DNA of 64,000 nucleotides from the NCBI GenBank assembly GCA_016789885.1, contig JAEUPZ010000033.1, positions 248,001 to 312,000 of the forward strand. The letters are read 5' to 3'. This document shows positions 1-64,000 of the stretch, piece after piece. The DNA is from Chromatiales bacterium (GTDB lineage: Bacteria > Pseudomonadota > Gammaproteobacteria > Steroidobacterales > GCA-2729495). Numbering within the stretch: position 1 is the stretch's first letter; each line of letters starts with the position of its first letter. Below the pieces are notes generated by a model, which saw only the letters and a list, made by a program, of their open reading frames with translations, searched no databases and was not told the DNA's origin. Position numbers and translations under genes: made by a program.

Positions 1-380
1 GACTCGATCTGGTTCATCATCTTCATGGCCTCGATGATGCAGAGCGTCTGGCCCACCGAGACGGTGTCACCGACCTTGACGAAGGCGGCCGAGCCCGGCG
101 ACGGCGCCTCGTAATAGGTGCCCACCATGGGCGACAGCACCTTGTGGCCCGCCGGTCCCTCGGACACGGGGCTCGACGGCGCCGGGGCAGCGGAGGCGGC
201 GACCGGTGCCGCTGCAGCGGCGACCGGTGCCGGGGCCGGCATGGCGTACTGCACGATGCCGGCGCCGCCCGTCGGGTGGCGGCTGATGCGTACCGACTCT
301 TCGCCCTCGGTGATCTCGAGTTCGGAAATGCCGGACTCCTCGAGCAGCTCGATGAGTTTCTTGACCTTGCGGATATCCAT
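1..380 (-). CDS. accB: Biotin carboxyl carrier protein of acetyl-CoA carboxylase (partial, C-terminus off the left edge)
   Basis: AccB carries the biotin that shuttles carboxyl groups between biotin carboxylase and carboxyltransferase in malonyl-CoA synthesis. The reading frame starts at the ATG at 380 ([16 protein letters not shown]), followed by an Ala/Pro-rich linker at about residues 45-75 and the start of the biotinyl domain. The biotinylation motif [10 protein letters not shown] is present, its second Lys-side residue being the biotin acceptor, just before the window edge. Only the last ~30 residues are missing. The gene begins 5 bp after the aroQ stop codon, so the two are almost certainly cotranscribed; aroQ-accB-accC is a widespread order, and accC should follow outside the window. 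Confidence 0.96.
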
Positions 381-385
381 GGTTG

Positions 386-859
386 TCAGCTCCCCCGCCG
401 GGCGGGGCCCGGGCTTGCCTGTGGCCGCTGCAGGTAATCGTGCGCGGCCCGTAGCGCCAGCTCATAGCCGATGGCGCCGAGGCCGGTGATCACGCCCACC
501 GCCACGTCGGAAAAATACGAGTGCCGCCGGAACTCTTCCCGGGCGTGCACGTTGCTCAGGTGGATCTCGATGAACGGGATGCTCACCGCCAGCAGCGCGT
601 CCCGCAGGGCCACGCTGGTGTGGGTCAGGCCGCCCGGGTTCAGGACGATGAAGGAGGCCTTGCCGGCCGCCTCCTGCACCCAGTTGACCAGATCGGCTTC
701 GGCATTGCTCTGGTGGCAGGTGAGGTGGTGCCCCAGGGACCCGGCGGTGGTCACGGCGGCCTGCTCGATGTCCGCCAGGGTCGTCGCTCCATAAATATGG
801 GGTTCCCGCCTGCCCAGCAGGTTCAGGTTGGGGCCGTTCAGGAGCAACAGATCTGCCAT
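386..859 (-). CDS. aroQ: Type II 3-dehydroquinate dehydratase
   Basis: Cytoplasmic shikimate-pathway enzyme converting 3-dehydroquinate to 3-dehydroshikimate. At 157 residues it has the normal type II length. Diagnostic motifs are [11 protein letters not shown] at the N-terminus, the lid Arg/Tyr in [24 protein letters not shown], and the [16 protein letters not shown] stretch with the catalytic His. The C-terminal tail is Pro/Arg-rich. It lies directly upstream of accB with a 5-bp gap. A TACACT hexamer on the minus strand at 867-872 could be a -10 element, but I see no good -35. Confidence 0.97.
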
Positions 860-1055
860 GAGTGGAGTGTAGCCGTCGCGAATTGCCGCGATCAGGCGCG
901 TTTCTGGCCGGTTCAGCGAAATTCGCAGCAGTTTACCCAGTCAGCCCGGGGAATGACATAACCCCGGCGGGTCTTTTTGCGCTCCAGGGGCCGCCTGGGC
1001 CTGGGGATGGCCCGGACCTGTGGTCCCGGGGCCGGTCTGGCGGTGGGTATCGCGG

Positions 1056-1727
1056 TCAGCCCGCCGGTACCCGCCAGCGTGCCAGGGTCAGCAGGCGGCT
1101 TCTTGCGCCGTTGGTGTCCAGCGATCCCGCTGCAATCGTGGTGGCAACGTCGGCGATAAGCGCAAGATCTTCCGGCTTGAGCTCGCCCAGCAGGATGCCC
1201 AGCACCGCCCCGTCCGGGCCAACGACGGCTGTGTAGGGCAGCCCGATCAGCTCGACGCCGAAGCCCTCGCCCACCCGGGTGGCGTCCATCTGCCCCACGA
1301 GGATGGGGTAGGTGACCCCGATCTCGCCGACGAACTGCTGCACCGGCTCCAGCCGGTCGATGGCGATGCCCACCACCGCCAGCGCGGGATCAGCCAGCGG
1401 GGCTCCCGGCGGTCCCGCGACGGATTCGTGGAGTTGCTGCAACAGCGGCATCTCCTTGCGGCAGGGTGCGCACCAGGTCGCCCAGAAGTTGTAGAGCACG
1501 GTGCGCCCGGTCCATTCGGCGCTGGAGCGCTGGGTACCCGCGAGGTCCGCCAGCGTGAAGGGGGCCAGCGTCGCCACGGGCTGGCCGGTCGCAGCCGGTG
1601 GCCCCGGCGGCGGGGCGCCCGGGTCGGGTGTGGCGCCCGGCGGCGCGAGGACCCGGTCGGCCAGCAGGATGCCGCCGAGCACGAAGACGGCGATCCAGAG
1701 GCCGATGGCGATGGGCTTGAGGCGCAT
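1056..1727 (-). CDS. Membrane-anchored TlpA/ResA-type thioredoxin-like protein
   Basis: A 223-residue thiol-disulfide oxidoreductase with one N-terminal membrane helix (about residues 5-25), a Pro-rich linker, and a periplasmic thioredoxin domain with the active site WCAPC (Cys86, Cys89) and a later cis-Pro loop (GLPYTAVV). Such proteins reduce specific periplasmic disulfides, for example in cytochrome c maturation, and draw electrons from DsbD/CcdA. I chose the ATG at 1727 (MRLKPIAIG) because the frame upstream of it is a basic Pro-rich stretch without homology-like features and would precede the anchor helix. In related genomes it often sits between dsbD and aroQ; here dsbD is 4.1 kb away because of an intervening block. 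Confidence 0.9.
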   Translation of the reverse strand: MRLKPIAIGLWIAVFVLGGILLADRVLAPPGATPDPGAPPPGPPAATGQPVATLAPFTLADLAGTQRSSAEWTGRTVLYNFWATWCAPCRKEMPLLQQLHESVAGPPGAPLADPALAVVGIAIDRLEPVQQFVGEIGVTYPILVGQMDATRVGEGFGVELIGLPYTAVVGPDGAVLGILLGELKPEDLALIADVATTIAAGSLDTNGARSRLLTLARWRVPAG

Positions 1728-1871
1728 GGAGCGGGATGGGCGAGGGGTTGGGGCGCGCCACGTTGCCCGCAAGGCGGTGGGGCGTCAACGGTCGCGTTGT
1801 GGCGCCCGGACGCCGGCCGCTATTCTTTGTCGTATACAGCGGTACCGTACTGCCGCTGCCGGGAGTCTCCC

Positions 1872-2624
1872 TTGGAGCCGGGTTTCGTCATCCTGCTGGC
1901 GGCGGCCTTCGTCGTCGTGGCGGCGCTCTACTCGAGCGTCGGCCACGCCGGCGCGTCGGGCTATCTCGCCGTCATGGCGCTGCTGGGCGTCGCGCCCGCC
2001 GTCATGCGGCCCACGGCCCTGGCGCTGAACATCCTCGTGGCGAGCGTCACGGTGCTGCGCTTCGCCCGGGCCGGGTACTTCTCATGGCGCGGCCTGTGGC
2101 CCTTCCTGCTGGGCTCCGTGCCGCTGGCGGCGGTTGGTGGTGCCTGGCGCCTGGCCGACCGCGCGTACTACCTGGCCGTGGCCTTCGCCCTGGTGGTGGC
2201 GGCAATGACCGTGGCCCGCCGCGCCTGGCGGTCGGTGCCGCTGGACGATGATCGCGTGGTGGCGCCGCCCCTCGGGCCGGCCATCGCCATCGGCGCCCTG
2301 ATCGGCCTGCTCTCGGGACTCACCGGGACGGGGGGCGGCATCTTCCTGAGCCCGGTGATCCTGCTGATGCACTGGGCCGGTCCGCGTCAGACCTCGGGCA
2401 TTTCCGCGCCGTTCATCCTCGCCAATTCGAGTGTCGCGCTGCTTGCGGGCTCGGCCACCTGGGCGTCGATACCGGCCGAGCTGCCGGTCTATCTCGTGGC
2501 GGTACTGGCCGGTGCCGGACTCGGCACCTGGCTCGGGGTCAAGCGGCTGTCGCCGCGCGCGCTGCTCGTGCTGCTGGCCGTGGTGCTGGCCATCGCCGCC
2601 GGCAAGCTCGTGCTGACGGGCTGA
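1872..2624 (+). CDS. TauE/SafE family membrane permease
   Basis: A 250-residue, almost entirely hydrophobic protein with about eight predicted membrane segments. The two half-repeats characteristic of TauE/SafE are visible: a first with SSVGHAGASGYLAVMALLGV and a second with GLLSGLTGTGGGIFLSPVIL. The family moves sulfur-containing or other oxyanions and organic anions; the substrate here is unknown. The frame is open far upstream but without membrane character, so I place the start at TTG 1872, which has GGGAG at 1861-1865 at proper spacing. The gene converges on the ModE-type regulator, and the two stop codons are separated by a 40-bp tandem repeat. Confidence 0.85.
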   Translation: MEPGFVILLAAAFVVVAALYSSVGHAGASGYLAVMALLGVAPAVMRPTALALNILVASVTVLRFARAGYFSWRGLWPFLLGSVPLAAVGGAWRLADRAYYLAVAFALVVAAMTVARRAWRSVPLDDDRVVAPPLGPAIAIGALIGLLSGLTGTGGGIFLSPVILLMHWAGPRQTSGISAPFILANSSVALLAGSATWASIPAELPVYLVAVLAGAGLGTWLGVKRLSPRALLVLLAVVLAIAAGKLVLTG

Positions 2625-2651
2625 CGGGCTGACGGGCTGACGGGCTGACGG
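2612..2651. repeat. Five perfect tandem copies of an 8-bp unit (GCTGACGG)
   Basis: The unit GCTGACGG is repeated five times without mismatch. The array begins inside the last four codons of the TauE/SafE gene, carries its TGA stop, and ends one base before the stop codon of the convergent regulator gene. A slippage-prone short tandem repeat of this kind could change copy number, but since it lies beyond or at both stop codons the effect on the proteins would be small. Confidence 0.95.
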
Positions 2652-3050
2652 TCAGCCGGTCCTGCGGCGTGGTGCCTTGCCCGGTCGCGCCGTCACGCTG
2701 CGCACCCGCTTCGCGGCTGGCTGCGCCAGCTCGAAGGCCGCGAACTGCTCCGCCGCCAGCTTGTCCACGCTCGCCTCGAGACGGCGGAACCGCTGCACCA
2801 GTTCGGCGCCCAGCGGCGTGACCTGGACCCCGCCGCCACCGCGCCCGCCGACGGATGCCGTGGCCAGCGGGCTCGTGAACGTCCTGTTGAGGCTGTCGAG
2901 CAGGACCCACGCGCGGCGGTAGCTCATGCCGAGCTGTCGCGCCGCCTCCGACAGCGAACCGCTGTCGGCAATGGCCTCGAGCAGTTCGATCTTGCCCGGG
3001 CCGATGGCGGCGCCCGGCGCCAGATCGATGCGCAGCTTGACCTTGCCCAT
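2652..3050 (-). CDS. ModE-type winged-helix regulator, DNA-binding domain only
   Basis: A 132-residue protein matching the N-terminal LysR-like/ModE winged-helix domain: IELLEAIADSGSLSEAARQL is the helix-turn-helix entry, SYRRAWVLLDSLN the recognition region, and a Gly-rich stretch followed by VTPLGAELV the wing. It ends with a basic tail and has no C-terminal molybdate-binding TOBE (mop) domains, so any ligand sensing must differ from E. coli ModE. It is transcribed away from the TonB receptor gene, and a perfect inverted repeat of ModE-operator type lies between them, predicting that it regulates the receptor and itself. Single-domain ModE-like proteins are known in many proteobacteria; the target here is inferred. 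Confidence 0.88.
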   Translation of the reverse strand: MGKVKLRIDLAPGAAIGPGKIELLEAIADSGSLSEAARQLGMSYRRAWVLLDSLNRTFTSPLATASVGGRGGGGVQVTPLGAELVQRFRRLEASVDKLAAEQFAAFELAQPAAKRVRSVTARPGKAPRRRTG

Positions 3051-3125
3051 CCGCTCGCTCCGCTGAGGCGCGAATCATAGCGCAGGCCGTCCGCTGGTCC
3101 CGGGACGCTGGACACTGCAGCGGAA

Positions 3126-3149
3126 CGCTATATACCATCAGATATAGCG
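3126..3149. promoter_or_regulatory. ModE-like operator palindrome
   Basis: Perfect inverted repeat CGCTATAT-N8-ATATAGCG in the 126-bp gap between the divergent regulator and TonB receptor genes. The arms strongly resemble the E. coli ModE operator, which has CGnTATAT half-sites around a short spacer. It is markedly AT-rich against a ~70 % GC background. It ends 27 bp before the receptor's GTG start and so would overlap or closely follow its promoter, consistent with repression by ligand-bound regulator. Confidence 0.8.
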
Positions 3150-3176
3150 CAAGACCCGGGCGCTGGAGGAGACGCC

Positions 3177-5276
3177 GTGCAACCTGCCTTACCCGGCCGA
3201 CGGTGGCCCGCCGGTGCTGCCGTGGCCGGCCTCGCCGTGCTGCTGGCCGATCCGGCCGTCGCCCTGGACGATGCCCCGCGCGCCGACCTGCCCACCATCG
3301 AAGTCATCGGCCGCCGCCGGGTGCCGGGCCCGCTCGACGCCGTCACCATCGACGCCGAGGCGCTGCAGTCGGCAACGACGCGGAACCTGGCCCAGGCGAT
3401 GCAGCTGGTGCCCGGCGTCACCGTCAACCGCATCGGGGCCCGCAACGAGGCGCTGATCAAGCTGCGCGGCTTCGACTCGCGGCAGGTGCCGCTCTTCATC
3501 GATGGTGTGCCGGTCTACGTGCCCTACGACGGCAACATCGACCTGTCGCGGCTGGCAGTGGGCGACATCCAGTCGCTGCGGGTCACCCGCGGTGGCGGCT
3601 CGGTGCTGTACGGGCCGAACGCGCTGGGCGGGACGATCAACGTGGTCACCGCCCGTCCCGAGGCAGGCCTCTCCCTCTACACCCGCGCGAGCCAGACCCT
3701 CGATGATTCGCTGGATGCGCAGCGCAGCGAAGTCGGCGGCCGCATCGGCTACGCCGGCGAGCACTGGTACGTGCAGGCATCGGCGTTCCAGCTCGACAGC
3801 GACTTCTTCCGGCTCTCCGATGACTTCCGCGTGCCGGATCCGACCTTCGATGTCTTCCCCGGCCAGCCGGGGGTCCAGCCCACCGAGGACGGCGGCCGGC
3901 GCGGGAACTCGGCCTTCAGCGACCTCACGACCTCGGTGAAGCTCGGCTACGTGGCCGATGGTGGCGCGGAGTTCGCCGTCGGCTACGTGCGGCTCGACGG
4001 CGAGAAGCAGAACCCGCCGTACATCGGCCCGCCGCCCAACGCGGGCGGGGTGCGCCCGAGGTTCTGGCGCTGGCCGTACTACGACAAGGAGACGTTCTAC
4101 GCCGTCGGTGCCGTACCCGTGGCCGGTGACGGCTGGGTGCGTGGGCGGGCGTACTACGACACCTTCCAGAACCTGCTCCGCTCCTTCGACAACGATACCT
4201 ACACGACACAGAACACGCCGCCCGCGTTCAACAGCGCCTACGACGACTACACCTGGGGCGGCAGCCTCGAGACCGAACTGTCGACCTGGGGAGACTCCGG
4301 CACGACGCGGGCCATCGCCCACTTCAAGCAGGACGTGCACCGCGAGACCGACGATGACGATGCGCCGCTCGAGCGGATCGAGGACCAGACCTGGTCCTTT
4401 GCCCTCGAGCACGAGCACCGCGTCACCGGGGCCCTGACGCTGACCGGCGGCGTGGCCTACAACATCCTCAACGCGCAGCGCGCCGAGAACAACGCCAACG
4501 GCGTGCTGGTGCCCTTCGATCTTGAGGACGAATCGGCCTTCAACCTGCAGCTGGGTGCGGGCTACGAGGTGGGCGAGTGGCTGCTGGGGGTGAATCTCTC
4601 CCGCAAGACGCGCTTCCCGACGCTGAAGGACCGCTACTCGTTCCGGCTCGGCTCCGCGCTGCCCAATCCCGGGCTGCAGGACGAGGTCGCCGAACAGGTC
4701 GAACTGTCGGCCCGGGGCGGCACCGCCGGTTTCGACGTGGGCCTGACGCTCTTCGGCAGCTGGCTCGACGACGCCATCGCCACCGTGGCGCTGCCCGACT
4801 CCGCCTGCACGTCGCCGCCCTGCACCCAGCTGCAGAATGTCGGCCGGCAGCGGCATCTCGGCGGCGAGCTGTCCCTGTCCCGCGCGCTGCCGGTGGTCGG
4901 CAACGTGTCGCTGGACTACGCCTACGTGTCCATCAGGAACCAGGAGCAGCCCCTGCTGCCCACCTACACGCCGCGGCACACGCTGCGCGCCGCGAGCCGC
5001 ACGCCGCTCGGTGACAAGGCCCGGCTGCTGGTGGAGCTGCGCAGCGAGAGCGGCCGCTACAGTTCCAGCGGCGGGCCGCAGAACCCGGTCGTGCGCAGCA
5101 CGGCCGGCTTCGGCCTGCTCAACGCCGGCGTCGAATGGGACGTCTGGCGGAACCTCCGGCTCCTGGTCGAGGCCGCGAACCTCACCGACCGGCTCTACGC
5201 CATCGACGACGGTTTTCCGGAGGCCGGGCGCACGTACTCGGCGACGCTGGTCTGGCGTCAGGGAGAAACCCGGTGA
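3177..5276 (+). CDS. TonB-dependent outer-membrane receptor
   Basis: A 699-residue outer-membrane active transporter. It has a signal peptide (cleavage near VALA-DDAP), a TonB-box-like segment (LPTIEVIGRRR, residues ~40), a plug domain with the usual VPGVTVNRIG, IKLRGFDSR, FIDGVPVY and GGGSVLYGPNALGGTINVVT signatures, and a 22-strand barrel region to the C-terminus with a TonB-receptor-like ending (EAANLTDRLYAIDDG). A Cys pair (CTSPPC, about 544-549) sits in an extracellular-loop position. The start is GTG 3177 behind GGAGGA. Length and pattern fit siderophore/metal receptors, but the ModE-like operator in front suggests a molybdate-, tungstate- or chelated-metal substrate. The next gene overlaps its stop codon. 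Confidence 0.93.
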   Translation: MQPALPGRRWPAGAAVAGLAVLLADPAVALDDAPRADLPTIEVIGRRRVPGPLDAVTIDAEALQSATTRNLAQAMQLVPGVTVNRIGARNEALIKLRGFDSRQVPLFIDGVPVYVPYDGNIDLSRLAVGDIQSLRVTRGGGSVLYGPNALGGTINVVTARPEAGLSLYTRASQTLDDSLDAQRSEVGGRIGYAGEHWYVQASAFQLDSDFFRLSDDFRVPDPTFDVFPGQPGVQPTEDGGRRGNSAFSDLTTSVKLGYVADGGAEFAVGYVRLDGEKQNPPYIGPPPNAGGVRPRFWRWPYYDKETFYAVGAVPVAGDGWVRGRAYYDTFQNLLRSFDNDTYTTQNTPPAFNSAYDDYTWGGSLETELSTWGDSGTTRAIAHFKQDVHRETDDDDAPLERIEDQTWSFALEHEHRVTGALTLTGGVAYNILNAQRAENNANGVLVPFDLEDESAFNLQLGAGYEVGEWLLGVNLSRKTRFPTLKDRYSFRLGSALPNPGLQDEVAEQVELSARGGTAGFDVGLTLFGSWLDDAIATVALPDSACTSPPCTQLQNVGRQRHLGGELSLSRALPVVGNVSLDYAYVSIRNQEQPLLPTYTPRHTLRAASRTPLGDKARLLVELRSESGRYSSSGGPQNPVVRSTAGFGLLNAGVEWDVWRNLRLLVEAANLTDRLYAIDDGFPEAGRTYSATLVWRQGETR

Positions 5277-5851
5277 GGTTCCAGAAGATCATGATCCCCG
5301 CTGCGAGTCTGCCGACCGCCGTACTGGCCGGCCTGCTGGCCGGCGTCGCTCCGCCTGTCGCCGCCCGGGCGCCGCAGGCGACCCCGCCTGCCTCGACGGA
5401 CGATCGCTGCAGCCACTTCCGCTTTCCCGCTGACGCGGAGCGGCGCCTGTTCGCCGGGCCTGTGGGCACCACGGCTGTTGCGGGCAGACGTCCGGGACGC
5501 GGACCCGTGCTCGCCCTTGGCCGGCTCTACCAGCTCAGGCTGAAACCGTTCCCCGGTGTCCGGCTCGCGGGACCGCCCTTCGTGGATCCCGGTCCCGGCA
5601 GCTACGCGGGCCTTGCCCGGTTCACGGTGCCGGCCACGGGCCGCTACCGGGTGTCCGCCGATGGCGCCGTGTGGCTCGACCTCGTGGTCGATGGCGTCAG
5701 CCGGCCGGCGCTGGGCTTCAGCGGGAGTCCGGGCTGCTTCGCGCCCCACAAGATCGTCGTCTTCGCCCTCGAGGCGGGGCAGGACGTCGTCGTGCAGGTG
5801 ACTGGGAGTGGCCGCGAGACGCTGCGGCTCGGGTTGACGGCAGAGCAGTGA
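5273..5851 (+). CDS. Exported protein of unknown function, coupled to the TonB receptor
   Basis: A 192-residue protein starting at GTG 5273, which overlaps the TGA of the receptor (GTGA), with GGGAG upstream; translation is likely coupled. The N-terminus is a signal peptide (hydrophobic stretch around residues 8-30 ending AARA). The mature part contains a region reading as a beta-sandwich (FTVPATGRYRVSADGAVWL, residues ~118-136) and two Cys, one near the start of the mature chain and one at FAPH region. I do not recognise the family. A periplasmic substrate-handling role next to the receptor is inference from the coupling alone. Confidence 0.8.
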   Translation: MRFQKIMIPAASLPTAVLAGLLAGVAPPVAARAPQATPPASTDDRCSHFRFPADAERRLFAGPVGTTAVAGRRPGRGPVLALGRLYQLRLKPFPGVRLAGPPFVDPGPGSYAGLARFTVPATGRYRVSADGAVWLDLVVDGVSRPALGFSGSPGCFAPHKIVVFALEAGQDVVVQVTGSGRETLRLGLTAEQ

Positions 5852-5864
5852 CGGCGGGGTAAGG

Positions 5865-8126
5865 CTAGCGGGCCTCGGCCAGCGCCGTCGTGCGGCCGGC
5901 GGTGAACGCCTCGCGGACGTGGGCCGCGAACTGCGCTGCCGGCTGGAAGCCGACGACGCGCCGGTTCGCCTGTTCGGTGCCGTCCGGCGTGAAGAAGACG
6001 ATGGTCGGCGGGCCGACGATGCCGAAGCGCGCCATCAGCGCCTGGTCGTCGCCGTCCACTGCGGTGACGTCGGCCTGCAGCGTGATGGCCCGGGCCAGTT
6101 CCGCGCGCACGTCGGGGTGGGGGAAGGTGTATTCCTCCATCTCCTTGCACGAGGCGCACCAGTCGGCATAGAAGTCGAGCATCAGCGGCCGGCCTTCGCT
6201 GCCGGCCCGTGCGAGCTCGCGCTCGAAGTCGGCGACGGTCTTGATGCGCCTGAAGAGCGGGGCCCTGGCCGCCGTCTCGCCAGCGCCGCCGGCGGCGACC
6301 GTCGTGAACTGCAGTGGCCGCAGCGGGTTCTCGTTGCCGGCCAGCGCGCCGACCAGCAGCGCGCTGCCGTAGATGAGCGCGACGATGCCGAAGGCCTTGC
6401 CGAGCTTGCGCCCGGTGGGCGCCGCGCCGTCCACCGGCGCGAAGGCGCCGAGGAACACGCCGCCGACCACCAGCAGCACGGCCCAGAGCGCCAGCGTGAT
6501 CGTGCCTGGCCACAGGCGGTCGAGCATCCACACCGCCATGGCCAGCATCAGCAGGCCGAAGACGGTCTTCACCGACACCATCCAGGCGCCGGCCTTCGGC
6601 AGCAGCCGCCCGGCCGAAGCGCCGAGCACCAGCAGCGGAATGCCCATGCCGAAGGCGAGGGCGAAGAGCGCCAGCGAGCCGCGGGCGATGTCGCCCGTTC
6701 GGGCGATGACGGTGAGCGCCGCCACCAGGGGCGGCGTCACGCAGGTGGTGACCACGGCCGCCGAGATCATGCCCATGATGCCGGCGCCGACGAAGCTGCC
6801 GGACCGCTGCTGGCCCGAGAGCGTGGCGAGCCGGGTCTGGATGCCGGCCGGCATCTGCAGCTCGTAGAGCCCGAACATCGACAGCGCCAGGGCCACGAAC
6901 AGGAGCGCCACGCCGACGATGACCCAGGTCTGCTGGAACACCGCCTGCACCTGGGCGCCGGCCGCGGCGACGATGGCGCCGAGGGCCGTGTAGGTCACGG
7001 CCATGCCCAGCACGTAGGCCAGCGACAGCAGGAAGCTCCGACCCGTCGAGCCGTTGCCCTGGCCCACGACGATGCCGGAGAGGATCGGGTACATGGGCAG
7101 GCAGCAGGGCGTGAACGAGAGCAGCAGGCCTAGCCCTGCGAACATCAGCATGACGAGCCCGATGTTGCCGTCGCGGATCAGCTCGAAGAGCTGGTCCTGC
7201 TCGCTGACGGGCTCGCCCGCGGCCGGCGGCGGCGAACCGGTGGCCTCGGGCAGTGCGAGCTCCACGGTAACGGCCTGGGGCGGGTAGCAGATGCTGTCGG
7301 TCTTGCAGCCCTGGAAGGCCAGCGTGAACGGTGCGGTCAGCGCCGCGGGGCTTGCCCGGGTCAGCGGCACCGTCATGGTGACCTCGTCGTAGAAGACGAG
7401 GGTGTCGCCGTACTCCTCGTCGTTGAACGGCGTGCCCGGTGGCAGCGTCGGCGTGCCGGCCTGCACGCCGTTCGCGTTGCTCGTCAGGCCAAGCGTGTGC
7501 CGGTACAGGTAGTAGCCCGGCTCGATGCTGAAGTGCACCGCCACCGAGAAGGGGTCGACGACCTCGATGCGGTGGCGGAAGGCCTGCGCCACCGGCAGGG
7601 GCTGGTCGACCCCCGCGGCGCCACCGGCCGACCGGCCGAGCAGGGCCTCGAGCCGGCTGCTGCCACCGCCGGTTGCCGCGGCCGGCAGGTCGACCTTCGC
7701 CACCCAGGTCTGCGGCGGGTAACAGAGGCCGATGTCGGCGCAGCCCTGGGACTTGATGGCGATCTCGACGGGGCCGCCGCCGGCGGGGCCTGCCGCCACC
7801 GGCAGCGGGATGGCCGTCTGCCCCCGGTAGATGTGCATGAGCCCGAAGAACTCGTCCTCGTGGGGCTCGCCTTCGGGGAAGCGCGGCGCATCGAGCACGA
7901 GCCCCGGCGTGCGGGCCTCGAAGCTCATGCGCTCCTGGTAGAGGTAGTAGCCGGGGAGGATGTCCCAGCGCACGACGATGTCGCCGCCCTCGGCGGCAAC
8001 GGTATAGCGGAAGGCCTGGTCGGGCTTGACCGGGTCGTCGGCCGCGGGCGCCGACAGCGACGCCAGGACGGCGGCGAGGCCGGCCAGCCAGCGGAAGCCA
8101 GTGCCTTTCCAGCGCTTGTTGCTCAT
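5865..8126 (-). CDS. dsbD: Thiol:disulfide interchange protein DsbD with duplicated N-terminal domain
   Basis: Inner-membrane electron conduit that takes electrons from cytoplasmic thioredoxin and delivers them to periplasmic thiol proteins. It has a signal peptide, two consecutive DsbD-alpha immunoglobulin-like domains (about 32-150 and 180-292), an eight-helix membrane domain with FTPCCLPMYP and TTCVTPPL, and a C-terminal thioredoxin domain with YADWCASCKEM. Both alpha copies keep their Cys pair (Cys129/Cys135 in QGCADIGLCYPP; Cys274/Cys280 in QGCKTDSICYPP). At 753 residues it is ~190 longer than the E. coli protein because of the extra alpha domain. The ATG at 8126 overlaps the cutA TGA (ATGA). 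Confidence 0.95.
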   Translation of the reverse strand: MSNKRWKGTGFRWLAGLAAVLASLSAPAADDPVKPDQAFRYTVAAEGGDIVVRWDILPGYYLYQERMSFEARTPGLVLDAPRFPEGEPHEDEFFGLMHIYRGQTAIPLPVAAGPAGGGPVEIAIKSQGCADIGLCYPPQTWVAKVDLPAAATGGGSSRLEALLGRSAGGAAGVDQPLPVAQAFRHRIEVVDPFSVAVHFSIEPGYYLYRHTLGLTSNANGVQAGTPTLPPGTPFNDEEYGDTLVFYDEVTMTVPLTRASPAALTAPFTLAFQGCKTDSICYPPQAVTVELALPEATGSPPPAAGEPVSEQDQLFELIRDGNIGLVMLMFAGLGLLLSFTPCCLPMYPILSGIVVGQGNGSTGRSFLLSLAYVLGMAVTYTALGAIVAAAGAQVQAVFQQTWVIVGVALLFVALALSMFGLYELQMPAGIQTRLATLSGQQRSGSFVGAGIMGMISAAVVTTCVTPPLVAALTVIARTGDIARGSLALFALAFGMGIPLLVLGASAGRLLPKAGAWMVSVKTVFGLLMLAMAVWMLDRLWPGTITLALWAVLLVVGGVFLGAFAPVDGAAPTGRKLGKAFGIVALIYGSALLVGALAGNENPLRPLQFTTVAAGGAGETAARAPLFRRIKTVADFERELARAGSEGRPLMLDFYADWCASCKEMEEYTFPHPDVRAELARAITLQADVTAVDGDDQALMARFGIVGPPTIVFFTPDGTEQANRRVVGFQPAAQFAAHVREAFTAGRTTALAEAR

Positions 8127-8452
8127 GCTCGTGTTGCCTGCCTGACCCAGTCCATGTAGCGCGCCGAGCCTGCGACCACGGGCAGGGCCAGCACTTCCGG
8201 CAGCTCGTAGGGGTGCTGCACGGTGATCAGGCCTTCGACCTGCCCATAGCGGTCGGCCGTGGTCTTGATGGCGAGGAGGACCTCGGCATCGTCCTGCAGC
8301 TGCCCGTCCCAGCGGTACAGCGACCGCACGCCGGGGACGCGATTCACGCACGCCGCCAGTCCCTGTTCAACGAGGGCGGTCGCAATTCGGGTGGCGACGG
8401 CCTCGTCGGGGCAGGTGCAGAGCACGAGCAGCAGGTCGGCCGGGGCGGTCAT
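8123..8452 (-). CDS. cutA: Divalent cation tolerance protein CutA
   Basis: A 109-residue CutA1 protein, the normal size for this trimeric ferredoxin-like-fold family. Typical motifs are LVLCTCPDEAVATRIA at the start, AACVNRVPGVRSLYRWDG, and EVLLAIKTTADRYGQVE-I-HPYELPEVLALPV. Its precise role is unsettled in the field (copper tolerance was the original phenotype). The gene overlaps dsbD by four bases and the pair is also adjacent in E. coli and Pseudomonas. Confidence 0.96.
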   Translation of the reverse strand: MTAPADLLLVLCTCPDEAVATRIATALVEQGLAACVNRVPGVRSLYRWDGQLQDDAEVLLAIKTTADRYGQVEGLITVQHPYELPEVLALPVVAGSARYMDWVRQATRA

Positions 8453-8553
8453 GGGGCGATTATGTCAGGGGATGCCGGGCCAGTCCGTGCGGTGCCATGG
8501 GCATTCCGGGGCTGCTGCCGGGCTGTCCGGCCGGCCTAAATGACCCTGCCCCC

Positions 8554-8607
8554 TTGTAATCGGGCGCCCGATCCCTATAGTTGGCAGCCGTTCGCGGCGA
8601 GTGCTAA
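8554..8607 (+). promoter_or_regulatory. groESL promoter with CIRCE-like HrcA operator
   Basis: TTGTAA (8554-8559) and TATAGT (8576-8581) with a 16-bp spacer form a good sigma-70 promoter; the same region, CTTGTA then CCCTATAG, also resembles a sigma-32 promoter. Directly after it is a CIRCE-type element: left arm TTGGCAGCC (8581-8589), 9-nt spacer, right arm GAGTGCTAA (8599-8607). The right arm is a perfect match to the consensus TTAGCACTC-N9-GAGTGCTAA and the left arm matches 6 of 9. This predicts repression by HrcA and perhaps additional heat-shock sigma control. Confidence 0.82.
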
Positions 8608-8723
8608 CGGTCCTTCGTGACCGCAAGGCCGCCGGCCCCGGGTCGGGTACCCAGGGCAGCCCTCCAGGGCCAACGAACTGAATTCACTGGTTTTTCAAGA
8701 ACCATCACCAGGAGAGACCTGAG

Positions 8724-10692
<1,969 letters not shown>

Positions 10693-10740
10693 TCCTGCCC
10701 GGGACGGGCCAAGGCCCGTCCCAGCCTCCGAGGCACAGGA

Positions 10741-10769
10741 AAGCCCCGCTCCGGCGGGGCTTTTCTTTT
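10741..10769 (+). terminator. Rho-independent terminator of groESL
   Basis: Stem AAGCCCCGC / GCGGGGCTT with a TCCG loop, followed by TTCTTTT. It lies just after the groEL stop codon. The 135 bp after it, up to the convergent cytochrome gene, show nothing further. Confidence 0.92.
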
Positions 10770-10903
10770 GGTGATCTCAGTCCCGATGCGGTGCGGGGCT
10801 CAAGTCCGGCACCGCGGCATCGGTTGCCCCGCGGCAAGCAGCCCGGCCTGACGGCTTGGCACCGAACGCCACGCCCCGGCGTCGACCGATGTGGCCACCG
10901 GCG

Positions 10904-11653
10904 TCAGTCCGCGCCGGGTCCATCCACCGGTGGCCGGTCCAGCGTCTTGCGGCCGGTGAACATGGCCGACACCAGGGAGCCGCCCTCGCGCACTTCCGCG
11001 ATGATGACGCCGGCCACGTGGAGCGCGGCGAGGCCCAGGAGCACGAAGAACAGTATCTCGTGGGTCTCGACGACGGGTGACCGGAACGCCCGCATGGCCT
11101 TCCACGCGGCCGGGTCCACCTGCGACTGGTCGCCGGGCACGAGGGTCGCAGGGTCGATGCCGGGTGCGGCCACCCAGGCGGCGATGCGGCTGCCGAGGGG
11201 CGGGTAGTAGATGTCGGTGCCGGCGAGGACGAGGCCGGTCACGGCCTGCGCCGAGAGGACCAGCAGCAACGCCGTCACCATGAGGCGCCCGAGCGGGTTG
11301 TGGCCCAGGTAACGCGGGGCTTCGCCCCGCAGGAACCCGCCGACATAGGGGCCGAGGCCCTGCAGCCGGGGCAGGAACGCCCGCCACCGCGCAAAGGGTG
11401 TCCCGATGAAGGCCCAGACGAGGCGCCAGGCCAGGTTTGCCGCCAGCCCGTAGCCGAACCACACGTGTACGGTCTTGAGCAGCACCTTGCCGTCGGGGGA
11501 TACGCCCAGTTCCTTGTCCCACAGGATCGCGGTGCCGAGGGCCGTGAGCCCCAGCACGCAGAAGACGTTGAGCCAGTGGAAGAGGCGGACCTCGAGGTCC
11601 CAGACGGGCCAGGCGCGCAGCGCGCTGACCGAAGGGCTTCCGGTGTCGGTCAT
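10904..11653 (-). CDS. Cytochrome b561 / Ni-hydrogenase-type b subunit-like membrane protein
   Basis: A 249-residue integral membrane protein with four main hydrophobic helices. The N-terminus VWDLEVRLFHWLNV with His26, plus His63 (TVHVWFGYG), His198 (VETHEILFF) and His212 (ALHVAGVII), fit the two pairs of haem ligands of the prokaryotic b561 / cytochrome_b_N family. Such proteins pass electrons between quinones and periplasmic or soluble partners. No partner gene (c-type cytochrome, hydrogenase) is adjacent, so the redox partner is unknown. Confidence 0.88.
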   Translation of the reverse strand: MTDTGSPSVSALRAWPVWDLEVRLFHWLNVFCVLGLTALGTAILWDKELGVSPDGKVLLKTVHVWFGYGLAANLAWRLVWAFIGTPFARWRAFLPRLQGLGPYVGGFLRGEAPRYLGHNPLGRLMVTALLLVLSAQAVTGLVLAGTDIYYPPLGSRIAAWVAAPGIDPATLVPGDQSQVDPAAWKAMRAFRSPVVETHEILFFVLLGLAALHVAGVIIAEVREGGSLVSAMFTGRKTLDRPPVDGPGAD

Positions 11654-11738
11654 GGTGGGGTCATCCGGCCGGGGACCCCGTCATCATGCACCGTGGGGGG
11701 CTGCTCCACCACACGGTCCCTGCTGCTCCCGGCGGCTG

Positions 11739-12905
11739 CTAGGCCCGGGTGGATGCCGTACGCGCGGCCTGCGCCAGTTCGACGACGCGGCGGGCGTTGC
11801 CCTGCCAGGTCAGGTCGCGGTCGAGGATCGTTTGCCGAGCCGCCGCTCCCAGCCGCTCACGGAGCGTGCCGTCAGCCACCAGCTCGGCCATGGCCCGCTC
11901 GAAGTCGCCGGGCTTGCCCCGGTCGAACAGCAGTCCGTTCCCGCCGTTCGCGAGGATCTCGCGGATGTTCGGCGTGTCCGGGGCGATGACCGGCAGTCCG
12001 CAGTACATGTACTCGAACAGCTTCAGGGGCGAGGCGTAGGCGGTGACGTCGGGCTGCAGGGCAATGTCGAAGGCAGCCAGCCACTGTGCCACCTCGTCGC
12101 GCTGCACGATGCCGGTCACCTGCACCCGGTCGGTGATGCCGAGCTGCGCCGCGAGTGCCTCGAGGTCGGAGCGCGCGGGACCGTCGCCCACCAGCAGCAC
12201 GCTGGCGTTCTGCTCCGGGTGGGCCGCGACGTACTGCAGGACGCGCTCCAGCCCGTGCCAGTCGCGGATGAAGCCGACGAAGCCCAGCACCAGCCGTCCC
12301 TGCAGGCCGCGCCGCGCCTTGGCCTCTTCGCGCCCGGGGGCGCCGTCGAAGCGCGAGAAGTCGATGCCGTTGGGGATCACCTTGAGGCGCTCGTCGGGAA
12401 CACCTGTCGCCTGCACCATGTCCGCCAGCACCCGGGTGACTGGAAGGCAGTACGCCGCCGCGTTCCAGACGTACCGCTCGCTCCAGCTGGCGAGCTGCTG
12501 GAGCGCAATGCCACCACTGTGCTTCGCCCGCTCCTGCAGCAGCGGCGCGTTCACCTCGAGCAGCATCGGCAGGCGGGAGCGCCGCGTTGCCCACACGCCC
12601 GTCGGGAAGAACAGCTGGTAGCGCTCGTAGACGACGTCCGGGCGGAAGCTGCGGATCGCCCGCATCAGGCGGAAATACGCCGGCACCGAATAGGCGAACT
12701 CCAGCGCCTCATACAGGGCCTTGGGCAGGAAGCGCTTCAGCAGGTCGACGATGCCCGCATCGGACCCGAACTGCTCCGTCTGCACGGCCGCCGGTCCGAC
12801 GATGAGCACTTCATGCCCCTCGCGCTCCAGGGCCCGCGTCAGCTCTTCGAGGTGGACGAACTGCCCGTCCTTCGACCGGATGCGGTGGTGGAACAGAATC
12901 CTCAT
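11739..12905 (-). CDS. GT4-type glycosyltransferase
   Basis: A 388-residue GT-B fold glycosyltransferase. The N-terminal half starts MRILFHHRIRSKDGQFVHLEEL; the C-terminal nucleotide-sugar domain has VIPNGIDFSRF, LGFVGFIRDWHGLE, LLVGDGP and KLFEYMYCGLPVIAPDTPNI with the family's E-x7-E-like acidic/Glu signature. It should transfer a sugar to a growing polysaccharide or lipid acceptor at the cytoplasmic face of the inner membrane. It lies 44 bp downstream of a deacetylase gene on the same strand, suggesting a small exopolysaccharide or cell-surface glycan locus. Confidence 0.9.
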   Translation of the reverse strand: MRILFHHRIRSKDGQFVHLEELTRALEREGHEVLIVGPAAVQTEQFGSDAGIVDLLKRFLPKALYEALEFAYSVPAYFRLMRAIRSFRPDVVYERYQLFFPTGVWATRRSRLPMLLEVNAPLLQERAKHSGGIALQQLASWSERYVWNAAAYCLPVTRVLADMVQATGVPDERLKVIPNGIDFSRFDGAPGREEAKARRGLQGRLVLGFVGFIRDWHGLERVLQYVAAHPEQNASVLLVGDGPARSDLEALAAQLGITDRVQVTGIVQRDEVAQWLAAFDIALQPDVTAYASPLKLFEYMYCGLPVIAPDTPNIREILANGGNGLLFDRGKPGDFERAMAELVADGTLRERLGAAARQTILDRDLTWQGNARRVVELAQAARTASTRA

Positions 12906-12949
12906 GCGTACGGGTTCCTCGGGACGGGCGGTGCCGGCGCGGCGCGATG

Positions 12950-13912
12950 TCAGGCGGCAGCGGAGACGGGCGGGCTGTCGAAATAGTGCCGCGCCAGCCG
13001 CGCGAGATACCTGGCCCGCGTCCGGTCCCAGGGCGCAAGGCGCGGCAGTTCGAAGCGGTGGGCGAGGGTCGCGGCGGTGCCCGGCATCGTGGTCACGGCG
13101 CAGGTGAAGCCGAGTTCCGCCGCGATGGCGCCGTGCTCGGCGGTGAAGTCGGTGCCGAGCCGGCCGTTGGGGTAGGCGAAGCTCGTCACCGGGGCGCCGA
13201 TGATCTGCTCGAGCAGGGCCTTGTTCGTCGCCATCTCCGTGCGCGCCTGGTCACGGCCCAGCCGGGCGAGGATGGGATGCGAGTGGGTGTGGGCACCGAT
13301 CTCCATGCCGGCCCCGTGCAGCTGCCGCAACTGGCTGGTGTCCATCATGAGCCGCGTTACCTGGCTGCCGCTCTCCTGGAGCAGTTCCGTGGCGATGGCC
13401 TCGCGCCGGTCGAAGTCGAGGTACTTCATGGCGCCGAGCAGGGTGTCGATGGCGTCGTGGCGGCGTACGCCGATGGTTGCCCGCGGCAGGCCATGTCGCG
13501 AAAGATCGATGACAGGACCCTGCCAGGCGCGTACGGCCTCGATGACGCGGTCGTTCCACATGAGGCCGCCGTCGAGGAAGCGTGTCGTGGCGAAGAACGT
13601 GGCGGGGAGACCCGCAGCCTGCAAGGCCGGCAGGGCCTGGGTCGCGTTGTCGGCGTAGCCGTCGTCGAAGGTGATGACCAGCGCGCGCCGGGGCAGCCGG
13701 CCGTGCTCGAGGGCGGCCACCGCGTCGCGCAGCGTCATGACGGCGAAGGTGCCAGCCAGCCAGCGCAGGATGCCGGCGAACCGCTGCACGTCGGGCTCGT
13801 CGGGCAGCAGCGGGTCGGGGGCCGGCAGCACGCGATGGAACAGGACGACGGTCAGCCGGCGCCCTGCCAGCGACAGGCCGTTGAACAGCGTCCTGAAGAT
13901 ACCGTCGTTCAT
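12950..13912 (-). CDS. NodB-type polysaccharide deacetylase
   Basis: A 320-residue carbohydrate esterase family 4 protein. NodB motif 1 is ALVITFDDGYADN (catalytic and metal Asp pair), motif 2 is GAHTHSHPIL with the two zinc His, and FAYPNGR is the later motif. It removes acetyl groups from N-acetylated glycans. No signal peptide is evident, so it may act in the cytoplasm on lipid-linked intermediates or be exported otherwise. Start taken at ATG 13912 (MNDGIFR); an in-frame GTG at 13930 is an alternative and neither has a strong ribosome-binding site. Same strand as, and 44 bp before, the GT4 gene; divergent from the asparagine-synthase-like gene. Confidence 0.88.
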   Translation of the reverse strand: MNDGIFRTLFNGLSLAGRRLTVVLFHRVLPAPDPLLPDEPDVQRFAGILRWLAGTFAVMTLRDAVAALEHGRLPRRALVITFDDGYADNATQALPALQAAGLPATFFATTRFLDGGLMWNDRVIEAVRAWQGPVIDLSRHGLPRATIGVRRHDAIDTLLGAMKYLDFDRREAIATELLQESGSQVTRLMMDTSQLRQLHGAGMEIGAHTHSHPILARLGRDQARTEMATNKALLEQIIGAPVTSFAYPNGRLGTDFTAEHGAIAAELGFTCAVTTMPGTAATLAHRFELPRLAPWDRTRARYLARLARHYFDSPPVSAAA

Positions 13913-14045
13913 CCGTGAGACATGCCGCACGCGGGCCGGGCGGGGACTGCGGGCATTATCACCGGAGCGTTCCGGCGAGTCCCATATACTTGGTCACAAC
14001 CCCGTGTGAAGCAGGTCAGCCTGTTTCCCCTGAAGCCCTGTCCCC

Positions 14046-15866
14046 ATGCACTTCCTAGGCGCCGTCATCGACTGGTCCGCACCGGCCTCGGCAAGGCCGG
14101 CCCTCGAGCGCATGGCCGCGGCCCGGCGCGTCGCCGGCCGTGACGTGCCGGCCTGGCACGAAGTGCCGGGCGGGCTGGTGGCCGTCGCCGGGCGGGCGCA
14201 TGCGGCGGCGACCGCGGGCGACGTGACCGTCGTGCTGGTCCATCCGGAGCTGCGGACGGTACCGCGCGCGGCGGAGCTGGCCGCGCAGACGGCGCTCGCC
14301 TGCGCCGTCGACCCGCTGCGCGGCCTGCAGGACCTGCCGCAGCCCTGGCACGCCGTGGTCGTCGATGCCCGCGAGCGGCGCGTACTGGTCGCCGGCGACC
14401 GCTTCGGCATCGGCCCCCTTTACTACTGGCCGGGCCGCGACACGCTCGTTGCGTCGTCCGACCTCGACGCCCTCGTGGCCCATGGTGCCGTGCCGGCGAC
14501 GGTATCGCCCCAGGCCCTCTACGACTACCTGTTCTTCCACTGCATCCCGGCGCCGCGGACCATCTATCGCGACGTCGCCAAGCTCGATCCTGCCACCGTG
14601 CTCACGTGGGAGGATGGCAGCGCCCGCGTCCAGGAGAGCTGGCATCCCCGCTTCGCCGCCCGGGGCGCCGCCGTGCCGGAGCACCGCGGCCTGCGCGAGC
14701 GCCTCGAGGCCGCCGTGGCGGCCCGGTCCCAGGGCCGCGTGGGCGCCTTCCTGAGCGGTGGCCTCGACAGCTCCACCGTCGCCGGCATGCTGGCGCGGCA
14801 GCAGCCGGGAGCGTCGTCCTTCACCATCGGCTTCGATGCCGAGGGCTACGACGAGTCCGGCTATGCGCGGATCTCGGCGAACCACTTCGCCACGTCCCAC
14901 AACGAGTACTTCGTGACGCCGCGGGACGTCGTCGAAACCTGGCCCGCCCTCGCGAGGCACTACGGCGAGCCCTTCGGCAATTCGTCGGTCATGCCGACGT
15001 ACCACTGCGCGCGGTTCGCCGCGGGCAAGGGGTTCGACGCGCTGCTGGCCGGCGATGGCGGTGATGAGCTCTTCGGCGGCAACAAGCGCTACGTCGACCA
15101 GGAAGTCTTCGAGAAGTACTTCAGGGTGCCGGCCCTGTTCCGCTGGGCCGTCGAGACGGGCTACAGCCTGCTGCCGTTCATCACCCGGCTCGACGTCGGG
15201 CGGCGTGGCGCCAATTACATCCGCCAGGCAAAGCTCGGCGTGCCCGACCGCCTGCAATGGTGGAACTTCCTGAACCGCTTCCCCGAGGACCAGCTCTTCG
15301 AGGGCGACTGGATCCGCGGCATCGACACGGCGCTGCCCCGCGCGGCCTGGCGGGCTCGCTACGCCCAGGCGGGCGAAGTCGCACCGCTGCACGCGATGCT
15401 CTACCTCGACTGGAAGTACACGCTCGCCGACAACGACCTGGTCAAGGTCAACGCCATGTGCGACCTGGCGGGCGTCGACGTGCGCTACCCCATGCTCGAT
15501 GCCGCCGTGGTCGACTACTCGACGGCGATACCGGCGGCGGCCATGGTGCCCCAGGGGCGGCTCCGGGGCTTCTACAAGGACGCGATGCAGGGCTTCCTGC
15601 CCCAGGCGGTCATCGACAAGTCGAAGCACGGCTTCGGCCTGCCCTTCGGCGTCTGGATGCGCGACGACCCCGCCCTGAACGACATGGCCGAGTCGGCGCT
15701 GCGGGCCTTCGCGAAGCGCGGCATCATCCGGCCTGACTTCATCGACCACGCCATCGGCCTGCTGCGGGGCGATGCGCCGGGCTACTACGGCGAGCTGATC
15801 TGGATCCTCGTCACGCTGGAGTTCTGGCTCTCGCGGCCCGCAGCTCCCGCTGCCCGCATGGGCTGA
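14046..15866 (+). CDS. Asparagine-synthetase-like protein without the glutaminase nucleophile
   Basis: A 606-residue protein with an N-terminal Ntn-type glutaminase-like domain (1-210) and a C-terminal ATP-pyrophosphatase synthetase domain (230-600). The PP-loop SGGLDSST is at about 236-243 and LLAGDGGDELFGGNKRY and SKHGFGLPFGVW are typical of AsnB-type proteins. True AsnB starts Met-Cys-Gly, the Cys being the glutaminase nucleophile; here the protein begins MHFLGAV with no Cys at position 2, so glutamine hydrolysis is not expected. It could use ammonia or form an amide or lactam on another substrate. Position beside glycosyltransferase and deacetylase genes suggests amidation of a surface polysaccharide, as with WbpS-like or exosortase-locus amidotransferases; this is inference. 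Confidence 0.85.
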   Translation: MHFLGAVIDWSAPASARPALERMAAARRVAGRDVPAWHEVPGGLVAVAGRAHAAATAGDVTVVLVHPELRTVPRAAELAAQTALACAVDPLRGLQDLPQPWHAVVVDARERRVLVAGDRFGIGPLYYWPGRDTLVASSDLDALVAHGAVPATVSPQALYDYLFFHCIPAPRTIYRDVAKLDPATVLTWEDGSARVQESWHPRFAARGAAVPEHRGLRERLEAAVAARSQGRVGAFLSGGLDSSTVAGMLARQQPGASSFTIGFDAEGYDESGYARISANHFATSHNEYFVTPRDVVETWPALARHYGEPFGNSSVMPTYHCARFAAGKGFDALLAGDGGDELFGGNKRYVDQEVFEKYFRVPALFRWAVETGYSLLPFITRLDVGRRGANYIRQAKLGVPDRLQWWNFLNRFPEDQLFEGDWIRGIDTALPRAAWRARYAQAGEVAPLHAMLYLDWKYTLADNDLVKVNAMCDLAGVDVRYPMLDAAVVDYSTAIPAAAMVPQGRLRGFYKDAMQGFLPQAVIDKSKHGFGLPFGVWMRDDPALNDMAESALRAFAKRGIIRPDFIDHAIGLLRGDAPGYYGELIWILVTLEFWLSRPAAPAARMG

Positions 15867-15939
15867 CCCGGCGCCGGCCGGGGAACTTGCGCATGGCGTG
15901 CCGGCACGCTGGCCGGCCCGGAGCCCGACCCCGCCGGTG

Positions 15940-16731
15940 CTACCTGGCCGGGCCCACCACGTAGGGCACCTGGGCCTTCAGCGCCGCGATCTCCGCCAGG
16001 TCCTTCGGCGGCACCAGCCACAGCGGCGCATTCCTGCGGATGTAGTCCTTGAGCCGCTCGCTCGGCAGGGCGTCGAACGACGGGTACCGCCAGCTGACGG
16101 CGCTCGCGACGATGGGGCCAGGCCCCGTGCCCGTCCACACGTACTGGTAGCGATCCGGCTCGGCCAGGCCCTTTTCCGGCCGGAGGAAAAAGTCGTTGAC
16201 CTCGAAGCGCCGGCTGCGCTTGCCGTCGGGCCGGACGCGATCGGTGAACATCGAATAGTTGTAGTGGGTGAGGCTGCCGATCTGCCGGGCCGTGTAGTTG
16301 CGGCGCGGGGGCTCCGCAAAGACGCTCGCCGTGTCGTGGCTCTCGACGCTGTAGACGATCTCGTCGCCCTCGAGCGTGTAGGTCTTCACCTGGAACGGGT
16401 AGGCCGTGGGGCGCCGCGGCCTGCCGTCGGGGCCCCTCTGGATCTCGCCCGTCGCGGGGTCCAGCGCGATGAAGATCTTGCGCGACAGCTGCACCCAGGT
16501 GTCGGGGCGTTCCGGGTCCCTGAACACGCGGGCCACGTCGATGCCCTCCATCAGCGCGACCACCTGGCCGGTCTGGTCGTCCATGACATGGCCCGTGGCG
16601 TACCAGTACACCGGCTGGCCGTCGCCGGCCCGCAGGCTGATCCAGGCGGCGAAGTTCTCCGGGGTGAAGCCGCCGGCCAGCGTGGCGACGGGGGCCAGTG
16701 ACGCGATCAGCAGTGTCAGCGCAGCACGCAT
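15940..16731 (-). CDS. Exported DUF1838 family protein
   Basis: A 263-residue protein with a signal peptide (residues 1-19) and the DUF1838 pattern: a Trp/Tyr-rich N-terminal part (PVYWYATGHVMDDQTG), the middle SLTHYNYSMFTDRV, then a Trp/Tyr-rich YQYVWTGTGPGP segment. The family has no established activity but often lies near aromatic- or steroid-degradation genes. It is 58 bp downstream of the MFS transporter on the same strand, probably in one transcript with it. Confidence 0.8.
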   Translation of the reverse strand: MRAALTLLIASLAPVATLAGGFTPENFAAWISLRAGDGQPVYWYATGHVMDDQTGQVVALMEGIDVARVFRDPERPDTWVQLSRKIFIALDPATGEIQRGPDGRPRRPTAYPFQVKTYTLEGDEIVYSVESHDTASVFAEPPRRNYTARQIGSLTHYNYSMFTDRVRPDGKRSRRFEVNDFFLRPEKGLAEPDRYQYVWTGTGPGPIVASAVSWRYPSFDALPSERLKDYIRRNAPLWLVPPKDLAEIAALKAQVPYVVGPAR

Positions 16732-16789
16732 GGGCGTCTCCTCCGCAAGCCGGTGTCGACCCGAGTGTGACGCCGGCGGCCGGCGCGGC

Positions 16790-18160
16790 TCAACTGCGCA
16801 GCGTCACCGGCTCGATCTTCCGCACGAGCAGCATGATGCACAGCGCGGACACGATGTGCATCGAGGCGACGGCCACGAACACCGGCTCGTAGGAGTAGCG
16901 GTCGATGGTCCAGCCGATGACCGGCTGGGACAGCGCAGCGGCGAGGCTGCCGGCGGCGCCGCTGGCGCCCCAGACGGTCGCCACGGCAGTGGGCGGGAAA
17001 ATGTCGGCGGGCACGGCGAAGAGCGACGCGCTCTTGACCTGGATGCCGAACACCCCGAGGCCCATGCACACCACCGCCAGCAGCGGTGATTCGACGTAGA
17101 CGGCCGGCAGCGCGAGGGGCACCAGCAGCGCGCCCGTCCAGATCATCATCTTGCGCGACGCATCGACGGAGAACCCGGCCCGCACCAGCCGCTGGCCGGC
17201 ATAGCCGCCGGCCAGCGACCCCAGGTCGGCGAAGACGAAGGGGATGGCCGCCGCCCAGGCGATCTGCGCCAGCCCGAAGCCGCGGACGTCGGCCAGGTAG
17301 TTCGGGATCCAGAAGGCCAGGAAGTAGAAGGCGCCGTCGCCGGCGAACCGGGCCAGGGCCAGGCCCCAGGTCTGGCGGTAGGAGAACCAGTACCGCAGCC
17401 GCGCGAAGTACCCGCGGAGCTCCCCGGCCAGCGATCCGCCAGCCGCAGCCGGCGCGACCACGCCGGCCGGCCGGTCGGCCAGCACCAGGGCCCGCTCGGT
17501 GGCATCCAGCGACGGGTCTGCCTCCGGCAGGTGGAAGTGCCGCTGCCAGAGCCACACCCAGACGAGGCCCAGCGCACCGGGGACGATGAACGCGGCCTGC
17601 CAGCCCTCGGTGGGCGAGAGCCCCCGGGCGTGCAGCCCGTCGAAAGTACTGATGATCAGCGCGATGAGGGGCGGGGCCACGATGGCGCCGAGCCCCGTGC
17701 CGGCGGTGATGAAGCCGCTCGCCATGCTGCGTTCGGCCCGCGGAAACCACTCGGCCACCACCTTGTAGGCCGCCGGGAAGTTGACCGCCTCGGTGATTCC
17801 CAGCAGCCCCCGGGCGGCGAAGAACCCCCCGACGCCGCGGGCGAAGGCGTGCACCGCCGAGGCGATGCTCCACCAGAACACCGCCAGCGACAGCGCGCGC
17901 TTGCTGCCGAGCCGGTCGATGAGGGGGCCCAGCAGCAGCTGGCCGGCCGCGTAGGTCGCGAGGAAGGCGAAGGTGATGAGCCCGTACTGCTCGTTGCTGA
18001 AGCCGAACTCGCGCCGGATCAGCGGTGCCGCCACGGACAGCGCCAGCCGGTCGACGTAGCCGATCATCGTGACGGCGCAGAGCATGATGGCGACCCACCA
18101 GCGCTTCTGCGTCCACCACCGCGGGGCGTTGCGGGTTGCAGGCTGCACGGTGCCGATCAT
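16790..18160 (-). CDS. MFS transporter, anion:cation symporter (ACS) type
   Basis: A 456-residue protein with about twelve membrane segments. MIGYVDRLALSVAAPLIRREF in TM1, GPLIDRLGSKRAL in loop 2-3 and GITEAVNFPAAYKVVAEWFPRAERSMASG are characteristic of the ACS family (hexuronate, phthalate, 4-hydroxybenzoate-like anions). Substrate is unknown; the neighbouring monooxygenase and aldehyde dehydrogenase suggest an aromatic or organic acid. It is divergent from the monooxygenase gene, with 84 bp between starts. Confidence 0.88.
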   Translation of the reverse strand: MIGTVQPATRNAPRWWTQKRWWVAIMLCAVTMIGYVDRLALSVAAPLIRREFGFSNEQYGLITFAFLATYAAGQLLLGPLIDRLGSKRALSLAVFWWSIASAVHAFARGVGGFFAARGLLGITEAVNFPAAYKVVAEWFPRAERSMASGFITAGTGLGAIVAPPLIALIISTFDGLHARGLSPTEGWQAAFIVPGALGLVWVWLWQRHFHLPEADPSLDATERALVLADRPAGVVAPAAAGGSLAGELRGYFARLRYWFSYRQTWGLALARFAGDGAFYFLAFWIPNYLADVRGFGLAQIAWAAAIPFVFADLGSLAGGYAGQRLVRAGFSVDASRKMMIWTGALLVPLALPAVYVESPLLAVVCMGLGVFGIQVKSASLFAVPADIFPPTAVATVWGASGAAGSLAAALSQPVIGWTIDRYSYEPVFVAVASMHIVSALCIMLLVRKIEPVTLRS

Positions 18161-18244
18161 CGCATCGGGTCACGCGCGCGGCCAGTCCGCAGGGCGCGAC
18201 GCGCCGGGCACCGGTGTACCATCGCGGCATCCCGGACGTGGTGG

Positions 18245-19447
18245 ATGCGACGCGTGGTTGACCAGGTCATTGTCGTGGGCGCGGGCCCGGTGGGCCTCAC
18301 CTGTGCCGCGCTGCTGGCGCGGGCCGGCATCCCGGTGCTGGTGCTCGAAGCGACGCTGGAGCGCGGGCGCGACCTGCGGGCCTCGACCTGGCACCCGCCG
18401 ACGCTGGACCTGCTCGACGAACTGGACCTCGCCACGCCCCTCGTAGCGGCCGGGCTCGTGACCCCGACCTGGCAGGTGCGGATGCATCCCTCCGGCGAGC
18501 GCGCGGTGTTTGATCTCGCGGCGATCGCCGGCGACACGCGCCATCCCTATCGGCTGCAGTGCGAGCAGCAGGTCTACTGTGAACTGCTCGAGGCACGGCT
18601 GGCCGGCATGTCCCGGGTGACCGTCTGGCGCGGCGTCGAGGTCACCGACGTCGCGCAGGCCGACGACCACGCGACCGTGACGGTGCGCCGGTCCGGCGGC
18701 GCGACCGAGGCGCTGCCGGCCGCCTGGGTCATCGGCGCCGACGGCGCCCGCAGCCGGGTGCGCGAGGCCGTGGGCCTGCAGCTCGAGGGCAGCACCTATC
18801 CCGAGACGACGATCCTCGCGACGACGACCTTCCCCTTCCAGGCGCACCTCGACGGGCTCTCGAACGTCAACTACTGCTGGTCGGCCGAGGGCACCTTCAG
18901 CCTGCTGCGCCTGCCGCGGCTGTGGCGCGTGAGCCTCTACGCCGACGAAGGCGAGTCGGTGGAGCAGGCCATGCAGGCGGACTCCATCGAGGCCAAGCTG
19001 CAGCGGATCGTGCCGACGGGGGTGCCTTACGAGGTGCTCGAGGCCCGCCCGTACCGCATCCACCAGCGCATCGTCGCCAACTACCGCCAGGGTCGCGTGC
19101 TGCTGGCCGGTGATGCGGCCCACCTCAACAGTCCCAGCGGCGGCATGGGGATGAACGGCGGGCTGCACGACGCGTTCAACCTCTGCGGGAAGCTCGTCCG
19201 CGTCTGGCACGGCGAGCCGCCGGCGCTGCTCGACCGGTACGGGCGCCAGCGCCGGCCCATCGCCCGGGAGCAGATCCTCGCCCAGGCCCACCAGAACCGG
19301 ACGCGCATGCAGGAGCGCGACCCGGCGAAGCGCCGCGAGACCCTGCGTGACCTGCAGGCGACCGCCGCCGATCCCGCGCGGGCGCGGGACTACCTGCTGC
19401 GCACCTCCATGATCACGGGCCTGCGCCAGGCCGCCGCGATCGAGTGA
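18245..19447 (+). CDS. FAD-dependent monooxygenase (PheA/TfdB type)
   Basis: A 400-residue group A flavin monooxygenase: N-terminal Rossmann motif VIVVGAGPVGLTCAALLARAG, the DG-type motif WVIGADGARSRVREAVG, and the FAD/ribityl motif LLAGDAAHLNSPSGGMGMNGGLHD. Such enzymes hydroxylate phenolic or similar substrates with NAD(P)H. Length is short of the 500-600 of enzymes with a C-terminal thioredoxin-like domain, so this is the minimal form. The start ATG 18245 is preceded by an in-frame upstream extension that I reject as non-coding. Followed 27 bp later by an aldehyde dehydrogenase. Confidence 0.9.
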   Translation: MRRVVDQVIVVGAGPVGLTCAALLARAGIPVLVLEATLERGRDLRASTWHPPTLDLLDELDLATPLVAAGLVTPTWQVRMHPSGERAVFDLAAIAGDTRHPYRLQCEQQVYCELLEARLAGMSRVTVWRGVEVTDVAQADDHATVTVRRSGGATEALPAAWVIGADGARSRVREAVGLQLEGSTYPETTILATTTFPFQAHLDGLSNVNYCWSAEGTFSLLRLPRLWRVSLYADEGESVEQAMQADSIEAKLQRIVPTGVPYEVLEARPYRIHQRIVANYRQGRVLLAGDAAHLNSPSGGMGMNGGLHDAFNLCGKLVRVWHGEPPALLDRYGRQRRPIAREQILAQAHQNRTRMQERDPAKRRETLRDLQATAADPARARDYLLRTSMITGLRQAAAIE

Positions 19448-19474
19448 CTGCCTTCGCCGGCCGAGAGCTTCGCG

Positions 19475-20989
19475 ATGATGACCCCGACCAGAACGCCCCG
19501 CCGCTTCACCGTCCCTGACCGGGCCACCAGCCTCATCAATGGCGTGTACGCGACACCGGCTGCGGACGCCTTCGGGCTGCCGGTGGTGTATCCGGCGACG
19601 GAGGAAGTGGTCAGCACGCTCTGCGAGGCCGATGCCGCCGAGGTCGACGCCGCAGTCCGTGCCGCGCGGCGTGCCTTCGACAGCGGGCCATGGCCGCGCC
19701 TCGGCGTCGATGCCCGCAAGGACATCCTCTACCGCATCCGCGACACCCTGCGGTCCCACACCGAAGAGCTGGCCTTCCTCGAGTGCCTGAACGCCGGGCT
19801 GCCCATGGTGCGCGTGCGTGAGCAGATCGGCCGGGCGGCGCGCAACTTCGAGTTCTTCGCCGAAGTGGCCAGCACCCTGAAGGGCGAGACGTACACGGGG
19901 CTCGAGGGCTACCTCACCTTCGTGACGCGCGAGCCGAAGGGCGTCGGCGCACTCATCGCGCCGTGGAACGCCCCGATCGCCCTGGCCTCGATGCGGGTGG
20001 CCACCTGCATCGCCTTCGGCAACACCTGCGTGCTCAAGCCCTCGGAGTACACGCCCCTCTCGGTGCTGCGCATGGTCGAGCTGTTCCACGAGGCGGGGCT
20101 GCCGCCCGGCGTCGTGAACGTCGTCAACGGCCGGGGGAGCGTCACGGGCGTGGCGCTGGTGTCCCATCCCGGCATCGACATGGTCGGGTTCACCGGCGGC
20201 ACCCGGACCGGCGCGGCGATCATGGCGGCAGCAGGCCGGAACCTGAAGCCGTGCATCCTCGAGCTGGGGGGCAAGAGCGCCAACATCATCCACCCGTCGG
20301 CCGACCTCGACCGGGCCCTCGACGGTGCGCTGGCCGGTATCTACTCGAATAACGGCCAGCAGTGCCTCGCCGGCTCCCGCATCCTCGTGCACCGGTCGGT
20401 TGCAGACGGCTTCATCGCGCGCTTCGTCGAGCGAGCCCGGCGCATCCGCATCGGTGATCCCATGGACCCGGCGACGGAGCTGGGCCCCCTGGCCTTCGCC
20501 GGCCACCTCGAGCGGGTGCTGGGCTACGTCGACGTGGCCCGGCAGGAAGGTGCCACGCTGCTGACCGGCGGCCGCAGGGCGCCGGGCTTCGACCGGGGCT
20601 TCTACCTCGAGCCCACCGCCGTGCTGGCACGGGACAACGCGAGCCGCGTCTGCCAGGAGGAGATCTTCGGGCCCTTTGCGACCTTCCTCGTCTACGACTC
20701 GCTCGACGAAGCCATCGCCATGGCCAACGACTCGCCCTTCGGCCTCGTGGCCTACGTGTGGGTCGGCGATGTCGACGTCGTGATGCGCGCGAGCCGCGAG
20801 TTGCGTGCCGGCACCGTGTGGGTGAACACCACCATGGTGCGCGAGCTGCGGGCCCCCTTCGGCGGATACAAGCAGTCGGGGGTCGGCCGCGACGGCGCCA
20901 CGTCGAGCGTCGAGTTCTTCACCGAGCTGAAGACGACCACCATCCCGGTCGGCCCCGTGCCGCTGCCGCGCCTCGGCGCCGGGTCATGA
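19475..20989 (+). CDS. NAD(P)-dependent aldehyde dehydrogenase
   Basis: A 504-residue ALDH superfamily enzyme. The catalytic elements are all present: the general-base Glu in LELGGKSANII, the nucleophile Cys in NNGQQCLAGSR, the cofactor loop GFTGGTRTGAAI, and EEIFGPFATF and PFGGYKQSGVGRDG near the C-terminus. The overall pattern is closest to the semialdehyde dehydrogenases of aromatic meta-cleavage and to betaine-aldehyde-type enzymes; I cannot fix the substrate. It probably forms an operon with the preceding monooxygenase and its end overlaps the convergent GPH transporter by six bases. Confidence 0.93.
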   Translation: MMTPTRTPRRFTVPDRATSLINGVYATPAADAFGLPVVYPATEEVVSTLCEADAAEVDAAVRAARRAFDSGPWPRLGVDARKDILYRIRDTLRSHTEELAFLECLNAGLPMVRVREQIGRAARNFEFFAEVASTLKGETYTGLEGYLTFVTREPKGVGALIAPWNAPIALASMRVATCIAFGNTCVLKPSEYTPLSVLRMVELFHEAGLPPGVVNVVNGRGSVTGVALVSHPGIDMVGFTGGTRTGAAIMAAAGRNLKPCILELGGKSANIIHPSADLDRALDGALAGIYSNNGQQCLAGSRILVHRSVADGFIARFVERARRIRIGDPMDPATELGPLAFAGHLERVLGYVDVARQEGATLLTGGRRAPGFDRGFYLEPTAVLARDNASRVCQEEIFGPFATFLVYDSLDEAIAMANDSPFGLVAYVWVGDVDVVMRASRELRAGTVWVNTTMVRELRAPFGGYKQSGVGRDGATSSVEFFTELKTTTIPVGPVPLPRLGAGS

Positions 20990-22372
20990 GGCCGGCTGCG
21001 CGGCGGCTTTGAGCTGTCGCGGATCCAGTCGATACCGGTTCAGGATGAAGATGCTGCCTGCGTGCAGCAGCGCCGGGGCGACGATGTAGGCCAGGGATAT
21101 CCCCCGCAGCACTCCGGGCGTCTGCTCGACGATGCTGCCGTCCCGGGACTCGACGAAGCCGATCAGCGACAGGAAGAACAGGAACAGCGTCGAGCCCAGC
21201 GCGTTGCCGATCTTGTCCACGGCCGAATAAACCGCTGACAGGGTGCCCTCGCGGCTGATGCCGGACCGCAGCCGGTCGTAGTTCACCGTGTCCGTCAGCA
21301 CCGAAAAGGACATCAGGATGAAGCCGCCGTTGAAGAGGCCGATGCCCGCGGCGATCAGCCAGACCAGCCACAGCGAGTCCTTGTCGGCGAGGAAGTAGCC
21401 CTGGATCGTGATGGCGTACAGGATCAGGCACCACTTGTAGACCGCCATCTTGCCGAACCGGGCCGAGGCCCAGACGAGCACGGGCATCGACGCGATGGAG
21501 GCCACCGAGATGACGATGATCCAGACGGGGATCACGTCGAAGGCGCCCAGGCCGAGTCCGAAGGCGTAGGCGAAGAAGAAAAACCCGCCCGCGTAGCCGA
21601 TGCCGGCGCTGATGTACTGCACGATGTTGGCGGTGATCAGCACGACGAAGGGCTTGTTCTGCCAGGCGACCCGCAGCTGCTCCCGCAGCGGCAGCGTTCC
21701 TTCGGTGGCGGCGCGAGCCGGCGCGCGGGCCGTGCCGAGGAACACCCAGAGGGCGGAGGCTGCGATCACGGCGCCGAGCACGAGGCCCATGACCTCGTAG
21801 CCGTCGCGCGGCGTGCCGCCGCCGCCGGCCACCCAGGCGACGATCTTCGGCGCCAGCGCGCCGCCGACGACCAGTCCGATGGCAAGGCACGCGTTACGGA
21901 AGGAGAGGAGCTTCGTCCGCTCGTCCGGGTCGTCGGACATCTCCGACGCCATGGTCAGGTACGGCACCGAGTAGAGCGAATACCCGGTGTTGAGCACCAG
22001 GTAAATGACGGTCATGTAGGCGAAGAGCGTGAACTGGCGGTCAGTGGCCGGGCCCACGAAGAGCAGCACGAAGGACAGCGCGGCGATCAGCCCGCCGGCC
22101 AGGATGAACGGCCGCCGCCGTCCCCAGCGGCTCTGGCTGCGGTCCGAGAGGATGCCGGCGACCGGGTCGGCGAGCACGACCCAGAACTTGGCGATGATGA
22201 TGACGATGCCGGCCAGCGCCGCCTCCATGCCCAGCACCGTGGTCATGTAGATGGGCAGGATCAGCGCCGGCGTGTCGCGCAGGATCTGGCCGCCCACCTG
22301 GCCGGCGCCGTAGCCCACATACGTGGAGACGGGAAGCCGGCTGCTGCTTCTGCCCGACGAATCAACGGCCAT
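20984..22372 (-). CDS. GPH-family (MFS_2) cation symporter
   Basis: A 462-residue, twelve-helix transporter. DPVAGILSDRSQSRWGRRRPFIL is the hallmark loop of the glycoside-pentoside-hexuronide:cation symporter family, and GTPRDGYEVMG and VNYDRLRSGISREG follow the usual pattern. Substrates include glycosides and, in proteobacterial relatives, glycosidic or organic acid compounds. The 3' end overlaps the convergent aldehyde dehydrogenase by six bases, and the start is divergent from the large surface-protein gene. Confidence 0.9.
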   Translation of the reverse strand: MAVDSSGRSSSRLPVSTYVGYGAGQVGGQILRDTPALILPIYMTTVLGMEAALAGIVIIIAKFWVVLADPVAGILSDRSQSRWGRRRPFILAGGLIAALSFVLLFVGPATDRQFTLFAYMTVIYLVLNTGYSLYSVPYLTMASEMSDDPDERTKLLSFRNACLAIGLVVGGALAPKIVAWVAGGGGTPRDGYEVMGLVLGAVIAASALWVFLGTARAPARAATEGTLPLREQLRVAWQNKPFVVLITANIVQYISAGIGYAGGFFFFAYAFGLGLGAFDVIPVWIIVISVASIASMPVLVWASARFGKMAVYKWCLILYAITIQGYFLADKDSLWLVWLIAAGIGLFNGGFILMSFSVLTDTVNYDRLRSGISREGTLSAVYSAVDKIGNALGSTLFLFFLSLIGFVESRDGSIVEQTPGVLRGISLAYIVAPALLHAGSIFILNRYRLDPRQLKAAAQPAS

Positions 22373-22543
22373 GCGCTGGTGCCCTGCCTGGCGGAGCCCG
22401 TGCCCCGCGGCGGCCGATCATGCCACACGGCCCGGGCGCCATTTAACAGAACGCACCCGGCCCCGCTGCCGGGCGGCGGTGGCGGGTGGATCCGTCCACT
22501 GGTAGGGTTGAGCGCAGTCCACATAAGTAAAGAGCCAAGAACA

Positions 22544-24496
22544 ATGGACGCGTCCGCCCCCAGCCGTGTTGCGCCACAGGTTCGTGCCGTGTCGCCGCGC
22601 TACCCGCTGGCAGCCGCGCTGCCAGCCATCGCGTGGCTTGCGGCAGCCCCCGCACCGGCGGTGGCGCAGACGCCCGTCGCCGAGGGCAACATCGTCTTCG
22701 TACGGGGTGCCGACGGTCTGGGCGAATTGCAGATGCTGGGCGGCACGCTGGCCATCAGGGACGCGGCGCTGGGCCCGGTGACTGCGACTGACGCGTTCCT
22801 CGCCAACGGCTTGATCAACGCGGCTGGTGCCGATGCCAAGCTCGAGCTGTACGGTGCCACCAGTGTCCCGGGCGCCACGTTCGGCGGCACGTTCCCCGCC
22901 AACGGCATGTACATCTCCGCCAGCGGTGCGGAGAGCAGTACCCCCCTCGATGTCATCAACAAGGGCCAGCTCTACCAGACCGGCAACGGCAAGCTGACCC
23001 TAGGTGGTGCCGCGCGGTTCATCAACGACGTCTCTTCGACCTACTACATCCAGAACGATCTGGGCGTCGACCGGACTTCCGATCTCGCCGCCGCGTCCTT
23101 CGTCAACCGGGGCGGGGCGGTGATCAAGGTGGAGGGCACCGGTACCGCCCTGTTCCGGGTGCCGGTCCTCCAGGAGCAGTTCGGCAAGTTCGAGACCTGG
23201 CAGGGAACCATCCAGCTGGGCCTTGGCGGCTCTTTCGCGGACCCCACTTTCTATGCCGATGCCCTGGGCGGCAACCAGAGCCCGTACGGCATCATTTTCA
23301 ACGGCTCCAGTGTCTTCACCGGCTTCGCCACGACCGAGACGGGCAGCCTGCTGTTGAAGGACAGAAGCCGGATCACCCTGGCGCCCGGTGGTCCCTTCGG
23401 CCTGGCGGAATGGTCGCAGCGCGCCAATTTCATGGTCGACGGTTTCCAGAGCCTGCTCGACATCCGGGCTGGCGCGGTCTTGTACAACACCGGTTCCCTG
23501 GTGACGGATTTCGGCGGCGCCGTGATTGGTGGCGCCACCGGGCCGGTTTCCCCCGGATTGCCCACCCGCGGCCTGCTGCGCAACGACGGCAGCTTCGGCG
23601 GCGTGATACTCGGTGAGCGCCTCGACCCGTCCTTTCCCCCCGACTTCGCGGACTTCCGGCTGATTGATGTGCGCAACGAGCGTGGGGCGACATTTGTTTT
23701 CCGCCCCGTCTCCGCGGCAGATTTCGATCCAGCCCGCTTCTCCGAAACCAACCTCGTGGGCAGCTTCGAGAACTACGGAAGCGTCGGCATCGCTCCGGTC
23801 ATCGACGTATTCGGGGTCACCCCGACCGTGGTCCAGGCTGGCGTGTTCACCCAGGAGCAGAGGGGCGCGCCGATTTTTGGCAGGACGGCCGGACTGTTCA
23901 TAGAGCAGGACGCGGAACTCCGGGCGGGCATTTTTCGCCAGACCGGTGGCGATACCGTGGTCAATGGCCTGCTGACCGGTGGGCTCGTGCAGTTCCTGGG
24001 CGGGACCCTGTCCGGCTCCGGAACGATCACCTACGACCTGGCCTTCACCTCCGCCATCGAAACCGGTGACGTGCGGATACGTCCGGGAAACTCACCCGGC
24101 ATCCTGACGATTGACGGCAACCTGCAGGCGCTCGGCACGACCTTCGACATCGAGATCGCCGGCCGCGACGCCGGCACGCTCTTCGACCAGCTCATCGTCA
24201 CCGGCCAGGCGAACATCCAGGGCGGCATCCTCAACCTGTACTTCATCGACGGCTTCGTGCCCGGCGAGGGCGACCTGTTCGACTGGCTCGTGGCGTACGG
24301 TGGCCTGTTCGGCAGCGAAACGCTGACGGTGAAGGTCTTCAGCGACCTGGCCCTCATCGACGGTTCCCTCGACGAGTTCGGCAGGTTCATCGTCGCGTCC
24401 GTGGTGCCCGTGCCCCTGCCGCCGGCGGCCTGGGCGCTGGGCTCCGCGGTGTTCGCGCTCGGAGGCCTGGCCCGGCGGCGGTCCACCGCCGCCTAG
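22544..24496 (+). CDS. Large beta-rich surface protein with VPLPxAxW-type exosortase sorting tail
   Basis: A 650-residue exported protein. A signal peptide occupies residues ~20-44 (cleavage near AVAQ-TPVA). The body is a long Gly/Asn/Thr-rich region of short beta repeats resembling parallel beta-helix adhesins, closing with GNSPGILTIDGNLQALG and a Phe/Asp-rich domain shared with the paralogue at 25200-27098. The C-terminus is VPLPPAAWALGSAVFALGG followed by RRR: a Pro-containing sorting motif, a hydrophobic helix and a basic tail, the architecture of PEP-CTERM-like proteins processed by exosortases. No membrane anchor other than this tail is present. I saw no sigma-54 promoter upstream. The start ATG 22544 has only a weak AGAG-like ribosome site. 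Confidence 0.85.
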   Translation: MDASAPSRVAPQVRAVSPRYPLAAALPAIAWLAAAPAPAVAQTPVAEGNIVFVRGADGLGELQMLGGTLAIRDAALGPVTATDAFLANGLINAAGADAKLELYGATSVPGATFGGTFPANGMYISASGAESSTPLDVINKGQLYQTGNGKLTLGGAARFINDVSSTYYIQNDLGVDRTSDLAAASFVNRGGAVIKVEGTGTALFRVPVLQEQFGKFETWQGTIQLGLGGSFADPTFYADALGGNQSPYGIIFNGSSVFTGFATTETGSLLLKDRSRITLAPGGPFGLAEWSQRANFMVDGFQSLLDIRAGAVLYNTGSLVTDFGGAVIGGATGPVSPGLPTRGLLRNDGSFGGVILGERLDPSFPPDFADFRLIDVRNERGATFVFRPVSAADFDPARFSETNLVGSFENYGSVGIAPVIDVFGVTPTVVQAGVFTQEQRGAPIFGRTAGLFIEQDAELRAGIFRQTGGDTVVNGLLTGGLVQFLGGTLSGSGTITYDLAFTSAIETGDVRIRPGNSPGILTIDGNLQALGTTFDIEIAGRDAGTLFDQLIVTGQANIQGGILNLYFIDGFVPGEGDLFDWLVAYGGLFGSETLTVKVFSDLALIDGSLDEFGRFIVASVVPVPLPPAAWALGSAVFALGGLARRRSTAA

Positions 24497-24584
24497 GGTC
24501 GCCGGCGACCGCGCTACCTGCGCCGGTCCGGTACGGTCACCGGCGGCGCCTTTCGTGGCCGCCGCAGCGTTCGCCCGCTGACGG

Positions 24585-25001
24585 TCAGAGGTGCTCCCAG
24601 AGCTCCTGCTCGTATTCGAGGCGGTCGATGTCCTCGCCGTGGAAGTGGCTGCGGGACACGATCCCCACGGGCTGCCCGTCGCGCACCACGGGTACGTGGC
24701 GGAAGCCGCGCTCCGACATGAGCCGCAGGGCGTCGATGGTCCGGTTGTCCGCGGGGAGGGTCGCCGGATCCGGCGTCATGACGGCAGCGAGCGTCGTCGT
24801 CGCCGGATCGCGGCCTTCGGCGAGCACCCGCACCACGGCGTCCCGGCCCGTGAAGATCCCGGCCAGCCGGCCGTCAGCGCCGGTGACGAGCACCGAGCCG
24901 ACGCGCCGGTCGCGCATCGCCCGGGCCGCTGCGAGGACGGTGGCCGACGTGGGCAGCAACAGTGGCTGCTGCCCCGTGACCAGGCTGGACAGCTTGCGCA
25001 T
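24585..25001 (-). CDS. Two-CBS-domain protein
   Basis: A 138-residue cytoplasmic protein consisting of a tandem CBS pair (Bateman module): first CBS about 10-65 (ATVLAAARAMRDRRVGSVLV, GIFTGRDAV), second about 72-130 (MTPDPATLPADNRTIDALRLM, HVPVV-GIVSRSHF). It probably senses an adenine nucleotide. The start at ATG 25001 has GGAGA upstream. It sits between two convergent PEP-CTERM-like genes, but nothing links it to them functionally. Confidence 0.9.
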   Translation of the reverse strand: MRKLSSLVTGQQPLLLPTSATVLAAARAMRDRRVGSVLVTGADGRLAGIFTGRDAVVRVLAEGRDPATTTLAAVMTPDPATLPADNRTIDALRLMSERGFRHVPVVRDGQPVGIVSRSHFHGEDIDRLEYEQELWEHL

Positions 25002-25199
25002 GGGAATCTCCTGGGGTCCTGGACCGGCAGACAGCATAGGCAGGCGCGGGGCGCCGGCCGATCCGTGATTCCCCTGAGGTGCGCTCGCGCCCCGCGGGAC
25101 CGGGGCTGACCGGATGCGGCTTCCGGCCGCCCGCGCTGCCTCTTCGGTCCGGCTCCGGCCCGCTGCAACCCTCGGGGCAGGCATTGCCCGCGGCGCGGG

Positions 25200-27098
25200 T
25201 CAGTGCCGGTGTGGTGCGGCTCCGGCAGCACGGCGACGACGGCGCCCGGCGGCGCCGAGCGCGAGCACCGCGGAGCCCAGCGCCCAGGCCGCCGGCGGCA
25301 GCGGTACCGGCGTGACGGAATCGACGTAGAGCGACCCGTCGCCCAGCAGGAAACCACCGATGGTGCCGGCGTCGCTGAAGAAGCTGACCGTCAGCGTGTC
25401 GAGCCCTGAGGCGAAGCCCGACACGGCGAGCCACGCGAAGGTGTCGCCCGGCGTCGGCAGGAAGCCGTCGAGGAAGCGGAAGTTCACGGTGGCGCCGTCG
25501 AGGTTGGCGTCGCCGTTGACGACCAGCTGGTCGAACAGCGTGCCCGGATCGAGCCCGGCCACCTCGATGTCGAAGATGGCGCCCGCCGCGTCGAGATTGC
25601 CGTTGATGGTGAGGATGCCCGGTGAGTTGCCGGGCTGCACGGTCAGATCGGCACCGAACGTGACCGCGCTGGTGAGTCCGCCGGTGTACTCGATGGTGCC
25701 GCTGCCCCCCACGGTGCCAGCGAGGAATTCGACGACGCCGGCACGCAGCAGTCCGTTGACCACAGTGGTGCCGCCCTCCTGCCGGAAGCTGCCCTCCTGG
25801 CCCGCAATGATGGTGAGGTCGAGAGCGGCGGACGAGCCGATCGTCGTTCTCGTGAACTTGGCGCCATCCCGCTGCAGGTAGGTGCCCTGCCCCGACAGGC
25901 TGCCGAAGCCCGAGAGTGTCACGGAGCCGGTGTTGTCGAACGTTCCTGCCAGCTGCATGGATCCCTGGTTGGCCAGACCGCCGCCTGCCTCCACGGTCAG
26001 GGTGTCGAAGGCGTACAGGTTGCCGCTGTTGAGCAGCTGGCCGCCGGACTGGATGGTCAGGGGCGCGTTCTGGAAGAACGCATTGCTGGAGGTGCCGAGG
26101 ACGGCCCCGCCACCGACGTACAGGGAGGTCGGGCTCGTTGCGCCCAGGCCCCCCAGCTGGACCGTGCCCGAGCCGGTGATGTTGACCGTGCCGCCGCCGA
26201 TCTGGTGGCTGCCCCAGAGTTCGAGCACCCCGGGACCCGACGCTTCGAGCTGGGCGGAGCTGCCCGCGGGCACGAGCGGCACACCCTCGTGATACCCGCC
26301 ACTGGCCAGCGTCAGGGTGCCGCTCGAGACGGCGATGCGCCCCGCGTTGTCGACGAACGGAAAGATCCGGGTCGGCAGTCCGAGGGAGAGCGGGTCGCTG
26401 GCCTGGAGGGTGCCGGTCGACCGGTTGTAGACCTGGACCAGGCCGCCCTGCGACGGGAAGCTGCCGATCTGTGAAGGTCCCTGGATGTCCACCACGCCCG
26501 CATTGTCGAACGTCGATTCGAAGTACAGGTCCAGGGCGCCCGTCTGGTCGAAGTCCGTCTGGTTGTTGCGGATGGTCATCAACCCGGTCTCGGGGTTGAC
26601 CAGGCTGCTCGTGCCTGTGCCGCGCAACTCCAGGGATCCGTCGACGAAGGTGATGTCGCCCAGGGTGAAGGTGCCCGGCCCGGAGAAGACGCTCGCCCCG
26701 AGCGCGCCATTGGACTGGATCGTCGTCACGCCCGGACGCACGCCAAAGCCGGGGCCAACGCCGCGATTCGTCAGCGTGCCGCCACGCATGGTCAGGCTGG
26801 CGGCATCGAGGCTGGCGACGTTGAGTGACGCTCCGGGGCCAATGGTCAGTGCCCGCCCGGTGGCGTCGACCGAGCGCGCCTGGCCCTGGATCGCCGCTCC
26901 CCCCGGGGTGCCGATGGTGAGTGACACGCAATTCCCGCCGCAGGTCGACGTGGCATCGACGTTCTCCTGGCTGGTCGGTAGCTGCCCGCCGTCCCAGGCC
27001 GAGGGGTCGCCCCAGTACGGCCCTTCGAGCGTGAAGGTCTGGGCCAGGGCCACCTGCGGCAGGAGGGTGGCGCCGAGCGCTGCTGCGAGGATGCGCAT
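25200..27098 (-). CDS. Large beta-rich surface protein with VPLPxAxW-type exosortase sorting tail (paralogue)
   Basis: A 632-residue exported protein with signal peptide MRILAAALGATLLPQVALAQ. The mature part starts with a WGDPSAWDGGQLPT segment (autotransporter-like beta-helix entry), contains a disulfide-type Cys pair (TCGGNC), then repeated Gly/Ser/Asn beta strands. The last ~130 residues before the tail (GNSPGILTINGNLDAAG ... DTFAWLAVSG) are clearly related to those of the 22544-24496 gene, as is the ending VTPVPLPPAAWALGSA with a GRRRRR tail. Both are predicted exosortase substrates. The start ATG 27098 is chosen because the signal peptide begins there; 25200 is the TGA. Confidence 0.85.
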   Translation of the reverse strand: MRILAAALGATLLPQVALAQTFTLEGPYWGDPSAWDGGQLPTSQENVDATSTCGGNCVSLTIGTPGGAAIQGQARSVDATGRALTIGPGASLNVASLDAASLTMRGGTLTNRGVGPGFGVRPGVTTIQSNGALGASVFSGPGTFTLGDITFVDGSLELRGTGTSSLVNPETGLMTIRNNQTDFDQTGALDLYFESTFDNAGVVDIQGPSQIGSFPSQGGLVQVYNRSTGTLQASDPLSLGLPTRIFPFVDNAGRIAVSSGTLTLASGGYHEGVPLVPAGSSAQLEASGPGVLELWGSHQIGGGTVNITGSGTVQLGGLGATSPTSLYVGGGAVLGTSSNAFFQNAPLTIQSGGQLLNSGNLYAFDTLTVEAGGGLANQGSMQLAGTFDNTGSVTLSGFGSLSGQGTYLQRDGAKFTRTTIGSSAALDLTIIAGQEGSFRQEGGTTVVNGLLRAGVVEFLAGTVGGSGTIEYTGGLTSAVTFGADLTVQPGNSPGILTINGNLDAAGAIFDIEVAGLDPGTLFDQLVVNGDANLDGATVNFRFLDGFLPTPGDTFAWLAVSGFASGLDTLTVSFFSDAGTIGGFLLGDGSLYVDSVTPVPLPPAAWALGSAVLALGAAGRRRRRAAGAAPHRH

Positions 27099-27286
27099 GG
27101 GATATCTCTCCGCGGTGACGGCGCACGGCACCGGCTGTCGGGTCACACGTGCCTGATGAAGGGGGAAAATCGGATTCGTTCTCCGGCGTGGACTTCTCGG
27201 GACCACTGCCTGTGCTGCAAGCTAGCACCGGGCTGGCCGCGGAGCCATAGGGATTCCCCGCGGCGCTCTGCCCCCCCGGCTACGTT

Positions 27287-28369
27287 ATGTCCACCGACCC
27301 GTCACCGCCGTCCGACGCGGCCAAGGCTTCACCCATGCAGACCTTCGTCCGATGCCTGTACCTCCTTGCGATCCTGTCGGGCGGCCAGCTGGCCCATGCC
27401 GCCGACACGCCCCAGCCTTGGGGAAGCCTACGCTTGCTCGAACGCGAGATCCCGCCGGGCGAGAAGCGCAAGTTCAGCTACCAGGCGACGCGGACCTTCG
27501 AGGGTTCGTTCCTCGATACGGCGGTCTTCGTCGCCCGCGGCCGGCGGGCCGGGCCGACGCTGTGCCTCGTCGCGATGATCCATGGTGACGAGCGCAACGG
27601 CTTCGAGGTGGCGCGCGAGGTCTTTTCCGGCACCGATGCCGGCAGCCTGGCGGGCACGCTGATCGCATTGCCGGCGGCTAACGTCCACGGCTTCCGCACC
27701 GGTAGCCGCTACATGCCCGACCGCCGCGACCTGAACCGGTCATTCCCCGGCTCGCCGACCGGCAGCAACAGCGCCGTGATTGCGTCGATCATCTTCGGCA
27801 CGCTGCGCGAGCAGTGCACGGCGGTCATCGACCTGCACACCGGCTCCTTCGACCGCGGGAACCTGCCGCAGGTCCGTGTGGACCTGGCGAACGAGCGGGC
27901 CCTCGACCTGGCCCGCACCTTCGGCGCGCCGGTCATCATCGGCGGGGCAGGGCCGAAGGGCAGCATGCGCCGCGAGCTCATGGAGGCCGGCATCCCGACG
28001 ATCATCTACGAGGCCGGGCTGCCGCTGCGCTTCGAGCCCGACGAGATCGCCGCCGGCGTGCGCGGCGTGCGCAACGTGATGGTGGGGCTCGGCATGACCA
28101 GCGGCCGTGCGACGCCGCCGACGCCGGCGACCCGCGTCTTCAGCCGCTCGAGCTGGGCGAGGGTGCCGCTGGGACAGGGTGGCGTCTATTACCCGGCACG
28201 CCAGGCCGGTGAGGACGTACGCAAGGGCGACATCGTCGCGCGCATCTACGACCCGTTCACCGACGAGCGCTACGACGTGCCGTCACCCCTCGACGGCTAC
28301 ATCGTGGGCCTCGCGGTGCCGCAGGTGGTGTTCTCGGGCTACGCCCTCGTGCACATCGCCCGGCGCTGA
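27287..28369 (+). CDS. Exported succinylglutamate desuccinylase / aspartoacylase-like protein
   Basis: A 360-residue AstE/AspA family metallo-hydrolase, related to M14 carboxypeptidases. The zinc motif MIHGDERNGFEV (His and Glu) is followed by DRRDLNRSFPG (substrate Arg) and VIDLHTGSFDRGN (third zinc His). An N-terminal hydrophobic segment ending AHAADT indicates export, which is unusual for amino-acid deacylases and suggests a periplasmic amide-bond hydrolase, possibly on peptides or acyl-amino acids. The C-terminal part (VRKGDIVARIYDPF, DGYIVGLAVPQVVFSG) is a biotinyl/lipoyl-like beta barrel typical of the family. Start may be GTG/ATG 27287 or ATG 27335; neither has a clear ribosome site. 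Confidence 0.86.
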   Translation: MSTDPSPPSDAAKASPMQTFVRCLYLLAILSGGQLAHAADTPQPWGSLRLLEREIPPGEKRKFSYQATRTFEGSFLDTAVFVARGRRAGPTLCLVAMIHGDERNGFEVAREVFSGTDAGSLAGTLIALPAANVHGFRTGSRYMPDRRDLNRSFPGSPTGSNSAVIASIIFGTLREQCTAVIDLHTGSFDRGNLPQVRVDLANERALDLARTFGAPVIIGGAGPKGSMRRELMEAGIPTIIYEAGLPLRFEPDEIAAGVRGVRNVMVGLGMTSGRATPPTPATRVFSRSSWARVPLGQGGVYYPARQAGEDVRKGDIVARIYDPFTDERYDVPSPLDGYIVGLAVPQVVFSGYALVHIARR

Positions 28370-28563
28370 AGCAGGGCCCGCGCGGCCGGCCCTTGTGCTG
28401 CCCGGGCCGGAGGGCGGCGCAGCCGCGGCGTGAGTGCGACCCGGAGAGCGCGACCCCGGGGCTGGCAAGGGGCAGTCGCCTGCGACGAAATGGCCGCTCT
28501 CCGCCGGGCCGTGGGCCGCCCCGGCCATGCGATGATCCGCCGCGGGCTCCGCAGGAACCAGCC

Positions 28564-29880
28564 ATGCCAGACGCCGTCCCGGCACCGGTCGCCGCCAGCG
28601 AGCGCATCGCCGCGCTCGACGTGACCCGTGGTGCCGCAGTACTCGGCATCCTGCTGATGAACATCTGGGCCTTTGCCGGTCCCCAGGGCTTCTTCGACTA
28701 CCCGGTGGCGGTGGCGGACTGGCCCGGCGCGCCGGTGGCCACCTGGGCCCTGGTGCATACCCTCTTCGAGGGCAGCCAGCGGGCGCTCTTCTCGCTGCTG
28801 TTCGGTGCCGGCATGCTGCTCATGGTGGAGCACCTCGAGCGCAGCGCGCCCGGCGTGAGCCCGGCCCGGGTCTACTACCGCCGGGTCGGCTGGCTGATCG
28901 TCATCGGCCTCGTCGACGCCTTCGTGCTGCTGTGGCCGGCGGACATCCTCCTGACCTACGCGCTGTGCGGGCTCGTGCTGTACCCGTGCCGGCGGCTGCG
29001 GCCCGTCGTGCTGCTGGCCATCTCGCTCGCCATCATGGGTGGCAACGCGGCACTGCGCGCGGCCGACGTCGCGGAGGGCCGCGCCCAGCAGGCGACCTGG
29101 GCACGCGTCGCGGGCCAGGACCCCGCCATGCTGACGCCGGACGAGGCAGCGGCCGTCGAGGAGTGGCAGAAGGTCCTCGACCGCGCCCGGCCTGACCTGC
29201 AGTCGACCGGACTGCAGGAGTCGCTGCGGGTGATGAGCGAGGGGCCGCTGGCGGCCTTCTATGTCGAGCGTGCCCGCACCAGCCTGATCCTGCAGACCGT
29301 CGTGGCGCTGAACGCCTGGCTGCTCGACGCGCTGGCCGTGATGTTCCTCGGCATGGCGGCGCTGCGGGCGGGCCTGCTGACGGGCGGTGTGTCGACGCGC
29401 ACGCTGTGGGTGATGATCGGTGCCGGCTACGGCCTCGGCCTGCCACTGTCCCTCGGTGAGACACTGGCCCTCTTGGGCTCGGACTTCGATCCCCTCGTGG
29501 ACCGGCAGTACCTGGTGGTCTACGACCTGCGGCGCGTCGCCGTCGCGGCGGGGCACCTCGGTGTCATCCTGATGGTGGTGCGGGCTGCACCGTCGGCTGC
29601 CCTGGTCCGGCGGCTCGCCGCCGTCGGCCGCATGGCGCTGTCGAACTACCTCGCGCAGTCGATCCTGTGCGGGCTCATCTTTTATGCGGTGGGGTTCGGC
29701 CTGTACGGACGCTTCACCGGTGCGTACCTGTACGGGGTCGTGGCCTTCGTCTGGGCGCTGCAGCTCGCCTGGAGCCCCTGGTGGCTTGCCCGCTACCGGT
29801 TCGGCCCGGCGGAGTGGCTGTGGCGATCGCTGACCTACCGCCAGCGTCAGCCGCTGGCCCGGGCCCCGGCACCGGCCTGA
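28564..29880 (+). CDS. DUF418 family multi-pass membrane protein
   Basis: A 438-residue protein with about ten hydrophobic segments. ERIAALDVTRGAAVLGILLMNI at the N-terminus and the C-terminal GRMALSNYLAQSILCGLIF-YAVGFGLYG are the family's best conserved parts (compare B. subtilis YeiB and YxaH-like). Function is unknown; a transport or acyltransfer role has been suggested by its resemblance to acyltransferase 3 proteins. The ATG 28564 is preceded by CAGGAACC. The last 34 bases overlap the convergent Rieske gene. Confidence 0.88.
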   Translation: MPDAVPAPVAASERIAALDVTRGAAVLGILLMNIWAFAGPQGFFDYPVAVADWPGAPVATWALVHTLFEGSQRALFSLLFGAGMLLMVEHLERSAPGVSPARVYYRRVGWLIVIGLVDAFVLLWPADILLTYALCGLVLYPCRRLRPVVLLAISLAIMGGNAALRAADVAEGRAQQATWARVAGQDPAMLTPDEAAAVEEWQKVLDRARPDLQSTGLQESLRVMSEGPLAAFYVERARTSLILQTVVALNAWLLDALAVMFLGMAALRAGLLTGGVSTRTLWVMIGAGYGLGLPLSLGETLALLGSDFDPLVDRQYLVVYDLRRVAVAAGHLGVILMVVRAAPSAALVRRLAAVGRMALSNYLAQSILCGLIFYAVGFGLYGRFTGAYLYGVVAFVWALQLAWSPWWLARYRFGPAEWLWRSLTYRQRQPLARAPAPA

Positions 29881-31016
29881 GCCGCGGCCGGGTCGGCCGG
29901 GATCATCGGCACGGTGCCGTAGACCCAGCCATCGGGATCGGTGTGCCGCGCCGGTGAAGCAATGACACGGTAGTCGCCCCGCCGGTCGAGCTCGTCCAGC
30001 GCGAGCCGGTCGAGCTGCCAGCCCCGGGCACGCAGCGAGCGCATCAGCTCCCAGTAGGAGCGCAGCAGCCGGTCCTCGCGGTCGATGGCGATGTCCGGGA
30101 ACTGCACGCGGTCCGGCGTGCGCTTCGGCTGGTGCGCTTCGGCGATGGCCTTGTCCTGGTAGACGTTGCGCAGGTTGCGGTCCAGGTGGTCCTTGTCCTT
30201 GTCTGCCTCGAGCATGAAGTTGCGGAAGGCGACGAGGAAGATGCGGGTGTTCTCTTCGTCGACGGGCGTCGACAGCGAGTAGAAGGCATTGACGAAGCCC
30301 GAGCCCGGCATGCCGATGTCGATGCGCCCGTAGAGCGTGAAGCCCGGCACGTAGAACGACAGGTGCGACTTGACCGTCGCGCGCTCGGTGCGCAGCTTGG
30401 CCCAGCTGCCGCCCCGAGGCGGCGGGTGTGACACGAGGTCCGTGTAGAAGCCGTTGGTCGTGAAGCTGACCTGGTGCTCCGACGGCCGGCTCGGGTTCTC
30501 CTCGTTCAGCGCGATGCCGTGGACGATGTGCAGGTGCACCTGGTCCAGGTCCACCCACTTGGTCACGTGCAGGTTGGCCTTCCACGTGTCGGTGAAGGTG
30601 ACCATGCGCCAGCCGTCGTTGCCGAACTCGGGCATGTCGAACAGCGGATGGGCCGCGGCCGGCTCGTCGCCAAGGAAGACCCAGACGAGGCCGAACTTCT
30701 CCTGGGTCGGGTAGGCATCGACCCGGGCGCGCTTCGGGATGCCCTCGCGCGGCGTCGCGGCCGACGGAATCATCGTGCACTGGCCCTCGCCGTTGAACCG
30801 CCAGCCGTGGAACGGGCAGGCGAGGGTATCGTCATCGTGGCACTTGCCCTGGGCGAGGCTCGCACCCCGGTGGCAGCACACCGACGACAGGCAGTGCGCC
30901 CGGCCCTGCGTGTCGCGGAACAGGACGAAGTCCCTGCCGAGCATGCGCACCTTGAGCGGGTCGGCCGTGAGGCTCGCGCTGAAGTCGGCGACGTACCAGA
31001 CGTTCTTGAACAGCAT
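29847..31016 (-). CDS. Rieske non-haem iron oxygenase, alpha (catalytic) subunit
   Basis: A 389-residue ring-hydroxylating-type oxygenase. The [2Fe-2S] Rieske ligands are C47-C-H49 (SSVCCHRGA) and C67-P-F-H70 (LACPFHGW). The mononuclear iron site fits D158-x2-H161-x4-H166 (DLDQVHLHIVHG). It lacks a recognised ferredoxin or reductase gene next door, so electrons must come from elsewhere. Likely roles are demethylation or hydroxylation of aromatic or steroid-like substrates. Its gene is convergent with DUF418. Confidence 0.92.
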   Translation of the reverse strand: MLFKNVWYVADFSASLTADPLKVRMLGRDFVLFRDTQGRAHCLSSVCCHRGASLAQGKCHDDDTLACPFHGWRFNGEGQCTMIPSAATPREGIPKRARVDAYPTQEKFGLVWVFLGDEPAAAHPLFDMPEFGNDGWRMVTFTDTWKANLHVTKWVDLDQVHLHIVHGIALNEENPSRPSEHQVSFTTNGFYTDLVSHPPPRGGSWAKLRTERATVKSHLSFYVPGFTLYGRIDIGMPGSGFVNAFYSLSTPVDEENTRIFLVAFRNFMLEADKDKDHLDRNLRNVYQDKAIAEAHQPKRTPDRVQFPDIAIDREDRLLRSYWELMRSLRARGWQLDRLALDELDRRGDYRVIASPARHTDPDGWVYGTVPMIPADPAAAQAGAGARASG

Positions 31017-31149
31017 GGCGGACTCCCGTGGCTCGGCAGTGTTGTGGCACAGGCGGGGTGGGCTGGCAAGCGTGGCTTCAACCTACGCGGCGCCGGCCTC
31101 CGGCGGCTCGCTGTTGCGCTGCCCGTTCCGCCGGCGTACAGGCGCGGCG

Positions 31150-31866
31150 TCAGCCCGGCGGCTGCTCGGGCACCGGCTCTGCCTCCACGACACCGATGCT
31201 CCGCAGCCTCGGCATGTCGAGGATGCCGACCTGGTCTGCGGCCGGCAGGCTGATGAGGCCCTCGCTTCGCAGCCGCGTCAGGGCCCGGCTCACCGACTCG
31301 CTGGTCAGGCCGAGGAAGTCGGCGATGTCGGCCCGCGACATCGGGATGTCGGTCATGGCGCCGGGGCGCCCGAGCTTCCGCTGCCGGTAGTCGAGGTACC
31401 AGAGGAACGACGCGACGCGCTCGAGGGCGGTCTTGCGGCCCAGCGTGAAGACGAGTTCCTGGACGCTGTCCAGCTGCCGGGTGACCTGGACACGGATGCG
31501 ACGCTCCAGCGCCGGCGTCGTCGTGACGAGGCCCTCGAGCTGGTGGCGCGCCAGCCGGCACAGGGCGACGTCGGTGGCCGCCCAGGCGCCGTACGCATAG
31601 CGCTGCTCGTAGGTGAAGGCGAAGAAGTCCCCGGGGAAGAGGAAGGCGAGGATCTGCCGCTTGCCCTCGTGGGTGAGCCGGGCGACGTGGGCGTGCCCCG
31701 CGCGCAGGATGAAGACCGCGTCGGCGGCGGCCCCGGGCTGCACCAGCCACCGGCCCGCCGCATGCTCCTCCGCGTGGGCCATCGCCAGCAGGCGGGCGCG
31801 GGTCTCCTCGTCGAGCGCGCCGCAGAGGGTGCCCTGCCGGGCGAGGCACTGCGCACAGGCGGACAT
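31150..31866 (-). CDS. Fnr/FixK-type transcriptional regulator with a four-Cys [4Fe-4S] ligand set
   Basis: A 238-residue CRP/FNR regulator. The N-terminus carries Cys4, Cys7 and Cys15 (CAQC and a third Cys), and Cys103 lies in the sensor domain, a ligand pattern matching the oxygen-labile cluster of FnrL-type proteins. The cNMP-like domain is at 20-125 and the HTH at 176-200 has E190-S-V-S-R194, the Fnr recognition residues that read TTGAT half-sites. A perfect ACTGAT-N4-ATCAGT palindrome lies 16-31 bp upstream of the start codon, so autoregulation is likely, and the same site could serve the divergent operon. Confidence 0.93.
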   Translation of the reverse strand: MSACAQCLARQGTLCGALDEETRARLLAMAHAEEHAAGRWLVQPGAAADAVFILRAGHAHVARLTHEGKRQILAFLFPGDFFAFTYEQRYAYGAWAATDVALCRLARHQLEGLVTTTPALERRIRVQVTRQLDSVQELVFTLGRKTALERVASFLWYLDYRQRKLGRPGAMTDIPMSRADIADFLGLTSESVSRALTRLRSEGLISLPAADQVGILDMPRLRSIGVVEAEPVPEQPPG

Positions 31867-31881
31867 GGTGCGGCGATGCTA

Positions 31882-31897
31882 ACTGATCTGGATCAGT
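31882..31897. promoter_or_regulatory. Fnr box between divergent genes
   Basis: ACTGAT-CTGG-ATCAGT is a perfect inverted repeat matching the FNR/CRP family consensus TTGAT-N4-ATCAA in eight of ten core positions. It lies 15 bp upstream of the Fnr-type gene start (minus strand) and 61 bp upstream of the calycin-like gene start (plus strand). Confidence 0.82.
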
Positions 31898-31957
31898 GCG
31901 GCGCGGCGGCGGGTGCCGGCAGCATCAGGCCCTCCTGTCATTCCGGATGCGGCTGCC

Positions 31958-32512
31958 ATGTCCTGGACCAACATCAAGAACGAAATGACCCTGCTGGCCC
32001 ACAACGAGGGCGTGTGGGCCGACACCTACCGCTGGCTCGACGCCGAGGGCAACAAGACCGACGAGCACCGCTGCACGATGCTGGTGATCTTCCCGGACCG
32101 GCTGCCCTTCGCCTATCACCAGGTCAACATGTACACCTGGCGCGACGGCCGGGCGAAGACCAAGGAGTTCCGCATCCGCTATGTCGAGGGATCGCGGCGC
32201 TTCGCCATCTGGGACAAGGACGTGGCCGGCTGGGTCACGGAGCCGGCCGACGATGACGAGAACCTCACCACCTACATGAAGTGGGTGCGCCTCGGCGGCG
32301 GTCCCGAGGACGAGGGCGTGTACTACGAGATGATCAACAACAGCGCCTGCGGCCGCTACCGCAACCGCGTCTGGCAGCAACTGCAGGAGGGTCGCGTCGT
32401 GCGCCGCTGCCTGATCAACGGTGAGAAGATCGCCGACGACTGGCGCCCCTACGTCGCCGGCAACCCGGCCTTTGACCACTGCAAGGCCCAGGTGGCCCGC
32501 AGCCTGGCCTGA
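31958..32512 (+). CDS. DUF3598-like / calycin-type protein of unknown function
   Basis: A 184-residue protein starting at ATG 31958 (MSWTNIKNEMTLLAHNEGVW). The pattern of alternating strands with GVWADTYRW, RLPFAYHQVNMYTWRDG and a Gly-rich EGVYYEM resembles small beta-barrel (lipocalin/calycin) domains such as DUF3598. No signal peptide. It begins a co-oriented gene string that continues to 36845. Function unknown; family assignment is tentative. Confidence 0.75.
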   Translation: MSWTNIKNEMTLLAHNEGVWADTYRWLDAEGNKTDEHRCTMLVIFPDRLPFAYHQVNMYTWRDGRAKTKEFRIRYVEGSRRFAIWDKDVAGWVTEPADDDENLTTYMKWVRLGGGPEDEGVYYEMINNSACGRYRNRVWQQLQEGRVVRRCLINGEKIADDWRPYVAGNPAFDHCKAQVARSLA

Positions 32513-32817
32513 TGACGCAGGGCCTGCCGGCCGCTGGCCGGCGCGTTATCGTCGGGGCACACGCCATGGACCAGAAGTTCTTCAATGATCCGGCGCTGGA
32601 CCGGCTGGTGGCGACGACCATCGCGCTGGCCGCCGAGGTGCGGGTGCTGCGCGATCGCCAGCAGGCCCTCGAAGGCGTGCTGGCGCGCCAGGGGCTCGTG
32701 GTGCCCGCCGACATCGAGGGCTGGCAACCCGATGCCAGCGAGCAGGCGGCCATCGATGCCGAGGCCGAGCGCTTCGTGCGGTCCGTGCTGGGCCCGCTGG
32801 CGGCCGATGCCCCGTGA
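32512..32817 (+). CDS. Small protein of unknown function
   Basis: A 101-residue (or 83-residue, if it starts at ATG 32566, MDQKFF) hydrophilic, helical protein rich in Ala, Arg and Glu. The ATG at 32512 overlaps the previous stop (TGATG), and its own stop overlaps the next start (GTGA at 32814), so translational coupling through the set is likely. An internal stretch LVATTIALAAEVRVLRDRQQ reads as a coiled-coil-like helix. I do not recognise it. Confidence 0.65.
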   Translation: MTQGLPAAGRRVIVGAHAMDQKFFNDPALDRLVATTIALAAEVRVLRDRQQALEGVLARQGLVVPADIEGWQPDASEQAAIDAEAERFVRSVLGPLAADAP

Positions 32818-33899
32818 GGAGCCTGTCGCCCGATCGCGCGACCCTGGCTTACCAGGATTTCCTGCGGCGGGCCAAGGGCCGGTGGGCCCGCGATCTCTAC
32901 CGCGCCGTCGCGGCGGACTTCGCGGCGGCGCGGGACAGGGCCGGACCGGACGCCCTCGCCGACGCGGATGCGGCCGAGGCCGTCCTCTCGGCCACGAGCG
33001 CGCGGTACCAGTACTTCGGCTGGCTCGAGCGCCACCTGCAGCGGCTCAAGTACGCGAGCCCCCGGGGCATCCTCGCTGCCGTCGACGCGGAGCGTCCGGC
33101 GCTGGCCGCTGAACTGGCGGCGGCGCGGGAGGCCGGTGTTGCGAGGGGCGAGCTGCGGCTGGCCCCGGGCTTCACGCCGCCGCGCTACTTCAGCGCCGTC
33201 GACTTTCACCAGCATCCCGGCGGCGTGGCCGGTGACCCGCTCGCCGGTGTCGCCTACGACTTCGGCCGGCAGACGACGATGCCGGCCCACCTCGATCCGG
33301 ACGAGGTCCACCGGCGCTTCACCGCTGCCGTGCCCGCGGGCGACTGCCGCCGCATCCTCGACATCGGCTGCGGCACCGGCCGCAGCACGCTGCCCTTCGC
33401 GGCGCGGTTCCCGTCGGCGGTGCTGTACGGCATCGACGTCGCAGCACCCTGCCTCGTGCGGGCCTTCCAGCGCAGCGACGCGGCCGGTGTACGCGTCGAG
33501 TGGTCGCAGCAGGCGGCCGAGCAGACGGACTTCCCCGACGGGCACTTCGACCTCGTGCATTCGACCTTCCTCCTGCACGAGGTGCCGCGGCCGGCGCTGG
33601 CCGCCATTACCCGGGAGGTGCATCGCATCCTGGCGCCGGGCGGGCGCTTCGTGAGCCTCGATTTCCACTCGCCGCCGGGGGGCGTGTTCGGCGCCTTCAT
33701 CCACTACGGGCACGCGCGGCGCAACAACGAGGTGTTCATGCGGTCGTTCTGCGAGACGGACTTCCTTGGGCTGCAGCGGGACGCCGGTTTCCACGAGGCC
33801 GTGATGCTGCCCTTCGACGACGGCAGTGGCACCTGGGCCGCGGACGAGGCGCCGCCCCACTGGCGGTTTCCGGCCCAGCTCTTCGTGGCGACGAAGTAG
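32814..33899 (+). CDS. Class I SAM-dependent methyltransferase
   Basis: A 361-residue protein beginning at GTG 32814 in a GTGA overlap with the previous stop. Residues ~170-300 form the Rossmann methyltransferase domain: motif I ILDIGCGTGRSTLPF, then the acidic D of motif II (YGIDVAAP), FDLVHSTFLLHEVP (motif IV) and LAPGGRFVSLDFHSP (post-motif). An extra ~150-residue N-terminal helical extension precedes it. Substrate unknown. Next gene starts 9 bp later. Confidence 0.88.
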   Translation: MRSLSPDRATLAYQDFLRRAKGRWARDLYRAVAADFAAARDRAGPDALADADAAEAVLSATSARYQYFGWLERHLQRLKYASPRGILAAVDAERPALAAELAAAREAGVARGELRLAPGFTPPRYFSAVDFHQHPGGVAGDPLAGVAYDFGRQTTMPAHLDPDEVHRRFTAAVPAGDCRRILDIGCGTGRSTLPFAARFPSAVLYGIDVAAPCLVRAFQRSDAAGVRVEWSQQAAEQTDFPDGHFDLVHSTFLLHEVPRPALAAITREVHRILAPGGRFVSLDFHSPPGGVFGAFIHYGHARRNNEVFMRSFCETDFLGLQRDAGFHEAVMLPFDDGSGTWAADEAPPHWRFPAQLFVATK

Positions 33900-33908
33900 G
33901 CCGGCGCC

Positions 33909-34661
33909 ATGTGGGAGCGGGGTTACCTGCCGAGGGTGCGGACCGGTGACCTGTCGTGGCAGCCGGCCGAGGGGCTGCTGCGCGGGCTCGCGCCCGGTAC
34001 GTCGCTGCGGCTGCTGTCGCGGGATCCGGGCGACGGTGCCTGCACGGCGCTGTGGCAGCTGCCGCCGGGCTGGATCCACCCCACGCCATTCACGCGGGCG
34101 GCACCGGAGGCGATCTACGTGCTCGAGGGCGACCTGCGCAATGGCGCGTACCGCTACGAACGGGGGCATTACGCGTGGCGGCCGGCGGGCTCGCCCCACG
34201 GGCCGCTGGCCACGGACGGGGGTGCCGTCGTGCTCGCCCTGTGGGACGCGGACCCTTCGCACCTGGCACCGGGCTCGGTGCCGCCGGGACCCGGCGAGCC
34301 GCTGCCCTGGGTCGACGCCAACGCCATCGACGAGCACCCGACGCCCGTCGAGGGGCCGGTGGCCGGCATCACGGTGCGCATCCTGCGCACCGATCCGGAC
34401 ACCGGGGGCATGACCCTGGTGATCAACATACCGCCCGGCTGGACTGAACCGCGGTCGCGCCACCACGACTGCGTCGAGGAGAGCTTCAAGCTGTCCGGCG
34501 ACATCTGGCTCGAGGAGGACGGGCGCCCCCACGTGCTCGCCGCCGGCGACTATTTCTTTCGCCCGCCGCGCATCAAGCACGGGCCCATGCGCACCGAGCG
34601 GGGAACCTCGTCGCTGATCCGCTTCAGCGGGGTCGTCGAGAACCACTACGGGCCGCTCTAG
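33909..34661 (+). CDS. Bicupin (two-cupin-domain) protein
   Basis: A 250-residue protein with two cupin barrels: domain 1 about 30-115 (WIHPTPFTRAAPEAIYVLEGDLRNG with a GYAWRPAGSPHGPL-like second motif) and domain 2 about 150-245 (RSRHHDCVEESFKLSGDIWLEEDG, PPRIKHGPM). The second motif 1 has the expected H-x-H and Glu metal ligands, the second motif 2 has His. It could be a metal-dependent dioxygenase or isomerase; substrate unknown. In the same string as the methyltransferase. Confidence 0.8.
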   Translation: MWERGYLPRVRTGDLSWQPAEGLLRGLAPGTSLRLLSRDPGDGACTALWQLPPGWIHPTPFTRAAPEAIYVLEGDLRNGAYRYERGHYAWRPAGSPHGPLATDGGAVVLALWDADPSHLAPGSVPPGPGEPLPWVDANAIDEHPTPVEGPVAGITVRILRTDPDTGGMTLVINIPPGWTEPRSRHHDCVEESFKLSGDIWLEEDGRPHVLAAGDYFFRPPRIKHGPMRTERGTSSLIRFSGVVENHYGPL

Positions 34662-34682
34662 GGCGCCGGGGGCTGGACAGGG

Positions 34683-34700
34683 TGTTACCGTGCGGTAACA
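34683..34700. promoter_or_regulatory. Perfect inverted repeat at the tetR start, probable operator
   Basis: TGTTACCG-TG-CGGTAACA, two perfect 8-bp arms with a 2-bp centre. Its last base is the A of the ATG start codon at 34700. Short perfect palindromes next to tetR-family start codons are typical autoregulatory operators. It also lies 22 bp after the bicupin stop codon. Confidence 0.78.
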
Positions 34701-35368
34701 TGGCCGCCATGGTTCCCGCCACGCGCACCGCCGGTTCGTCCAACAGCCGCCTGGCCACCGAAGAGGCCCTGCTCGATGCCCTCGAGGCCGTGCTGCTGCG
34801 GGACGGCCTGCGCAACCTGACGGTCAACGCCATCGTCGACGAAGCCGGCGTCGGCAAGCCACTGCTGTACCGCTACTTCGGCGACCTGCCGGGCCTCGTG
34901 CGGGCCTGGGGCGAGCGCCGCGGGCTCTGGGCCGACCTGGCTGCCCAGGGCGAGCCCCCCAGCCGGCAGGCGACGGACGACCGGTCGTTCCGGGGGCAGG
35001 TCACCGACGAACTCGTCGGCGTCGCCGAGTACCTGCGCACCCACCCGGTGAGCACCGAGTTCCTCGCCGAAGAGCTCTCGGCCCACTCCGATCTGTCGGA
35101 GTCGTTCGCGGCAGCCCGGGCCGACCACCGCCGCCCGTTCCTGCGCACGATGCTCGCGGATCCGCGCTACCTGCGCCGCGACAACCAGCGGCTGATCATC
35201 GTGCTGTACGCCGCGGCCGTGTACCTGGCCATGCGGGCCGCCCGGTCGCCGTCGTTCATGGGCCTGCGCCTCGACACCGAGGCCGGCTGGAACGACGCCA
35301 TGGCCATGCTCCGCGAGATCGCCGCCCTGGCCGTCCCGGACGTGCCGGCGCCCAACCCAGCCACCTGA
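34700..35368 (+). CDS. TetR-family transcriptional regulator
   Basis: A 222-residue repressor. The N-terminal HTH (residues ~18-60: RLATEEALLDALEAVLLRDG, LTVNAIVDEAGVGKPLLYRYFGDLPGLVRAW) is typical TetR; the C-terminal ligand domain is helical and unrecognised. A start at ATG 34700 overlaps an 18-bp palindrome, consistent with autorepression; a second ATG at 34709 is possible. Its position inside the co-oriented set suggests it controls the downstream exported, DoxX and membrane genes. Confidence 0.87.
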   Translation: MAAMVPATRTAGSSNSRLATEEALLDALEAVLLRDGLRNLTVNAIVDEAGVGKPLLYRYFGDLPGLVRAWGERRGLWADLAAQGEPPSRQATDDRSFRGQVTDELVGVAEYLRTHPVSTEFLAEELSAHSDLSESFAAARADHRRPFLRTMLADPRYLRRDNQRLIIVLYAAAVYLAMRAARSPSFMGLRLDTEAGWNDAMAMLREIAALAVPDVPAPNPAT

Positions 35369-35380
35369 GGACCCGAGCCC

Positions 35381-35947
35381 ATGCCCCGATACCGGCGCCC
35401 CTTCCTGCATGCAGCCGTGCTGCTGGCCGGCCTGCTGACTGCCTCGGGCGCGGCCCGGGCCCAGGTCAACGATCCCCGCTTCGCGAACTACTTCCTCGTG
35501 GGCCAGTTCGGCGAGGTCTGCACCATGTGCCAGGTGGCCGTGGTGTGCCAGGCGGGTGACGCGCCGCCGCCGGCCGACGCCGTGCCCGCCGGCGGCGACT
35601 TCACGCTCTACATCCTCAACACCCGCACGTTCTGGTCGCAGGTATCGACCATCTGGGAGTGGTTCATCTCGAACTTCAGCAGTGCGCCGCTGGTATCCGG
35701 CCACGACCGGCCGGTCACGGTCTACGCGGTGAGCGGCGGTGCCTGGCCGGCGCCCGTCGAGCGCATGGCTCACCTGTCGCTGGAGCCGGCCCTGCTCACC
35801 ATCGACGACGGCCACGAGATCGACCGCGTCGAGCGGCGCTGGCAGCGGTCGGGCGGCGGCGGGGCGCTGGGCTACTGCGCCCGCCTGCCGCTGTGGGACA
35901 CCCTCGAAGTCATCGCGGCGCGTGCGCCGCAGGGAGCGAAGCCGTGA
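35381..35947 (+). CDS. Exported Cys-containing protein of unknown function
   Basis: A 188-residue protein with a signal peptide (cleaved near ARAQVND). The mature part has a conspicuous CTMCQVAVVC run (three Cys within ten residues, two in a CxxC) and one more Cys near the C-terminus (GYCARLP), a candidate redox or metal site in the periplasm. WEWFISNF and Trp-rich middle region suggests membrane-surface contact. The next gene (DoxX-like) starts in its stop codon (GTGA). I do not recognise the family. Confidence 0.78.
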   Translation: MPRYRRPFLHAAVLLAGLLTASGAARAQVNDPRFANYFLVGQFGEVCTMCQVAVVCQAGDAPPPADAVPAGGDFTLYILNTRTFWSQVSTIWEWFISNFSSAPLVSGHDRPVTVYAVSGGAWPAPVERMAHLSLEPALLTIDDGHEIDRVERRWQRSGGGGALGYCARLPLWDTLEVIAARAPQGAKP

Positions 35948-36459
35948 GCAGCATCGCCACACCGCCGTCCGTCTGGCGCGGGTCGTTCCTGCGCGAGCAT
36001 CCCGTGAAGATGCTCGGCATCGTCCTGCACCTGTTCTTCCGGTTCCTGTTCGGCCTCTTCTGGATCGCCGCCGGCACCAACAAGATCCGCAAGGACTGGG
36101 TCACCACGGACATCCTGAAGCGCATCTTCGAGGACCGCCTCACCGAGATGCCGCCGGACAGCTTTCAGGTGTTCTACCTGCAGAAGTTCGCCATCCCGCT
36201 CTACAAGCTCGTGGCCGTGGTGGTCACCGCGGGCGAACTGTACGTGGGCGTCGCGCTGCTGCTGGGGTTCACCACCCGCTGGGCCGCCGCCATGGCGTTC
36301 TTCATCCTGCTGAACCTGTCGCTGGGCGGCTACTACGATGCGTCACTCATCCCGTTTTTCACGCTCAGCATCCTCATGATGCTGTGGAACTCGGGCCACT
36401 GGCTGGGCCTCGACCGCCGCTTCCACGCGCGCAACCCGCAGTCGATCTGGTTCCGCTGA
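35944..36459 (+). CDS. DoxX-like membrane protein
   Basis: A 171-residue protein starting at GTG 35944, overlapping the previous TGA. Four hydrophobic segments with the DoxX pattern: FRFLFGLFWIAAGTNKIRKDW, LYKLVAVVVTAGELYVGVALLLGFTTRWAAAMAFFILLNL and a final WNSGHWLGLDRRF. The DoxX/TQO family couples quinone reduction to thiosulfate or other oxidations; a redox role here fits the Cys-rich exported neighbour, but this is inferred. Confidence 0.85.
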   Translation: MSSIATPPSVWRGSFLREHPVKMLGIVLHLFFRFLFGLFWIAAGTNKIRKDWVTTDILKRIFEDRLTEMPPDSFQVFYLQKFAIPLYKLVAVVVTAGELYVGVALLLGFTTRWAAAMAFFILLNLSLGGYYDASLIPFFTLSILMMLWNSGHWLGLDRRFHARNPQSIWFR

Positions 36460-36470
36460 CGCGCGGCGCC

Positions 36471-36845
36471 ATGTCGCTGCCGGAGTTCCTGTACGGCGTC
36501 GCCTTCGCCACGTACATGGTCGGCGTCGCCTGGTCGCTGCGCACCAACGGCGCCCGGCCCGCCGTGATCCTGCTGGCGGCCGGCGCCGCCATGGATTTCA
36601 TCCTGACCGGCCTCGTCAGCTTCGGTCCGGCGCTCTTCAGTTTCGGCATCACCGGCAGCAACACGGCGATCCAGGTCGGCGCGATCCTCGGCGTCGCCGT
36701 CTGGCTGACCGTGACGGGCGCGATCGTCGCCTGGTGGCGGGGACGGATGCCGCTCTTCTACGTGCTGGCCGTCGTGGGCCAGCTCGTCTGGTTCGTCGAC
36801 TACCTCGCCTTCCTCTACGGCATCCACGCCTACCCGCTGGCCTGA
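36471..36845 (+). CDS. Small membrane protein of unknown function
   Basis: A 124-residue protein with four predicted membrane segments (LPEFLYGVAFATYMVGVAW, AVILLAAGAAMDFILTGLV, IQVGAILGVAVWLTVTGAIV and FYVLAVVGQLVWFVDYLAFLY). It begins 11 bp after the DoxX stop and ends the co-oriented string. No recognised domain. The 116 bp that follow to the convergent gene show no feature. Confidence 0.75.
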   Translation: MSLPEFLYGVAFATYMVGVAWSLRTNGARPAVILLAAGAAMDFILTGLVSFGPALFSFGITGSNTAIQVGAILGVAVWLTVTGAIVAWWRGRMPLFYVLAVVGQLVWFVDYLAFLYGIHAYPLA

Positions 36846-36961
36846 CCGGAGGCCGGCACCGCGCCGGTGAGGCCACGGCGCCGCCACGTGCCGCCGCTGG
36901 GTTGCCTGCTTCGCCGACGCCGGTGGCCACCGGTGCTGCGCCCGGGCCCGCGCGGCATCCG

Positions 36962-37591
36962 TCAGCCGGGTCCGGGCGGTGGCCGCAGGCCTTCGCCGCC
37001 GGCCGTCCGCTCGGCTGCGAGCTCCGCCCGCAGCCTGCCCACGCCGGGGTGGAATCCCTCGGCATCTCCATAGTCGAGGAACTGGCGGTAGCGGGCGTGC
37101 GTGCCCAGCACCTTGCTGGCGTGCTTGATGGGGCACCAGTACTGCTCGGTGCGGGCGGCGATCTCGGCGGCGTAGGCGATGAGGCCGTTGGCGTAGGCGC
37201 AGTACGTGCAGTGCAGCCGCTCGAAGAAGTTCAGGTAGCCCAGGTGCCGGCGGTCGATGACGATGTAGTCCCGCCGCCGCACCTTCGCGATCCGGTACAG
37301 CGGAAAGCAGGCGGCCTGGTAGAGCGTGATGCCGAGGTCGAAGATGACGAGGGGCACGACCAGCGCGTAGATGAAGGGCGCCGAGGCGAAGTTGCGCAGC
37401 TCCCCGCCGGCCAGCCAGCGCAGCAGCCCGGTGCGCAGGCGGCGGTGCTGGTCGCGGGCCGCTGCGGTGAACTCGATGCGCCTGCCGACGAGGCGGAAGT
37501 GGATCGCCGCCTCCTGTTCGTGCAGCGCCGTGCGCAACTCGTCCTCCAGTGCGTTGAGCTGGCCGAGCAGGTGGCGGATGCGTTCGTTCAT
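36962..37591 (-). CDS. Conserved membrane protein with Cys motif
   Basis: A 209-residue protein starting at ATG 37591 (MNERIRHLLGQLNALEDELRTAL). After a helical N-terminal part and a FRLVGRRIEFTAAARDQHRRLR basic region come one or two membrane helices (ASAPFIYALVVPLVIFDLGITLYQ) and a C-terminal FFERLHCTYCAYANGL with a CxxC, plus EQYWCPIKHASK. Similar uncharacterised proteins occur widely in proteobacteria. Function unknown. Confidence 0.75.
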   Translation of the reverse strand: MNERIRHLLGQLNALEDELRTALHEQEAAIHFRLVGRRIEFTAAARDQHRRLRTGLLRWLAGGELRNFASAPFIYALVVPLVIFDLGITLYQAACFPLYRIAKVRRRDYIVIDRRHLGYLNFFERLHCTYCAYANGLIAYAAEIAARTEQYWCPIKHASKVLGTHARYRQFLDYGDAEGFHPGVGRLRAELAAERTAGGEGLRPPPGPG

Positions 37592-37658
37592 GTCGGGCCC
37601 TGGCGCCGGGCTGCGGTACACCGGCGCCCCGACTATACGCCGCAGTCCGGGGCCACCT

Positions 37659-40271
37659 TCAGGGCGTGGGGCCGCCGCCGGCCAGCCCTTCGACCGCGGC
37701 GCGCAGTGCCGCCGCCAGGGCCTCGGGATCCGGCTCACCGCCCGGGTGCGCCAGCAGGTTCTGCAGCGAAAGTGGCGGCCCGAAGCGGACGCTGATGCGC
37801 GCGGGCCGCGGCCACCGGGCGTTCCAGGGCCACGCACTGAAGCTGCCCTCGATCCAGGCAGGCACGACCGGGCAGCGCGACCCTGCCATCAGTACGCCCA
37901 CGCCGGGCAGGAACGGGGCGACCGCACCGGTGCGCGAGCGGCGGCCCTCCGGGAACCACACGAGCACGTCGCCCCGGGCCAGTACGGCCCGGCCGCAGGC
38001 CAGCGCGGCAGCGGGGCCGCGATCCGGGTCCACCGGAAAGACCCGCGTCGCGCGGCTGAAGAGGCGCCACAGCCAGCCCTGGAAGAGGATCGCCGTCCAG
38101 CCGGCCCAGTGGGTGGCCGGCAGCAGGCGCCACGGCAGCGCCGCTGCGATGGCCATCGGGTCGAGGTAGCTCGCGTGGTTCGGCGCGATGATCACCGGGC
38201 CCCTGGCCGGCAGGTGCTCCCGGCCCGACACCCGCAGCCGGAACACCAGGCGCAGCAGCAGGCGATCGACGGCGTAGGCCAGGCGACCGAAGGCCGCCAC
38301 CGGCCAGGGTGGTGGCGCCAGCGTTGCCGGCGTCGCTGCTTCGGGCGCGGCGGCGGCCGCGGGGGCGCCGGCCCCGGCGACGATCTCGCGCAGCAGGTCC
38401 CGCACCGTCAGCACCCGGGCGATGGCGTCGTCCGGTAGCGTCACGCCGAACTGCGCGCGGATCTCCAGCGTCAGCGCGAGCCACTCCAGGGAGTCGACCT
38501 GCAGGTCCAGCTGCGGGCTCGCATCCAGGCCGAACGGCTTACCGGCGAAGCGTCGCGCCAGCCACTCCCACGCCCGGGCGGCCAGCGGGTCCGCCAGCAG
38601 CGCTTCGTCCTCAACCGACGGCGCCGTGGCCGGGGCGGCCGCCAGCGCCCCGGCCTGCCGGTAGATCGCTGGCAGCTGGAAGCGCTGCAGCTTGCCCATG
38701 GTGGTGCGCGGCAGCGGCGTCGCCACCACGCGATACGCCGAGAGCCGCTGCCAGGGCGGGAGCGCCGTGGACAGCGTCTCGAGCTCCTCGCGGATCAGCG
38801 CGGCTTCGCGGGCGGCGCCCCGGGCGCGAATGGCGTCATCATCCGGCACGACGACGGCGGCCAGCTGGCCGTCGAGCTCGAAGAGCCCGACCTCGCGCAG
38901 CAGCGGGCTCGCCGCGTAGTGCGCCTCGACGGACTCGGGCAGCAGCTTCTTGCCATCGGCCAGCACCAGCAGTTCCCGCAGCCGGCCGGTGATGTGCAGG
39001 TAGCCCTCGTCATCGATGTGCCCCAGGTCGCCGGTGCGGAACCAGCCATCCGGGGTGAACGCGCCGCCGGTTGCCGCGGCGTCGTTCCAGTAGCCGGCGA
39101 AGATGTTCGCGCCGCGGGCCTGCACCTCGCCGGCCGGGTCGATCCGCAGCTCGACGCCGGGCAGCGGCCGGCCCGCCGATGCGTGGCGGACGTGGCCGCG
39201 CACGTTGAACGTGAGCACCGGCGCCGTTTCGCTGAGGCCGTAGCCGCTGAGGACCTCGTAGCCCAGCCCCTCGAGGCGCTGCGCGGTTGCCGGATCGAGC
39301 CTGGCACCGCCCGAGACCAGCAGGCGCAGCGTCGGACCGATGCCCCGGTGCACCGCTGCGAAGAGCCACCGGCCGGCCCGCAGGCCCGTGCGGCGCGTCA
39401 TGGCCGTCGACGCATCGAGCAGGCGGCGGAACAGGGCGCCGCCACGCCCGCCGCCCGCCCGGGCTTCGATTCCCGTGAGCAGTGCGCTGAAAAGCCGTGG
39501 CACGCCGATCAGCACCGTGGCGCCCGTGCTGCGGATGGCGGTGGTGAGTTGCGGGCCGGTCACGCCCGCGGGCAGCACCACGGCCGCGCCGGTGGCGACG
39601 CAGCCGAGCAGGCCGACCGTCAGTGGATACGCGTGGTGCAGCGGCAGCGGCAGCAGGACCCGGTCGGCGGGGCCCGCGAGGCCGGTGGCGGCCAGCGCCG
39701 CCACGTTGGCCAGCAGGTTCGCGTGGGAGAGCGGCACGCCCTTGGGCTTGCCGGTAGTGCCCGACGTATAGAGGAGGGTTGCCGTACCTTCGGGAAGTGG
39801 CCGGGTGGCGCGGGCCTGTATCGACCAGTGCCCGGGATCGGCGAGCGGCAGGCAGTGCCAGTCGGCACCGGGCCGGGCCATCAGCGACGCCTCGATGGCA
39901 GGCAGCGTGATGACGCGCCGGACGCCGGCGTCCTGCAGCAGCGCGGCGAGCGTCGCCGGTCCGGCCTGGGCGTCCAGCAGCACGGGGACCGCGCCGGACA
40001 GCAGGATCCCGAAGTACGCGACGACCCAGTCGGGCTGTGGCGCCGCGATCAGCGCCACGGGTTCGCCGCGGGTGGTACCGGCGGACTGCAGGATGGCCGC
40101 TGCGCTCCGGGCGCGTTCCAGCAGCTCGCGCCAGCCGAGCTGCCGGAGGCCGCCATCCGGCGCGAGTGCCAGGAGGGCCGGTGCGTCGCCCGAGGCAGCG
40201 GCGCGGCTCGCCAGCAGCGCCGCCAGCGTGTCGCCGGTCACCGGCGGGTTGTCCCGAGATCCGTCCTGCAT
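37659..40271 (-). CDS. Acyl-CoA/ACP ligase - acyl carrier domain - acyltransferase fusion
   Basis: An 870-residue three-part protein. Residues 1-560 are an ANL-superfamily AMP-binding enzyme with the ATP loop LYTSGTTGKPKG at 168-178, YGLSETAPV and the hinge GRLRELLVLADGKK. Residues ~590-650 are a carrier protein domain with QLDLQVDSLEWLAL, the Ser of DSL being the phosphopantetheine site. Residues ~690-870 are a PlsC-type acyltransferase with IAPNHASYLDP (HxxxxD-type) and FPEGRRSRTG. It could activate a fatty acid, load it on its own carrier and transfer it to a lysophospholipid or other acceptor. E. coli Aas has the acyltransferase first and no carrier domain, so this order is distinct. Divergent from the mgtA-like gene. 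Confidence 0.9.
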   Translation of the reverse strand: MQDGSRDNPPVTGDTLAALLASRAAASGDAPALLALAPDGGLRQLGWRELLERARSAAAILQSAGTTRGEPVALIAAPQPDWVVAYFGILLSGAVPVLLDAQAGPATLAALLQDAGVRRVITLPAIEASLMARPGADWHCLPLADPGHWSIQARATRPLPEGTATLLYTSGTTGKPKGVPLSHANLLANVAALAATGLAGPADRVLLPLPLHHAYPLTVGLLGCVATGAAVVLPAGVTGPQLTTAIRSTGATVLIGVPRLFSALLTGIEARAGGGRGGALFRRLLDASTAMTRRTGLRAGRWLFAAVHRGIGPTLRLLVSGGARLDPATAQRLEGLGYEVLSGYGLSETAPVLTFNVRGHVRHASAGRPLPGVELRIDPAGEVQARGANIFAGYWNDAAATGGAFTPDGWFRTGDLGHIDDEGYLHITGRLRELLVLADGKKLLPESVEAHYAASPLLREVGLFELDGQLAAVVVPDDDAIRARGAAREAALIREELETLSTALPPWQRLSAYRVVATPLPRTTMGKLQRFQLPAIYRQAGALAAAPATAPSVEDEALLADPLAARAWEWLARRFAGKPFGLDASPQLDLQVDSLEWLALTLEIRAQFGVTLPDDAIARVLTVRDLLREIVAGAGAPAAAAAPEAATPATLAPPPWPVAAFGRLAYAVDRLLLRLVFRLRVSGREHLPARGPVIIAPNHASYLDPMAIAAALPWRLLPATHWAGWTAILFQGWLWRLFSRATRVFPVDPDRGPAAALACGRAVLARGDVLVWFPEGRRSRTGAVAPFLPGVGVLMAGSRCPVVPAWIEGSFSAWPWNARWPRPARISVRFGPPLSLQNLLAHPGGEPDPEALAAALRAAVEGLAGGGPTP

Positions 40272-40363
40272 CCGGGTGCGCCTGTCTTCCTCCGGTCCGC
40301 GGCACGACTATACGGGACGCCCGCCGGTTCGCCGGCGGCCGCGTATTGGGGCACGATGGGGCC

Positions 40364-42907
40364 ATGGCGGCCGATCTGCGGGCGTACTGGGCGGCGGAAC
40401 CTGCCGCGCTGATCGAGGCGCTGGGCAGTGGTCCCGGCGGCCTGTCCGCCGACGCGGCGGCCGCGCGACGGACGGCCGCGGCCGGTCTGCCGGCGTCGAC
40501 CGCAGGCGGCCCGCGGCGGCTGCTGCTCCGCCAGCTGCAGAGCCCCCTCGTGCTGATCCTCGTGGCCGGCGCCAGTGTCTCGCTGGTGGTCCGCGAGTGG
40601 GTCGACGCCGCCATCATCCTCGCCATCGTTCTCGGCAGCGTGGCGCTGGGCTTCCTGCAGGAGTACCGGGCGTCCCGGGCAGTCGCCGCACTTCGCAGCC
40701 AGCTGGCCCTGCGGGTCCGGGTCGTCCGCGATGGCCGTGAACAGGTCGTGCCGGCGCCCGACGTCGTGCCCGGCGACATCGTCCTGCTGGCCGCAGGCAA
40801 CCTCGTGCCCGGTGACGGCGTCGTGCTCGAGGCGCGGGACTTCCTCGTGGTCGAGTCCAGCCTCACGGGCGAGTCCTTCCCCGTGGAGAAGCGGCCGGGG
40901 ACGGTGCCGGAGTCGGCGCCCCTCACGGGGCGCAGCAACGCGGTGTTCCTCGGCACCTCAGTGCGCAGCGGTACCGCCCGCGTGCTGCTGGTCCGGACCG
41001 GCGCCGACACGGAGCTCGGGGCCATCGCGGGCCGCCTCGCCAGCGCCGAACCCGAGACGGCCTTCGCCCGCGGCATCCGGCAGTTCGGCTACCTGCTGTT
41101 GCGGGTCATGCTGGTGATGGTGGTTTTCGTCCTCGTCGTGAACGAGTGGCTGGGACGGCCCCTGCTTGAGTCGCTGCTGTTCGCCATGGCGCTCGCCGTC
41201 GGGCTGTCCCCGGAGCTGCTGCCGGCCATCGTCAGCGTGACGCTGTCGCGCGGGGCGCGGGAGATGGCGAGGCGCGGCGTCATCGTCGCGCGGCTCGAGG
41301 CCATCGAGGACCTGGGCTCGATGGACGTCCTGTGCACCGACAAGACCGGCACGCTGACCGTCGGGGTCCTCGAACTGGAGGGCGCCGTGGGCCCCGACGG
41401 CCAGCCCGACGCCGGGGTGCTGCGGCTCGCGGCACTGAATGCCCGGCTGGAGACCGGCATCGAGAACCCGCTGGATGCGGCCATCGTCGCGGCCGCTGAT
41501 CGCGCCGGGGTCGACGCGGCCGGCATCACCAAGGTCGACGAGATCCCGTACGACTTCATCCGCAAGCGGCTGACCATCGTGGTCGCCGGGGCCGATGCCG
41601 CGGATGCGCACCTCGTCATCACCAAGGGCGCCTTTGCCGAAGTGCTGTCCGGGTGCACGCACGTGGAGCAGGGTGGCGAGGCCCGGCCCCTCGACGCCGC
41701 GCTGCGCCAGCAGTTCGAGGGCGTCGTCCGCGCGCGCGGCGACGAGGGCTGCCGGGTGCTGGCCCTGGCGACGCGCCGTATCGCGGCCCGTACCCGCTAC
41801 GGGTTTGCCGACGAGGCCGGCATGACCTTCCGCGGCTTCCTCGTGTTCCGTGATCCGCCGAAGCCCGGCGCCGCGGCGGCGATCGCGGCGCTCGCCGCCG
41901 CGGGGGTCCGGACCAAGGTCATCACTGGCGACAACCGTTACGTCTCCGCCCACCTGGCGCGGGAGGTCGGGCTCGATCCGGCCGGCATGGTCACCGGCAA
42001 CGAGATCGCCGCCATGCGTGACGAGGCGCTCTGGCAGCGTGCCGAGGCGGCCGACCTCTTCGTGGAGGTCGATCCCCAGCAGAAGGAGCGCATCGTCCGG
42101 GCCCTGCAGCAGCGCGGTCACGCCGTGGGCTACCTCGGCGACGGCATCAACGACGCGCCGGCACTGCGCGCCGCGGACGTCGGCATCTCGGTGTCGGGCG
42201 CCGTGGACGTGGCGCGCGAGAGTGCGGACGTGGTACTGCTCGGGCCTGATCTCGACGTGCTGCGCATGGGGGTCGCCGATGGCCGCCACACGTTCGCGAA
42301 CACGCTGAAGTACATCGGCATCACCACCAGCGCCAACTTCGGGAACATGGTCAGCATGGCCATGGCGACGCCGCTGCTGCCGTTCCTGCCGCTGGCGGCC
42401 AAGCAGATCCTGCTCAACAACTTCCTCTCCGACGTACCGTCGATCTTCATCTCGTCCGACCGGGTGGACCGGGAACAGCTTGTGGTGCCGCGGCAGTGGC
42501 GGCTTCGTGAGGTCCGCCGCTTCATGCTGGTGTTCGGGCTCCTGAGTACCGTGTTCGACCTGGCCACGTTCGCCGTACTGCTGCTGGTGTTCGAGGCCGG
42601 CGAGGCCCTGTTCCAGACGGCGTGGTTCGTGGTGTCGCTGCTGACGGAGCTGGCCGTCGTCCTTTCCCTCAGGACCAGCGTTCCCTGCTGGCGCAGCGTT
42701 CCGTCCGGGCCGCTCCTCGCTGCGACGGTCCTCGTCGGCTTCCTCGGCATGGCATCGCCCTACCTGGGCGGCGCTTCTGCCCTGTTCGGGCTGGTGCCCC
42801 TGCCAGCGGCCCTCGCTGCCGCCATGGCGCTGATCGTGGGTGCCTACCTGCTGGCTACCGAAGTGGCCAAGGCCTGGTTCTTCCGTCGCTGGTCGGCGCT
42901 GTACTGA
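40364..42907 (+). CDS. mgtA: P-type ATPase of the Mg2+ (P3B) type
   Basis: An 847-residue P-type ATPase. Residues ~100-180 form the actuator domain with VVESSLTGESFPVEK; the phosphorylated Asp326 lies in VLCTDKTGTLT, preceded by AVGLSPELLPAIVSVTLSRGA, the M4 signature seen in MgtA/MgtB. ITGDNRYVSAHLA, GYLGDGINDAPALRAADVGISV and LLNNFLSDVPSIF complete the pattern. Substrate is most likely Mg2+, though the family symbol is given on sequence resemblance only. ATG 40364 is chosen since the longer frame lacks homology-like sequence. Confidence 0.87.
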   Translation: MAADLRAYWAAEPAALIEALGSGPGGLSADAAAARRTAAAGLPASTAGGPRRLLLRQLQSPLVLILVAGASVSLVVREWVDAAIILAIVLGSVALGFLQEYRASRAVAALRSQLALRVRVVRDGREQVVPAPDVVPGDIVLLAAGNLVPGDGVVLEARDFLVVESSLTGESFPVEKRPGTVPESAPLTGRSNAVFLGTSVRSGTARVLLVRTGADTELGAIAGRLASAEPETAFARGIRQFGYLLLRVMLVMVVFVLVVNEWLGRPLLESLLFAMALAVGLSPELLPAIVSVTLSRGAREMARRGVIVARLEAIEDLGSMDVLCTDKTGTLTVGVLELEGAVGPDGQPDAGVLRLAALNARLETGIENPLDAAIVAAADRAGVDAAGITKVDEIPYDFIRKRLTIVVAGADAADAHLVITKGAFAEVLSGCTHVEQGGEARPLDAALRQQFEGVVRARGDEGCRVLALATRRIAARTRYGFADEAGMTFRGFLVFRDPPKPGAAAAIAALAAAGVRTKVITGDNRYVSAHLAREVGLDPAGMVTGNEIAAMRDEALWQRAEAADLFVEVDPQQKERIVRALQQRGHAVGYLGDGINDAPALRAADVGISVSGAVDVARESADVVLLGPDLDVLRMGVADGRHTFANTLKYIGITTSANFGNMVSMAMATPLLPFLPLAAKQILLNNFLSDVPSIFISSDRVDREQLVVPRQWRLREVRRFMLVFGLLSTVFDLATFAVLLLVFEAGEALFQTAWFVVSLLTELAVVLSLRTSVPCWRSVPSGPLLAATVLVGFLGMASPYLGGASALFGLVPLPAALAAAMALIVGAYLLATEVAKAWFFRRWSALY

Positions 42908-42953
42908 CGTTGCGTGGCCGGGCGCCCCGGCTCGCGAGGGCCCTGAACGACAA

Positions 42954-42983
42954 GGCCCCGGCCACCTTGCGGCGGCCGGGGCC
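42954..42983. terminator. Stem-loop between convergent mgtA-like and ompWA genes
   Basis: GGCCCCGGCC / GGCCGGGGCC, a 10-bp perfect stem with a 10-nt loop, in the 103-bp gap between two convergent genes. On the minus strand it is followed by TTGT, a short T run. Its T tract is weak, so a bidirectional role is plausible but not certain. Confidence 0.7.
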
Positions 42984-43010
42984 CTGGCCGTCGATCGCGG
43001 ATGCGGGCCG

Positions 43011-44204
43011 TCAGTTCGGCTGGTCGCAGTCCGTCCGCCTCAGGACCACGCGGCGGTTGAGCCGGCGCCCCTCGGCAGTGCCGTTGTCAGCGATGGGATC
43101 GCTCATCCCCTTGCCGACCACCGTCAGCCGACCCGGTGCGATGCCCCGCTCCTCGAGGTACTTCGCGACGGTTGCTGCGCGGCGCTCCGACAGCTGCTGG
43201 TTGTAGGCTTCCGGGCCCACGTTGTCCGTATGGCCGGTCACGGTGCCGGAGATGAACTTCAGCCGCTTCAGGTTCTCGACCACCTCGTCGAGGATGACCT
43301 TGTCTTCCGCCGTCAGGTCGGCCGAGCCGAAGGCGAACTGCAGCTGGCGGGTGACGTCGCAGGAACAGCCCTGCGGTCCGACCCGGTCGCCCCGCGGCGT
43401 GTCGGGGCACTGGTCCTTGGCATCGACGACACCGTCGCCGTCGCCGTCGGCCGGCGGCGGCGGGGGCGGCGGAGGCGGAGCCGCCCGGGCCGGCGCGGCC
43501 GCAGCCACGGGGGCCGCGGCGGCCGCCGCCACGGGCGCGGCCTTCTTCTTGCCGAAGCGGACGCCCAGCTGTGCCTGGTAGATCCACGGGTCGATCTCGA
43601 CGGTGCCGATGTCCGTGCCGTTAATCGAGGCATCGCTGTCGATGTCGATGTACCGGGCGACCAGGTTCACGAACACGGTGTCGGTCAGGCCGATGTCCAT
43701 GCCCACCTGGCCGGCAAGTCCGAAGGAATCATCGAGCTCCAGGTCAGCACCCCCCAGCGGGCCAGTCGTACCCTCGCTGAAGATGGTGGTGTAGTTCAGA
43801 CCGGCACCGACGTAGGGCCGGAAGCGGCCGTCGGGGTTGAAGTGGTACTGCAGGCTCAGCGTCGGGGGCAGGTGCTTGACGTCACCGATGCGGGCAGTCC
43901 CCTCGGCGCCATCCACGTCCTCCAGGTCCACGTCGTGGCTGAAGGGGAACGAGGCCAGCAACTCCACGCCGAGATGCCGGGTGATCATGTAGGTCGCCTC
44001 GACCGTCGCCGACACACCGGTGTCGACCTGGATCTCGTTGACGTCGGGGCCGTCCCTGAGGGTGAGATTGTCACTCTTCGGATCGACGACGCCGATACCG
44101 CCGCGGAAGATCTAGTCGCCCTTCTCGGCGAGGGCAGTCGACGTCTGGGCCGAAAGGCCAATGGCCGCGATGGCGAGGGCCAGCTGCAAGCGAGTCGGTT
44201 TCAT
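43011..44204 (-). pseudogene. OmpW-OmpA fusion outer-membrane protein interrupted by an in-frame amber codon
   Basis: The frame from ATG 44204 encodes a signal peptide (MKPTRLQLALAIAAIGLSA ... ALAEKGD), then TAG at 44114-44112, then continues in the same frame to 43011 without another stop. After the TAG comes an OmpW-type barrel (GIGVVDPKSDNLTL, YMITRHLGVELLASFPF, GRFRPYVGAGLNY), an Ala/Pro linker, a thrombospondin type 3-like calcium segment (DGDGDGVVDAKDQCPDTP) and an OmpA-C peptidoglycan-binding domain (GHTDNVG, LSERRA). Other OmpW proteins read GDW here, so a single G-to-A change from TGG is the obvious explanation. Either the gene is inactivated, the amber is read through, or the base call is wrong. 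Without the TAG it would encode 397 residues. Confidence 0.82.
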
Positions 44205-44431
44205 GGTCCTTGTGTCCTGTGGGTGTAGAAACACCGGCCCCACTGCTGCCGGCGCCGGGACGATGATGCATATGCGGTCGCCCCGGCGGCACTGTGAGAA
44301 ACCCTTATGCCGAGGCCCGGCCCCGGGCCCGGTGGCGCGGTGACATGTCCCCCCGCGCCGGGGATGACGGCGCCGCGCCACGCCATCCGGCGGGGCGGCG
44401 GGACATAACGCAGCGGGGCGCCGTCGCAGGC

Positions 44432-44462
44432 GTTTACACGCGCCCTGTCCGGTTCTGTAAAC
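44432..44462 (+). promoter_or_regulatory. Inverted repeat upstream of the first small PEP-CTERM gene, candidate enhancer site
   Basis: GTTTACA (44432-44438) and TGTAAAC (44456-44462) form a perfect inverted repeat with 17 nt between. The left half lies 70 bp upstream of a sigma-54 -24 element; the same half-site occurs 72 bp before the next gene's sigma-54 element. This fits an activator binding site for a bacterial enhancer-binding protein. Confidence 0.7.
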
Positions 44463-44501
44463 ACCCTCGCAAGTCGTTGTTCCGCCGGGGCATCGGCGGG
44501 C

Positions 44502-44517
44502 TGGCACGGCCATTGCA
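44502..44517 (+). promoter_or_regulatory. Sigma-54 (-24/-12) promoter of the first small PEP-CTERM gene
   Basis: TGGCAC-N5-TTGCA, exactly the sigma-54 consensus with the invariant GG and GC at 44503-44504 and 44515-44516. It lies 52 bp upstream of the ATG, leaving a ~40-nt leader. Confidence 0.88.
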
Positions 44518-44568
44518 ACTACCGTCCCCGAGAGCGCAATCGCTCACGGAATGAGACGGAGATCACGG

Positions 44569-45252
44569 ATGAAGACCAAGACCGCCTTCCAGTCGCTGTA
44601 CGGCCTCGCGGGGCTTCTGCTGCTGGCCACGAGTGCCGAGGCCGTGCCGCTGAAGGCCACCGGTTTCGAGTACCCCACCGGCGTGACGCAGGCCACCATC
44701 GTCAACGGGGTCCCGGCCCTCAACAAGCGGGTGTACGCCGGTGGCTTCGTGGTGCAGAACCTGGCGACCAACGGGTCGTTCGTCGCCTGGTGCGTCGACA
44801 TCTTCCAGCCGATCAACTTCGGCGAGACGGTGAACGACTACACGCTGACGACCGGTGTCGCTGCCTTCGGTGCGGCCCGCAGCGATGCCATCGGCCGCCT
44901 CGCGACGCTGGCTCTTGGCCAGGTCAACAACGCGGCGACCTCGGGCGCCTTCCAGCTGGCCCTCTGGGAGCTCGTGAACGAGCTCACCGGCAACGCGCTG
45001 AACCTGTCGGCCAACAACTTCCGCGCCGGCAGCGTGACCAACGGTTCGGCCCCCATCGCCCAGGGCTGGCTGAACGGCATCGCCAACATCAGCAGCCAGT
45101 ACACGGTCAGCGTGTGGCAGAGCCGCAGCCGACAGGACCTGGTCGTGTTCGAGCGCGTCCGGGTGCCGGAGCCCGGTTCCCTGGCGCTGGCCGTCGTCGG
45201 CCTGGCCATGGTTCTCACTCTGCAGCGGCGGCGGCAGCTGGCGCGACGGTAG
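44569..45252 (+). CDS. Small PEP-CTERM surface protein with thioester-domain-like Cys/Gln motifs
   Basis: A 227-residue exported protein: signal peptide (MKTKTAFQSLYGLAGLLLLATSAEA), a mature beta-rich domain, and the sorting signal RVPEPGSLALAVVGLAMVL followed by an RRR tail, the canonical PEP-CTERM for exosortase processing. The mature part holds a single Cys, Cys75 in FVAWCVDIF, and Gln129 in SGAFQLALWELV, 54 residues apart. This pair resembles the Cys and Gln that form the internal thioester of Gram-positive TED adhesins (there TQxAxW). The bond is a hypothesis. Expression is predicted to need RpoN and an enhancer-binding protein, in line with reported RpoN/PrsK-PrsR control of PEP-CTERM genes. 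Confidence 0.85.
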   Translation: MKTKTAFQSLYGLAGLLLLATSAEAVPLKATGFEYPTGVTQATIVNGVPALNKRVYAGGFVVQNLATNGSFVAWCVDIFQPINFGETVNDYTLTTGVAAFGAARSDAIGRLATLALGQVNNAATSGAFQLALWELVNELTGNALNLSANNFRAGSVTNGSAPIAQGWLNGIANISSQYTVSVWQSRSRQDLVVFERVRVPEPGSLALAVVGLAMVLTLQRRRQLARR

Positions 45253-45546
45253 GCGGAGCGGCCCGGCCAAGCTGGCCCACGAGAAGACCAGCGCCGGGCC
45301 TTCACCGGTCACCCAGGGAGAAGGGCACGGGTTCCGCGCCGGCCGCCAGAGCCGGGACGAACCCGGGCCAGAACAAGCCGCCGGAGAGCGGTGACGTGCC
45401 AGGCAGAGGGACAGGACGGAACGACGCGGCAGAACAACGAGAACAGTCGGGATCGACAAGAAGAACAGGACGAGCAACACCCGCGGCTGGCGGGGGAAGT
45501 GCGGGAGCCGGGGGAAGTCCGGCCGCAACCGGGTGAGTGGTCCGCA
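45253..45546. other. Intergenic region, purine-rich and T-poor, no gene seen
   Basis: Between the first PEP-CTERM gene and its downstream repeat. The plus strand around 45395-45485 is very poor in T and rich in A and G, for instance GGAACGACGCGGCAGAACAA, which is unlike the rest of the window. The open frame that crosses it has no start codon or ribosome site and a strongly charged low-complexity composition, so I do not call a protein. It could be part of a long 3' untranslated leader or an RNA. Confidence 0.6.
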
Positions 45547-45702
45547 GGTAGAAGTAGAAGAAACAGAAAAACTACAAGGCGTCAGCAGCCGGCCCCGCGG
45601 GCACGAATCCTGCCCGGTGGTACAAGAACAAGAACCGCCGCTGCTGCAACCGCGGACCCGAGCCGAAGCCCCGCCCCGTGCGGGGCTTCGCTTTTCCGGG
45701 CG
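45547..45702 (+). repeat. Downstream repeat, copy 1 (156 bp) with terminator
   Basis: The copy starts at GGTAGAAGTAG (45547) and the near-identical part from 45572 to 45702 differs from copy 2 at only a few positions plus one 6-bp AACAAG unit (two here, three in copy 2). It ends with the terminator at 45665-45695. It lies between the two paralogous PEP-CTERM genes. Confidence 0.88.
45665..45695 (+). terminator. Rho-independent terminator after the first small PEP-CTERM gene
   Basis: GAAGCCCCGC / GCGGGGCTTC 10-bp stem with a CCCGT loop, followed by GCTTTT. It is part of the downstream repeat and is 413 bp beyond the PEP-CTERM stop codon. Confidence 0.88.
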
Positions 45703-45710
45703 TCGGCCGG

Positions 45711-45743
45711 GTTTACATGCGCGCGCCGCCTGCCATTGTCAAA
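45711..45743 (+). promoter_or_regulatory. GTTTACA element, candidate enhancer site of the second PEP-CTERM gene
   Basis: GTTTACATGCGC (45711-45722) repeats GTTTACACGCGC found upstream of the first PEP-CTERM gene. A degenerate inverted partner, TGTCAAA, starts at 45737 (TGTAAAC in the other). The spacing to the sigma-54 element is 72 bp, against 70 bp in the first. Confidence 0.6.
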
Positions 45744-45782
45744 TGGCGCCAAGCCCCTGTTTCTCCGACGCCGAAGGCGGAC

Positions 45783-45798
45783 TGGCATAACGCTTGCA
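45783..45798 (+). promoter_or_regulatory. Sigma-54 (-24/-12) promoter of the second PEP-CTERM gene
   Basis: TGGCAT-N5-TTGCA, with the invariant GG and GC and the right spacing. One base differs from the consensus TGGCAC. It lies 54 bp upstream of the ATG, the same distance as in the first gene. Confidence 0.85.
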
Positions 45799-45852
45799 GC
45801 AGTTCATACCGTTACAGGCGGTCCCTGCCGCCGATGCGAGAAGCAGATCACC

Positions 45853-46530
45853 ATGTCCAATGTCCCCAAGCAGATCACGGCGGTTGTCGGCGTGCTGGCT
45901 GGCTGCCTGCTGGCGATGCAGGCCCAGGCCACGCCAATCAACGTAACCGGCTTCGCCTACGGGTCCACCCAGGCCAGCATCGTCAAGCCGACGCCCCCGG
46001 GTCCGGTCACGGTCAACGCCGGCGCCTTCAGTGCGACCATTGGCGGCAATTCCTACGTCGCCTGGTGCGCGGACATCTTCCAGACCATCACGCTGCCGGG
46101 TACGTATGACTTCACCTATGCAGCGGGCAGCAGCGTGTTCAGCGCCGCGGTTAATCAGAAGCTCGGCGTCCTGGCCACCGGTGCCCTTGGCCTCGTCGAC
46201 AACTCCCTGAAGTCCGCTGCCTTCCAGCTGGCGGTGTGGGAGATCCTGTACGAAGGTGTCACGAACCTCGCCCTTGCCTCGGATGACTTCATTGCCACCA
46301 GTGCCGCGGCCGGCGAGGCCCAGTCCTGGCTGAACGAGATCAACGAGGGCTTCTGGACGGCGAACCACTACACCATCGACGTGTGGCAGAGCGGCCGCAC
46401 CCAGGACCTGATCGTGTTCAGGAAGGTTCCGGTGCCAGAGCCCGCGTCGCTCGCGATCCTGGCGATCGGGTTCGTGCTGGTCGCCGTCACGGCAGCCCGG
46501 CAGCGCCGTGGCGCTGCCGACCGTCTCTGA
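45853..46530 (+). CDS. Small PEP-CTERM surface protein, paralogue of the 44569 gene
   Basis: A 225-residue exported protein with signal peptide (ending MQAQA), mature domain and sorting tail VPEPASLAILAIGFVLVAV then RQRR. It shares the domain with its neighbour: YVAWCADIF (Cys72) and SAAFQLAVWEIL (Gln125), 53 residues apart, as well as TGFAYGSTQASIV near the N-terminus. The only other Cys is in the signal peptide. The gene, promoter and downstream repeat are all duplicated features, pointing to local duplication and divergence. Same function prediction: RpoN-dependent, exosortase-anchored surface protein. Confidence 0.85.
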   Translation: MSNVPKQITAVVGVLAGCLLAMQAQATPINVTGFAYGSTQASIVKPTPPGPVTVNAGAFSATIGGNSYVAWCADIFQTITLPGTYDFTYAAGSSVFSAAVNQKLGVLATGALGLVDNSLKSAAFQLAVWEILYEGVTNLALASDDFIATSAAAGEAQSWLNEINEGFWTANHYTIDVWQSGRTQDLIVFRKVPVPEPASLAILAIGFVLVAVTAARQRRGAADRL

Positions 46531-46563
46531 GCAGGACCATCGCGGCCGTGTCACCGGTCTGGC

Positions 46564-46740
46564 GGTAGAAGTAGTCGCTACGACGAGATCTACAAGCACA
46601 GGACTACAAGGCGTCAGCAGCCGGCTCCGCGGGCGGGAATCCTGCCCGGTGGTACAAGAACAAGAACAAGAACCGCCGCTGCTGCAACCGCGGACCCGAG
46701 CCGAAGCCCCGCCCCGTGCGGGGCTTCGCTTTTCCGGGCG
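46564..46740 (+). repeat. Downstream repeat, copy 2 (177 bp) with terminator
   Basis: GGTAGAAGTAG at 46564 then, after a variable stretch, ACTACAAGGCGTCAGCAGCC through to 46740, nearly identical to copy 1. It contains three AACAAG units (two in copy 1) and the same terminator. Confidence 0.88.
46703..46733 (+). terminator. Rho-independent terminator after the second small PEP-CTERM gene
   Basis: Same 10-bp GAAGCCCCGC / GCGGGGCTTC stem with CCCGT loop and GCTTTT tail as at 45665-45695, embedded in repeat copy 2. Confidence 0.88.
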
Positions 46741-46799
46741 CGGCGGGTGCACGGCCACCCCGGCTGGGCTACGCTGGCGGCCCGTCCCGGCCCACCTGC

Positions 46800-48104
46800 T
46801 TGCTCACCCTCCGCCCCAACGACCTGCTGCTCGACCGCACCTACCGGCGGCTGTGGGTCTCGATCCTCATCAGCTCCTTCGGCGGGCAGATCACGCTGCT
46901 GGCCATCCCGCTGACGGCGGCAGTGCTGCTGCACGCCACGCCCACCGAGATGGGGGCGCTGACGGCCATCGAAGTGTCAGCCTTCCTGCTGTTCTCGCTG
47001 CCGGCCGGGGTCTGGCTCGACCGCGTGCGCAAGGTGCCGGTCTACGTGGCCGGCGAGACCATCATGGCGCTGGGCGTCGCGAGCGTTGCTGCGGCCTACT
47101 GGCTCGACCTGCTGACCATGCGGTGGCTCTACGTCGTCGGTTTCCTGATCGGCATCGTGCACACCGTGGCGGGCACGGCGGCGCAGATCGTGCTGACCCA
47201 GATCGTGCCGCGGGAGCGCCTGGTCGAGGCCCACGCCAAGAACGCGCTCGCGAACTCCACGGCCGAGGTGGCCGGCCCCGGTGCAGCCGGGGCACTGATC
47301 CGGGTTTTTGGCGCCCCGTTCGCCCTGGTGGCCGACGCGCTGCTGCTCGCGGTCTCGGCCCTGATCCTGCGGGGCCTGCGCATCCACGAGGAACTGGCCG
47401 CCGTGCCCACGGGCTTCGTGAGCTCGCTGCGGACGGGGCTCGGCTTCGTCACGGGCACGCCCCTGCTCGTGACGATGGCCGTCTGCGTCGGCATCTGGCA
47501 ACTGGGTCACCACGCCGCCGTGGTGGTGCAGATCCTCTACGCCACGCGCACCCTGGGACTCGATCCCGGCAGTGTCGGTCTCGCCTACGTGGCGCTGGGC
47601 TGCGGCACCGTGCTGACGGCGCTCTTCGGCAACCGGATCGTGCGGCGCATCGGTCCCGGCCCGGGCCTCGTGGCCGGCTTTGCGGTCTGCGGCACCGGCT
47701 GGCTGCTGGCGGCGGCAGCGCCCGCGGGCACGGCCGGGCTCGTGGCCTTCGTCGCCATGCTGACGCTGTTCGGCGCCGGCGGGTCGCTGGTGTTCATCAA
47801 CTTCCTCGCGCTGCGCCAGTCGGTGACGCCGGCGCCGCTGCTGGGACGCATGACCAGCACCATGCGCTGGCTGATCCTGCTGCCGGCGGGGCCCGGCGCG
47901 CTGCTTGGGGGCTACATCGGCGAGCACGTGGGGCTGCGGGCGACGCTGGCCTTCGCCGGCGTGACGACCCTGGCCATGGCGGCCATTGCCTGGCGGCAGC
48001 CCCTGCTGCGGAGCCTGCGCACCCTGCCGCAGCCGGCGGCTGCACCCGTCCCACGGGACCCGGTGCAGGTCGCCGAGAGCCAGCCCGGCGAGTACAGCCC
48101 CTGA
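46800..48104 (+). CDS. MFS transporter, EntS/MFS_3-like
   Basis: A 434-residue protein with about twelve membrane helices, starting provisionally at TTG 46800 (LLTLRPNDLLLDRTYRRLWV). Diagnostic parts are RLWVSILISSFGGQITLLAIPLTA, GVWLDRVRKVPVYVAGE and a TM5-like ANSTAEVAGPGAAG. This is the pattern of the EntS-type / drug exporter MFS group (for example enterobactin exporter relatives). No ATG or GTG with a ribosome site is visible, so the start is uncertain. It is unrelated to the neighbouring PEP-CTERM genes as far as I can see. Confidence 0.8.
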   Translation: MLTLRPNDLLLDRTYRRLWVSILISSFGGQITLLAIPLTAAVLLHATPTEMGALTAIEVSAFLLFSLPAGVWLDRVRKVPVYVAGETIMALGVASVAAAYWLDLLTMRWLYVVGFLIGIVHTVAGTAAQIVLTQIVPRERLVEAHAKNALANSTAEVAGPGAAGALIRVFGAPFALVADALLLAVSALILRGLRIHEELAAVPTGFVSSLRTGLGFVTGTPLLVTMAVCVGIWQLGHHAAVVVQILYATRTLGLDPGSVGLAYVALGCGTVLTALFGNRIVRRIGPGPGLVAGFAVCGTGWLLAAAAPAGTAGLVAFVAMLTLFGAGGSLVFINFLALRQSVTPAPLLGRMTSTMRWLILLPAGPGALLGGYIGEHVGLRATLAFAGVTTLAMAAIAWRQPLLRSLRTLPQPAAAPVPRDPVQVAESQPGEYSP

Positions 48105-48114
48105 GGGCAGCGGT

Positions 48115-49170
48115 TCAGTCGGCGAGCGGGCCGGCGAACCGCCAGGCCAGTTCGGCCCCGGCGTGGAACGGCACCACCGGCGCTGCCCCGGCGTCGATCC
48201 GTTCCGGCACCCGCAGCGGCGCCCGCTCGAGCACGACCCGCCCGTCGTTGACGGGCAGCCCGTAGAACGCCGGTCCGTGCAGCGACGCGAAGGCCTCGAG
48301 CCGGTCGAGGGCGCCTTCCTCCTCGAATACCTTCGCGTAGCTCTCGAGCGCCACCGGGGCGTTGAAGATGCCGGCGCAGCCGCAGGCCGACTCCTTGTCG
48401 CCGATGGCATGGGGCGCCGAGTCGGTGCCGAGGAAGAACTTCGGGTTGCCCGAGACGGCTGCCTGCCGCAGGGCCAGCCGGTGTGGCTCGCGCTTGGCCA
48501 CCGGCAGGCAGAACATGTGGGGGCGGATGCCGCCGTCGAACATGGCGTTGCGGTTGATCTCGAGGTGGTGCGGCGTGATCGTGGCGGCGACGTTGGGCCC
48601 GGCGGCGGTCACGAAGTCGACGGCCTGGCGGGTGGTGATGTGCTCGAAGACGACGCGCAGCCGCGGGAACCGCGCCAGGGTGGGCTTCAGTACCCGCTCG
48701 ATGAATTCCGCCTCGCGGTCGAAGACGTCGACGTGCCGCTCGGTCACCTCACCGTGCACCAGCAGCGGCATGCCGATGGACTGCAGGCGCTCGAGCACCG
48801 CGTCGATGCGGCGGATGTCCGTGACGCCGGCCGCCGAGTTCGTGGTCGCGTTGGCCGGGTACAGCTTGCAGGCCGTGAAGACGCCCGCGCGGAAGCCGCG
48901 CTCGATCTCGGCGGCTTCGGTGGTGTCGGTCAGGTAGGCCGTCATCAGCGGCGTGAAGCGCAGCCCCGGCTCGACGGCGGCGAGGATCCGGTCCCGGTAG
49001 GCAGCGGCGGCCGCCACCGTCGTGACCGGCGGCTTCAGGTTCGGCATGACGATGGCCCGGGCGAACTGGCGGGCCGTGTGGTTGACGACGCCGGCGAGCA
49101 TCGCGCCGTCGCGCAGGTGCACGTGCCAGTCGTCGGGGCGGCGGAGGATCAGTCGCTCGGGCGGGCTCAT
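48115..49170 (-). CDS. pyrC: Dihydroorotase, class II
   Basis: Cyclises N-carbamoyl-aspartate to dihydroorotate in pyrimidine synthesis. At 351 residues it is close to E. coli PyrC (348). The metal ligands are the HxH of [10 protein letters not shown], the carboxylated Lys in [16 protein letters not shown], His residues in VHGEVT and FEHITT, and the Asp of [13 protein letters not shown] 49170 (MSPPERL) is taken as start. Its gene ends 10 bp from the convergent MFS gene and starts divergent from the Tat-signal dehydrogenase gene. Confidence 0.96.
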
Positions 49171-49177
49171 GGGGCAG

Positions 49178-49207
49178 GACAATGGTGCCGGGGGAGCGGC
49201 CATTGTC
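49178..49207. promoter_or_regulatory. Inverted repeat between pyrC and the divergent dehydrogenase
   Basis: GACAATGG-N14-CCATTGTC, perfect 8-bp arms, 8 bp upstream of the pyrC start codon and 68 bp before the dehydrogenase start. A TATACT at 49236-49241 could be a -10 for the latter but has no clear -35. It could be an operator for either gene. Confidence 0.5.
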
Positions 49208-49274
49208 GCCCATCTGCGGTGGCCGGTCCTGCTTCTATACTCGGGCCAGCCCCTCGCACCGCACGGAGCCCGCC

Positions 49275-50387
49275 ATGGTCAATCGTCGTGAACTGATCGC
49301 TGCCGCAGGCCTGGCGGCGGCTGCCGCCGGCCCGGCGCTCGCGGCCGGCCAGACCGCACCGGTCCGCGGCAAGTCCCGGGCCTGGCGCATCGGCACCCCG
49401 CCGTCCATCGCCAACCTGACGCTGGTCAGCCGCGACACGCCGGAGCCCGGCCCGGGCCAGGTGCTGGTCAAGGTGGTGGCGTCGTCGATCAACGCCCGGG
49501 ACCGCGGGATCGTCGCGGGCATCTTCGCCATCGGCGCCAACAAGGCGTCCATCCCCCTGAGCGAGGGCGCCGGCGAGGTGGAGGCGCTGGGCCCCGGGGT
49601 CACGAACGTGAAGGTCGGCGACCGGGTGGCCTGCTGCCACTTCCCGACCTGGTTCGACGGGCGCTGGAGCCCGACGGTCTACGAGAGCGACATCGGGAAC
49701 ACCCTCGACGGCTGGCTCGCCGAGTACGCGCTGCTGCCGGCCCAGGGCCTGGTGGTGCTGCCGGCGGCCGTGAGCTTCGAAAGCGCCGCGACGCTGGCCT
49801 CGTCCGGGGTCACGGCCTGGCACGCGCTCTACGAGGTGGCGCGCCTGCGCCCCGGGCAGACGGTGCTGACCCTGGGCACCGGTGGTGTCTCGACCATCGG
49901 CCTGCAGCTCGCCAGGGCCAGCGGCGCGCGGGTCGTCGTCACGTCGTCGCGCGACGACAAGCTCGCCCGGCTGCGCGAGCTCGGCGCCGACTTCACCGTG
50001 AACTATCGCGCTGAGCCCGAGTGGGGCAAGCGGGTCCTGGAGATGACCGGCGGCGTCGACGTGGTCCTCGAGAACGTCGGCCGCCCGACGCTCGACCAGT
50101 CGATGGAGGCCTGCGCGCCCGGCGCCTTCATCGTGATGATCGGCACGGGGCCCCTGCCGCAGCAGCTGCCGAAGATGCCGGGGTTCTACACGAAGAACCT
50201 GACCATGAAGGCCATCAGCAACGGCAGCGTGCGGATGTTCGCCGACCTGCTGGCCGGGATGGCTGCCGCCGGCATCGAGCCCGTCATCGAGAAGACCTTC
50301 GCCTTCGACGACGCCATTGCGGCGTTCCGCGAAATGGAGGCCGGCGACCACGTCGGCAAGGTGCTGATCCGGCACGGGGCCGGTTGA
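49275..50387 (+). CDS. Medium-chain dehydrogenase/quinone-reductase-like protein with a Tat-type signal
   Basis: A 370-residue MDR-superfamily protein. The N-terminus [19 protein letters not shown] is a twin-arginine-type signal ending ALAAGQ. The MDR body follows: [22 protein letters not shown], then the Rossmann dinucleotide site [28 protein letters not shown]. The Cys-His ligands of the catalytic zinc are absent, as in quinone oxidoreductases. A Tat-exported NAD(P)-type enzyme is unusual since these cofactors are scarce in the periplasm; the signal-like segment may have another meaning. Confidence 0.84.
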
Positions 50388-50437
50388 GCGGACCGGAGGC
50401 AGTCCGGTCAGGACGGACCGCGTCAGCCAGCGTCCGT

Positions 50438-51073
50438 TCAGTACTCCACCGGCACCGGGTCGAGGCTGCGCCACAGGTACCACGTGGCGACGCTGCGCCA
50501 CGGTGCCCAGGCCCCGGCGAGGGCCACTACCTTGCGCCGGCCCTCGCCCCGCAGCAGTTGCGCGGCCTCGGCGCCGTCGAAATAGTAGAGCCCGATGGCC
50601 CGCAGCAGCCCGATGTCATCGAGCGGCAGCACGTCCGGCCGCAGCAGGTTGAATATCAGGAACATCTCGACGGTCCAGCGGCCGATGCCGCGCACCTCGG
50701 TCAGTTCCGCGATGACGGCCTCGTCGTCCATGGTGGCGAAGCGCGCCGGGTCGATGCGGCCCGAGGCGAAGTGCGTGGCGAGGTCCTTGAGGTATTCCAC
50801 CTTGCGGGCCGAGAGGCCGCAGCGGCGCAGCGTCGCCGGCCGCGTGCGCGCCAGCGTCGCCGGCGCGATGGTGCAGGTGCCGGCCAGGCGGCCCCACACG
50901 GCATCGGCCGCCTTGACCGAGATCTGCTGGCCGACGATGGACCGCGCCAGCGTCGCGAAGGGGTCGCCGCGCGAGGCCAGCGCCACGCCGGGATGGGCGC
51001 GGATGATCCCGGCCAGCACCGGGTCGCGGCGCACGAGCGTGCGCCGGGCCTTGTCCCAGAAGTCGGGCTTCAC
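50438..51073 (-). CDS. AlkA-type DNA-3-methyladenine glycosylase (HhH-GPD)
   Basis: A 211-residue helix-hairpin-helix glycosylase: SIVGQQISVKAADAVWGRL at ~45-63, the HhH EVRGIGRWTVEMFLIF at ~126-141 and the catalytic Asp pair LPLDDIG at 151-153. It excises alkylated bases. There is no methyltransferase (Ada) domain. It starts at GTG 51073, overlapping the TGA of the haem protein gene (GTGA), so the two are coupled. Confidence 0.9.
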   Translation of the reverse strand: MKPDFWDKARRTLVRRDPVLAGIIRAHPGVALASRGDPFATLARSIVGQQISVKAADAVWGRLAGTCTIAPATLARTRPATLRRCGLSARKVEYLKDLATHFASGRIDPARFATMDDEAVIAELTEVRGIGRWTVEMFLIFNLLRPDVLPLDDIGLLRAIGLYYFDGAEAAQLLRGEGRRKVVALAGAWAPWRSVATWYLWRSLDPVPVEY

Positions 51074-51666
51074 GGTGGGGCGAGGGCCGCAGGCTCGAAC
51101 TCCACCCAGAAGACGCCGCGCAGGTCGGCGGGCGCAAAGCCCGTGGCCTGGTCCGCGGGATACAGCGCGGCGATGCGCGCCTGCACGGCCGGTGCGAGCG
51201 TGGCGCCATGGCAGGTGACGCACATCGGCTGCAGGACGATGGGCTCGACGTAGCCGATGCCACCACCGGACAGCGCCACGGCCCGGGGTGCTGCGGTGGC
51301 GGGTGTCGTGATGAAACCGTCGAGGAGCGGCTGCACCCACGGGCGCGGGGCGTTGGCCGGGTTGCGCAGCCGGTGGCTGCTGCGCCCCACGGTCACGCCC
51401 GGCCCGCCGCTGGCGGTGGCGATGGCGGGTGCCTCGACGCGGCAGGCGTCGATGGCCCGGTCCGGGCCCTCGGCGAGGCCTGCCTGCAGGGCGGCCATGA
51501 GGCGCGACTTGAACGGCGCCACGGTGTCGCGGCCGCGGGCGATCCAGGTGGCCTCGTCCGCAGCGGACAGGGCCCGCGGTGGCGGCGCGCTGGTGCCGCG
51601 ACCGGTGGCGGTGCACCCGGCTGCGAGCATCAGTATCGGCAGCCAGCCGTTCGCAGCAACGTTCAT
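51070..51666 (-). CDS. Haem c lipoprotein, DUF3365/Tll0287-like
   Basis: A 198-residue lipoprotein: lipobox LAAGC with Cys18, then a helical sensor-like domain (residues ~40-145) and one covalent haem c site CVTCH at 149-153 (QPMCVTCHGATLAP). The order fits the DUF3365 / Tll0287-like family of periplasmic haem proteins, often signal or redox sensors. Translation is coupled to the AlkA-type gene downstream, an odd pairing. Confidence 0.85.
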   Translation of the reverse strand: MNVAANGWLPILMLAAGCTATGRGTSAPPPRALSAADEATWIARGRDTVAPFKSRLMAALQAGLAEGPDRAIDACRVEAPAIATASGGPGVTVGRSSHRLRNPANAPRPWVQPLLDGFITTPATAAPRAVALSGGGIGYVEPIVLQPMCVTCHGATLAPAVQARIAALYPADQATGFAPADLRGVFWVEFEPAALAPP

Positions 51667-51710
51667 GGCAGTCGCAACCTCGGGTGAAGCGGGCAGGGAC
51701 CCGATCGTAA

Positions 51711-53864
<2,154 letters not shown>

Positions 53865-53888
53865 GCAGCACCGGCGCCGGGTAGCCGG

Positions 53889-55376
53889 TCACGCTCCGGC
53901 GTCGACCAGCAGCTTCGCCGCCGCGAGGCGCCCCGACAGCGCCGCCATGGGCACGCCGGGGCCGGGATGCACCGAGCCGCCGGCCAGGTAGAGCCCGGGT
54001 ACGCGCGTCCAGGCGGCGCCCCGGCGGAAGACGCCCACGGCGCCGCGGGCGGCCGGGCCGTACAGCGCACCGCCGCTGGCGGGGAAGAGGCGCGCGAAGC
54101 CCGTCGGTGTCGTCGCGATGCCGGGCCCCGTGTCGTCGACGTCGAGGCCGCAGTCCCGCAGCAGGGCCAGGGCCCGGGCCCGGTACTCCGGCAGCGCGGC
54201 GTCGAAGTCGTGCCGGTCCCCGTCGGGTGGCGCGTTGATCAGCACGAGCAGGCGCTCCGGCCCCGCCGGCACCGTGCCATGGCCCCGGTCCTGGGCGCAG
54301 ACGTAGACGGTCGGCCGCTGCGGGACTTCGCGGTGCCCGAAGATCGCTGCGAACTCGCCGAGGTAGTCGTCGGCGAAGAACACGTTGTGGTGCTCCAGCG
54401 CGAAGCCCCGCGTCGTGGCCTTCAGGCACCAGGTGATGGCCGACAGCGACCGTTCGTGGCGGGGCGTGCGGCGCGCGGCGCCGCGCACCGCGTCGCCGAG
54501 CAGGCCGTCGCCGAGGGCCGAGATGTCGCCGTTGAACACCACTGCGTCGGCCGGCAGCCGTTCGCCGCCGTCGAGTTCGACGCCGGCGACGCGGCCGCCC
54601 GCCACGACGATGCGGGCCACGCCGGTGCCGTAGCGGTACTCCGCGCCGTGCCGGGCACCGAGCCGCTGCAGCGCGTCGGCGACGCGACGCATGCCACCGT
54701 CGACGAGCCAGACGCCCTCGCGCTCGACGTGCGCCACGACCATCAGCGCCGCCGGGGCGAAGGCTGGTGACGAGCCCACGTAGGTGGCGTAGCGCCCGAA
54801 GAGCTGCCGCAGGCGCGGATCGCGGAAGTGCTGGCCCAGCGCCGTCCACAGCGTCGTGAGGGGTGCCGTCCGCAGCAGGCGGTCGATGTGCAGCCAGCCG
54901 ACGCGTGCACCGAGGGACCACGGGTTCGGCCGCTGGGCCGCCATCAGCGCCGGGCGCAGGGTCGCGTACATGTCGGCGCCCCGGGCGCAGAAGTCGCGGT
55001 AGGCCTGCGCCTCGGTACTGCCCGCGAAGCGGCCGATGGCATCGACGGTACGCTCGATGTCGCCGTAGAGGTCGAGTTGTCCCCCCAAGGCCCAGGCGTG
55101 GCGGGCCAGCACCGCCGCCGGCGTCAGTGCCAGCTCGTCGCCGAGCGTGGTGCCGGCGTCGGCGAACAGCGACTCGAAGACCCAGCGCATGGTGAAGACG
55201 GTGGGCCCGGCATCGATGCCGGCGCCGTCCACCCTCAGCTGCCGGATCTTGCCGCCGGGCCCGGCGGCCCGGTCGACGACGGTGACGGCGCAGCCCTGCC
55301 GCGCCAGGTCTGCGGCGGCCGTCAGGCCGCCGACACCGGCGCCGACCACGACGACGCGCTGCGTCCGCCCTGCCAT
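53889..55376 (-). CDS. CrtI/CrtD-type carotenoid desaturase-like FAD oxidoreductase
   Basis: A 495-residue amine-oxidase-type FAD protein of the phytoene desaturase family. The N-terminal VVVVGAGVGGLTAAADLARQG Rossmann motif and GPGGKIRQL, and the C-terminal TRVPGLYLAGGSVHPGPGVPMA, are characteristic. Among carotenoid enzymes it is closest in length and pattern to CrtD (hydroxyneurosporene/methoxyneurosporene desaturase), but it could act on another polyene. It is cotranscribed 11 bp after the DUF2306-like gene. Confidence 0.86.
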   Translation of the reverse strand: MAGRTQRVVVVGAGVGGLTAAADLARQGCAVTVVDRAAGPGGKIRQLRVDGAGIDAGPTVFTMRWVFESLFADAGTTLGDELALTPAAVLARHAWALGGQLDLYGDIERTVDAIGRFAGSTEAQAYRDFCARGADMYATLRPALMAAQRPNPWSLGARVGWLHIDRLLRTAPLTTLWTALGQHFRDPRLRQLFGRYATYVGSSPAFAPAALMVVAHVEREGVWLVDGGMRRVADALQRLGARHGAEYRYGTGVARIVVAGGRVAGVELDGGERLPADAVVFNGDISALGDGLLGDAVRGAARRTPRHERSLSAITWCLKATTRGFALEHHNVFFADDYLGEFAAIFGHREVPQRPTVYVCAQDRGHGTVPAGPERLLVLINAPPDGDRHDFDAALPEYRARALALLRDCGLDVDDTGPGIATTPTGFARLFPASGGALYGPAARGAVGVFRRGAAWTRVPGLYLAGGSVHPGPGVPMAALSGRLAAAKLLVDAGA

Positions 55377-55387
55377 GGCGCCCGCTG

Positions 55388-56137
55388 TCAGGACGCGACC
55401 GGTGCGGCGGACCGGCTGGCCGCGTACTGCCGCAGCACCCGCCGGCGGTGGACGACGATCAGCGTCAGGCCCACGATGAGCGGAATCGCCCACAGCACCG
55501 GGTTCAGCGCCAGGAAGGGCGCCACGCGCACGGCGCCGAAGGCGAAGAACGCCGTGTAGACCGAGATGCCGGCACCGACGAGGGCCTTGATGTGCTCGCG
55601 CAGCCACAGGGTCGGCCCGGGATCGTCCTGCCGCAGGAAGTGCCAGTTGGTGCCCACGGTGGCGAAGCCGATGACGGCCATGCCGGCGAGCAGCGGGACG
55701 CCGGCCCGCCATGCCTGCACGGCGCAGTTGACGGCCGCCGCCAGCACCAGCCACTGCAGCGCCTGGTTCCGCCACTCGCGGTTCAGGTGATGCCGCCGGC
55801 CGTTGCGCACCGCGAGCCAGCCGTACCACGTCAGGTTGATGGTCAGTATGGCCAGGTACAGCATCATCCAGCCGAAGACCGCGCGGATCAGCGCCGGATC
55901 ACGGAAGTCGGGATGCTCGGCGAGGTGCGGGTGGGTGCCGAGCGGATCGATGAGCGTCGTCGTCGACAGGCCGATGGCCGCACAGCCCACGGCCAGCATG
56001 CACCGGTTGAACACGCGCCCCCAGCGGCGGTGGTTCGGGCTGCCCTTGCGGCCGGCCACGGGAACCCAGAAGGCGATGATGCCCGTCGCGCCGGCGATGA
56101 TGTGGATCGCGAGGAATACCTGGAAGGCCAGCAGCAT
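55388..56137 (-). CDS. DUF2306-like membrane protein
   Basis: A 249-residue, about seven-helix protein beginning at ATG 56137 with GGGGGAG upstream. The opening FLAIHIIAGATGIIAFWVPV and GRKGSPNHRRWGRVFNRCM are the DUF2306 pattern. Function unknown. It is divergent from the P450 gene and cotranscribed with the desaturase. Confidence 0.8.
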   Translation of the reverse strand: MLLAFQVFLAIHIIAGATGIIAFWVPVAGRKGSPNHRRWGRVFNRCMLAVGCAAIGLSTTTLIDPLGTHPHLAEHPDFRDPALIRAVFGWMMLYLAILTINLTWYGWLAVRNGRRHHLNREWRNQALQWLVLAAAVNCAVQAWRAGVPLLAGMAVIGFATVGTNWHFLRQDDPGPTLWLREHIKALVGAGISVYTAFFAFGAVRVAPFLALNPVLWAIPLIVGLTLIVVHRRRVLRQYAASRSAAPVAS

Positions 56138-56234
56138 CACCGCTCCCCCGCACGGCATGGCGGGACCACTGCCGCCCTGCGGCCGGTCCTTGCGGCCGCA
56201 GTATATGCTAGCGCCGCCTGCCGGAATCCAGCGC

Positions 56235-57623
56235 GTGAGCACCGAGCAATCCAGCCCCTACCGGCCGCCACGGCCCCACGCCCTTGCCGCGATCCCGGCG
56301 CTCTTCCGTGCCGTGCTGCGCGGCGACGGCGACCTGCTGAGCCTGCTGCCGGCCAAGGCCTACCGCGTGCCCATCGGCACCATCGGCTACTCCCGGCGCT
56401 CGATCTACATCGTCAACGATCCGGACCTCGTCCGCACGGTGCTCGCCGATCCCGGTGACGTCTATCCGAAGGCCGACATCATGGTGGCGGCCCTCGAGCC
56501 GCTGGTGGGCGACTCGATCTTCGTCTCGAGCGGCGCCAAGTGGCGCCGGCAGCGGCGCATGATCGACCCGGCCTTCTCGCACATGCGCCTCAACCGTGCC
56601 TTCGTCTCCATGGCCGCCGCCGTCGATGACCGGGAGCGGCAGCTTGACGCGCTGGCCGCCAGCGGCGAGCCGTTCTCGCTGGACCTCGCCATGAGCAGCC
56701 TGACGGCCGACATCATCTGCCGCACGGTGTTCTCGACGTCGCTCGAGTCGCAGACGGCCCGGGACGTCTTCGACGCCTTCACGCGCTTCGAGCGCAGCGT
56801 CGCCCAGGTGCAGATCCGGCGGCTCATCACCGATCCGGCCTTCACCTCGCCACCCCAGGCGCCGGAGGTGCTCGAGGCCTGCGCGCGCATCCGCGGCCAC
56901 CTTGGCAGCCTGCTGGACACCCACCTCGGCGACGACCCGGCACGCTTCGACGACATCGCCGCGGCCGTGATCTCCGCCCGGGACCTCGAGAGCGGCGCCG
57001 CCTTCACCCGCGACGAACTGCTCGACGAGCTCGGCGTCATGTTCCTTGCCGGCCATGAGACGACGGCGAGCGGCCTGACCTGGGCCTTCTACATCCTCGG
57101 CATGCAGGCCGGCGTGCTCGGGCGGATCCGTGCCGAGGTCGACGCGGTCTGCGGCGACGGCCCGGTGGAGTTCGAGCAGGTGCGGCGGCTCAACTACGTG
57201 CGCAACGTGTTCCGCGAGACCCTGCGGCTGTATCCGCCCATCACTTTCCTGCCGCGGGTGGCCCTCGGGAAGCAGCGGCTCGGGCCCTGCACCGTGAAGC
57301 GCGGTGCGCTGCTCATGGTGTCGCCGTGGACGATCCACCGGCACCGGCGCTACTGGCGCGACCCTGACGTCTTCGATCCCGACCGGTTCAGCGCGGAGCG
57401 TGAGGACGAGATCATTCCGGGCACCTGGCTGCCCTTCGGCCTTGGTCCCCGGGTCTGCGTGGGCGCGGGCTTCGCCCAGACGGAAGCGACGCTGATCCTC
57501 GCGCGCCTCGCGCGGCGCTTCGACTTCCACGTCGAGGACGGTGAGCGGGTGCGGCCCGTGGCGCGGCTCACGACCCGGCCGGCCGAGGAGATCCGCTGCC
57601 GGGTTTCCCGGCGCGGCGCCTGA
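56235..57623 (+). CDS. Cytochrome P450
   Basis: A 462-residue P450 without a membrane anchor. I-helix AGHETT at 272-277, ETLR of the ExxR motif, and the haem-binding loop FGLGPRVCVGAGFA with Cys408. Start GTG 56235. It is followed 7 bp later by an ATP-grasp gene. The pairing with a CrtI-type desaturase gene suggests oxidation of a carotenoid, sterol or fatty chain, but the substrate is not determined. Confidence 0.9.
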   Translation: MSTEQSSPYRPPRPHALAAIPALFRAVLRGDGDLLSLLPAKAYRVPIGTIGYSRRSIYIVNDPDLVRTVLADPGDVYPKADIMVAALEPLVGDSIFVSSGAKWRRQRRMIDPAFSHMRLNRAFVSMAAAVDDRERQLDALAASGEPFSLDLAMSSLTADIICRTVFSTSLESQTARDVFDAFTRFERSVAQVQIRRLITDPAFTSPPQAPEVLEACARIRGHLGSLLDTHLGDDPARFDDIAAAVISARDLESGAAFTRDELLDELGVMFLAGHETTASGLTWAFYILGMQAGVLGRIRAEVDAVCGDGPVEFEQVRRLNYVRNVFRETLRLYPPITFLPRVALGKQRLGPCTVKRGALLMVSPWTIHRHRRYWRDPDVFDPDRFSAEREDEIIPGTWLPFGLGPRVCVGAGFAQTEATLILARLARRFDFHVEDGERVRPVARLTTRPAEEIRCRVSRRGA

Positions 57624-57630
57624 TCCCGCC

Positions 57631-58755
57631 ATGCCGCGCACGGTGCTGCTGACCCTCGGGCGCCTGCCGAAGGCGCTGGACATCGCGCGCAGCTTCCGGC
57701 TGCACGGCTGGCGGGTGCTCATCGCGGAGCCCTTCGCCTGGCACCTGTGCCGGGTGTCGAAGGCCGTGGACCGCAGCTTCACGGTGACGGCGCCGGCCAT
57801 CGACCCGGAGGCCTACCTGCAGGACCTCCTCGCCATCATCGCGAGCGAGGGCGTCGAACTGGTGGTGCCCGTGTCCGAGGAGATCATCCACGCGTCGCAC
57901 CTCGGTGCCCGGCTGCCGCCCGGCGTGCGCCTCTACGCGCGACCGCCGGCGGAGCTGCTGCCCCTGCACAGCAAGGCGCAGTTCGTCGAGTGCGCGGCGG
58001 CCCACGGGGTCACCGCCCCGGAGACGCACCTGCTGGGCTCGCCGGGCGCGGTCGCGCTCGCCGCCCGCGGCCCCGTCGTGCTGAAGCCCGTCTTCTCGTG
58101 CTCCGGCCGCGGCGTGCAGTTCCTGCCCCAGGGCGCACCGCTGCCGGCGGCGGACCCCGCCGAGGCGGCCGTCGTGCAGGCGCGGGTGATGGGGGAGGTT
58201 CTGACGAGCTTCAGCATCGCCCACGCCGGGCGCGCGCTCGCGACGGTGGTCTACCGGGGCGCCGTCATGTCCGGCACCGTCGCGGTGTGCTTCGAGCGGG
58301 TGGCGGGACACGCGGCCATCGAGGCCTGGGTCGACCGGTTCATCGAAGGGGCCCGCTTCGACGGGTTCATTTCCTTCGACTTCGTCGTCGATGCCGCGGG
58401 CACGGCCTGGGGCATCGAGTGCAACCCGCGGGCGACCAGCGGCATCCACTTCGTCGAGACGGCGGACATCGCGCCGGCGGTCGTCGACCCGGCCACGGCG
58501 GGGCCAGTACGCTTCCGCAGCGCGCGGTTCATGCAGCAGTTCTGGCCGTCGCTGACCGAGTGGCAGAACGCCCGGGGCGAGCAGCGCCGGCGCTGCGGCC
58601 ACTACCTGCGCACGGCCCGGGACGTCACCTGGCAGTCCGGCGACCCGCTGCCGCTGCTGACCATGCCCTTCACGGCCTGGAACATCATCCGCCTGGCGTC
58701 CCGCGAAGGGCGGCCCTTCGGCGAGGTGGCGACGCGGGACGTGGGCTGGTACTGA
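57631..58755 (+). CDS. ATP-grasp-type carboxylate ligase
   Basis: A 374-residue ATP-grasp protein: an N-terminal Rossmann-like pre-ATP-grasp domain (LLTLGRLPKALDIARSFRLHG), the ATP-binding VLKPVFSCSGRGVQFLP, and the metal/phosphate site FISFDFVVDAAGTAWGIECNPRATSG. It should form an acylphosphate and couple a carboxylate to an amine or similar nucleophile. Same strand and 7 bp after the P450, so one operon; product unknown. Confidence 0.85.
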   Translation: MPRTVLLTLGRLPKALDIARSFRLHGWRVLIAEPFAWHLCRVSKAVDRSFTVTAPAIDPEAYLQDLLAIIASEGVELVVPVSEEIIHASHLGARLPPGVRLYARPPAELLPLHSKAQFVECAAAHGVTAPETHLLGSPGAVALAARGPVVLKPVFSCSGRGVQFLPQGAPLPAADPAEAAVVQARVMGEVLTSFSIAHAGRALATVVYRGAVMSGTVAVCFERVAGHAAIEAWVDRFIEGARFDGFISFDFVVDAAGTAWGIECNPRATSGIHFVETADIAPAVVDPATAGPVRFRSARFMQQFWPSLTEWQNARGEQRRRCGHYLRTARDVTWQSGDPLPLLTMPFTAWNIIRLASREGRPFGEVATRDVGWY

Positions 58756-58767
58756 CGGGACGGCCCG

Positions 58768-59925
58768 TCAGCCCTGGCCCGTCGTGAGGTCGGCCGCCGG
58801 CCGCCGCAGCGAGCGCGGCAGCGTCGCGCCGCCGCGACCGAAGCGGAGCGCCAGCACCGGGCGGCGCTCGCCGAGGCCCAGGTTGCGCGACAGCCGGCCG
58901 CGCACCTCCGGCACGTCGAGGGCCGCATTCACGGGGCCGGTGCGGATGCCGCGGGACTGGGCCACCAGCGCCACGCGCTGGTAGCAGCGCCCGGCCTCCT
59001 GCCACGCGGCCGGGCTGTCGTCGTCGGCGGCGAACACGATGACGCCGCTGCAGCCGTTGAGCTGCGCCGTCGCCCGTTCCCGTTCGCGCCCCGGTGTCGT
59101 GACCAGGTCCGGCAGCCGCGTGCCGAGCCAGCGCGGAACGCCTGGGTAGCCCGCCGCCACGGTGAAGAGTCCGTCGCGGGTGGCCAGCGCCTCGGCCGCG
59201 TCGAACCGCAGGCCTTCGATGAGCTCCCGCAACCAGGCCGGGTCGCGGGCCAGGTGCTCGGCGGCCTCGATGGTGCGCTTGAGGACGCGGTCGATCTCGG
59301 CCCGCTCGGTGACGAGCCGCGGGACGATGCCCGCACCGGCCGCGAGCTTCTCCAGGCGTCCCACCTCGGCCTCTTCCAGGGGTGCTGCGTCGAGGGCCTC
59401 CCAGGCCGTCTGGCGCGCGATGATGGCGTCGTACAGCTGGGGTGGTTGCGGCAGGCTGACGAAGAAGTCGATGCGGATGCCGTCGCCGTCCGGACTGACT
59501 TTGGCGCCAAGTCCGCCGGCGGCTGCGGCCGTGACCATCGTTTCGGCAGCCGCACCGACGGCGGCGTGCAGGTACCGGTCATCCGGATCGGCCACCGGCA
59601 GGCGCCGCGCGATGTCGGGCCGCACGATGATCCAGCCGGGTCCCAGCTCGAAGCGCCAGGGCTGGCGGTTGCGGTGGGACGGCGCGAGGGTGGCGTAGCG
59701 CACGATCTCCCGCTCGAGCTCGTCACGGTTGTTGACCGTGTCCTCGACGGTGTGCCGCCAGGTTTCGGCGACGGCGGCGTCGTGGGCCGCGTCGGGGCGG
59801 GCGCAGCCGGCCAGCACGCTGCCGGCCAGCGGTGCGCCGGCCGCCAATGCCAGAAGGCGGCGGCGCGAGAGGGGCGGCGCGCCGGCGCCGCCGGTCAGCC
59901 GTTCCCGGGAGGGATGATTCGACAT
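58768..59925 (-). CDS. Acg-like nitroreductase-fold protein exported as a Tat lipoprotein
   Basis: A 385-residue protein. The N-terminus has SRRRLLALAAG (twin-arginine) followed by LAGC with Cys41 as lipobox, so Tat export and lipidation are predicted. The rest is a nitroreductase-type FMN domain of the Acg kind: ATLAPSHRNRQPWRFELGPG, an interrupted central part, and GCSGVIVFAADDDSPAAWQEAGRCYQRVALVAQSRG. Start ATG 59925. It is convergent with the ATP-grasp gene and divergent from glnE. The substrate and redox partner are unknown. Confidence 0.82.
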   Translation of the reverse strand: MSNHPSRERLTGGAGAPPLSRRRLLALAAGAPLAGSVLAGCARPDAAHDAAVAETWRHTVEDTVNNRDELEREIVRYATLAPSHRNRQPWRFELGPGWIIVRPDIARRLPVADPDDRYLHAAVGAAAETMVTAAAAGGLGAKVSPDGDGIRIDFFVSLPQPPQLYDAIIARQTAWEALDAAPLEEAEVGRLEKLAAGAGIVPRLVTERAEIDRVLKRTIEAAEHLARDPAWLRELIEGLRFDAAEALATRDGLFTVAAGYPGVPRWLGTRLPDLVTTPGRERERATAQLNGCSGVIVFAADDDSPAAWQEAGRCYQRVALVAQSRGIRTGPVNAALDVPEVRGRLSRNLGLGERRPVLALRFGRGGATLPRSLRRPAADLTTGQG

Positions 59926-59993
59926 GGGCGCGAATGGTAGCGCGCCGGCACCGGCGCGTCGCGGCGTGCCGGCGCCTTGTCTACACTGCGCCG

Positions 59994-62894
59994 ATGCCTG
60001 CGTTCCCTGCACTGCCGGTTCCGTCCCTGCTCAAGCCCGCCCTCGACGAGGCGCTGGCGACGCTGCGGGCGGACCCGGCGCTCGATGTCCTCCTGGCGCC
60101 CGGGGCGCCACTCGCCGCCCGGTCCGCCCACGTGCTCGCCTGCAGCCCGTTCGTCGCCGACATCCTGGGCCGCTACCCCGACATGCTGCCGGAGCTCGTG
60201 GCGAGCGGCCGCCTCGACCGCAGCCTCGGGCCCGGCGAGCTTTCGACGGCGGCGCTGGCGGCACTGGCGGCCACCGGCCACGGCGAGGCGGCGACGCTCC
60301 AGGCGCTGCGCACGCTGCGCCATCGCGAGCTGGTGCGCATCGTCTGGCGCGACCTTACTGGTGTTGCCGCCGTGGCCGAGTCGCTGGCCGACCTGTCGGC
60401 CCTGGCTGATGCCCTCATCAACGCCGCCCTGGCCGAGGCCGAGGCCGGCCTTGCGGCCCGCTTTGGCACGCCCCGGGCGCCGGACGGCAGCGAGTCGCGC
60501 CCGGCGGTGGTGGCCATGGGCAAGCTCGGCGGCCGCGAGCTCAACTTCTCCTCCGACGTCGACCTCGTCTTCCTGTACGCCGAGGGTGGCGAGACCGACG
60601 GGCCCCGGTCCACGGACAACGCCGAGTACTTCCGGCTGCTGGCCCAGCGCGCCATCGACCTGCTGGCGCGCCAGACCGCCGACGGTTTCGTCTACCGCGT
60701 CGACACGCGGCTGCGGCCCTTCGGCAACGCCGGGCCCCTGGCCGTGAGCCTGGCGAGCCTCGAGAACTACTTCGTGCAGCACGGGCGCGACTGGGAGCGC
60801 TACGCCTGGATCAAGGCGCGGGTCGTCAACGACTGGCCCGAGACGCCGTCGCTGGAGCGCGACGTGCTGCGGCCGTTCATCTACCGCCGCTACCTCGACT
60901 ACGGCGTGTTCGCGTCGCTGCGCGAGATGAAGGCCATGATCGAGGCCGAGGTCGAGCGCCGGGAGTTCCATGCCAACCTCAAGCTCGGCCCCGGCGGCAT
61001 CCGCGAGGTCGAGTTCATCGTCCAGGCGCTCCAGCTCGTCCGCGGCGGCAGCGTGGCGGAGCTGCGCGAGCGCGAGCTGAAGGCCGTGCTGCCCCGGCTG
61101 GTGCGGCACGGCTCGCTGCCGGCCGCGGCCGGCACGGAGCTGGCGGCGGCCTACGACTTCCTGCGGCTCGCCGAGAACCGCGTCCAGGCCCAGCACGACC
61201 GCCAGACCCACGAGGTGCCCGACGACGAGGCCGGCCGCGCGCGGCTGGCGCTGGCCATGGGCTATGCCGACTGGGAAGGCTTTGCCGCCGAGCTGGCCCG
61301 CCAGCGCGCCTGCGTGGCGCGGCACTTCAAGGCCGTGGCCTTCCGGGCCGCCGGCCCTGACGGCGAGAGGGACCAGGGTGACGAAGCCGCCGTGGCCGGT
61401 CCCGCTGCCGACGCCTGGTCTGCTGCCACCCGCGGCGGCGACGCCGGCCCGCCGCTCGCCGCGGCCGGCTATGCCGACGTGGCCGGCGCCGCCGACCTGC
61501 TGCGGCGACTGGTCGACGCGCCGGCGATCCGCCGCCTCGACGAGCCGGGGCGGCAGCGCCTCGACCAGCTGATGCCGGCCGTCATCGCCGCGGCCCGCCG
61601 CGACGCCGAGCCGCTGCGCGCCCTCGACGGCCTCGTCCAGGTGCTCGAGTCCATCGGCCGGCGCTCGGCCTACTTCGCGCTGCTGAACGAGAACCCCGGC
61701 GCGCTGGCGCGGCTCACGAGCCTCTGTGGCCGCAGCGGCTTCCTGTCGGGCCAGGTGGCGGCGCACCCGCTGCTGCTCGACGAACTGCTCGACCCGCTCA
61801 TCTTCAGCAACGCGCCGACGCGGGCCGAGCTCGCCGCCGACCTGCAGCTGCGCCTCGAGCGCGTCGGTGCCGACGATCCCGAGGCCCGGCTGGACGCCCT
61901 GCGCAACTTCCAGCAGGCGGCGCTTTTCCGCGTGGCCGTGGTCGACCTGTCGGGCGTGCTGCCCCTGATGAAGGTGAGCGACCGCCTCACCGACATCGCC
62001 GAGCTGGTGCTCGAGGCGGCGCTGCAGCTGGCCTGGAGCGAGCTCGTGCCCCGGCACGGCCAGCCTGGCTGCGACGACGGGCAGGGGCGCCGGCCGGCGC
62101 GCTTCGCCATCGTCGGCTACGGCAAGCTCGGCGGGCTCGAGCTCGGCTACGGGTCCGACCTGGACCTCGTCTTCCTGCATGACTCCGCCGGCGAGGACCA
62201 GCAGACCGACGGGCGCGACGTGCTCGACAACGCCACGTTCTTCAGCCGCCTGACCCGGCGGCTCATCGGCATCCTCACGATGCACACCTCGACCGGCAAG
62301 CTGTACGAGGTCGACATCCGCCTGCGGCCGAGCGGTCGCTCGGGCCTGATGGTGTCGAGCCTCGCGGCCTTCGAGCAGTACCAGCGCGACGACGCCTGGA
62401 CCTGGGAGCACCAGGCCCTGCTGCGGGCCCGGGCCGTGGCCGGCGACGCCAGCGTGAAGGCGGCCTTCGAGCAGCTGCGCGTGCGGGTGCTGCGCGACTA
62501 CGTGCGCCGCGACGGGCTGCGGGAGGAGGTGGCGAACATGCGCGCGCGCATGCGCGCAGAGCTCGCGGCCGGCACCCCCGATCTGCTCGACCTGAAGCAG
62601 GACGAGGGCGGCATCACGGACATCGAGTTCCTCGTGCAGTACCTGGTGCTGCGCGAGGCGGGGGCGAGCCCCGACCTGGTGCACTGGTCCGACAACATCC
62701 GGCAGCTCGAGGGCCTGGCGGCCCGCGGCATCCTCGATCCCGGCGAGGCCGAGGCCCTGGCCGACGCCTACCGGCGCTACCGCCACCGCATCCACCGCCA
62801 GAACCTGGCCGGCGAGCCGGCGCTCGCGCCGCGCGCGGACTACGCCGACCTGGTGGCGCTGGTCACGGCTGCCTGGCGCCGGGTCTTCGGCTGA
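59994..62894 (+). CDS. glnE: Bifunctional glutamine synthetase adenylyltransferase/deadenylylase
   Basis: Regulates glutamine synthetase by adenylylation and phosphorolytic deadenylylation. At 966 residues it has full length. Two nucleotidyltransferase domains are visible, each with GKLGG and a D-x-D pair: AMGKLGGRELNFSSDVDLVF in the first half and GYGKLGGLELGYGSDLDLVF in the second. TACACT at 59980 may be a -10 but without a good -35. The next gene is a zinc-finger protein, as in other gammaproteobacteria. Confidence 0.97.
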   Translation: MPAFPALPVPSLLKPALDEALATLRADPALDVLLAPGAPLAARSAHVLACSPFVADILGRYPDMLPELVASGRLDRSLGPGELSTAALAALAATGHGEAATLQALRTLRHRELVRIVWRDLTGVAAVAESLADLSALADALINAALAEAEAGLAARFGTPRAPDGSESRPAVVAMGKLGGRELNFSSDVDLVFLYAEGGETDGPRSTDNAEYFRLLAQRAIDLLARQTADGFVYRVDTRLRPFGNAGPLAVSLASLENYFVQHGRDWERYAWIKARVVNDWPETPSLERDVLRPFIYRRYLDYGVFASLREMKAMIEAEVERREFHANLKLGPGGIREVEFIVQALQLVRGGSVAELRERELKAVLPRLVRHGSLPAAAGTELAAAYDFLRLAENRVQAQHDRQTHEVPDDEAGRARLALAMGYADWEGFAAELARQRACVARHFKAVAFRAAGPDGERDQGDEAAVAGPAADAWSAATRGGDAGPPLAAAGYADVAGAADLLRRLVDAPAIRRLDEPGRQRLDQLMPAVIAAARRDAEPLRALDGLVQVLESIGRRSAYFALLNENPGALARLTSLCGRSGFLSGQVAAHPLLLDELLDPLIFSNAPTRAELAADLQLRLERVGADDPEARLDALRNFQQAALFRVAVVDLSGVLPLMKVSDRLTDIAELVLEAALQLAWSELVPRHGQPGCDDGQGRRPARFAIVGYGKLGGLELGYGSDLDLVFLHDSAGEDQQTDGRDVLDNATFFSRLTRRLIGILTMHTSTGKLYEVDIRLRPSGRSGLMVSSLAAFEQYQRDDAWTWEHQALLRARAVAGDASVKAAFEQLRVRVLRDYVRRDGLREEVANMRARMRAELAAGTPDLLDLKQDEGGITDIEFLVQYLVLREAGASPDLVHWSDNIRQLEGLAARGILDPGEAEALADAYRRYRHRIHRQNLAGEPALAPRADYADLVALVTAAWRRVFG

Positions 62895-62946
62895 GCGCTG
62901 CTATACTTCCCGCCTCGAAAGCACAGCTTTTCCGCAGGTCCAGCCC

Positions 62947-63177
62947 GTGACGTCGACCCGCCAGCAACGGCCCGCCACCACCGGGCCGCTGATCCAGCCG
63001 AACGCCGAGAACCTGTACCGGGTCACGCCGGCCGACCTGCCGCTGTCGTGCCCGATGCCGGGCATGCACCTCTGGAACTCGCACCCGAAGGTCTACCTGC
63101 CCATCGAGCAGACGGGACGGGCCAAGTGCCCGTACTGCGGCGCCGTCTACGAACTCGTCGCGGCCCCTCGGTCCTGA
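62947..63177 (+). CDS. CHCC zinc-finger protein (NDUFS6-like)
   Basis: A 76-residue protein with the CHCC zinc pattern: LSCPMPGMHLWNSHPKVYLP and GRAKCPYCGAVYEL, where the three Cys and the His are expected ligands. Starts at GTG 62947, with TATACT at 62902-62907 possibly a -10. A small conserved family, often between glnE/ilvE and waa genes in proteobacteria. Confidence 0.9.
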   Translation: MTSTRQQRPATTGPLIQPNAENLYRVTPADLPLSCPMPGMHLWNSHPKVYLPIEQTGRAKCPYCGAVYELVAAPRS

Positions 63178-63220
63178 TGCACTGGCCCGTGGCCGGACCA
63201 CCAGCGGTCCGGGTGCTGCC

Positions 63221-64000
63221 ATGGCCGCGGGCCTCCTGACCCACCTGAACCTCGCCCCCGGCTTCCGGGGCGGCGAGCGCCAGACGGAGCTCCTGATCCG
63301 CGGGCTTTCGGCCCGGGGCTTTCGGCAGCGCCTGGTCGTGCGCCGGGGCGGACTGCTGGCGGCGCGTGTCGCCGACGTGCCTGGCCTCGACGTGCGCGAG
63401 GCCGGCTTCGGCGTCGCCGGTGCCGCCCTCGCGCTGCGCGGCGCCGGGCTCGTGCATTCCCACGAGGGCCGCGGCATCCAGTCCGCGTGGCTCGCCCGGG
63501 TGCTCGCCGGGATTCCCTACGTCGTGACCCGCCGTGTGCAGCAGGGGCCCCGCCTGACGGCGGCGAACCGCCGGTTCTACGGGGATGCCGCCGCCGTGGT
63601 CGCGCTGTCGGCGGCCATCCGCCACGCGCTGGCGCAGCTCGATGCCCGGCTCCCCGTCGAGGTCATTCCCAGCGCCAGCAGCGGGCTGGCGGCGCGGCCG
63701 GGGGAGCCGGCCCGCCTGCGGGCGGCCTTCGGCGGCGGCCGGCCGGCACCGTTCATCGTCGGCCACGTGGGCGCGCTGGTGGACTCGCACAAGGGCCAGT
63801 CGCAGCTCATCGACGTGGCCCGCCGCGTTGCGGGCCCGTGCCCGGACCTGCAGTTCGTCTTCGTCGGCGGCGGATCCGACGAGGCCCGGTTCCGCGGGCA
63901 GGCCGCGGGTCTCGCCAACGTCCACTTCGCCGGCCACACCGATGCCGTTGGCGACTTCCTTGCGGCCTTCGACCTCTTCGCCTACCCGTCCCGCCACGAA
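63221..64000 (+). CDS. GT4-type glycosyltransferase, N-terminal part (cut by the right edge)
   Basis: From ATG 63221 the frame stays open for 260 codons to the window end. It encodes a GT-B N-terminal domain (MAAGLLTHLNLAPGFRGGE RQTELL, SHEGRGIQSAWLARV) followed by the start of the second domain (FIVGHVGALVDSHKGQSQLI, VFVGGGSDEARF, FAYPSRHE). Its position after glnE and the zinc-finger gene, as in LPS core regions, suggests LPS or another envelope glycan. It was easy to miss because it has no stop codon inside the window. Confidence 0.85.
   Translation, partial: MAAGLLTHLNLAPGFRGGERQTELLIRGLSARGFRQRLVVRRGGLLAARVADVPGLDVREAGFGVAGAALALRGAGLVHSHEGRGIQSAWLARVLAGIPYVVTRRVQQGPRLTAANRRFYGDAAAVVALSAAIRHALAQLDARLPVEVIPSASSGLAARPGEPARLRAAFGGGRPAPFIVGHVGALVDSHKGQSQLIDVARRVAGPCPDLQFVFVGGGSDEARFRGQAAGLANVHFAGHTDAVGDFLAAFDLFAYPSRHE

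Follow-up and report, generated by a model that had tools for sequence, protein, structure and literature searches.

A predicted ModE-controlled molybdenum uptake locus with a TonB-dependent receptor and a TauE/SafE permease in a Chromatiales bacterium

Results and discussion

The window analysed here, a stretch of 64,000 nucleotides from the assembly of a Chromatiales bacterium (3.38 Mb, 35 contigs, 95% complete), contains four genes around one operator, which encode, in this order, a TauE/SafE permease, a ModE relative, a TonB-dependent receptor and an exported protein (Table 1). All four genes and the palindrome had been listed in a preliminary description and were found at the positions given there, including the permease gene that converges on the regulator gene and the exported protein gene that is coupled to the receptor gene. 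A second ModE-type site in front of the permease gene had been overlooked.

Table 1. Features of the locus (positions refer to the window)
Feature	Positions	Strand	Remarks
Second, degenerate ModE-type operator	1818-1841		CGCTATTCTTTGTCGTATACAGCG; 3 mismatches; the permease start codon lies 30 bp downstream
TauE/SafE (TSUP) permease, 250 aa	1872-2624	+	PF01925; TTG start, GGGAG ribosome-binding site (by eye)
Five exact copies of GCTGACGG	2612-2651		Where the permease and regulator genes converge
ModE-type regulator, 132 aa	2652-3050	-	Winged-helix ModE-type domain; TIGR00637 (below cut-off), PF00126
Sigma-70-like promoter	3109-3138	+	TGGACA-18-TACCAT; overlaps the operator
Perfect ModE operator	3126-3149		CGCTATAT-N8-ATATAGCG; the regulator and receptor genes diverge on its two sides
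TonB-dependent receptor, 699 aa	3177-5276	+	PF07715 and PF00593; motif DSRQVPLFIDGVPVYVPYDG; GTG start after GGAGGAG
Exported protein, 192 aa	5273-5851	+	Beta-sandwich; overlaps the receptor stop; alignment A4, AlphaFold2

The operator of the ModE regulon, CGNTATAT-N8-ATATANCG, is perfect at the receptor operon and degenerate at the permease gene. With up to three mismatches allowed, 0.01 chance matches were expected in the window, and the earlier reading of the palindrome as a perfect ModE operator form holds. A search of the whole 3.38-Mb genome with CGYTATAT-N8-ATATARCG at the same tolerance returned only three matches, namely the receptor site (0 mismatches), the permease site (3 mismatches) and C16:12106, the last of which was rejected as a ModE site since it lies within a coding frame and is at the control rate. 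When scored with a matrix built from 55 sites of other genomes, with the window held out, the two sites reached 33.3 and 16.5 bits, the next best position in the 64 kb was at 2.7 bits, and no score of at least 16.5 bits occurred in 3.4 Mb of simulated sequence. Exactly these genes are flanked by the two highest-scoring operator sites of the 64 kb, and matches of this class are otherwise at chance level in the genome. The sigma-70-like promoter is the sole such match between positions 1700 and 6000 (4.3 kb; mean of 0.1 in shuffles). We infer that the regulator binds at both sites and acts as a repressor.

The regulator matches TIGR00637 with 81.5 bits (E 3.6e-23), below the curated cut-off of 98.5, and its residues MSY..AW and GG..GGG are invariant in alignment A3. 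The C-terminal Mop/TOBE domains of ModE were not found on the 132-aa protein, as expected for the single-domain relative that it had been taken for, and PF03459 (Mop/TOBE) gave no match anywhere in the genome, with the same search matching 12 of 14 control genomes. The locus shares a ModE-type winged-helix domain, the operator form and the predicted control of metal uptake with the ModE-modABC system of E. coli, but differs from it in that the regulator has no Mop domain, that the genome lacks ModA and any ModB above the cut-off, and that a receptor of the TonB-dependent class and a permease of the TauE/SafE family are found instead. Another parallel is the single-domain ModE of Desulfovibrio, which likewise consists of the DNA-binding domain alone (PMC545781). 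Unlike at the window locus, however, modABC is present there and the predicted operator reads CGGTCACG-N14-CGTGACCG (PMC545781).

Both the plug and the beta-barrel domain of the receptor (PF07715, PF00593; alignments A1 for orthologs and A6 for the family) scored above the cut-off, and its AlphaFold2 model (pTM 0.85) matches solved receptors. The closest fold is that of OprC, the TonB-dependent copper receptor of P. aeruginosa (TM about 0.75), to which the receptor is, however, only 17% identical, and the copper-receptor model TIGR01778 yields 36 bits against a cut-off of 472. Among the matches listed, none of the NCBIfam receptor models with a named substrate exceeded its cut-off (best 88.9 bits versus 316.85, the heme model). 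The exported protein carries Cys46 and Cys155 as invariant residues in a 13-member alignment (A4), found no family match in Pfam or NCBIfam, and has a confidently modelled core (pLDDT about 97) with the ColG collagen-binding domain as closest fold (Z 10.4). Its PDB matches, among them collagen-binding and carbohydrate-binding modules, reflect a common fold only and are uninformative on function. A relationship to PF00174 was considered and rejected, as the fold search and Pfam both indicate a beta-sandwich without a family.

The preliminary description had suggested looking for the same genes and palindrome in relatives. Four related genomes indeed encode a receptor ortholog (53-58% identical) together with a single-domain ModE and modABC, each locus having two or three ModE sites, and three of them also carry an ortholog of the exported protein (39-45% identical). 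The TauE arrangement is known from one genome only, since among the same-genus genomes only G004 possesses a family receptor at E 1e-60.

The receptor family spans Proteobacteria, Bacteroidota, Verrucomicrobia and Acidobacteria. ModE-like sites (at least 10 bits) are present at the receptor start in 58 of 81 members versus 26 of 2201 control regions, half of the loci (40/80) have a site with at most two mismatches, and 49 of the 68 sites detected in 1.57 Mb fall within 500 bp of the receptor start. A ModE gene lies within 5 kb in 47 of 80 loci and modABC in 16; some molybdenum link exists in 66, the other 14 having none by simple criteria. Neighbours in relatives include MoeA, FmdE, ModD, moaA/narGHJI and PF00174 proteins, as well as a PF06537 di-haem oxidoreductase gene downstream of the receptor, for which no match was found in the present genome. 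The family is widespread and so far unnamed or labelled as iron-related, and relatives of the receptor in many phyla lie behind the same ModE-type switch.

One could argue that the receptor imports a siderophore or another chelate mainly for iron, and that ModE control reflects the binding of molybdenum by the same chelator. The catechol siderophores of Azotobacter are known to bind molybdenum as well, the curated models closest to the receptor are those for heme, siderophore and B12 receptors (all far below cut-off), FecCD-type ABC genes adjoin the receptor in some relatives, and a related E. coli cluster bears an iron label. We nevertheless regard this as improbable, given that the nearest relatives pair with modABC and that Fur boxes (at most five mismatches) occur upstream of 2 of 81 family members, against the 58 with ModE-like sites. 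Upstream of the window receptor, the best match to a Fur box has mismatches at 10 of 19 positions.

The iron label also concerns the prrA-modD-yc73-fepC cluster of E. coli, which was described as possibly serving iron uptake (PMC12928451). About 39% of complete E. coli genomes carry this cluster. Its receptor is 31% identical to the window receptor over 650 aa and shows the diagnostic motif, and a perfect ModE operator lies 25 bp upstream of its first gene. In contrast to the window, the partners are Peripla_BP_2, FecCD, an ABC ATPase, a methyltransferase and ModD, with no TauE gene, and ModE is encoded elsewhere.

Alternatively, what the receptor scavenges could be a cofactor, either a pterin or one of the molybdopterin type, and not molybdate. 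This would fit 28 of 80 loci, where a small exported protein with the molybdopterin-binding fold (PF00174) is encoded close to the receptor, and others that have moaA, moeA or ModD nearby. This reading seems to us quite unlikely, as the oxyanion-handling modABC and ModE are common transport and control partners, the window carries a small-anion permease, and its exported protein is a beta-sandwich without a PF00174 match.

With regard to the inner membrane, the genome makes Moco; MoaA is present, and there are five matches to the oxidoreductase family PF00384. The absence of the usual modABC genes, previously stated for the window alone, extends to the whole genome (95% complete) in that ModA (TIGR01256) gave no match and all matches to ModB (TIGR02141) stayed below the cut-off, the best two being CysT and CysW. 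MOT1 was dismissed as an importer, its two matches both being below cut-off. We propose that the TauE/SafE permease, which matches PF01925 over its full length (86.8 bits, cut-off 32.6), is the inner-membrane importer of molybdate. It has the full-length PF01925 domain in common with other TSUP permeases, among them TK06_RS10770, a sulfate importer (PMC11535334), but differs from them by its link to a ModE site and by molybdate as the proposed substrate. Import of oxyanions has a precedent in the TauE/SafE family, because a P. fluorescens homologue enables an E. coli strain without cysA to grow again, which was read as sulfate uptake (PMC11535334).

A less likely but still plausible alternative is that receptor and switch act as proposed, whereas the permease has nothing to do with molybdenum and either transports sulfur oxyanions or works as an exporter, with molybdate entering via the sulfate transporter CysTWA or a SulP protein. 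Characterised members of the TauE/SafE family are exporters of sulfite or sulfoacetate (PMC11535334), and CysT/CysW and SulP-like proteins, which could carry molybdate, are encoded in the genome. Moreover, the TauE gene is outside the receptor operon, and its homologues in other Gammaproteobacteria (45-51% identical) have no ModE site, ModE gene or family receptor within 1.5 kb. As a TauE gene is, in addition, found within about 10 kb of the receptor in only 1 of 80 family loci, the permease link comes from one genome and is without comparative support. That single TauE gene, 4 kb from the receptor at locus L068, was discounted, having no site there and being probably incidental. Against this alternative stand the permease gene's own ModE-like site, the second best in 64 kb, a genome with neither ModA nor a ModB that reaches the cut-off, and the fact that one TauE homologue can import sulfate. 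The repeats between the permease and regulator genes fold only weakly better than shuffles (z -1.8) and are perhaps a terminator.

We consider it likely, with a probability of roughly 70%, that the locus provides ModE-controlled uptake of molybdenum (or tungsten) across both membranes, with a TSUP permease in place of ModABC. The regulated outer-membrane uptake postulated in the preliminary description is in agreement with this, and a role in the uptake of molybdenum or tungsten is supported by three independent lines: sister receptors sit with modABC and ModE sites; the receptor family is strongly enriched across phyla for ModE-like sites at its start and for ModE/modABC neighbours, with Fur boxes being rare; and the genome makes Moco without ModABC, with the permease gene having its own ModE-like site. 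According to this model, the single-domain ModE relative would bind the receptor operator and the weaker permease site. As long as metal is plentiful, it would keep both the permease gene and the receptor operon, to which the exported protein belongs, repressed. Under scarcity, the receptor would draw molybdate or a molybdenum chelate through the outer membrane, the exported protein would probably help from a periplasmic or surface position, and the permease would move the oxyanion over the inner membrane.

More tentatively, and with somewhat less than even odds, the receptor may represent an outer-membrane family that is dedicated to molybdenum across phyla, perhaps in chelator-bound form (secreted or foreign), and that went unnoticed or was given an iron label, with the prrA cluster of E. 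coli among its members. The window locus could then be a reduced form, with a TSUP permease instead of an ABC transporter and metal sensing by a Mop-free ModE.

Conclusions

Molybdate is usually assumed to pass the outer membrane via porins. No molybdenum receptor was found in the literature searched, outside of which lay the ModE-site survey of Studholme and Pau (2003), and a review of TonB-dependent transporters makes no mention of molybdenum (PMC11658791). If our reading is true, the ModE-controlled receptor family would show that active uptake of molybdenum across the outer membrane is common, and the prrA cluster of E. coli, for which a role in iron uptake was held possible, would have to be relabelled. 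The single-domain ModE in a Mop-free genome would further turn metal sensing by such regulators into a directly testable question.

Results

On re-reading of the sequence, the four genes and the palindrome lie exactly where the preliminary description had placed them (see table). Ordinary neighbours of the cluster occupy 1056-1727 and 5865-10692, and by eye a DsbD-like protein, a CutA-like protein and groES-groEL can be seen on its 3' side.

Features of the locus and of homologous loci (L numbers) in other genomes
Feature	Sequence	Position	Strand	Remark
Second ModE-like site	window	1818-1841		30 bp upstream of permease start; found allowing three mismatches
TauE/SafE permease gene	window	1872-2624	plus	
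GCTGACGG, five exact head-to-tail copies	window	2612-2651		at permease gene end, between the convergent genes
Single-domain ModE-type gene	window	2652-3050	minus	convergent with permease gene, divergent from receptor gene
ModE operator CGCTATATACCATCAGATATAGCG	window	3126-3149		perfect; 27 bp before receptor start
TonB-dependent receptor gene	window	3177-5276	plus	stop overlaps start of exported-protein gene
Gene for exported 192-aa protein	window	5273-5851	plus	
E. coli ModE operator	L159 and L160	4509-4532		perfect
E. coli plasmid-copy ModE operator	L157	3368-3391		one mismatch
Exported PF00174 protein	L065	12037-12543		
Exported PF00174 protein	L019	6555-7091		

The perfect operator overlaps the sole sigma-70-like promoter detected between positions 1700 and 6000, an arrangement that fits repression. 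A matrix was trained on 55 sites located close to receptors in other genomes, with the window left out. By this matrix, the operator (33.3 bits) and the site upstream of the permease (16.5 bits) gave the top scores of the window, third place reaching 2.7. No position scored 16.5 bits or more in 3.4 Mb of sequence simulated with matching dinucleotide composition, and the one further match with up to three mismatches in the whole genome falls within a coding frame and was discarded. Based on these scores, the simulation and the genome-wide scarcity of matches, receptor and permease are very probably members of one regulon, though the permease gene lies outside the receptor operon; its link to ModE control comes from one genome. 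A divergently oriented gene for a TlpA-like thioredoxin, next to the permease gene, could share the site at 1818-1841.

The genome (3.38 Mb, 35 contigs, 95% complete) encodes MoaA above cut-off and has five PF00384 matches, some of which may be non-molybdenum relatives such as NuoG, and because of these matches the organism very probably synthesises molybdenum cofactor and puts it to use. In line with the proposed absence of modABC, ModA has no match in this 95%-complete genome and every ModB match is below cut-off, the top two being identified as CysT and CysW by the curated models for those proteins. MOT1 matches in the genome are likewise below cut-off. Despite the ModE-type regulator and the intact operator, no TOBE/Mop domain is detectable anywhere in the genome, which leaves the regulator without a known partner domain for molybdate binding.

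The nearest match to the predicted receptor structure (pTM 0.85) is OprC, a copper receptor, followed by PirA and BtuB; this indicates fold class and not substrate. For the exported protein, a high-confidence beta-sandwich core is predicted, with the ColG collagen-binding domain as nearest match (Z 10.4); as this is a common fold, function cannot be derived from it.

The preliminary description had proposed a search for the four genes and the palindrome in related genomes. In four sister-genus genomes, the orthologous receptor (53-58% identical) and a single-domain ModE are found together with modA, modB and modC, each locus having two or three ModE-type sites, and three of these genomes also encode the exported protein (39-45% identical). 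Two further genomes (L019, L020) carry a more distant receptor (33-35%) with ModE, ModE sites and a small exported PF00174 protein, and L019 also has modABC.

For the wider family, the receptor alignment was scanned against one genome per species, and the best 80 loci of a larger match list span Gamma-, Beta- and Deltaproteobacteria, Bacteroidota, Verrucomicrobia, Acidobacteria and Ignavibacteria. Among these 80 loci, with related species not being independent, 40 have a site with at most two mismatches at the receptor start, 47 a ModE gene within 5 kb and 16 modABC within 9 kb, and 66 show at least one such link; of 68 sites with at most two mismatches in their 1.57 Mb, 49 sit within 500 bp of a receptor start. 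In a leave-one-out analysis, 58 of 81 receptor upstream regions (window included) reached at least 10 bits compared with 26 of 2201 control regions, the matrix being applied alike to both; absolute bits are optimistic, as the training sites were picked for consensus likeness. As to co-regulation of these receptors by iron, the alternative raised in the preliminary description, Fur boxes are rare: allowing five mismatches, 2 of the 81 regions have one (15 of 2201 controls).

Discussion

The simplest account of the comparison with the sister genus is that the lineage of the window retained receptor, exported protein and regulator, and employs the TauE/SafE permease where its relatives use ModABC. 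From our point of view, the regulator would leave its sites in metal-poor cells, receptor and permease would be made, TonB energy would drive molybdate or a molybdenum chelate through the receptor, and the permease would import the oxyanion, while in metal-rich cells the regulator would repress; the genes, the sites, the family linkage and the absence of ModA and of an above-cut-off ModB are seen in the sequences, and binding, repression, substrate and import direction are what we infer here. Import by the TauE/SafE family has a precedent, since a TauE homologue restores growth of E. coli without cysA, which its authors read as sulfate uptake (PMC11535334). The present data do not separate tungstate from molybdate as the substrate.

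Receptor relatives also occur in E. coli and P. aeruginosa. An E. coli operon, reached via tblastn of plasmid records, encodes Peripla_BP_2, FecCD, ABC ATPase, methyltransferase and ModD proteins and a receptor that retains the GFDSRQVP..DGVP.YVPYDG motif and shares 31% identity with that of the window across 650 aa. Matching in modD, receptor and ABC content, the operon probably corresponds to the prrA-modD-yc73-fepC cluster, which has been listed as possibly mediating iron uptake (PMC12928451). A search of its promoter for Fur boxes gave nothing below six mismatches, and two E. coli chromosomes carry the perfect ModE operator CGCTATATGTGTAAGTATATAGCG about 25 bp upstream of the operon's first gene. 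Of 5426 complete E. coli genomes, 2098 contain this promoter region, and 1399 records have at least 99% identity to its perfect version. In P. aeruginosa 2017-45-169 (L156 5822-8384), a receptor relative lies behind CGTTATGTAAAAAAATACATAACG, a perfect CGTTATGT palindrome, and adjoins a PF00174 protein, moaA and narGHJI.

Among the best 80 loci, which gene follows the receptor depends on the lineage. In 12 it belongs to the same exported beta-sandwich family as in the window, and a small exported single-domain PF00174 (molybdopterin-fold) protein, perhaps a periplasmic carrier of molybdenum or cofactor, is found near the receptor in 28, not always directly 3'. Other partners are a MauG-like peroxidase, or a solute-binding protein with a di-haem oxidoreductase behind it. 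In three deltaproteobacterial loci (L058, L066, L085), different combinations of FmdE, methyltransferase, Peripla_BP_2, MoeA and a FecCD-type ABC transporter are encoded 3' of the receptor; these clusters, which resemble the prrA-type cluster of E. coli, hint at a chelate route. As the partners vary yet share a molybdenum theme, the gene neighbourhoods suggest that a common outer-membrane step is coupled to differing later steps.
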